IMG/VR virus record: IMGVR_UViG_3300044949_000289
Span: 1 to 25,979 of that record
DNA from: a virus
DNA length: 25,979 bases
Strand: one strand, 5' to 3'
Part shown: positions 1 to 25,979 of the stretch, piece by piece
Position numbering within the stretch: position 1 is the stretch's first letter
How the letters are laid out: each line of letters starts with the position of its first letter
Notes under the pieces: model-generated
What the model saw: the letters and a program-made list of their open reading frames with translations, nothing else
What the model was told of the DNA's origin: nothing
The model's database searches: none
Program-made: the position numbers and the translations under genes

Positions 1-34
1 GTGAAGGTGTAAGTGGACAGGAGAGTCTTGGCCA

Positions 35-481
35 TCAGCTCAGTGCCACCGCTACCGCTGTTCCATTATCGTCCTGCCCATCCACCCAGTTTGCGCCATC
101 ATTCACCAGCACATCGCCAGCCTGTGCGCCAGCCACGTCAACATCGGCAAGGTCGCCAAGTCCGAACTGTCGTGGATCCTGGCCGGCTGCCGAGCTTTCC
201 GGCGCAACTCGCATCAACATTAGTTCGGTGAATTCGCCATCGTCAATCTTCATGGCATCACGCACCTGATAGTTGATACCATTTACGGTCACGGCTGCGC
301 CATAGATCAATCCGCCAAATTCAGAAGTCTTTGCTGTCAGCCTGTAGTCAGTGGTGATGATCATTTCACCAGCAACCACTTGACCAGGCATGTCAAGGAT
401 GCCAAGGCCGGTAACGGCGCCACTGGTAACAGTGACGCCGAAATCGGCCAGGAACAGAGATAAGTCCTCTGTTAGTGCCAT
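35..481 (-). CDS. Head-tail joining protein, lambda gpFII-like, with an added C-terminal motif
   Basis: 148 aa. Residues 1 to about 92 are a small beta-rich domain (LGILDMPGQVV, a mid-domain ITTDYRLTA strand, INYQVRDAM, ending in ELMLMRV). Its size and strand pattern resemble the gpFII family, which forms the head surface that binds the tail. Position supports this: it is the last head gene after terminase, gpW, portal, capsid and two small proteins, as in lambda. Residues about 106-136 add a separate motif, LGDLADVDVAGAQAGDVLV followed by NDGANWV. This is the kind of short segment usually seen in tail-fibre or structural proteins of cyanobacterial phages, and is unusual on a joining protein. 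The start ATG overlaps the upstream TGA by one base (TGATG). The gene would be co-translated with the head operon. gpFII identity is likely but rests on pattern and context. Confidence 0.65.
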   Translation of the reverse strand: MALTEDLSLFLADFGVTVTSGAVTGLGILDMPGQVVAGEMIITTDYRLTAKTSEFGGLIYGAAVTVNGINYQVRDAMKIDDGEFTELMLMRVAPESSAAGQDPRQFGLGDLADVDVAGAQAGDVLVNDGANWVDGQDDNGTAVAVALS

Positions 482-858
482 CAGCCGTACTTCTTCAGGC
501 CGAAGCCGAAGCAGGTAACAGCGCTGGAAGCGGTGCCCGTCTCAGCCGTGCAGCTAAGGCGGATGTAGCGCTTCAGATCGTCATGGCTAAGCGTCTTCAC
601 TTCCTTGTAGGCAGCGTTGCCGATCGCAGTGAAGGTGCCGCCGGTCACAGCAGTGAACGTGCTGTTGTCGGAAGATTCCTCGATGCGGAACGTCAGATCA
701 GCGCTGGCGCCAGCAGCAGTGCCGGCCAAGATGATCTGAATGTCGCCGTCGTACTCAAGGAGATCGACGCCGGTCTGGTTGCCGGTAGCGGTGATGGTGG
801 TAGTAGCCAGCAGCGTGAAGTGCTGCAGCTTCTCAAGCGTCTGTTGGAAGATTGCCAT
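481..858 (-). CDS. Small head-associated structural protein, function not recognised
   Basis: 125 aa from the ATG at 858, which has an AGAGGA ribosome site seven bases upstream. A longer in-frame start at 921 would overlap the neighbour fully and begins with unlikely Arg/Pro-rich sequence, so it is rejected. The protein is Thr/Ala-rich and beta-rich: TTTITATGN near residue 20, then VDLLEYDGDIQIILAG, FRIEESSDNSTFTAV, and a conserved-looking DLKRYIRLSC strand. The pattern, a hydrophobic strand followed by xxSSDNxTF, fits a jelly-roll or Ig-like capsid accessory protein. It lies between the 71-aa FI-position protein and the gpFII-like protein, overlapping the former by 26 bases, so a head-decoration or head-completion role is plausible. 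No family is claimed. Confidence 0.7.
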   Translation of the reverse strand: MAIFQQTLEKLQHFTLLATTTITATGNQTGVDLLEYDGDIQIILAGTAAGASADLTFRIEESSDNSTFTAVTGGTFTAIGNAAYKEVKTLSHDDLKRYIRLSCTAETGTASSAVTCFGFGLKKYG

Positions 859-1048
859 TGGTCCTCTTGCGGGTGGGTTTGCGGAAAGGCTGCGGGCAAA
901 CTGCCGGGGCCGGCTCCACAATCGGAGCCGGCTGCGCTTTGCCCATGTTGATCAGGGCGATGGCGTCCGATTGCTCGGTATCAACCACCTGCCCTGCCTT
1001 GACAGCCACGCCCCTGATGGACGTGTCCTTAAGGATTTGAATCAACAT
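833..1048 (-). CDS. 71-aa protein in the gpFI position, unknown function
   Basis: Starts at the ATG that overlaps the capsid-gene stop by one base (TGATG at 1048). The longer frame extending to 1183 is antisense noise over the capsid gene. The N-terminal half, MLIQILKDTSIRGVAVKAGQ followed by VVDTEQSDAIALINMGKAQP, is a compact domain of the type 'I-L-K-D-T-xx-G-xx-V-xx-G-xx-V...D-A-xx-L-I-xx-G-K-A'. Such small proteins are common directly after phage major capsid genes. The C-terminal half is Pro- and Arg-rich (PAPIVEPAPAV, then basic KPTRKRT) and probably disordered. By position it corresponds to lambda FI, but no sequence similarity to FI can be claimed. The 3' end overlaps the next gene by 26 bases. 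Confidence 0.7.
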   Translation of the reverse strand: MLIQILKDTSIRGVAVKAGQVVDTEQSDAIALINMGKAQPAPIVEPAPAVCPQPFRKPTRKRTNGNLPTDA

Positions 1049-3411
1049 CAGAGGGTGTTGTTGCCGCGGCAGAAGCCCTCGGGATGGCGGACCGCAAAGT
1101 CCACATCCTGCAGAGCCACCACGCGCACGGTGCCGCTGGTGCTGTGGGTGTAGGGATCCACGGTGAGATCCAGCCCACTCCACATCGCCATGATCAGCTG
1201 CGACCAGACCGCAAAGAAGATGTCGTTGGTCTCGACCTGATTGCTGACGACGGCGTTGTAGCCGTTGACAGTGCCGCCAGGCTCGAACACATAGGCGCCG
1301 GTGTCGGTGCCCTTGTCCTTGGTCTTCAGAGCGCCGCGCATGGTGGCGTTCATCAGATATGCCATGGCGCCGATGTCGGCGTTGTCTGCGGCGATCTTGG
1401 ATTCCATGCTCACCACCTCGGCATAGGTCGGGGTGTTGGCAGCGAAGTCCTCGGTGTTGATGCCGGTGGTCAGCTTGATGCCAAGCGGCTGGCTGCTGTT
1501 GCCCAGGCCGTAGAGGCCCACGCGGTCGATCTCAAGTGCCAGCACAGTGGCAAGATCCTGGCGGATCATCTGCTCCACGTCGATGCTGGCCTGCAGCATC
1601 AGGCGGCGGCTGTAGTCGGTAAAGGCGCCTACGGTTTTTGGTGAAAGATTCACTTGGTCCACCGTCTGCTGGCTCTCGGTGGGCGAACCCGATTCAGCCA
1701 CCCAGTAGGCGGTCGCTGCAGCGGTCTGCCGCGGGATTGCCACGTTGCCGGTCAGCCCGGTCAGGCTGGTAACACCCAGGCCGGCCAGTGCCGAGCGGTT
1801 GCGCAGCAGCTCGATGAAGCTGCCGGGGCGGAAGTCAGTGCCGACCAGATCGCCAGCGCCAGATGCGGTGCCAACAGTCAGGTCACGGCGCAGCACCTCG
1901 CTCGGCACCATGATGCCCTGAGCAACCTTGCCAGCGCGTGCAGCGGCAGCCTCGGAGCACTCGCGTTCAAAGGCCGCGGCCTCCTGCAGCTTGCGATCAC
2001 CAGGGTTGGCCAGTGCGTTGATCGCGCGCTGGAAGCTGAACTCACGGGTTTCCTTGGCGCTGAGGCCAATGTCGCCAGCAGACTCGCTGACAGGCTGCGC
2101 CTTGCTGCCAAGTTGATCGAGCACAGCAGCGCGGGCCTCATCAAGGCTGCGGCCGGATTCGATCAGCTGGCGGCCAAGGTCGGCCATGCCATGCTTCTCG
2201 GTGATAGCAGTGATGCCAGAAATGCGGGTGCGCTCAGCCTTGGCAGCCTCTGAAGCCGCTTCAGCCCGCACCGCCATCAGATCGGTGGTGGTGTCTTCCA
2301 TGTCGGTAGAAGTTGGGACAAATGATGCGGCTGTGGCCGCGACCGGAGCATCCATTGAACGCCCTACGCCAATTGTAGGGTCGGCAGGAATTGACACTAG
2401 CGATAGCTCGTGCGCGCTCCATCGCGTCACGATGAAGTCTTCGCCGCGCTGCTCCATGTCATTGATCGCATAGCCGAAGCTCACATTCCGCAGCACGCCA
2501 TCACGAACATCGTTCATCACCTCCTGCGCAAATGGATTGCGGCTCATGCGCACGCGTGCGTAGCCGCGCTTCTGGTCTTCATCCACCCATGCGCGCTCAA
2601 CCACGCCGATCAGCTTGTCCGGGTCATGATTGAACAGCAGCGGCGCGCCATCATTGAGCCGAGCAAGGTCTACGGCCTCGCGGGTATGGGCCAAGATCTC
2701 ATTGCCGAAGTAACGCGCGACCGGGTACTCGCTGGAAAATGGGAACTCAAGCGTGCGGTCATCTTCCGCAATCTGCGCTGAACGGCTGAAGGCCACAGGC
2801 GCTGAACGCTGCATCCGCTCGCCGGTTGCCACCTCGAACAGGATCTCCTGCATGTCATGCTCGCTCAGCCACTGCCGGGCCTCGTCGGCGCTGAATCGTG
2901 CTGCATCGAAGCGAATGGCCTGCAGCTCGGTATTGCCATCCTTGATCCCATAGATGAAGTCAACGCCAGGGTCGCCTTCATCATTCACGCGCCGGATCTC
3001 ATCGTATTGATCAGGATCGGTCAATCGCGCCGCGTGCTCATTGGGATACGGTCGTTCCATTGTGCGATCTTGCAGTGCCTTAATCCTATCGGCTTTGGAT
3101 GTAGACCAGTTTTGGCCAGCATCGCCGCCCCATGCCGCCCATGCCACACGGCCGGGCGACGGATAGCCATCTTCGCCTTGGCTGAAGCCCTGCCCTTGCT
3201 TGTCCACTTCATGCCGCGCAAACCATGCCGCCATGGTGATCACGGTGTCGGGACTCAACTCGTCGCCGCTTAAGATCTGCGATGCCCTGGTGGCTGCCAC
3301 ATCAGTGCCGCCCTGCTCGCCATCAGCCTTCCATGCGCGGTAGCGCTCAGCCTCCTCGCGCATTCCAGTGGTTGGCATCAGGTTGATCTCGGTGCCGTTG
3401 ACGTTGGCCAT
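1048..3411 (-). CDS. Prohead protease-major capsid fusion protein (HK97-type) with extra N-terminal domains
   Basis: 787 aa, about twice a normal capsid protein. Residues 15-105 form a domain with GGTDVAATRA, DTVITMAAWFARHEVD and PGRVAWAAWGGDAGQNWS. Residues about 150-200 (AIRFDAARFSADEAR, QWLSEHD) resemble the N-terminal part of XkdF-type phage proteins. Residues about 205-350 are a prohead protease: likely nucleophile pair His262 (LFNHDPDKLIGV) and Ser311 (RNVSFGY), then the HELSLVSIPADP strand near 334-345. Residues 375-435 are Ala/Glu/Arg-rich and helical, as expected of a scaffolding delta domain. Residues about 440-787 look like an HK97-fold capsid protein (RQTAAATAYWVAESG, SRRLMLQASIDVEQMI, GLYGLGNSSQPLGI). 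Self-cleavage during maturation would release the capsid part; that step is inferred. In lambda, gpC protease, Nu3 scaffold and gpE capsid are separate or nested; here one frame carries all. The start overlaps the portal stop (TAATG). Confidence 0.9.
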   Translation of the reverse strand: MANVNGTEINLMPTTGMREEAERYRAWKADGEQGGTDVAATRASQILSGDELSPDTVITMAAWFARHEVDKQGQGFSQGEDGYPSPGRVAWAAWGGDAGQNWSTSKADRIKALQDRTMERPYPNEHAARLTDPDQYDEIRRVNDEGDPGVDFIYGIKDGNTELQAIRFDAARFSADEARQWLSEHDMQEILFEVATGERMQRSAPVAFSRSAQIAEDDRTLEFPFSSEYPVARYFGNEILAHTREAVDLARLNDGAPLLFNHDPDKLIGVVERAWVDEDQKRGYARVRMSRNPFAQEVMNDVRDGVLRNVSFGYAINDMEQRGEDFIVTRWSAHELSLVSIPADPTIGVGRSMDAPVAATAASFVPTSTDMEDTTTDLMAVRAEAASEAAKAERTRISGITAITEKHGMADLGRQLIESGRSLDEARAAVLDQLGSKAQPVSESAGDIGLSAKETREFSFQRAINALANPGDRKLQEAAAFERECSEAAAARAGKVAQGIMVPSEVLRRDLTVGTASGAGDLVGTDFRPGSFIELLRNRSALAGLGVTSLTGLTGNVAIPRQTAAATAYWVAESGSPTESQQTVDQVNLSPKTVGAFTDYSRRLMLQASIDVEQMIRQDLATVLALEIDRVGLYGLGNSSQPLGIKLTTGINTEDFAANTPTYAEVVSMESKIAADNADIGAMAYLMNATMRGALKTKDKGTDTGAYVFEPGGTVNGYNAVVSNQVETNDIFFAVWSQLIMAMWSGLDLTVDPYTHSTSGTVRVVALQDVDFAVRHPEGFCRGNNTL

Positions 3412-4943
3412 TAGATGCCCTGCTCCGGCGCTGCGTTTGCTTCTGGTGCGTATGGGTCTTGCGGAATGATTGAGCCCGGTGGCCGCGCTTGCGTAAGGCC
3501 GGCACCGCTCACCTTGCCAGGATCAATGTCAAGCACAAGGCCATGCTTCTCCGCCAGCAAGCGCTCGGATTCAAGCTGCACGAAGATTTCCTCAAGATCT
3601 CCGCCCTGCTCTGCAACCACCTCGCCCAGCGTCTTGAAGCCGCACCGCACCGCTTCCTTGTATGCGGCCACCTCCTTGGCAGGATCAACCCATGCCCAGC
3701 CGCGTGGCATCCAGCGTGCAGCCTTGAAGCGCTCGGGTGCCAGCTCGTAGCCGGGCAGCGATAGCGCATTGCTCAGCACCGCCAGCTCAATCCACTCGTG
3801 GAATACGCGGCGGTGGAAGTTCTCGATCATCCACGATTGCAGAATTCGCCAGTGGTCGCGGTCTTCAATCAGGCTCAGCCTGCTGCTTGAATAGTTGGTC
3901 TGGCTGAAGTCACGTGAGATCGTCTCGTAACTGCATCCGATGCCTGCAGCCATGGCGCGCAGCATTGCGCGCAGGAACGGCTCGAACTGACCATCGGGGC
4001 TATCCAAGCTCGGCACCGTGACAGATTCGCCGGGATTGAGGTATTTGAAGACCCCGGGCTCGAAGTTCGAGACGCGCTCACCATCCATGACGTCATCACC
4101 GATCAGCTCGCCCTCGGGGCTGGTAATGAAGCCCATGAGCGCACTGCTGGCTCGAGCACGCACCACCTCGGCCTGCTCGTAACCCGCCAGGTGATGCAGT
4201 CGCTGGATTGCACTGGCAAACCATGTGACGCCTCTCGTCTGGCCGGGGCGCTCAGCGCGGTAAAGGTGAATGATCTCCTCGGCCGGGATGCGCTTGTGGC
4301 GCTGCGTGCTGATCTGCTGGTTGCTGAACTGATAGTCGCCGGGGTGATACGCCAGGAAGTGATACGCGATCGGCCTGCCCCAGCCGTCAACCTCCACGCC
4401 CATGCGGATCTCGTTGCCCTGCTGGCTGCGGCCGTTCAGGCCATCATCCAGCTGGTCTGCCTCGATCACCTCCATCGCCAATGGCACAGTGCTGCCACCA
4501 AAGCTCTGCCGCACAAGTCGGACGAACACCTCGCCGCTCTCAGCGCAGGCGCGGATCACTAGCCTTTCAATGTCGGCAAAGCTCAGCTTGCCGCCGGTGT
4601 GGCAATGCCGCGCAGTTGTCCACTGCCGCCATGCCGCCTCAATTGCATCGTTGACCTGAGTATCAAGCCTGCCGCCGCGCTGCATCCGCACCTGCGACTG
4701 AAACGGTATGCCCTGCCCGATCACGTTGCCTTCAATCGCGCGCAATGCCTGCCGCGCATAGTCATTATCGCGGCACAACTGCCGCGCACGATCGCGCAGC
4801 TTCTGCGCACTGCCATAGATCTCGCTGTCGGCGCTGGTGTTACCTGTCACCCAATCGGCAGTCAGCCTGCTGAACTGCGCGCCTTGGTACATCCGCCGCC
4901 GCGGTGCTGATGGTGTCGCCTGTTGCCTGCGCTTCTTGGCCAT
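3411..4943 (-). CDS. Phage portal protein, lambda gpB family
   Basis: 510 aa, typical for the lambda-type portal family. The N-terminus is basic (MAKKRRQQ) and followed by a classic portal start: SADSEIYGSAQKLRDRARQL and CRDNDYARQALRAIEGNVIG (residues about 38-75). Downstream are ESGEVFVRLVR near 135-145, VIEADQLDD near 160, the HLYRAERPGQTRGVTWFAS segment near 225-245, and FSQTNYSSSRLSLIEDRDHW near 345-365, all hallmarks of this family. The protein forms the dodecameric ring at one head vertex through which terminase pumps DNA and to which the neck attaches. The gene sits between the gpW-like connector and the protease-capsid gene, as in lambda, with one-base TGATG/TAATG overlaps at both ends, so expression should be coupled. 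Confidence 0.95.
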   Translation of the reverse strand: MAKKRRQQATPSAPRRRMYQGAQFSRLTADWVTGNTSADSEIYGSAQKLRDRARQLCRDNDYARQALRAIEGNVIGQGIPFQSQVRMQRGGRLDTQVNDAIEAAWRQWTTARHCHTGGKLSFADIERLVIRACAESGEVFVRLVRQSFGGSTVPLAMEVIEADQLDDGLNGRSQQGNEIRMGVEVDGWGRPIAYHFLAYHPGDYQFSNQQISTQRHKRIPAEEIIHLYRAERPGQTRGVTWFASAIQRLHHLAGYEQAEVVRARASSALMGFITSPEGELIGDDVMDGERVSNFEPGVFKYLNPGESVTVPSLDSPDGQFEPFLRAMLRAMAAGIGCSYETISRDFSQTNYSSSRLSLIEDRDHWRILQSWMIENFHRRVFHEWIELAVLSNALSLPGYELAPERFKAARWMPRGWAWVDPAKEVAAYKEAVRCGFKTLGEVVAEQGGDLEEIFVQLESERLLAEKHGLVLDIDPGKVSGAGLTQARPPGSIIPQDPYAPEANAAPEQGI

Positions 4944-5515
4944 CAGCTGAACCTCACGAATAGGTTGTGGGGATTGCCCAGGCCATTGGCCGCCAGATCG
5001 GCAGCCTGCTCACGCTTCACATCAGATTTCAGCTTGGCCTCCAGCTGCAGCAGCTCCGTTAGCGGCAGCTTCTTAAGCCGCCTGCTGCCGATGGTGTACT
5101 CAGCAACCGCGCCGCCCGATACCATCGCGCGGATCGCAGCCTGCACCGCATCAAGATCCTGCTGCACCTGGCTGCGGCCATCAAATGCGCCTGGCGTGCC
5201 GGCATAGTTCAACGCCGCCAGCACCTCAAGCTGGCCAGCGCCAAGCGTCAGCTTCTCGCTGCCAGCAGTTGCAATCGCCTGCCAGTACCACTGCCCTGCG
5301 TCGAAGCCAGCACTCGTGGCCGCGGCAATGGTCAGCTCCCAGCCTTGACCGTATGCGGTGCCGATGATCGTTGCCCCTTCGCTTGCAGTATTGGTGCGCA
5401 GGTAATACGTCAACGTCCAAGTGCTGCTAGTGACGGCAGCGCCAAACGCATCCACGCTGGCATCATCCCGCCATTTCACCGTGTCACCGGCTCGAATTGT
5501 CGCAGGGATGTTCAC
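4943..5515 (-). CDS. gpW-like head-tail connector with an added N-terminal beta domain
   Basis: 190 aa from a GTG two bases downstream of the large-terminase stop. Residues about 115-175 resemble lambda gpW, a 68-aa connector: a helix (VQQDLDAVQAAIRAMVSGGA), a beta hairpin (VAEYTIGSRRLKKLP) and a second helix (LTELLQLEAKLKSDVKREQA). Lambda gpW has the same helix-hairpin-helix with a basic hairpin. Position between terminase (A) and portal (B) is exactly that of W. Residues 1 to about 105 are an extra beta-rich domain (DTVKWRDDASVDAFG, TWTLTYYLRTN, WELTIAAATSAGFDAGQWYW) that looks Ig- or jelly-roll-like and is absent from lambda W. The role would be to plug or extend the portal once DNA is packaged. 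The fusion is unusual. Confidence 0.75.
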   Translation of the reverse strand: MNIPATIRAGDTVKWRDDASVDAFGAAVTSSTWTLTYYLRTNTASEGATIIGTAYGQGWELTIAAATSAGFDAGQWYWQAIATAGSEKLTLGAGQLEVLAALNYAGTPGAFDGRSQVQQDLDAVQAAIRAMVSGGAVAEYTIGSRRLKKLPLTELLQLEAKLKSDVKREQAADLAANGLGNPHNLFVRFS

Positions 5516-5517
5516 CG

Positions 5518-7365
5518 TTACCAGTTGCTGAGGAAGGCCGAACCAGCCTTAGCTGATCTTAGCGATGGCTTAGCGCGTGCTTCTGCTGGCTTGTCGAGTT
5601 GATCCCATATCGTCCGGCGGTCGTACTTCGTGTACAGGTGGCACAGCGCGGCATAGGCATAGACAAGGCAATCCAGCGCCTCATTCCGCGCTGATGGCTT
5701 CTTAACCCATTCGCGCACCGGGAACCCTGAGCGGTTGTACCGCATCACCTGCTTCTCGGCGGTCAGTTGCTCGAAGTAGTCAACTGTTGCATCCATGTGG
5801 AAGTGCAGGTAACCGGGCCCCGGCTCGCTATGCCTGATCCGACCAAACAGCGTGGTCTTGATCGTGTCGCTGCCGACCGGATGCACCACCGCGCCGCGCT
5901 TCATGGTCTGGCCTTTGGCGTTGAGATCCACCCGGCTGCCCTTGCCGATCGGTGGCTTACCGCGCTGGCTGGCGCCCTTGATCGCAATCACGCCTTGGCG
6001 GCCACGCTCGCGTGCGTACTGGTAAACCTCGGCAGTGAAATGGCCGCCACTGTCAATCGCCACCACATGCGGTCGGATGCCATGCCCCTGCGCGTGCGGC
6101 CACTCGCGCAAAACCATCTGATCCAGCTGCTTCCAGAGATCTGCGCGGCTTGGGTCGCCGTGGATCTCTTGGTGGTCCAGCAGCCAGCCTTCTTCGTCGC
6201 GTCCCCATGCCCAGACGCTGATCGCCAGCCGGTTGTCCTGCACGTCAACGCCGACCGTGATGGCGGATGCGCCATCTGGCACAGTGCCGGGTTTGTAATG
6301 CTCGCAGCGCTCCAGCAGGCCGCTGGCGCTCACCTTGCTGGCGTAGTCCTCTGCGAACGTCTCAGCCAGTCGCGTATTCACAAAGCTTTTGAGCATCGGC
6401 GCATCCGCCTTGCTGCGCATGAACTCGTCAACCATGTCGCCCCAGCTCAGCCATCCGAGCGGTGAATAGAGTCCACTCAGCTGGAACCCGGCAGTCTTGC
6501 CGCCATCGCCAAGTGCAGTGGCGCGCCATTCACCTCCACGTAGCAGGGCAGGCTTGTGCAGTTCCCCGAATCGCTCTTTGCACGCCTCGCATTCGTACGC
6601 CGCGCTGCTCGGATCATCCTTCTCCCACTTGAGTTGCGACCACTTGAGCCATTGCATGGCGCCGCAACTTGGGCATGGCACAAAGTAACGGCGCTGATCA
6701 CTGCGTTCGTATTCGGCCTCGATGCGACTGAAATCCTTGATTGTGGGTGTGCTGGTCAGCAGGATCTTCCGCCGCGCGAATGTCGTCGCTCGTTTCTCGG
6801 CCAGGCTGACCGGATCGCCCTCGCCGTCAACGTCCAGAGGGAAGGCGTCCACCTCGTCGAGGAAGATGTAACGGCACGGCGTCGATCGCAGCCCAGTGGC
6901 TGAGTTACTGCCGGTGAGCAGGAGCATTCCGCCTGGAAACTCCTTGCTGAACATCGTGTTGCCGCTGTCCCTGCTGCGGCTGGGCGCGATCCGCTCTGCC
7001 AACACCGGCGTGTCGGTGATCATGCTCTCAAGGCGCTGCTTGCTTAGGCGCTTGGCCATCTCAACCGTGGGCTGCACCGCCAGCAGTGGGCCGGGTGCAT
7101 GATGGATGACATAGCCAAGCCAGTTGCTGCCGGCTTCGGTCTTGCCGGTCTGCGCTGCGAACATCATCACCACGCGCTGCACGGTGCTGCCAGTGCTCAG
7201 GCAGTCCATCGGCTCGCGTAGGTATGGCGTTCTGCTGGTGCGCCATGGTCCCGGCTCTGCGCTGGCCTTGCTGCTCAGCATCCGGTACTGATCGGCCCAT
7301 TCGCTAACCGTCAGCTGCGCATCAGGTCGCAGCCCATCGAGGAAACCGCCGCGGTATGCGTTCAT
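5518..7365 (-). CDS. terL: Terminase large subunit, GpA family
   Basis: 615 aa, within the usual 600-650 of lambda gpA. The ATPase half has a Walker A-like AAQTGKTE (Lys75), Walker B YIFLDEVDAFP (Asp170-Glu171) and a coupling motif LLTSTPT near 203. A zinc ribbon follows: CPSC (231/234) and CEAC (259/262). The nuclease half starts at VGVDVQDNRLAISVWAWG (Asp374), with VVAIDSGGHFTAEVYQY (Asp438) and the C-terminal NEALDCLVYAYAA (Asp565), which together give the acidic residues of the RNase H-like endonuclease. It cuts concatemers and drives ATP-dependent packaging into the prohead. The GpA family is usually associated with cos-site cleavage, in keeping with the repeat cluster upstream of the small subunit. 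Its ATG overlaps the small-subunit stop (ATGA). Confidence 0.97.
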   Translation of the reverse strand: MNAYRGGFLDGLRPDAQLTVSEWADQYRMLSSKASAEPGPWRTSRTPYLREPMDCLSTGSTVQRVVMMFAAQTGKTEAGSNWLGYVIHHAPGPLLAVQPTVEMAKRLSKQRLESMITDTPVLAERIAPSRSRDSGNTMFSKEFPGGMLLLTGSNSATGLRSTPCRYIFLDEVDAFPLDVDGEGDPVSLAEKRATTFARRKILLTSTPTIKDFSRIEAEYERSDQRRYFVPCPSCGAMQWLKWSQLKWEKDDPSSAAYECEACKERFGELHKPALLRGGEWRATALGDGGKTAGFQLSGLYSPLGWLSWGDMVDEFMRSKADAPMLKSFVNTRLAETFAEDYASKVSASGLLERCEHYKPGTVPDGASAITVGVDVQDNRLAISVWAWGRDEEGWLLDHQEIHGDPSRADLWKQLDQMVLREWPHAQGHGIRPHVVAIDSGGHFTAEVYQYARERGRQGVIAIKGASQRGKPPIGKGSRVDLNAKGQTMKRGAVVHPVGSDTIKTTLFGRIRHSEPGPGYLHFHMDATVDYFEQLTAEKQVMRYNRSGFPVREWVKKPSARNEALDCLVYAYAALCHLYTKYDRRTIWDQLDKPAEARAKPSLRSAKAGSAFLSNW

Positions 7366-7892
7366 TCACTTAGCTCCGACAATGCCGCCCGGTGTTCTTG
7401 GCTGAGCAATTCATGGATCACCACCGGATCCGTCTCGCCCGCCAGCTGATGGCTGAGTCGGTCCGCCAGGTTGGCCAGTGCTTCACGGATGCTCCGCCCC
7501 AGCGCAAATGCCTCCTTCTTCACCTCATCAGCGCTGATCAGTTCGCGGCGCTGCTGGCTCACCTGCAGCTTGGCCAGCTCGGCCTGGTAATGCTCACGCC
7601 TTGCGCGGCTTTCATTTAGATCCGGGATCTCATCATCCGGCAGCGCTTCAAGGCGGCGCTTCAGCTCGCGCGGTGTTGGATCCGCCGGTGGTGATACCTT
7701 GCTATTGGCTGTGGCTCTCGTGTTCTTGTTCCACAGCTCCAGCGCCAGATCACGGTCCAGCCATCGTTGACCGTCCTTGTCAACGATGGCAGCAGCGATG
7801 CGGCTTTTGCTTGCGTGGGTAACCGCACCTTTCGTGCAGCCCTTCAAGATCGCAAACTCAGCAAAGCTGACCAGCACGGGTAGTTTAATCAC
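7362..7892 (-). CDS. terS: Terminase small subunit, Nu1-like
   Basis: 176 aa from a GTG. The N-terminus (VSFAEFAILKGCTKGAVTHA, then SKSRIAAAIVDKDGQRWLDR) is a winged-helix DNA-binding domain with the DGQRWLDRDLALELW pattern typical of Nu1-type terminases. After a Pro-rich linker (about 65-75) a long helical segment follows: LNESRARREHYQAELAKLQV, SQQRRELISADEVKKEAF and EALANLADRLSHQLAGETDP. This is the usual oligomerisation and large-subunit-binding region. The protein would recognise the packaging site. The GTG lies inside the first of three 11-bp-spaced repeats, so autoregulation or packaging-site binding at its own 5' end is possible. No clear Shine-Dalgarno is seen. The identity is supported by the adjacent GpA gene. 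Confidence 0.9.
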   Translation of the reverse strand: MIKLPVLVSFAEFAILKGCTKGAVTHASKSRIAAAIVDKDGQRWLDRDLALELWNKNTRATANSKVSPPADPTPRELKRRLEALPDDEIPDLNESRARREHYQAELAKLQVSQQRRELISADEVKKEAFALGRSIREALANLADRLSHQLAGETDPVVIHELLSQEHRAALSELSE

Positions 7893-7975
7893 TAAACCGA
7901 TGCTAAACCATTGCTAAACCGCCTGCCCTCACTGCGCCGAGATCCCTTGCGGCGCAGCGGTTTAGGCGGTTTGGC
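7892..7975. promoter_or_regulatory. Phased repeats and dyad upstream of terS; candidate cos/packaging or operator site
   Basis: CTAAACC occurs three times at 7892-7898, 7903-7909 and 7914-7920, an exact 11-bp spacing (one DNA turn). It is followed by a perfect 8-bp inverted repeat CTGCGCCG (7932-7939) / CGGCGCAG (7950-7957) with a 10-base loop. Then come the opposite-orientation copies GGTTTAG (7959-7965) and GGTTTGG (7969-7975). The whole block has rough two-fold symmetry. In lambda the cos region with its terminase-binding repeats lies just upstream of Nu1, so a packaging site is the favoured reading. A repressor operator for the head operon is the alternative. No T-run follows the stem, so it is not a standard terminator. 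Confidence 0.5.
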
Positions 7976-8040
7976 GTCTGGCGCTAGATAAATGGCGAGA
8001 TTTGAACTAACCCACATTGCAGGATTGAAAAGGGACCCAA
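7976..8040. other. Non-coding spacer between the tail-completion gene and the terS repeat block
   Basis: 65 bases with no reading frame of note. On the minus strand a short stretch (GTTAGTTCAAATCTCGCCA, near 7993-8011) recalls a tRNA T-arm and 3' end, but the T stem has a mismatch and there is no matching acceptor or anticodon arm. It is recorded as spacer only; together with the adjacent repeats it may belong to the packaging region. Confidence 0.5.
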
Positions 8041-8811
8041 TCACCGTGGCGCGAACACCAACCGTTCAAAGATCGACGGGAACTTTTCACTGAACTTCTT
8101 GGCCAAGATGTCACGAACAGGGAATTGTGGCTCGTACCGGGGCTGACGAGTGATGTGGAAGATCGTGTGAAAGCCGCGCGCCATGCCGCCATTGCGCGGT
8201 CTTGGTCCCACACGTGCGTAGATACCACGCGGCAAGCCGCCAGGCGTACCGACGAAGAAATCAGACTCGCGCCGCTTGCGTTGCGAACGACGCGCGCCAG
8301 AGACGTTCTGCGTTGCGCCTTGCTCACGTAGGCCGCCAATGCGGCTGAGGATGCGCACCATGGTGGGGCCTGGTACGTTGCCGTACCTGTCCAGCTTGAG
8401 TGGGTAGACGCCGCCATTGGGCCTGGCCTCGGCCGGAACGATGTACTCGCCTGCCCTTAAAACGCCCTTGGCTTGCATTGCGGCTTCACTGCGCTTCTCG
8501 TTGCGCCTGCCGCCGCCGACCATTGGCTGTAGATACTTTGCGGCAGCAGTGCCTTTGACCGCAGTGTCCTTAAAGCCAAAGCGTGCCGACAGGTCACCGG
8601 GCTTGGCCTTCTCCACAAACATGGAGTTGAGAGTCCACTTGGTTGGCTGATCGACGTATCGCGGCGTGACGTTCTTCAGGTAATCGCGTGCATCGTATGC
8701 AGCGAGTGTCATGGCCTTTGCCAGATCCTTGCCAAGGTTGCCGCGCACGGCTGAAGTAAAACGAGCCAACTGATCCAGCTGGCTCGTATCAACATTGAAG
8801 CTGAGGTTCAC
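8041..8811 (-). CDS. Tail completion / minor tail protein, gpZ- or HK97 gp10-like
   Basis: 256 aa from a GTG overlapping the sliding-clamp stop (GTGA). The N-terminal part has the pattern of tail-terminator proteins: an amphipathic strand (MNLSFNVDTSQLDQLARF), a helix (DLAKAMTLAAYDARDYLKNV), then TPRYVDQPTKWTLNSM (about residues 50-65). 'ArdYLknvTPryVdqPt.wT' is a pattern I associate with minor tail protein Z and similar neck proteins. The middle is Gly/Arg/Lys-rich (VGGGRRNEKRSE) and the C-terminus ends in a helix (VRDILAKKFSEKFPSIFERL). Such proteins cap the head-proximal end of the tail. Its place upstream of small terminase and downstream of a replication gene, rather than after gpFII, is unusual. 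Function confident to 'tail or neck completion', not to exact family. Confidence 0.7.
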   Translation of the reverse strand: MNLSFNVDTSQLDQLARFTSAVRGNLGKDLAKAMTLAAYDARDYLKNVTPRYVDQPTKWTLNSMFVEKAKPGDLSARFGFKDTAVKGTAAAKYLQPMVGGGRRNEKRSEAAMQAKGVLRAGEYIVPAEARPNGGVYPLKLDRYGNVPGPTMVRILSRIGGLREQGATQNVSGARRSQRKRRESDFFVGTPGGLPRGIYARVGPRPRNGGMARGFHTIFHITRQPRYEPQFPVRDILAKKFSEKFPSIFERLVFAPR

Positions 8812-9845
8812 TCCCGCACCTGAACCGGCATGACCAGATAAGTCTGACCGATGACGACGGGCGAGGTTGAGGTGTTGGCTTGAATGGTGATATCAGTGTC
8901 CGTGAAGCCCTTGAGTCCATCCACGAGATAGTGGACGTTGATGGCCAGCTGCGGCAGCTTGCCATCACATGCGACGGACTCAGCGCCGCTGCTGGTTTCG
9001 GATTCGGCGGTCACCTCAATGGCGCCGCCCTTGACGGTCAGTCGCACGATGTCATTAGGCGAGACGCACGCGATCCGCTCCAGCGCTGCGAGCAGCGCCT
9101 CACGGTTGCAGGTGGCCAGGGTCTTGAAGGTGGCAGGGATCAGCTGCTGCACTGATGGGTAGGTGCCATCGAGCGTGCGGGTGATCATGCGCGTGGCAGT
9201 GTCCAGTTGGATTGCGACGTGGCCGCCGTCTACGGCGAAGGATGCAGGGTTCCGCACCTGCGTCATGGCGCGGGATGGGATGACCACATCCATGTCTGGC
9301 GCATTGCATGTCAGCGTGCGCGTCGCAAGCCGATGGCCATCGGTGGCTTCCATGCGCAGCTCGCTGCCGTCGGATACCAAGTGAATGCCGGTGAGCACCT
9401 GCTTCGCCTCATCAGTGCTGGCGGCAACAAGCACAGCAGCCAATGGCGCCGCCAGGTCGATCACAGCGCCATCAGCAGCATCCACGGCAGGCAGCCCGGG
9501 GAAATCATCAGCAGAGGCCGCTGAGAGGCTGTAGGAGCCGCCTGCGGTGGCCAGCGCCACGCGATCACCGTCAACGGTCAACGAGACCACGCTGGCGGCG
9601 TCTAGCCGGCCTGTGATGTCCGCCAGCAGGCGATGCGGCACGACGGTGGCGCCAGCAGTGTCAACCATGGCGTCGATGCTGGTCTGTATGCCGATGCTCA
9701 GGTCGTAGGCGGTGAGCTGCAGGCTCCCGCCATCAGCGCGGAGCAGGACGCCCGACAGGATCGGATGGGTCTTGCCGTTGCCGACAGCACGCGCCACGGC
9801 ACGCAGCGCACGGCTGAGGTCGGATTGGGTGCAGGTGATCTTCAT
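8808..9845 (-). CDS. dnaN: DNA polymerase III beta-type sliding clamp
   Basis: 345 aa, slightly short of the 365-385 of bacterial clamps. Three repeated clamp folds can be followed: domain 1 begins MKITCTQSDLSRALRAVARA and includes HPILSGVLLRADGG and LQLTAYDLSIGI; domain 2 contains LTGIHLVSDGSELRMEATDG and HRLATRTL (about 155-180); domain 3 contains DGTYPSVQQLIPATF (about 225-240), NVHYLVDGLKGF and the terminal YLVMPVQVRE. The C-terminal YLxMPVQ(V/I)R is the DnaN signature next to the peptide-binding pocket. It would tether a polymerase to DNA. No polymerase gene is visible, so it may recruit the host replicase or one encoded elsewhere. ATGA overlap with the 67-aa gene upstream and GTGA overlap with the tail gene downstream. 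Confidence 0.95.
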   Translation of the reverse strand: MKITCTQSDLSRALRAVARAVGNGKTHPILSGVLLRADGGSLQLTAYDLSIGIQTSIDAMVDTAGATVVPHRLLADITGRLDAASVVSLTVDGDRVALATAGGSYSLSAASADDFPGLPAVDAADGAVIDLAAPLAAVLVAASTDEAKQVLTGIHLVSDGSELRMEATDGHRLATRTLTCNAPDMDVVIPSRAMTQVRNPASFAVDGGHVAIQLDTATRMITRTLDGTYPSVQQLIPATFKTLATCNREALLAALERIACVSPNDIVRLTVKGGAIEVTAESETSSGAESVACDGKLPQLAINVHYLVDGLKGFTDTDITIQANTSTSPVVIGQTYLVMPVQVRE

Positions 9846-10045
9846 TGAGCAGCAGCTTCAGAAAGGGAACAAATGATGCCGTCGCAGTCGGCTTGGAACG
9901 ATGCCACCAGCTCCAGTGGGATGGGGCGGTCATCATCCTGCGCGTTGTCGCGTATGGCATCGGCATAGGCGCGTGCCAGCACCAGGGTGTCGTGCAACCG
10001 GTTGATCACCGGCGATTGCTTGGCGGGGATGTCAATGGTGTCCAT
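9842..10045 (-). CDS. 67-aa hypothetical protein upstream of the clamp
   Basis: Short acidic, largely helical protein (SPVINRLHDTLVLARAYADA, IPLELVASFQADCDGIICSL). No domain is recognised. It is judged real because its TGA overlaps the clamp ATG (ATGA), the same coupling used by most neighbours, and because its composition is normal for a soluble protein. It starts directly after the repeat-rich gap at 10046-10330, so it is the first gene beyond the candidate origin. It could be a replication accessory or clamp-associated protein; that is only a guess from position. Confidence 0.6.
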   Translation of the reverse strand: MDTIDIPAKQSPVINRLHDTLVLARAYADAIRDNAQDDDRPIPLELVASFQADCDGIICSLSEAAAQ

Positions 10046-10101
10046 GGGTCAGCCTTGTGGCCAGTGCAACCCTACTCCGCCGTGCTCCATCCTGCAACAA
10101 A

Positions 10102-10358
10102 CCTAACAGACCTAACGCATTCCTAACAGGCTCTGTTAGGTCGAAACCCCTTGCCATCACTGGGTTCTCTCCCTTACCTAACAGACCTAACAGAAAAAGG
10201 TATAGATACATATGAGAGAAGACCTTACCTACTGGGTAGGGGGTACTACTCCTCTCTATAAGGGGGTCTTCCGAAAATCCGTTAGGACCGTTAGGTTTGT
10301 TAGGAATGAGTGGTGGACTGGGTTTTGGGCCTAACCAGCGCCTAACAGACCTAACAGC
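10102..10358. repeat. Iteron array (9-bp unit CCTAACAGA) with central dyad; candidate replication origin
   Basis: The core CCTAAC or its complement GTTAGG occurs about twelve times. Forward copies start at 10102, 10111, 10122, 10177, 10186, 10330, 10341 and 10350. Reverse copies start at 10135 (as CTGTTAGG 10133-10140), 10281, 10290 and 10299. Pairs at 10177/10186 and 10341/10350 and the triplet 10281/10290/10299 have an exact 9-bp period. CCTAACAG and CTGTTAGG at 10122-10140 form a perfect 8-bp hairpin with a 3-base loop. Between the arms is GAAGACC (10218-10224) / GGTCTTC (10265-10271) and an A+T-rich stretch at 10192-10220 in an otherwise G+C-rich region. The array abuts and enters the 3' end of the primase-helicase gene. 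Iterons plus an A+T-rich segment plus adjacent primase are the usual parts of an origin. Confidence 0.65.
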
Positions 10359-12820
10359 TCGATGCTCATTTGCACGGCGCGGCTGGTTCCGCCGCCACCT
10401 TTGAACCAAACAGCACCGGTCTTCACAGCACCTGGCAAGCGCGCCAGCACGATCGGCCAGCAGTTGCCCCATGCCGTATCGGAGAGCATGTGAGCGATGG
10501 CGTTAGCCGTGTTGCTGACGATCACGCAGCCGTCCTCCGCCTTGATGCCATGGCGTCCGAGTACGTTCTGCGCCTCTGTCGGGGTGACATGCGGATCACT
10601 GCCGCGGTGCAGCGCCAGCTCAACCAGCTCTGCGATGGTGCGCGTGACAGTGCGGTCACCTTCAACGCGTAGCTGGTGCTGCAGGATCGTCTGCAGGCAA
10701 CGCCGCTCGTCTGGCACCTCAACGGCCTGGCTGTAGGCAGTCCAGTCGTTCTGCTCGATCAATGCCCATGCCTGCTCGCGGGTGACCACCTCACGCGACT
10801 GCAGCGCCCATGCACCGGCCAGCAGGGTGCCGTACTGATCGCCAAGGCGCTGCGAGTCGAATGCCTCGGCCGCGGCCTTGACGAAGACCTTGACCGACTG
10901 GCGGATGGTGGGGATCAGCGCGATGGTGCGCGCGATCAGGCGTTGACCGACCTGCTCCGAGATGAAGCGGTCAAGGTCGCGATCCAATGCCTCCCAGTGC
11001 GCGGCGCGTTCATCCTTTGGCAGCTCGGCCGGGTTGCGGAGCGTGAGCTGCGCAAAGCGGGATTTGTCCGCACCCTGCTTCAGCGCAGTGGCGATGCTGC
11101 TCATCAGGAACATGGATCGGATGGTGTAGCGCTGCGTATCACCTTCTGGAGAACCCTTAAGCGTGTGTGCGCGGCTTTCGCTGCTGGCGACACGCGCAAG
11201 GCCGAGCACTGCTTGCATCCGCTGCTGATCGTTGCGCTCATTGCTCTCGGCCTCGTCGAAGACCACTGGCAGCGCATCAGCGCGCAGGGCCTGCCGGATG
11301 CCAGGCTCGGTGGTGTTGCCTGCAACGATCAGGCCCATGTCACCGAGCAGTGGGGTGACATATCGCCCGAGCACTTCGGACTTGCCGGAGCCGGAGCCTG
11401 CGGTCAGCCAGGCATGTGGCCGCCAGTCGAGCGCACCGCAGATGGGCGCCAGAGTGACCCAACCAGCCAGCAGCATCCCGGATGCCGGCACCTCCCACAG
11501 GAAGCGCTCAGCAAGGTCAAGCACCTGGAAGGCGCCGTCGTCATCCAATGGCTGCACGCCGGACGGCCCCTGCAAGCGGCTGAGGCGCTGGTAAACGTAA
11601 CTGCTGCCGGTGATGCCATCGCATACGGTGCGGTTGGCGCCATCGACGATCAGCTGATCGCCAAGGTGCAGCACTGAGCGGCCGCCATCCCACCATGCAC
11701 CACGCCCGCGGATGCGATCGGGAGAGTAGACACCAGCCGCGGCCTGCTGGGTAAACATGCTGCTAGCGGCTGCAGTCCAGTTGACGCCTGTCTTGCTGGG
11801 ATAGAGCGTCTCCCAGTACGACAGTGGCGCCAGCGCACAGAGGTTGGTGCCGGTGTGGCTGCTGCGCGATAGGCGGCAGACTTGCCCGGTGCTGATCGGC
11901 TGGTAGTAGTAGCCATCACCGTCAAAGCCAAGGCAGGTGAAGTGCTCACCAGCGGCCGGCAGCGGTTCGGGGTCTGGCTGCGCTACAGGCTCCGGCTGCT
12001 CCGGTGCAGCGGTTGGCGCCTCGATTGGCGGTGAGCGGTTGGCCTTGAGGTAGGCAGCGGCTTCGGCTGGCGTCCATGTGGCATCAGCAAGATCCCAGCC
12101 ATCGGCGACGCCATCTGGTGTGGTGACGATCCGCACCTGCGCCACGCCAATCGACAGCAGGCGCCCGGCCAGCTTGACCATCGCCTGGCGGCCGACATCA
12201 TCAGCATCAGGCCATAGGGTGCAGCGCCGCCCGGCCAGCGGCGTCCAGTCGGCCTTGTCGATCGCTTTGCAGCCTGATGGCCATGTGGCGACCGCCGCCG
12301 ATGGGAACAGGCGTGCAGCAGCATCGGCGGTCTTCTCACCTTCAACGATCAGCACCGGCGCATCAGCGGCCCGCCGCGCCCAGTACAGCGGTCTTGGTGC
12401 TGGCGGTGCCTTCCATCGCCAGCCAGTGCCGTCGTACCAGAGGGGTCGGATCTTCTTGCCAGGGAAGCGGCAGACGATGAAGGTGCTGCTGTACTGCCAG
12501 ACCTGCTCAGCACCGGTAGTCGGTGGATCCGGCACTACCGATAGGTGCTGCTCAATGCGCTGGCACGCTTCGGCATACGGCCAGCCGGTGATGCGCGTGA
12601 GCAGGTCCATGCCATTGCCTCCACCGCCGGCGCCATCCTTCCCTCCGCACTGGTTGCAGAACCATGATCCGGTGCCGTCCTTGTCGTCGAAGCGGTAGCG
12701 ATCACTGCCGCCGCAGCATGGGCAGGGCTGATGCTTGTCGGTCAGCTGGTCAGCCGTAAGGCCAGCAAGCGCCGCCAGCAGGTCCGGCCACCTGCCGCGG
12801 GCTAGGTCTTGAATGCTCAT
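10331..12820 (-). CDS. Primase-helicase (zinc finger, TOPRIM, DUF927-like helicase)
   Basis: 829 aa. Residues 33-58 hold a CHC2-like zinc finger (CPCC...CNQC). TOPRIM motifs follow: LIVEGEKTADAAARLF (Glu160) and TLWPDADDVGRQAMVKLAGR (Asp205/Asp207). A Pro/Glu-rich linker at about 263-290 separates the primase half from a DUF927-type ATPase: Walker A AGSGSGKSE (Lys480), Walker B PVVFDEAESNE (Asp522-Glu523) and a helicase arginine region near ADKSRFAQLTLRNPAE. The C-terminal roughly 250 residues are helical. It should synthesise primers and unwind DNA at a phage origin. The last residues (LLGLLGAG) are encoded by the iteron repeats and the TAG lies in a repeat. ATGA overlap with the small RHH gene upstream suggests joint control. 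Similar single-protein initiators are known in satellite phages and plasmids. Confidence 0.92.
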   Translation of the reverse strand: MSIQDLARGRWPDLLAALAGLTADQLTDKHQPCPCCGGSDRYRFDDKDGTGSWFCNQCGGKDGAGGGGNGMDLLTRITGWPYAEACQRIEQHLSVVPDPPTTGAEQVWQYSSTFIVCRFPGKKIRPLWYDGTGWRWKAPPAPRPLYWARRAADAPVLIVEGEKTADAAARLFPSAAVATWPSGCKAIDKADWTPLAGRRCTLWPDADDVGRQAMVKLAGRLLSIGVAQVRIVTTPDGVADGWDLADATWTPAEAAAYLKANRSPPIEAPTAAPEQPEPVAQPDPEPLPAAGEHFTCLGFDGDGYYYQPISTGQVCRLSRSSHTGTNLCALAPLSYWETLYPSKTGVNWTAAASSMFTQQAAAGVYSPDRIRGRGAWWDGGRSVLHLGDQLIVDGANRTVCDGITGSSYVYQRLSRLQGPSGVQPLDDDGAFQVLDLAERFLWEVPASGMLLAGWVTLAPICGALDWRPHAWLTAGSGSGKSEVLGRYVTPLLGDMGLIVAGNTTEPGIRQALRADALPVVFDEAESNERNDQQRMQAVLGLARVASSESRAHTLKGSPEGDTQRYTIRSMFLMSSIATALKQGADKSRFAQLTLRNPAELPKDERAAHWEALDRDLDRFISEQVGQRLIARTIALIPTIRQSVKVFVKAAAEAFDSQRLGDQYGTLLAGAWALQSREVVTREQAWALIEQNDWTAYSQAVEVPDERRCLQTILQHQLRVEGDRTVTRTIAELVELALHRGSDPHVTPTEAQNVLGRHGIKAEDGCVIVSNTANAIAHMLSDTAWGNCWPIVLARLPGAVKTGAVWFKGGGGTSRAVQMSIELLGLLGAG

Positions 12821-12948
12821 TGCTTAAGCGCCCGCTCCAGTAGCACACGGATCGCCGTTGCACGCGACATGGCATCACCACGCCACGCATCCAGTCGCCG
12901 CAACAGCTCAGGCGTCAGTCGCACGGGTGTGGGATGGGCAAGACGCAT
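12817..12948 (-). CDS. Small ribbon-helix-helix (CopG/Arc-like) DNA-binding protein
   Basis: 43 aa, ATG at 12948 to TGA at 12817, overlapping the primase ATG (ATGA). The sequence MRLAHPTPVRLTPELLRRLD then AWRGDAMSRATAIRVLLERA is a clean ribbon-helix-helix: a short basic strand (TPVRLT), helix 1 (PELLRRLDAWRG), a turn, and helix 2 (SRATAIRVLLERALK). Such proteins dimerise and bind inverted or direct repeats in operators. It is the first gene of the minus-strand replication and packaging block and lies at the edge of the divergent spacer, so control of one or both outward promoters is likely. Too short for ordinary ORF thresholds and easily missed. Confidence 0.8.
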   Translation of the reverse strand: MRLAHPTPVRLTPELLRRLDAWRGDAMSRATAIRVLLERALKQ

Positions 12949-13071
12949 CAGCTCGCGGTGGGGGCTTGCGGACTGTAGCCGCCGCTGCTACGGTCAGCAA
13001 GCCTTGCGGAGTTCACGGACGCATCGCCTCTTAGGCGGTTTACGCGTACATTCCGCAGCACCTATCGCAAC
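12949..13071. promoter_or_regulatory. Divergent control region between the minus- and plus-strand operons
   Basis: 123 bases separating two divergently transcribed blocks, so promoters for both are expected. Visible signals are a direct repeat CTTGCGGA at 12965-12972 and 13003-13010, an inverted repeat GTAGC/GCTAC around 12975-12991, and a 13-base palindrome CGCCTCTTAGGCG at 13025-13037. No strong -35/-10 pair is evident on either strand; TACATT at 13047-13052 is a weak plus-strand -10 candidate. These repeats could be targets for the adjacent RHH protein. Confidence 0.45.
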
Positions 13072-14067
13072 ATGCAGCAACTTCTATTCATCGACGAGCC
13101 GCCGCCAACGGCTTTGCCGCCTCCTGCAAACTGCAGCGGTCCGCCCATCTGGGGATGTGACTATGGCGGCGGATACTTTCACGCATGGCGCAATGGCAAA
13201 TCAATTCGACTACGCCCAGACCAATTCGCCGCGCTTGCGTTCACGCAGCCCGGTGACATCATCATCGTCGAGAATGCTCACATGCAGCCAAGGAAGAAAA
13301 GCCTTGCGCAGGTTTACACATTCGATGAGCTAATCCAGATCCAATCGCGTGCCAATGATCTTAAAGTCAGCATTCGGCTTTGGTTTCACGGATTAACGCC
13401 GAAATGGCGACGCATCCTGAAAATGGATAGCAAGTCCGATGAGGTTGACGCCGAGACTATTGCAAGGATTGCCATGCGCCGTGGCATTACTGACTTGCAG
13501 TACTTCAATCCACGCAGCGATTATCCGCCGCGCATCTTGTGGGCGCATGAGCAGATTACTGACATGAATGACATCCTGAACATGGCAAGGATTGACTACA
13601 TGGCAAAGACTTGCCCATGCGTTTATGAGTACATCACTCGCGGTCAGCATGGGAGCTTGCATTGCGCATGGCGGCGGCATGGCGCGTTTTCAAGCATTGT
13701 GCAGGACATGGTGACCTTTTTTCATAGCAAGGAGGCATTCAAGCAGGGCGTTAGCTTATGGGCGGCGCTTGTTGATTACCAAGGGAATCCACGGACTTAC
13801 GAAGGCCGCCAGCCCGGCGTGAAGTTTGTGATGAACGAACTCCTGCGCATGAGGCCGAATCATTTTCGCGGCGGCGTTGCTCGCAGCAATTTGATGTATC
13901 ACGGCTTCCGCAATCACGCAATCGCGCATCTTGGCATACGCAAGGATGGCACAAAGCTGCATGAGTTTAGCCCATCGCAGCACGCCAAATGGTTGGCATT
14001 CCGGCAAAGGTATCGCCGCGCCATGGTGGCCATGCTTCATTCAATGAAGGACTACATCAACTCTTAG
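13072..14067 (+). CDS. RuvC-like DEDD protein with IS110-type catalytic core
   Basis: 331 aa. The N-terminal 135 residues carry an RNase H/RuvC fold pattern: strand with first aspartate IWGCDYGGGYFHAWRN (Asp30), acidic strand DIIIVENAH (Glu67), and KSDEVDAETIARIA (Asp123, Asp126). This D-E-D-x-x-D-A arrangement and its spacing match the DEDD domain of IS110-family recombinases (K-T-D-x-x-D-A) and, more loosely, RuvC resolvases. The C-terminal part (about 170-331: GAFSSIVQDMVTFFHSKEAF, GGVARSNLMYHGFRNHAIAH) is not recognised, and the IS110 hallmark IPGxG is not seen. It may be a phage Holliday-junction resolvase or a domesticated IS110-like recombinase. Base composition is visibly richer in A+T than the helicase genes that follow. 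First plus-strand gene after the divergent spacer; followed by a structured spacer. An in-frame ATG at 13072 with no strong ribosome site is used. Confidence 0.7.
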   Translation: MQQLLFIDEPPPTALPPPANCSGPPIWGCDYGGGYFHAWRNGKSIRLRPDQFAALAFTQPGDIIIVENAHMQPRKKSLAQVYTFDELIQIQSRANDLKVSIRLWFHGLTPKWRRILKMDSKSDEVDAETIARIAMRRGITDLQYFNPRSDYPPRILWAHEQITDMNDILNMARIDYMAKTCPCVYEYITRGQHGSLHCAWRRHGAFSSIVQDMVTFFHSKEAFKQGVSLWAALVDYQGNPRTYEGRQPGVKFVMNELLRMRPNHFRGGVARSNLMYHGFRNHAIAHLGIRKDGTKLHEFSPSQHAKWLAFRQRYRRAMVAMLHSMKDYINS

Positions 14068-14072
14068 CTCAA

Positions 14073-14126
14073 AGATCGCTATTTAGCCCGTCACGCATTT
14101 TTGCGTTTAATCCGCCATAGCGATCT
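14073..14126. repeat. Nested inverted repeat in the spacer after the DEDD gene
   Basis: AGATCGCTAT (14073-14082) and ATAGCGATCT (14117-14126) are a perfect 10-bp inverted repeat. Inside is a second one, ACGCA (14093-14097) / TGCGT (14102-14106), with a TTTT loop. The 105-base spacer 14068-14172 otherwise contains no gene. Possible roles are a processed or weak terminator, an RNA stability element, a protein-binding site, or the end of a mobile element tied to the IS110-like protein. The long loop and lack of a final T-run argue against a standard intrinsic terminator. Confidence 0.6.
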
Positions 14127-14172
14127 ACCAACCCTCAAGTCAAATGACCAAGACCACATTGCATGCCGTGGC

Positions 14173-15540
14173 ATGAGCGATTACCAGGCATTTCTAGATC
14201 AAAAGCAACACACCGGCGCTGATCATGGCTTTGAGCCAGTGTTCATGCCGCCGCAGCTCTTCGACTTCCAGCAGGCCCTCGTGCAGTGGGCCGTGCGCAA
14301 GGGCCGTGCCGCGATCTTCGCGGACTGCGGCTTAGGCAAGACCGCCATGCAGCTCACATGGGCTGAGAACGTGGCCCGTCACACCGGTCGCCCGGTGCTG
14401 ATCCTGACCCCACTGGCGGTCGCTGCACAGACCATCCGCGAGGGTGAGAAGTTCGGCATCGAGTGCCACCGCTCCAGCGATGGCAGCGTGCCGGGGCGGA
14501 TTGTGATCACCAACTACGAGCGGTTGTCAGCATTCAATCCCGCCGACTTCTCTGGCGTGGTTTGTGATGAGTCAAGCATTCTTAAGGGCTTCGATGGCGC
14601 CCGCCGGCAAGAGATTACGATCTTTATGCGCAAGATGCCCTACCGGCTGCTTGCTACTGCTACGGCGGCTCCGAATGATTACATCGAACTAGGCACCAGT
14701 AGCGAGGCCCTCGGCTACATGGGTCACATGGACATGCTGGCTAAGTTCTTCAAGAACGACAACAACAACTGCACCAGCCGGCGCATGTATGGCGAGGCGC
14801 CGAAGTGGCGCTTCAAGGGCCACGCTGAGCTGCCGTTCTGGCGCTGGGTTGCCAGTTGGGCCAGGGCCTGCCGCAAACCATCAGACCTAGGCTTTGACGA
14901 TGGCCGTTTCATCCTGCCCGAGCTGCGGGAACGCGATCACCTGATCGACGTATCCGCTCCACCCGAGGGAATGCTGTTCGCCATCCCCGCCACCAACCTC
15001 AGGGAGCAGCGGATCGAGCGCAAGCGGACCGTGCAGGACCGCTGCGAGCAGGTGGCCGCCATGGTCAATGGCACCGGTAAGCCGGCGCTGGTGTGGTGCC
15101 ACCTGAACGAGGAAGGCGATTTGCTGGAGGAACTGATCCCCGATGCCATACAGGTCTCAGGGTCTGACAGTGATCAGCAGAAGGAAGACCGCTTTTTGCG
15201 GTTCATTGATGGCAAGGCCAGGGTGCTGATCACCAAACCCAAGATCGGCGCCTGGGGGCTGAACTTCCAGCACTGCAACCACATCGCCTACTTTCCGAGT
15301 CACAGCTTCGAACAGTACTACCAGTCTGTCCGCCGCTGCTGGCGGTTTGGTCAGAAGCATCCCGTCACCGTTGATGTGGTGCTGACGGAAGGTGAACGCC
15401 GAATCATGGAGAACCTGACGCGCAAGGCCCGCGCAGCAGAGTCCATGTTCTCCAATCTGGTTAATGAGATGGGCCAGGCCACAGGCATCAACCGCATTAA
15501 TCCCTACACCAAGAAAGAGAGGCTCCCCAAATGGCTGTGA
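14173..15540 (+). CDS. SNF2-type DNA helicase/ATPase (superfamily 2)
   Basis: 455 aa from ATG 14173 (MSDYQAFLDQKQ); a longer start at 14101 would begin inside the inverted repeat and adds no domain. The ATPase has motif I FADCGLGKTAM (about residues 53-63), motif Ia LILTPLAVAAQT, motif II VVCDESS, motif III LLATATAAPND, motif V KPKIGAWGLNFQHCNHIAYF and motif VI QYYQSVRRCWRFGQKHPVTV. The motif VI form R-R-x-W-R-x-G-Q is that of SNF2 proteins. Phage members often sit beside a DNA methyltransferase, as here, and are thought to act in replication fork remodelling or recombination; that role is inferred. First of 17 genes without a single intergenic base; overlaps the methyltransferase by 10 bases. 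Confidence 0.9.
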   Translation: MSDYQAFLDQKQHTGADHGFEPVFMPPQLFDFQQALVQWAVRKGRAAIFADCGLGKTAMQLTWAENVARHTGRPVLILTPLAVAAQTIREGEKFGIECHRSSDGSVPGRIVITNYERLSAFNPADFSGVVCDESSILKGFDGARRQEITIFMRKMPYRLLATATAAPNDYIELGTSSEALGYMGHMDMLAKFFKNDNNNCTSRRMYGEAPKWRFKGHAELPFWRWVASWARACRKPSDLGFDDGRFILPELRERDHLIDVSAPPEGMLFAIPATNLREQRIERKRTVQDRCEQVAAMVNGTGKPALVWCHLNEEGDLLEELIPDAIQVSGSDSDQQKEDRFLRFIDGKARVLITKPKIGAWGLNFQHCNHIAYFPSHSFEQYYQSVRRCWRFGQKHPVTVDVVLTEGERRIMENLTRKARAAESMFSNLVNEMGQATGINRINPYTKKERLPKWL

Positions 15541-16493
15541 TTGATCAAGTCATCGCAGACGACTATGCGATCTACAACGGCGACTGCATCGAAGTGATGC
15601 AATCTATGCCGGACGCAAAGGTGCATTTCAGCATCTACAGTCCACCTTTTGGCGGATTGTATCACTACAGCTCAAACGAGCGCGATATCAGCAACTGTGA
15701 CGACTACGCCGGCTTCTTTGATCACTATGGTTATGTAGTGCAGGAGCTGGCGCGGCTGACCATTGCGGGTCGCTGCACGGCCGTGCATTGCACCGACATT
15801 CCGAGCGGCAACAGTGGGCAGGATTACCTGATTGACCTGCCCGGTGACATCATCAAGCTTCACCAGCAGCACGGCTGGCAGATGGTGGCTAGGCACACGA
15901 TCTGGAAGGAACCGCTCTGGGTGCGCAACCGCACGCTCACGAAGAACCTGGCGCACAAGACCATCGTCGATGACTCGGCCTATGCCGGCGTGGCCAGCGC
16001 CGACTACCTGCTGATCTTCCGCAAGGCTGGCGCTAATCCGGTCCCGATCGCGCACCCGACTGGGCTGGACAACTACGCCGGAGAGGCGCCAATCCCGGCT
16101 GAGCTGCACGAGTTCAAGGGTTACACCGGCAAGCAGACCGGCAACCGCTACAGCCATTGGATCTGGCGCCAGTACGCCTCAAGCATTTGGGATGACGTGC
16201 GCATGGGTCGCGTGCTGCCGTTCCGTGACTGCAAGGATCCTGAGGACGAGAAGCACGTCCACCCGCTGCAGCTGGACGTGATCGATCGTGCCATTGCCCT
16301 GCGCAGCAACCCCGGCGAAACCGTGCTGACCCCATTCATGGGTGTCGGCAGCGAGGTCTACGGGGCAGTGCAGGCCAGCCGCCGTGGCATCGGCATCGAG
16401 CTGAAGCCCAGCTACTACCGGCAGGCGGTGCGCAACTTGGAGATGGCCAGGAGCGTTGAGGTCAATGCTGATCAAACGGAGCTCGATCTATGA
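15531..16493 (+). CDS. DNA methyltransferase, N6-adenine or N4-cytosine type (beta class order)
   Basis: 320 aa. Catalytic motif IV reads SIYSPPFGG (about residues 38-46), an SPPF that fits N4-cytosine or N6-adenine amino-methylases. The AdoMet-binding motif I is at the C-terminal end: LTPFMGVGSEVYGAVQASRR, then GIGIELKPSYYRQAVRNLEM. This IV-before-I order is beta class. The N-terminal IYNGDCIEVMQSMPD is the usual leader of phage methylases of this family. SPP is more common in cytosine-N4 enzymes, so target base is uncertain. No partner restriction nuclease is adjacent, so it is an orphan enzyme that could mask phage DNA from host restriction or mark replication sites. Overlaps the upstream helicase by 10 bases and the downstream helicase by 4 (ATGA). 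Confidence 0.92.
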   Translation: MAVIDQVIADDYAIYNGDCIEVMQSMPDAKVHFSIYSPPFGGLYHYSSNERDISNCDDYAGFFDHYGYVVQELARLTIAGRCTAVHCTDIPSGNSGQDYLIDLPGDIIKLHQQHGWQMVARHTIWKEPLWVRNRTLTKNLAHKTIVDDSAYAGVASADYLLIFRKAGANPVPIAHPTGLDNYAGEAPIPAELHEFKGYTGKQTGNRYSHWIWRQYASSIWDDVRMGRVLPFRDCKDPEDEKHVHPLQLDVIDRAIALRSNPGETVLTPFMGVGSEVYGAVQASRRGIGIELKPSYYRQAVRNLEMARSVEVNADQTELDL

Positions 16494-17836
16494 CCCTTCG
16501 CCCCTACCAGCAGCAGCTGGTGACTGACATCCGCTTGCAGTACCAGCTGGGCAAGCGCAGCGTGCTGGCGGTGCTGCCCACAGGCGGCGGCAAGACCGTG
16601 TGCTTCGCTTACATCGCTGATGCCGCCAGCCGCAAAGGCAACCGTGTGCTGATCCTTGTGCATCGCGCGGAGCTGCTGGACCAGGCCAGCCGCAGCCTGC
16701 CGATGCACCATGGCATCATCGCCGCCAATCGCGCCATGGACTTGAGCCATGCGGTGCAGGTGGCCAGCGTGCAAACCGTGGCGCGGCGGCTGCACCGGCT
16801 GCCGCGGGACATGTTCCAGCTGATCGTGGTGGATGAGGCCCACCACACCACGGCTGGCACTTGGGCGCGAACGCTGGAGCACTTCAACACCGCCAAGCTG
16901 CTTGGGGTGACGGCAACGCCGATCCGCGGTGATAGCCGCGGCCTTGGCGAGCATTACCAGGCCATGGTCGAAGGCCCGAGCGCGCAGTGGTTGACCGACA
17001 ACGGCTACCTGGCGGCTGCGCGGGTGCTGGCACCGCCGGGGTTCAGCGCTGCCGGGATGCGTAAGCGGATGGGTGACTTCGACCAGCGCGATGCGGAGCA
17101 GCAGGTGCGCGCGATCCATGGCGACTGCGTGAGTCACTACCGGCAGCACCTGGCAGGCCAGACCGCCATCGCGTTCTGCTGCAGCGTTGCCCATGCCGAG
17201 GCAGTGGCGGCATTGTTTAATGCCAGCGGCATTGCTGCCGCCAGCATCGACGGCACCATGGATGCCGTCACCAGGCGCCACCTGCTGAAACAGCTGGGCG
17301 CTAACAAGATCAAGATACTGACTTCCTGCGCATTGATTGGCGAAGGCGTGGACGTGCCGAGCGTGGGCGGCTGCATTCTGCTGCGGCCTACGGCCAGCGT
17401 GGGGCTGCACTTGCAGATGATCGGCCGATGCCTGCGGCCATCCGGCAGCAAGGTGGCTGTAGTGCTCGACCATGTGGGCAACTGCCTGCGGCTGGGTCAC
17501 CACCTAGAGCCGCGCGAGTGGACGCTGGATGGGCTCAAAAAGCAAGACCGCGAGAAGGCGCCATCGGTCAAGGTATGCCCCAAGTGCTACGCCGCAATGG
17601 CCAGCCAGGCGCGGGTGTGCGGCGAGTGCGGGCATACGTTTGCCGCTGAGGTGCGCGAGCTGGAGCAGGTGGATGGTGAGCTGGTTGAGATGGCCGCCCG
17701 CCAACGCAAACGCCAGCAAGGCACCGCGCAATCACTGGAGGATCTCCGCCAGCTAGCGCAGCAACGCGGCTACAGGCGCGGCTGGGCTGAGCGGGTGTAC
17801 CAGGCCAGACTGGCGAAGAGGCATGGCATCGCTTGA
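16490..17836 (+). CDS. DEAH-box superfamily 2 helicase with C-terminal zinc ribbon
   Basis: 448 aa. Starts MTLRPYQQQLV, the Q-motif-like 'LRPYQ' of the RadD/UvsW-type helicases. Motif I VLPTGGGKTVC (about 27-37), Ia LILVHRAELLDQA, II LIVVDEAHH, III GVTATPIRGD, V TSCALIGEGVDVPSVGGCIL and VI LHLQMIGRCLRP are all present. A four-cysteine zinc ribbon follows at about 365-385 (CPKCYA...CGECGH), then a basic helical tail. The arrangement resembles E. coli RadD, a helicase of recombination and fork repair, and phage UvsW-like enzymes. It probably cooperates with the nearby exonuclease, annealase and VRR-NUC nuclease. Its TGA overlaps the next gene's TTG start. Confidence 0.93.
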   Translation: MTLRPYQQQLVTDIRLQYQLGKRSVLAVLPTGGGKTVCFAYIADAASRKGNRVLILVHRAELLDQASRSLPMHHGIIAANRAMDLSHAVQVASVQTVARRLHRLPRDMFQLIVVDEAHHTTAGTWARTLEHFNTAKLLGVTATPIRGDSRGLGEHYQAMVEGPSAQWLTDNGYLAAARVLAPPGFSAAGMRKRMGDFDQRDAEQQVRAIHGDCVSHYRQHLAGQTAIAFCCSVAHAEAVAALFNASGIAAASIDGTMDAVTRRHLLKQLGANKIKILTSCALIGEGVDVPSVGGCILLRPTASVGLHLQMIGRCLRPSGSKVAVVLDHVGNCLRLGHHLEPREWTLDGLKKQDREKAPSVKVCPKCYAAMASQARVCGECGHTFAAEVRELEQVDGELVEMAARQRKRQQGTAQSLEDLRQLAQQRGYRRGWAERVYQARLAKRHGIA

Positions 17837-18186
17837 CCGAGCAACAGATTCAGCAGCACATCCGCCTTGCCCTTAGCCGCGGCCCGGTGCGCCTGTACCG
17901 CAACAACACCGGCACACTGCGTGACCAGCATGGCCGCCCGGTGCAGTTTGGCCTGGCGGTTGGCAGCGCTGATCTGATCGGCTGGCGCACGGTGACGATC
18001 ACACCGGACATGGTGGGGCAGCAGGTGGCGGTGTTCACCAGCATCGAGGTGAAGAGCGCCACGGGCCGGCTGCGGCCGGAACAGCGGCAATGGCTGGAGG
18101 CCGTGCAGGCCGCAGGCGGCATTGCTGGTGTCGCGCGCAGCGTCGAGGATGCGGCACGGTTGACAGGGGATGCGCAGGGTGTATGA
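17833..18186 (+). CDS. VRR-NUC domain nuclease (PD-(D/E)XK fold)
   Basis: 117 aa, a stand-alone VRR-NUC. Starts at TTG 17833 in a TTGA overlap with the helicase stop. Motifs in order: MTEQQIQQHIRLAL helix with the acidic residue near 3; LYRNNTGTLRD; FGLAVGSADLIGW (Asp47); FTSIEVKSATGRLRPEQRQW (Glu72, Lys74); AGGIAGVARSVEDA. The GxxDxxG...ExKxxxGxxxxxQ pattern is that of phage VRR-NUC proteins related to FAN1, which act on branched DNA. A role in resolving or trimming branched intermediates is likely. It may duplicate the function of the DEDD protein at 13072, or the two may act on different structures. Confidence 0.92.
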   Translation: MTEQQIQQHIRLALSRGPVRLYRNNTGTLRDQHGRPVQFGLAVGSADLIGWRTVTITPDMVGQQVAVFTSIEVKSATGRLRPEQRQWLEAVQAAGGIAGVARSVEDAARLTGDAQGV

Positions 18187-18407
18187 TGGTTGCACGGGGC
18201 GAGAGTCCCGCCTTCATTGCGACCCCAACCATGGATCTGATTCTCTGGCTGCTGCTGCCTCTGTTGCTGGTGGTAGCCGTCATCCTCTGGCTCACCGAGA
18301 GCCGTGAGCAGCGCATCCGCCGCTGGTACAAGCAAGGCATGAGCCAGCGGTGTATTGCTGATCGGCTGTGCTGCAGCCGTTACGCCGTCCGCAAGGTGCT
18401 GGCATGA
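18183..18407 (+). CDS. Small membrane protein with a C-terminal helix-turn-helix
   Basis: 74 aa from ATG 18183 (ATGA overlap with the VRR-NUC stop); ATG 18231 (MDLILW, 58 aa) is an alternative start. Residues about 18-36 are a strong transmembrane helix (ILWLLLPLLLVVAVILWL). They are followed at once by a basic HTH: RIRRWYKQGMSQRCIADRLC then CSRYAVRKVLA (residues about 45-74). The HTH resembles the C-terminal domain of serine resolvases/invertases (xxYxxGxSxxxIAxxLxxSxxxVxxxL). Positive charges after the membrane segment predict the HTH is cytoplasmic. A membrane-tethered HTH on a 74-aa phage protein is odd; it could anchor DNA at the membrane or be a sensor-type regulator. No family name is claimed. 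Confidence 0.7.
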   Translation: MMVARGESPAFIATPTMDLILWLLLPLLLVVAVILWLTESREQRIRRWYKQGMSQRCIADRLCCSRYAVRKVLA

Positions 18408-18520
18408 GCAACGCCATCTGCTTTCTGATCGCCGCGGCCACTGTTGCATTTATTGGCATCCAGGCCGCCGACATTCCACCTGCCACTCATTCCGGCACTC
18501 AGTCCTACATCCGCAAATGA
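18404..18520 (+). CDS. 38-aa putative single-pass membrane peptide
   Basis: ATGA overlaps on both sides (start 18404 over the preceding TGA; stop TGA over the next ATG at 18517). Residues 4-20 are hydrophobic (AICFLIAAATVAFIGIQ), either a membrane anchor or an uncleaved signal. The tail (DIPPATHSGTQSYIRK) is polar. It shows no recognisable family and is believed mainly because of its exact coupling to both neighbours. It could act with the membrane-anchored HTH protein directly upstream. Confidence 0.5.
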   Translation: MSNAICFLIAAATVAFIGIQAADIPPATHSGTQSYIRK

Positions 18521-18711
18521 CCTCATCTGATTCCTACTGGACGCTGCAAGCCGCCATCGCATACGGCGGTGGCTTCATGCGGCGTCTTGCTGATGCTGGG
18601 CTCCACGCTGACCCCAGCAACCGCCAGCGCCTGCTGCTGGCATTCCCGGAGCTGCAGCAGTGCTACGGCCCGCAGACGTTCCTGCACCGCCAAGCGCGAG
18701 GTAACGCATGA
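18517..18711 (+). CDS. 64-aa phage hypothetical protein
   Basis: Starts MTSSDSYWTLQAAIAYGGGF (ATG 18517, ATGA overlap) and contains NRQRLLLAFPELQQCYGP. The pattern 'W-x-x-x-x-A-I-x-Y-G-G-G-F-M...N-R-x-R-L-x-x-x-F-P-E-L...Y-G-P' is common in short proteins of phage early operons, usually near recombination genes, and has no known function. It is followed by ATGA coupling to the exonuclease, so it may be an accessory to the exonuclease/annealase pair. Confidence 0.7.
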   Translation: MTSSDSYWTLQAAIAYGGGFMRRLADAGLHADPSNRQRLLLAFPELQQCYGPQTFLHRQARGNA

Positions 18712-19490
18712 CCAGCAACGCTGAATACCACGCCGACCCGGCGATCAGCGCCAGCCACCTGCACGCAGTTGCCGCCAGTCCCTATCACTACTGGAAGCGG
18801 TTCATTGATCCGAACCGCCCGGTGGTGCCGCCTACTGCGGCCATGCGCCTTGGCACGTTTGTGCATTGCGCGGTGCTTGAGCCTGACGAGTTGAGCGCGC
18901 GCTACGGCATTGCGCCTGATCGCCGCACCAAGGAAGGCAAGGCCGCTGCTGCTGAGATGGAGGCCGCCGGTATCGAGCCGGTATCAGCGGCCGACATGGA
19001 GCAGGCCATGGCCATGAGCGCCAGCGTGCGCAGCCATCCTGATGCTGCGGCGCTGCTCAAGACCGGCAAGGCTGAGCAGTCCTTCTGGTGGGATGACGCG
19101 ATCAGCGGCCTGCGCTGCAAGTGCCGCCCGGACTGGATGACGAATGACACGCTGGTAGATCTCAAGACCACCACCGATGCCAGCCCTGCTGGCTTTGCCA
19201 GGTCGGTGGCGCACTGGCGGTACCACGTACAGGCCGACCACTACCAGGCCGGCACCTATGCGCGGCGGTTTGTGTTCATCGCAGTTGAGAAGACCTATCC
19301 GTTTGCGGTTGGCGTCTACGAGCTGGACAACGACGCCATGGATCATGCCATCGTGCTGCGGCGGCAGAACCTGGACACCATCGCAGACTGCCGCGCAATC
19401 AGCGAATGGCCCGGCTACAGCACGCAAACCATCAGCCTGCCGCGGTGGGCACTGCAGACCTCTGACACCATCACATCCGATGACTTCTAG
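18708..19490 (+). CDS. RecE-like exonuclease (PD-(D/E)XK; DUF3799/exonuclease VIII C-terminal type)
   Basis: 260 aa, the usual size of the phage catalytic domain without the long N-terminus of E. coli RecE. It begins NAEYHADPAISASHLHAVAA, the typical family start (xxYHxxxxxSxSxLxxxxxSP). MRLGTFVHCAVLEPDEL (His53) is the conserved G-x-x-x-H segment. The active site is AEQSFWW (Glu123), CKCRPDWM (Asp142), LVDLKTTTDASP (Asp151, Lys153) and YHVQADHYQAGTY (from 172). It degrades one strand of double-stranded ends to give 3' tails for the annealase encoded next, with an 11-base overlap. Together they form a RecET/lambda Red-type recombination system. Confidence 0.92.
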   Translation: MTSNAEYHADPAISASHLHAVAASPYHYWKRFIDPNRPVVPPTAAMRLGTFVHCAVLEPDELSARYGIAPDRRTKEGKAAAAEMEAAGIEPVSAADMEQAMAMSASVRSHPDAAALLKTGKAEQSFWWDDAISGLRCKCRPDWMTNDTLVDLKTTTDASPAGFARSVAHWRYHVQADHYQAGTYARRFVFIAVEKTYPFAVGVYELDNDAMDHAIVLRRQNLDTIADCRAISEWPGYSTQTISLPRWALQTSDTITSDDF

Positions 19491-20238
19491 CTCCCTTGCG
19501 CTCTGGACCCCAGAGCAGACGCAGCTGATCGCTACCACCATCGCGCCCGGCTGCAGCAGCGATGAGTTGCGGTTGTTCGCCTACGCCTGCCAGCGCACTG
19601 GCTTGGACCCGTTTTCAAAGCAGATCTACGCCATCAAGCGCGGCGGCAAGATGACCATTCAGGCCGGCATTGACGGCTTGCGCGCCATCGCCGAGCGCAC
19701 CGGCGAGCTGGACGGCAGCCATACGGAATGGTGCGGTGATGATGGCCAGTGGTCTGACGTGTGGATCAGCGCCAAGCCACCGGCAGCCGCTAAGACCACG
19801 ATCTGGCGCAAGGGCTCATCGCATCCATTCACCGGCGTGGCGCGGTTCGCGGACTACAACGCCGGCCAGGGCCTGTGGAGCAAGATGCCAGCCGCGATGA
19901 TCGCCAAGTGCTCGGAGGCCCTGGCACTGCGCAAGGCATTCCCTGCCAACCTGAGCGGCGTCTACAGCACCGATGAGATGGAGCAGGTCGAGGTGCAACC
20001 TGTCACGGTTACTGCAGCGCCTGCATTGCCTGCCGGTGATGCCAAGCTGTTTGCTGCTGGCAAGGCTGCCATTGCCAAGGCTAAGACCATTGACGATCTA
20101 GCCAAGGTGACCACACGCATGGAGGCCCGCAAGGGTGACCTGAGCGATGAGCAGAATGAGCAGTTGATGCAGCTGGCACTCAGCCGCGAGGCTGAGCTGA
20201 CCGTACCAGCTGACTTAGGCGCATTTGATGATGACTGA
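19480..20238 (+). CDS. bet: Single-strand annealing recombinase, RecT/Bet family
   Basis: 252 aa from ATG 19480 (MTSSSLALWTPEQTQLIATT); upstream frame sequence to 19177 is antisense-like filler over the exonuclease. The Bet core is clear: SSDELRLFAYACQRTGLDPF, SKQIYAIKRGGKMTIQAGID, GLRAIAERTGELDG (about residues 25-85), a central region with VWISAKPP and WRKGSSHPFTGVARF, then WSKMPAAMIAKCSEALALRK. This is the Bet subgroup (lambda Beta) rather than Bacillus RecT. The C-terminal 60 residues are Ala/Lys-rich and acidic at the tip (GAFDDD), as often seen where such proteins contact SSB. Partner genes are the exonuclease immediately upstream and SSB two genes downstream. Confidence 0.93.
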   Translation: MTSSSLALWTPEQTQLIATTIAPGCSSDELRLFAYACQRTGLDPFSKQIYAIKRGGKMTIQAGIDGLRAIAERTGELDGSHTEWCGDDGQWSDVWISAKPPAAAKTTIWRKGSSHPFTGVARFADYNAGQGLWSKMPAAMIAKCSEALALRKAFPANLSGVYSTDEMEQVEVQPVTVTAAPALPAGDAKLFAAGKAAIAKAKTIDDLAKVTTRMEARKGDLSDEQNEQLMQLALSREAELTVPADLGAFDDD

Positions 20239-20443
20239 GCCGTACCTGACCAGTGCTCAGCTTGCCGCCCGATGGGGTGTCAAGCCGAGCACGATCAAAG
20301 GCCAGCGCGCGCGCGGTTCAGGGCCACGCTATGTGACCCTGCCGCGCCTCGCTACGCCAGCCGGCACGCCGCGGGTGCAGTATCCGCTGGCTGATGTGCT
20401 GGCCTTTGAAGAATCCAACTCCATTACACCGATCAACCCATGA
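20228..20443 (+). CDS. Small MerR/excisionase-like helix-turn-helix protein
   Basis: 71 aa if the ATG at 20228 is used (20231 is equally possible). LTSAQLAARWGVKPSTIKGQ followed by RARGSGPRYVTLPR and VQYPLADVLAFEES is the HTH_17 pattern (x-S-x-x-L-A-x-x-x-x-V-x-x-x-T-I-x-x-x-R-x-x-x-x-G-P-x-Y). It is found in excisionases and small phage regulators. It could be a regulator, a replication adaptor or an Xis; no integrase is in view, so excisionase is not concluded. Overlaps RecT by 11 bases and SSB by 4. Confidence 0.8.
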   Translation: MMTEPYLTSAQLAARWGVKPSTIKGQRARGSGPRYVTLPRLATPAGTPRVQYPLADVLAFEESNSITPINP

Positions 20444-20781
20444 GCCTCTACGCATCCGGCATCGTCCGCATCATCAGCGATCCACAGCTGAAAGCATTTG
20501 AAAGCGGCACTATGGTCTGCAACTTCGGCGGCGGCATTCAGGAAGGCAAGGACAAGAACGGCGAATACATCAACAATGCGATTGATGTTGAAGCATGGGG
20601 TAAGACCGCTGAGATTATTGTGGACAAACTGAAGAAAGGTGATTCGATCTTTGTATCTGGCAACGTGCGGATGCAGGAATGGCAGGACAAGGACAGTGGC
20701 ACCAAGCGCCGCAAGCACGTGCTGAGCGTGCAACGGTTTGAGTTCCTGCCGCGCGTCAAGGTCGAAGAGGACGTGTTCTGA
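20440..20781 (+). CDS. ssb: Single-stranded DNA-binding protein
   Basis: 113 aa, one OB fold with almost no linker, shorter than the 150-180 aa of bacterial SSB. It begins MSLYASGIVRIISDPQLKAF and has DVEAWGKTAEIIVDKLKKGD (the 'v-x-x-W-x-k-x-A-e' SSB motif), SIFVSGNVRMQEW, then a basic KRRKHVLSVQRFEFL strand. The C-terminus EEDVF is acidic and ends in Phe, like the DDDIPF tip that binds partner proteins, but only three acidic residues remain. It protects single-stranded replication and recombination intermediates made by the exonuclease and helicases. ATGA overlap with the HTH gene. Confidence 0.92.
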   Translation: MSLYASGIVRIISDPQLKAFESGTMVCNFGGGIQEGKDKNGEYINNAIDVEAWGKTAEIIVDKLKKGDSIFVSGNVRMQEWQDKDSGTKRRKHVLSVQRFEFLPRVKVEEDVF

Positions 20782-20903
20782 TGTACTACCTGATCTGGCT
20801 GCTGATGATCGCCACGGCCTGTCTGGCGATCGGCAATCATCCCTGGCTAGCGTTGATGACTCTGGCGCTCTGTTTCACGCTGAGGTGCTGTTGCAATGAC
20901 TGA
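20781..20903 (+). CDS. 40-aa membrane peptide
   Basis: ATG overlaps the ssb stop by one base (TGATG) and the TGA lies within the next gene. The sequence has two hydrophobic stretches, MYYLIWLLMIATACLAIG and WLALMTLALCFTL, separated by NHP, and ends CCCND. It could be a two-helix hairpin membrane protein or a single anchor. No known family. The CCC cluster near the end may be a lipidation or metal-binding site, but that is a guess. Confidence 0.55.
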   Translation: MYYLIWLLMIATACLAIGNHPWLALMTLALCFTLRCCCND

Positions 20904-21237
20904 TTCGATTACCCCACCGCCGGAGCTGGTGCAGCAGTGGCGGGAGGTGCCCGAGTTTTCTGCATTGTCTCCGTGCGTAATGGTGACTGTCACTAATACT
21001 AAGTTGCAAGACATCGCTACCCAAGCTGCCCAATGGGGCGCCGACCAGGAACTGGAGGCGTGCTGTGAGTGGGTGAAGATGGAAACGCCAGCAGACGGGG
21101 TACATCTTCGCGCCGCCCGCCGCCCCAAGCCGCCGAGCTTGAAGCAGGAGGCGTTGGTTGCTCTCAACAAAGGCTGCTTCCCCAGCGATGACGAAATCGC
21201 TGCCATCCGCCGCGCACTGGAGGCGCTACCTGAATGA
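20896..21237 (+). CDS. 113-aa hypothetical protein, picocyanobacterial-phage type
   Basis: Begins MTDSITPPPELVQQWREVPE; then LQDIATQAAQWGADQELEAC, CEWVKMETPADGV, LRAARRPKPPSLKQEALVAL and PSDDEIAAIRRALEALPE. The start and the 'A-A-Q-W-G-A-D-Q-E-L-E-A-C-C-E-W' segment resemble short proteins I recall in several copies in phages and prophages of Synechococcus. Function is unknown. The modules look mosaic, with Pro-rich joints between helical segments. Starts 8 bases inside the membrane peptide gene and overlaps the next gene by 4. Confidence 0.7.
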   Translation: MTDSITPPPELVQQWREVPEFSALSPCVMVTVTNTKLQDIATQAAQWGADQELEACCEWVKMETPADGVHLRAARRPKPPSLKQEALVALNKGCFPSDDEIAAIRRALEALPE

Positions 21238-21485
21238 CTGAACTATCACCACAAGCGCAGGCGGTGTTGGATGCAGCAACTTCCGTTTGTCACCCGGAAA
21301 CCGAAATCGCTGCTTTTCAATGCACGCGATTGGAAGTGGCTGCCGCCCTGCGAGCTGCTGCGGATCAGGTGGCTCCCAGTGATGCGATGGAACCACGCAA
21401 CAATCTGCCAATGGCTATTGAGTGCCAACGCATCCGCGCAGAACTCTTGGCCATCGCCGCCGAGCTGGAGGGTGGCAATGGCTGA
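21234..21485 (+). CDS. 83-aa hypothetical helical protein
   Basis: MTELSPQAQAVLDAATSVCH, then TRLEVAAALRAAADQVAPSD and IECQRIRAELLAIAAELEGG. The 'E-V-A-A-A-L-R-A-A-A-D-Q-V-x-P...R-x-x-L-L-A-I-A-A-E-L-E' frame is a recurring motif of short picocyanobacterial phage proteins. All helical, no catalytic residues. ATGA overlap with the upstream gene and 8-base overlap with the downstream gene. Probably one of a set of small, fast-changing accessory genes. Confidence 0.7.
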   Translation: MTELSPQAQAVLDAATSVCHPETEIAAFQCTRLEVAAALRAAADQVAPSDAMEPRNNLPMAIECQRIRAELLAIAAELEGGNG

Positions 21486-21777
21486 CTTTCGTGCGCTGTG
21501 CCAAGAGTTGATGGATGCCATCGATTCCGGTATTCCTCGTGGACGTATCAAACAATCGCCACTTGCTGTTCGTGTTGACGCCGCCCTGGCCCAGCCCGAG
21601 CCGCAGGGGCCGACGGATGAGGAGATTGATGACTGGCATGGCCGGTGCGCCGATCTAACCAGAGTGGGCGAAGCTGACCACTACTGGGCATTTGACCTTC
21701 AGCATGATGAGGTAGCCGGCGTTGTCCGCGCCGCCTTAGCCCGCTGGGGCCGCACCGCCATCGAGCCGGTGCCATGA
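21478..21777 (+). CDS. 99-aa hypothetical protein
   Basis: ATG 21478 (MADFRALCQELMDAIDSGIP). RVDAALAQPEPQGPTDEEID marks a Pro-rich joint similar to that in the 113-aa gene upstream (PSDDEI). The end, VVRAALARWGRTAIEPVP, resembles a 'L-A-R-W-G-R-x-A-I-E-P-V-P-V' segment that I recall being followed by a longer C-terminal domain in related phage proteins. Here the frame stops directly after EPVP, so this may be a truncated family member. Function unknown. ATGA overlap with the next gene. Confidence 0.65.
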   Translation: MADFRALCQELMDAIDSGIPRGRIKQSPLAVRVDAALAQPEPQGPTDEEIDDWHGRCADLTRVGEADHYWAFDLQHDEVAGVVRAALARWGRTAIEPVP

Positions 21778-21953
21778 AGCCGCTCCAGCTGTACCGCGTG
21801 GCATTCAGCCACGCCGCACCGCTCCACCTGATGGCCCGTGACCTTGCGCACGCCATCACCAGCGCCAAGGAACTATGCCCTGATGCTCAGTTCCTGAGCG
21901 CCACGCTGATGCCCGAATGGGACAACACTGATGACCTGAACCATGAGCACTGA
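21774..21953 (+). CDS. 59-aa hypothetical protein preceding the sigma factor
   Basis: MKPLQLYRVAFSHAAPLHLM, ARDLAHAITSAKELCPDAQF, then LMPEWDNTDDLNHEH. It has the beta-alpha look of short phage proteins that start with a 'Y-R-V-x-F' strand followed by a helix with 'A-x-x-x-A-x-E-L-x-P-x-A'. His- and Asp-rich at the end. ATGA overlap upstream and 11-base overlap with the sigma gene, so it should be co-translated with it and could modulate it; nothing in the sequence proves this. Confidence 0.65.
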   Translation: MKPLQLYRVAFSHAAPLHLMARDLAHAITSAKELCPDAQFLSATLMPEWDNTDDLNHEH

Positions 21954-22812
21954 CAGCATTAAGGATTACCTGACCGAGATCGGTCGGTTCCCGCTACTGA
22001 CTGGCGAGCAGGAGATCCAGCTATCCCGCCAGGTGCGGCGCATGATAGAACTGCAAGCCATGGAAGGCGAACGCACTAAAGAAGAGCTGCGCGCGATCAA
22101 GCGCGGCCAGCGAGCGCGTGAAACCATGATGAACTGCAACCTGCGGCTGGTAGTTCACATCGCCAAGAACTACGTGACCAGGCTCAAGTCCAATGGCCTT
22201 GAACTGATGGACCTTATTCAGGAGGGCGCCATTGGCTTGAACCGCGCCGTTGAGCTATTCGATGGCACCAAGGGCTACAAATTTTCTACCTACGGCTACT
22301 GGTGGATCCGTCAGTCGATTACACGCGCGATTGATACAAAGGAGCGCCTGATCCGCGTGCCGCAGCATGTACTAGATGCCACGTACAAGATTGCCAAGAT
22401 GCAACGTGAGCATCTGCAGCAACATGGCAGGCCGATGTCAACAGCAGAATGCGCTGAGCGAATGGAGATGAGTCAGCACGAGCTGCAATCGCACATTATG
22501 CGAAACGTACCGCACAGCAGCCTAGATCAACTGGTCAGGGATGATGGCTCGCCATTGGTTGACATGATCGTTGACGAGCATCAGCCTTACGACGATTCGC
22601 TATCCGTGGAATATACCGAGCAACTAGAACTGGCGCTGTCATTCCTTGCTGACCGGGATCGCGATATTGTCGCCAGTTACCACGGATTAGGAGCGCCGAA
22701 AAAGACGCAAGGCAAGATTGCTGAGGAGCTTGGCATAACGCGTAGCGCGGTTGGCCAGATCCATGATCGGTCGATGCGGCGGCTTCGTTTGATGCTCACC
22801 GAGAAACGCTGA
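21943..22812 (+). CDS. Sigma-70 family RNA polymerase sigma factor, cyanobacterial group 2-like
   Basis: 289 aa. Region 1.2 is DSIKDYLTEIGRFPLLTGEQ (residues 4-23), very like the start of cyanobacterial group 1/2 sigmas. Region 2: NLRLVVHIAKNYVTRLKSNG (66-85), LELMDLIQEGAIGLNRAVEL, FDGTKGYKFSTYGYWWIRQS with ITRAI (to 130; 2.3 and 2.4). Region 3 spans 135-200, with HSSLDQLVRDDGSPLVDMI. Region 4: ALSFLADRDRDIVASYHGLG and TQGKIAEELGITRSAVGQIH, a complete -35-binding HTH, ending at DRSMRRLRLML. All core regions are present, so it should be active. The long acidic/basic helix at 38-60 replaces the usual short 1.2-2.1 linker. Last gene of the plus-strand operon. Likely redirects host polymerase to later phage promoters, which is inference. 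Its last 126 bases are antisense to the opposing gene. Confidence 0.95.
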   Translation: MSTDSIKDYLTEIGRFPLLTGEQEIQLSRQVRRMIELQAMEGERTKEELRAIKRGQRARETMMNCNLRLVVHIAKNYVTRLKSNGLELMDLIQEGAIGLNRAVELFDGTKGYKFSTYGYWWIRQSITRAIDTKERLIRVPQHVLDATYKIAKMQREHLQQHGRPMSTAECAERMEMSQHELQSHIMRNVPHSSLDQLVRDDGSPLVDMIVDEHQPYDDSLSVEYTEQLELALSFLADRDRDIVASYHGLGAPKKTQGKIAEELGITRSAVGQIHDRSMRRLRLMLTEKR

Positions 22813-23007
22813 TGTCTCAAGATGCGCGATGTGACCAGTTGCTTGCTGAATGAGTCGCGTGTAGTAGGCATTCTGTTTGATCAGCGAGGCACACAATGAT
22901 CGCACATCTTTATCGTCTGGATGCATCAATGCGCTGCGTGATTGCGCCTCGATGCGCAGTTCTTCTTCAATGGTCCATTTGACCATCATCCAGTCACCCC
23001 ATGTCAT
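22687..23007 (-). CDS. Hypothetical 106-aa protein running into the sigma gene; possibly 3' altered
   Basis: ATG 23007 overlaps the HNH stop (ATGA). Residues 8-65 look like a genuine protein: MVKWTIEEELRIEAQSRSAL, DKDVRSLCASLIKQNAYYTR, LIQQATGHIAHLE, a helical segment of the kind seen in small cyanophage proteins. From residue 66 the frame lies on the complement of the sigma 3' end and reads as a basic, low-complexity tail (TKPPHRPIMD, LALRLFRRS). The natural stop may have been lost where two operons were joined, giving a tail-to-tail overlap of 126 bases. Function unknown; alternatively the tail is simply tolerated. Confidence 0.6.
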   Translation of the reverse strand: MTWGDWMMVKWTIEEELRIEAQSRSALMHPDDKDVRSLCASLIKQNAYYTRLIQQATGHIAHLETSAFLGEHQTKPPHRPIMDLANRATRYAKLLSNLALRLFRRS

Positions 23008-23312
23008 GGTGTCATATCTTCAGTCCATGCTTCAATCTTAGATTGCCGTTCATCCGTCCATGATGACTGCAGCTTGAACCATTGCCGCCAGTGTTCACTG
23101 CCTTTGCTGCGGTTGCATTCGCGGCAGGCTGGCACAAGGTTATTCACGACGGTGTTGCCACCCTTGTGGCGTGGCTTGACGTGATCTAGCGTGTCGGCCG
23201 CGGCGTCGCAATAGGCGCAACAGTGCTGCCATGCTTCAAAGATTTGCTGCCTGAATCGTTGCTTTGCGGAGCGTTTGGGAACGAGAGATGTGCCATCAAT
23301 CTGATGATCCAC
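23004..23312 (-). CDS. HNH endonuclease
   Basis: 102 aa. HNH core: CAYCDAAADTLDHVKPRHKG (zinc Cys32/Cys35, Asp43-His44), GNTVVNNLVPACRECNRSKG (Asn58, second Cys63/Cys66 pair, Asn67). It is a stand-alone HNH of the McrA type with two CxxC knuckles. It nicks or cuts DNA with a single metal ion. In many phages an HNH enzyme assists terminase during packaging, but those genes lie next to terminase; this one is far away beside a phosphoesterase, so a homing or host-DNA-degrading role is also possible. The 5' end overlaps the acidic 60-aa gene by 17 bases. Confidence 0.9.
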   Translation of the reverse strand: MDHQIDGTSLVPKRSAKQRFRQQIFEAWQHCCAYCDAAADTLDHVKPRHKGGNTVVNNLVPACRECNRSKGSEHWRQWFKLQSSWTDERQSKIEAWTEDMTP

Positions 23313-23478
23313 GCAACTCAGGGATGGGTAGGACGTTGACCGAGAGGCCCAGGATGTGATCGTTAGATGGTGCCAATTCTGTTAGGCGAGAAACGAAATC
23401 ATCGCTAACAGTTTCGGGATCGTCGTCTTCGCTTTCGACGACGATGGTGTACTCGATCTCAAGAACGTACTGCCTCAT
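23296..23478 (-). CDS. 60-aa acidic hypothetical protein
   Basis: MRQYVLEIEYTIVVESEDDD, then PETVSDDFVSRLTELAPSND and GLSVNVLPIPELRG. A beta-strand, an acidic loop, a helix and another strand; strongly negative. It is placed between the phosphoesterase (ATGA overlap) and the HNH enzyme (17-base overlap), so it is part of the same transcript. The acidic character could mimic DNA or bind a basic partner, for example to hold the HNH enzyme in check. This is conjecture from charge and position only. Confidence 0.6.
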   Translation of the reverse strand: MRQYVLEIEYTIVVESEDDDPETVSDDFVSRLTELAPSNDHILGLSVNVLPIPELRGSSD

Positions 23479-24344
23479 ACAGTTGGAGTGCAGGTGATTT
23501 CAACGCCTCCGCGATGGCGTGGGCGCAGTGTAAGCCAGATGCCACCGAGTGACTTTGGCATGACGATGCGCTCTACTGCCCAGCCGCCGGTTCCTCCAAA
23601 CTCCTGTTTGTAGGTGCCACATTGGACGTGCCAGCGCTGCTCCACCCAGGCGCGGCCGTTCTGATCGACGCGGTAGCAGGAGTGTGCGACGACGCTGCGC
23701 TCATGGTTGTGGCCATTCACGAGGATGTCGGCGTCTGGAGCGATCGAGGCATAGCGTCCACCGCCCATGGTGCCTTTGGTGATGATGCCGCCCCAGGCGC
23801 CGTGATGGAAGAACAACATGCACCGCCTGGTCTTGCTGTTACCGTCCTGCGTAAAGCTAAACCTGATCCAGCCCTGATAGCCCATGTGTTCAATGTTGCT
23901 GCCGTTGTTGCGCATCAGCCGCACAACATTCTCTAAGGGGTCGATCTCCTGATTGTTGCTTACGGCAGTTTCATGGTTGCCATCGCCTGCCATGAGAATG
24001 ATGTCTTGCCATGGCTTAAAGAACTCAGCTGCTTCACTGAATACAAGATCAAAGTAATTACCGCCTAGGTGTTCGGGGCGAATGTCGCCCTTACTTGCTC
24101 TGCGGTCCTTCTTGCCTTGCATTAAGCAAAGCACGTCTCCGAACATAAGAACGTGGCCATTCTGCGCTCGGCATTCATCGAGGTGCTTGGCTAGCAGCTT
24201 GCGGTCACACTTTGGGTTGTCTAAGTGGATGTCACTTAGCAGCAGGAATGTTGCTGTTTCACTGAACGCTGTGTAAGGGATGCGCAGCTCTAGCAGCTCT
24301 GGCGTCTTGCGAATAGAGGTGATGTTCACAAGACGTGGCTCCAT
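23475..24344 (-). CDS. Calcineurin-like metallophosphoesterase
   Basis: 289 aa with the full metallophosphoesterase signature: LLLSDIHLDN (Asp38, His40), VLMFGDVL (Asp70), LMAGDGNHET (Asn123-His124), MLFFHHGAWGG (His180/181) and LVNGHNHERS (His212, His214). These bind two metal ions. Between the second and third motifs is a Lys/Arg-rich insert (MQGKKDRRASKGDIRP). The closest look is of phage-type phosphoesterases in small operons, not of SbcD/Mre11, which would have a partner SbcC. Substrate could be a nucleotide, nucleic acid or phosphoprotein and cannot be told from sequence. Downstream of the endolysin by 11 bases and coupled by ATGA to the acidic 60-aa gene. Confidence 0.92.
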   Translation of the reverse strand: MEPRLVNITSIRKTPELLELRIPYTAFSETATFLLLSDIHLDNPKCDRKLLAKHLDECRAQNGHVLMFGDVLCLMQGKKDRRASKGDIRPEHLGGNYFDLVFSEAAEFFKPWQDIILMAGDGNHETAVSNNQEIDPLENVVRLMRNNGSNIEHMGYQGWIRFSFTQDGNSKTRRCMLFFHHGAWGGIITKGTMGGGRYASIAPDADILVNGHNHERSVVAHSCYRVDQNGRAWVEQRWHVQCGTYKQEFGGTGGWAVERIVMPKSLGGIWLTLRPRHRGGVEITCTPTV

Positions 24345-24355
24345 GTGTACTTAGC

Positions 24356-25528
24356 CTAAGGGGCAATGCTTGTAAGCATTGCCCAGCCGGTGCCGGGGCC
24401 ATCAACCTCCCATCGGCGCAGCCAATTCTTGCGGCTGTAGGCAATGCCTGCACCTTTGGTGTGGTTGACGTAGCCGCCATTCACCAGGTCAGCCTCACCG
24501 TTCGGGTCGTTGTGGATGTAGGCGCCGCTGGTGGAGCCGATAATCACGCTCCAGTGACCGCCGCCGGTAGGTGCGCCGACAGGCCCCTTGTGCAGCCAGC
24601 CGACCATCACGGGGCGTCCTGCCTCCAGCTCGGTGTCGATCACGGCAGGGCTGCAGTTGGTCCGTAGCCGTGCGGTTAGCGTCAAGGATTGCAGCGCCTT
24701 GATCTGCGCTTGCGCGTCGGTGGTGTCGCCGTAGGTGGCGCGGATCTTGTTGTAGGCATCGTCGCTGGTGACCTTGCCGTAGAAGCGGGCCACCATGGCA
24801 GCGCTGCTGCTGAAGCATTCGCGGTAGCCGGTGCCTGAGCGGTTGTCGTTCTGCGCCTCATACGGCACACGCAGCAGGATGCCCTGCTGTTGCAGTTGCG
24901 GTGCGCCCTTCTGCCACAGTGCCCCTTCGGCTTTCCGGCGCCGCAGTAGGCCGGCTTCGACGTTCGTGCCAGGGTTGCGGTAGAGCAGCAACGCAGCTGG
25001 CACGGCAGCCCAATCCTTATCACGCAGCGCTGCGCTGATGGTGTCAAACCCAGCGCTGCCGTAGAACCCAGTGCCGAGGTTGTAGGCGAAACTTACAAGT
25101 GCGCAGCGCTGCGGATCGCCCATGCTTGCCCAGTGCGGGATCGTGCGCAGGCGTTCGGCGATGCGGTCCACCTCTAGGCGGAGCAGCATGTCAGCCTCGA
25201 TGACGTTGATCTTGTCGCCGCGCTGCACCGCGCTGCCATCCGGGAATCGCGTGGTGCCATAGCCAATCGTCCATGGGTCGCCACCGCTCAGCGGATCAGG
25301 GTAGGCGCTGAGGTGGCAGCCCTCAAACTCCTTGATGATCTGGATCGCATCAGCCAGGTCGGTCTGCTTGCCGGGGACGCTCCAGGTCTTGAACCATGGC
25401 TGGTCGCGGTTCAGCAGTTGCGGGGCGCGCTTGTTGATGGCAGCCTCCAGTTCGCTGATCGCCGCCAACTGATGCGGCAGGCCCTTGAAGTACCGAAACA
25501 GGTCAATCAGCCGCAGTGGTTGCGTCAT
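24356..25528 (-). CDS. Two-domain endolysin: GH24 lysozyme plus C39-like cysteine peptidase
   Basis: 390 aa. Residues 8-50 (IDLFRYFKGLPHQLAAISEL, WFKTWS) are a leader segment, possibly for cell-wall or tail binding. Residues 60-205 are a T4-type lysozyme: FEGCHLSAYPDPLSGGDPWT with catalytic Glu69, Asp78 and Thr87, then CALVSFAYNLGTGFYGS. Residues 220-385 form a C39-like papain-fold peptidase: GYRECFSSSAAMVARFYGK (Cys238), PTGGGHWSVIIGSTSG (His325) and YIHNDPNG (Asn340/Asp341). The first cleaves the glycan and the second probably a peptide bond in peptidoglycan. No signal peptide is visible, so release depends on the holin-like neighbours. ATGA overlap with the upstream membrane protein. Confidence 0.93.
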   Translation of the reverse strand: MTQPLRLIDLFRYFKGLPHQLAAISELEAAINKRAPQLLNRDQPWFKTWSVPGKQTDLADAIQIIKEFEGCHLSAYPDPLSGGDPWTIGYGTTRFPDGSAVQRGDKINVIEADMLLRLEVDRIAERLRTIPHWASMGDPQRCALVSFAYNLGTGFYGSAGFDTISAALRDKDWAAVPAALLLYRNPGTNVEAGLLRRRKAEGALWQKGAPQLQQQGILLRVPYEAQNDNRSGTGYRECFSSSAAMVARFYGKVTSDDAYNKIRATYGDTTDAQAQIKALQSLTLTARLRTNCSPAVIDTELEAGRPVMVGWLHKGPVGAPTGGGHWSVIIGSTSGAYIHNDPNGEADLVNGGYVNHTKGAGIAYSRKNWLRRWEVDGPGTGWAMLTSIAP

Positions 25529-25785
25529 GGCCGTTGGATTTGCTGCGGGATGGACTGCCGATAACTGAAGGCGCCCTTGATCTCAGACCAGATGATGGGG
25601 CTGAGCATTGCGGCCACAACGGCAAGGATCACGACTTGCCCCATGCGCGTCTCAAGGCGCCCAACACGGACGCCTAATCCGCTTCGCTCAGTCTTGTCGG
25701 AGATGGCGGCATCCAGCAGCTGCTTCAGCTGGCCTTCCAGCACGCCGATGGCGCGGAGGATCTCGCCGTGCGTTGGCTCAGTCAC
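25525..25785 (-). CDS. Holin-like membrane protein (XhlA-type layout)
   Basis: 86 aa from GTG 25785, overlapping the upstream TGA (GTGA). Residues 5-45 form an amphipathic helix (THGEILRAIGVLEGQLKQLL, then ERSGLGVRVGRLETRMG), followed by one transmembrane helix at 50-66 (VVILAVVAAMLSPIIW) and a basic tail (SYRQSIPQQIQRP). A coiled-coil N-terminus plus one TM near the C-terminus is the layout of XhlA-like lysis proteins. The adjacent endolysin supports a role in lysis, with export or pore formation; it is not proof. Confidence 0.7.
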   Translation of the reverse strand: MTEPTHGEILRAIGVLEGQLKQLLDAAISDKTERSGLGVRVGRLETRMGQVVILAVVAAMLSPIIWSEIKGAFSYRQSIPQQIQRP

Positions 25786-25931
25786 CGCTTACGCGAGGCA
25801 ATGCCACGCAATGCGCCGAGGATCAGCTGAACCCAGCCGTTGGCCTTGACGCCTGGAAGGAGGCTGAGGATTTCGGAGCCCGCCAGCAACGTTACGGCAA
25901 TGCTGGTAGCAGCTTCAGGAGTCAGCGTCAT
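25782..25931 (-). CDS. 49-aa small membrane protein, lysis-module type
   Basis: MTLTPEAATSIAVTLLAGSE, ILSLLPGVKANGWVQLILGA, LRGIASRKR. Too short for common ORF cut-offs. Two hydrophobic stretches with a polar VKANGW joint and a basic end. The 'L-A-G-S-E-I-L-S-L-L-P-G-V-K-x-N-G-W-V-Q-L' segment resembles small proteins that I recall next to endolysins in cyanobacterial phages. It overlaps the holin-like gene by 4 bases (GTGA). A holin or holin partner is plausible. Confidence 0.7.
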   Translation of the reverse strand: MTLTPEAATSIAVTLLAGSEILSLLPGVKANGWVQLILGALRGIASRKR

Positions 25932-25979
25932 GACTGCAAACTGGTCGCTTCCCTAGGTTAGCTACTTGGCGCCCTGACG
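25932..25979. other. Right-edge sequence without a gene
   Basis: 48 bases upstream of the 49-aa gene. On the minus strand it has stop codons in more than one frame and no clear Shine-Dalgarno or promoter. An upstream gene, probably from the tail module, may end just inside or beyond the edge. Confidence 0.4.

Follow-up and report, generated by a model that had tools for sequence, protein, structure and literature searches.

Co-variation between the repeats of a putative cyanophage replication origin and one residue of the adjacent primase-helicase

How an initiator protein and all of the repeats that it recognises can change their specificity together is an open question, and it is raised by an array of short repeats at the 3' end of a primase-helicase gene in the virus record IMGVR_UViG_3300044949_000289 of IMG/VR, the whole 25,979 bases of which are referred to here as the window. 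An initial annotation had proposed that these repeats constitute the phage origin and are recognised by the neighboring 829-aa protein. That proposal is strongly supported by comparison with relatives, as the layout is kept and the repeated word co-varies with residue 805 of the protein. Judged from this comparative evidence, it is very likely that the region serves a tailed cyanophage as its origin of replication, that its repeats are iterons read by the C-terminal domain of the primase-helicase and that residue 805 reads the last two bases of each repeat. The observation behind the initial annotation is right, and its reading of the array, as an origin that the primase recognises, very probably holds in essence, subject to the corrections given below. 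A literature search confined to open-access sources, and so missing most subscription journals, retrieved no publication describing this origin.

The hexamer CCTAAC/GTTAGG occurs 13 times in the window as compared to 3.96 +/- 1.95 times in dinucleotide shuffles, with none of 100 shuffles reaching 13. About twelve copies had been reported between 10102 and 10358, and exactly 12 are found there, at 10102-10355 (eight CCTAAC and four GTTAGG), while the thirteenth is an outlying copy at position 23381. Neither the window nor G007, a complete relative, contains a second cluster of the word. The sites are 6-bp words in both orientations with a spacing of 8-12 bp (Table 1), and the exact 9-bp tandems described previously (10177/10186, 10341/10350 and 10281/10290/10299) were all recovered, together with an additional pair at 10102/10111. 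Read in the direction of the primase gene, the order of the sites is >>> <<< centre >> < >>>, with A1-A3 forward, B1-B3 reverse, a repeat-free centre, C1-C2 forward, D1 reverse and E1-E3 forward, which replaces the earlier picture of two arms of opposite orientation. The array adjoins the primase gene, but the interval 10330-10355 is not intergenic, with the gene ending at 10331 within a repeat. Sites A1-A3 thus overlap the 3' end of the gene, and A1 and A2 fall within its last codons.

Table 1. Positions of the repeat sites, of the centre between them and of the proposed initiator gene in the window.
Feature	Position	Strand	Remark
Site E3	10102..10107	-	
Site E2	10111..10116	-	
Site E1	10122..10127	-	
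Site D1	10135..10140	+	
Site C2	10177..10182	-	
Site C1	10186..10191	-	
A+T-rich block, 73%	10188..10217	.	no 30-mer in the window is richer in A+T
Centre free of repeats, separating the arms	10192..10280	.	B3-to-C1 distance ~92-107 nt in most relatives
Site B3	10281..10286	+	
Site B2	10290..10295	+	
Site B1	10299..10304	+	GTTAGG on + strand
Site A3	10330..10335	-	contains primase stop codon TAG
Site A2	10341..10346	-	inside primase gene 3' end
Site A1	10350..10355	-	GTTAGG on - strand; inside primase gene 3' end
Primase-helicase, 829 aa, proposed initiator	10331..12820	-	Zn_Ribbon_Prim; phrog_35358 DNA primase
Primase residues 799-819, C-terminal beta-hairpin	10364..10426	-	803, 805, 809, 812 and 817 rank high for word association
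Trp805 codon	10406..10408	-	residue predictive of the word's final two bases
Primase residues 704-769, winged-helix-like part of C-terminal domain	10514..10711	-	

The array is not peculiar to the window. Relatives of the primase, with identities from 98 to ~30% in the C-terminal domain, are found in viral contigs both close and distant as well as in a beta-proteobacterial MAG (L107), and an array next to the primase is kept in some 90 non-redundant relatives (about a hundred overall). Nearly all of the nearer relatives have the array after the primase on one spacing grid, with a median of 11 sites (~12) and a centre of ~100 nt. The gene that follows the array varies among relatives, being a 67-aa ORF, a ribbon-helix-helix (RHH) gene or a gene for a 220-230-aa protein, while the array stays, which ties the array to the primase. 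S-H1 (MK105819), an isolated Synechococcus phage whose genome includes genes for terminase, coat and tail, shares with the window the order primase, gap, small gene, clamp and terminase. Repeats were not visible behind the primase gene of the distant Dolphis, PBb002, PHB04, MQ-4 and Mwe-JY13, and the primases of L114 and KLER1-1 returned no viral relatives when used as queries. Prophage-like regions with this primase and origin layout also occur in Cyanobium, Synechococcus and Vulcanococcus genomes (L086-L119); one of these chromosomal regions (L086) contains an apparent large terminase ORF and is therefore likely a prophage. The 34.8-kb close relative G007 (the contig of L023, with L310 at its start and L311 at its end) ends inside the origin and has an exact 84-bp terminal repeat, so that this record looks like a complete circularised genome.

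Downstream of the array in the window, on the same strand as the primase, are a 67-aa ORF, a DNA polymerase III beta clamp gene, a minor tail protein gene and a small terminase gene. The phage-coded sliding clamp (8808-9845, minus strand) lies directly behind the origin, an order also seen in S-H1. Elsewhere the window codes for a sigma-70 factor with regions 1.2, 2, 3 and 4 (21943-22812, plus strand) and for a 331-aa protein (13072-14067, plus strand) that has a weak match to the IS110 DEDD transposase domain (E 0.0056, below Pfam's cut-off) and no PHROG. A short RHH-like ORF with a weak Pfam match (E 0.31) overlaps the start of the primase gene (12817-12969, minus strand). No tRNAs were found, and a search of Rfam gave a single match at chance level.

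The A+T-rich stretch that had been pointed out previously is the block at 10188-10217, which begins just inside site C1 and runs into the centre, and it is the probable melting site. The A+T-richest 30-mer of the surrounding 1.8 kb falls in the repeat-free centre in 70 of 85 relatives as compared to 4.5 expected, a count in which the window is not among the 70 given the definition of the centre that was used. Other elements proposed for this region are present at their reported positions, namely an 8-bp hairpin at 10122-10140, the dyad GAAGACC/GGTCTTC and its inner hairpin (CCTACTGGGTAGG), but they do not all hold as functional elements. The dyad folds no better than shuffled sequence in the window (z 0.18) and is not kept in relatives, and a cruciform at this position was rejected on these grounds. 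The hairpin at 10122-10140 consists of two adjacent sites of opposite orientation at a spacing of 12. This spacing recurs in most relatives irrespective of their word, so that the arrangement appears to reflect how the sites are spaced and not a hairpin. Cumulative GC skew, suggested initially as a check on the origin, proved uninformative. Its minimum lies near the array in the complete relative G007 but not in G001, G002, G003, G006 or S-H1, being far from the array in another complete relative and in S-H1, and skew amplitudes are close to those of a random walk. The position of the origin is not marked consistently.

The proposed initiator matches Zn_Ribbon_Prim as well as primase/helicase families, and no Pfam family of the SaPI-Rep type (DUF927 or D5_N/Primase_C) was detected in it. 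An AlphaFold2 model of residues 600-829, built from 83 sequences, has a mean pLDDT of 90.6. In this model residues 704-769 have the element order of a winged helix, and strands 799-806 and 811-819 form a beta-hairpin that bears residues 803, 805, 812 and 817 and has residue 809 in its turn. Foldseek returned no significant match to the model, and a search of solved structures with a primase sequence profile found no real relative. VIA-align, run on the candidates from Foldseek, gave weak similarities, the best relevant one being to TcpK (Z 4.6-4.8), with SaPIbov1 Rep (8tch, Z 4.5 over 168 residues), SCCmec Cch (5dgk, Z 4.1) and PriRep1 with dsDNA (7pds, Z 3.2) below it. These Z values are middling and by themselves no proof of kinship, but the proteins named bind an origin or oriT in mobile elements.

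What varies among the relatives is the word itself. It had been anticipated that repeats not conserved alongside a conserved primase would speak against an origin. Most relatives do have other letters, yet the grid persists and the spelling goes with the protein. The word differs between lineages with nearly always all of its copies switched together, giving GTTAGG, GTGAGG, GTAAGA, GTGAGA, GTAACA, GTTACA or GTGACA, and in grid orientation it is mostly of the form Y-G-T-N-A-S-R. Mixed arrays occur in L025 and S-H1 (GTTAGG with GTTCGG) and in L056 (GTAAGA with GTCAGA), while L107 has GTGACA, L114 has GTTTGG, L261 has GTATGG and L247 has GTATGA. The clearest switch is provided by L022, which forms a near-isogenic pair with the window. 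Its primase is 94% identical to that of the window and the flanking genes are near-identical, yet all 12 copies have changed by one base from GTTAGG to GTGAGG, and 35 of the 41 lineage-specific differences in its primase fall in residues 619-829, with six before.

The last two bases of the word follow a simple rule, with Trp at residue 805 accompanying GG, Tyr or His accompanying GA, and Arg accompanying CA or CG. Among a first set of 43 non-redundant primases, residue 805 ranks above all other alignment columns for word class (nMI 0.66, as compared to 0.47 for residue 817 and 0.38 for residue 809), and when only the class of the last two bases is considered its nMI is 0.76 versus 0.36 for the next column. 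In later loci the corresponding values are 0.80 for residue 805 and 0.35 for the next C-terminal column. A first form of the rule preceded the refined one (Trp/GG, Tyr or His/GA, Arg/C), which was fixed after the genome contigs and S-H1 had been inspected and before the viral loci L175-L309 were analysed, and all 36 of these hold-out loci that have a callable word fit it: 21 are Arg with CA or CG, and Trp/GG, Tyr/GA and His/GA are represented by five loci each. Two of the hold-out Trp loci are 89-92% identical to S-H1 and consequently not wholly independent of it. Across the whole later set the rule is followed by 36 of 36 Arg loci and by 17 of 17 loci with Trp, Tyr or His, counts that leave out 23 of 78 loci for want of a callable word; the latter include distant primases without visible repeats, five His805 loci with GTAAT-type words and the distant phage KLER1-1 (L172), which is an exception to the rule in having Arg805 with TGT[AT]AGC words. 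The five His805 loci (L214, L217, L250, L252 and L256) are distant, and their words resemble GTAATA, ending in TA, rather than GTAAGA; they are possibly a further branch of the rule. For the variable third base only an association of Ser803 with G is suggestive, and no single primase column predicts this base in the later loci. In a sliding-window comparison of identity with word class over the whole primase, the C-terminal domain taken as a unit gave no signal, which is to be expected if few residues matter.

Locus counts overstate the evidence because relatives share history, and independence was therefore assessed on a tree built without the C-terminal domain. This tree requires 13 changes of word class and 12 at residue 805. 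For C versus G there are eight independent pairs on well supported branches, of which six to seven agree with Arg versus non-Arg and none is opposite (p 0.0156). For GG versus GA, four of five independent pairs agree and none is opposite, too few for significance. One further locus, L074 (6640-6990), is a natural recombinant with a breakpoint inside the origin array, so that its arms carry different words. Its primase and left arm resemble those of L062, L072 and L045, whereas its right arm and downstream genes resemble those of L078 (97% and 93%). Tyr805 of L074 matches the left arm only and the right arm is an exception to the rule; the locus may be a viable half-matched origin or an assembly chimera.

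Since exchange at the array is seen in L022 and L074 and the codon for residue 805 lies only ~50 nt from the first site, the last primase codons and the repeats might simply travel together by recombination with residue 805 as a passenger. Such linkage is an unlikely sole cause of the rule. Equally close neighboring codons are far weaker predictors, the rule holds across C-terminal domains that are only ~30-40% identical with six to seven independent switches and no contrary case, and DnaN, encoded on the other side of the array, is no predictor (its nMI peaks at 0.31 as compared to 0.75 for residue 805 in the same 25 loci). Association of the word with a primase residue also bears on the possibility that the array is an operator or a centromere bound by another small protein for transcription control or partition. 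Binding to short repeats is known for RHH proteins, several relatives have an RHH gene next after the array, and in the window a 50-aa ORF with weak similarity to RHH lies ahead of the primase. Nonetheless, we consider this quite improbable, as the array is present with no RHH gene behind it in the window, L022, L039, L066 and L079, and no sigma-70-like promoter lies in the array, the only match in the 3.3 kb scanned being within the primase gene.

Two other functions would make the array a target of a different protein or of a different part of the same protein. The zinc ribbon of the primase could read the words as priming or single-strand initiation sites in ssDNA, instead of the C-terminal domain reading them in duplex. 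A Zn_Ribbon_Prim domain is indeed present, and T7-type primases use short trinucleotide-based sites, yet the columns most strongly associated with the word fall in the C-terminal hairpin, sequence identity over the zinc ribbon (residues 1-90) shows no relation to the word (partial r ~0) and a two-arm grid with both orientations suits duplex binding, leaving this a very unlikely explanation. A packaging (pac or cos-like) site read by the small terminase, whose gene is ~2.2 kb away, is the least probable of these alternatives. Small terminases bind repeats, and the gene order array, small gene, DnaN, tail gene and small terminase is in keeping with such a site. However, the word tracks the primase C-terminus, the contig ends of two complete-looking relatives (with 84-bp and 123-bp terminal repeats) are placed differently relative to the array, and an A+T-rich centre between two arms is unexpected in a pac site.

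An origin read by the primase-helicase itself would work as follows. Docking sites for the phage primase-helicase would be provided by the ~12 copies of the 6-bp word, arranged on a fixed grid as two arms with six sites each, and the C-terminal domain of this protein, comprising the winged-helix-like part and hairpin 799-819, would read the word. Residue 805 would read the last two bases with help from other hairpin residues, such as Ser803 where the third base is G. Oligomers of the primase-helicase would dock via their C-terminal domains, presumably a single oligomer on each arm, melt the A+T-rich centre, be loaded as the helicase and then prime, with the phage's own sliding clamp, encoded just downstream, acting at the forks. 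It is reasonably likely that this one hairpin residue contacts the two bases directly and that specificity has repeatedly been reset together with all of the repeats, probably through recombination of a cassette that spans the end of the primase gene and the array. Some 100 natural variants give a simple rule relating one residue to two bases, with the window and L022 as a near-isogenic pair and L074 as a natural half-and-half origin, and they offer a route to origin prediction in metagenomic cyanophages.

Several known systems share parts of this organisation. The window does not have the ~17-22 bp direct repeats in one orientation and the RepA/Rep_3-type initiator of a classical iteron plasmid origin, its candidate initiator being a primase-helicase. 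The closest parallels are with SaPIs, where the C-terminal domain of Rep acts on iterons directly downstream of its own gene (PMC7581432), and with PICIs, whose origins lie 3' of rep and consist of an A+T-rich region with a set of iterons on either side (PMC6092414). Similarly, the array of the window and its relatives overlaps and follows the initiator 3' end, two sets of sites flank an A+T-rich centre and recognition is assigned to the initiator C-terminal domain, here as a prediction from co-variation with residue 805, with weak fold similarity of this domain to SaPIbov1 Rep and PriRep1. A 2018 study called this layout unique to phage-inducible islands (PMC6092414), and the loci described here would extend it to tailed phages and prophages. 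These have their own terminase and tail genes and are not satellites; among the products encoded in the window are an endolysin, a minor tail protein and a small terminase. They differ further in a T7-like zinc ribbon in the primase in place of the AEP primases of SaPIs, in first sites that overlap the initiator gene and its stop codon, and in the switching of the word among lineages along with a single residue.

In phage P4 a separate crr region is required in addition, whereas the array here is single with no crr-like second cluster in the window or in G007. The P4 alpha protein combines a bacterial-type primase, a helicase and C-terminal winged-helix binding of origin repeats (PMC4234260). 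The primase/helicase families and the winged-helix-like order in our model might represent a comparable combination, with a weak fold match. A helicase C-terminal domain also binds 5-nt iterons (AAGTG direct repeats) downstream of its operon in SCCmec Cch2 (PMC7581432), which differs in having three iterons only and no fused primase. The role proposed for hairpin 799-819 has a precedent in TcpK of pCW3, a winged-helix protein that places its beta-wing, and not its recognition helix, in the major groove of oriT (PMC6137059), although TcpK is a dimer that functions in conjugation and is not an initiator. Finally, in the PLE satellites of Vibrio cholerae the DNA-binding domain of RepA and the origin co-vary and are swapped as a module, with the origin-directed nuclease Odn as a selective force that probably drives this co-variation (PMC8263062). 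By analogy, a nuclease-like pressure could lie behind word switching in these cyanophages. PLE co-variation involves ~30-bp semi-palindromic iterons and whole-domain swaps in a handful of elements, as compared to 6-bp words and a one-residue rule in ~100 phages here.
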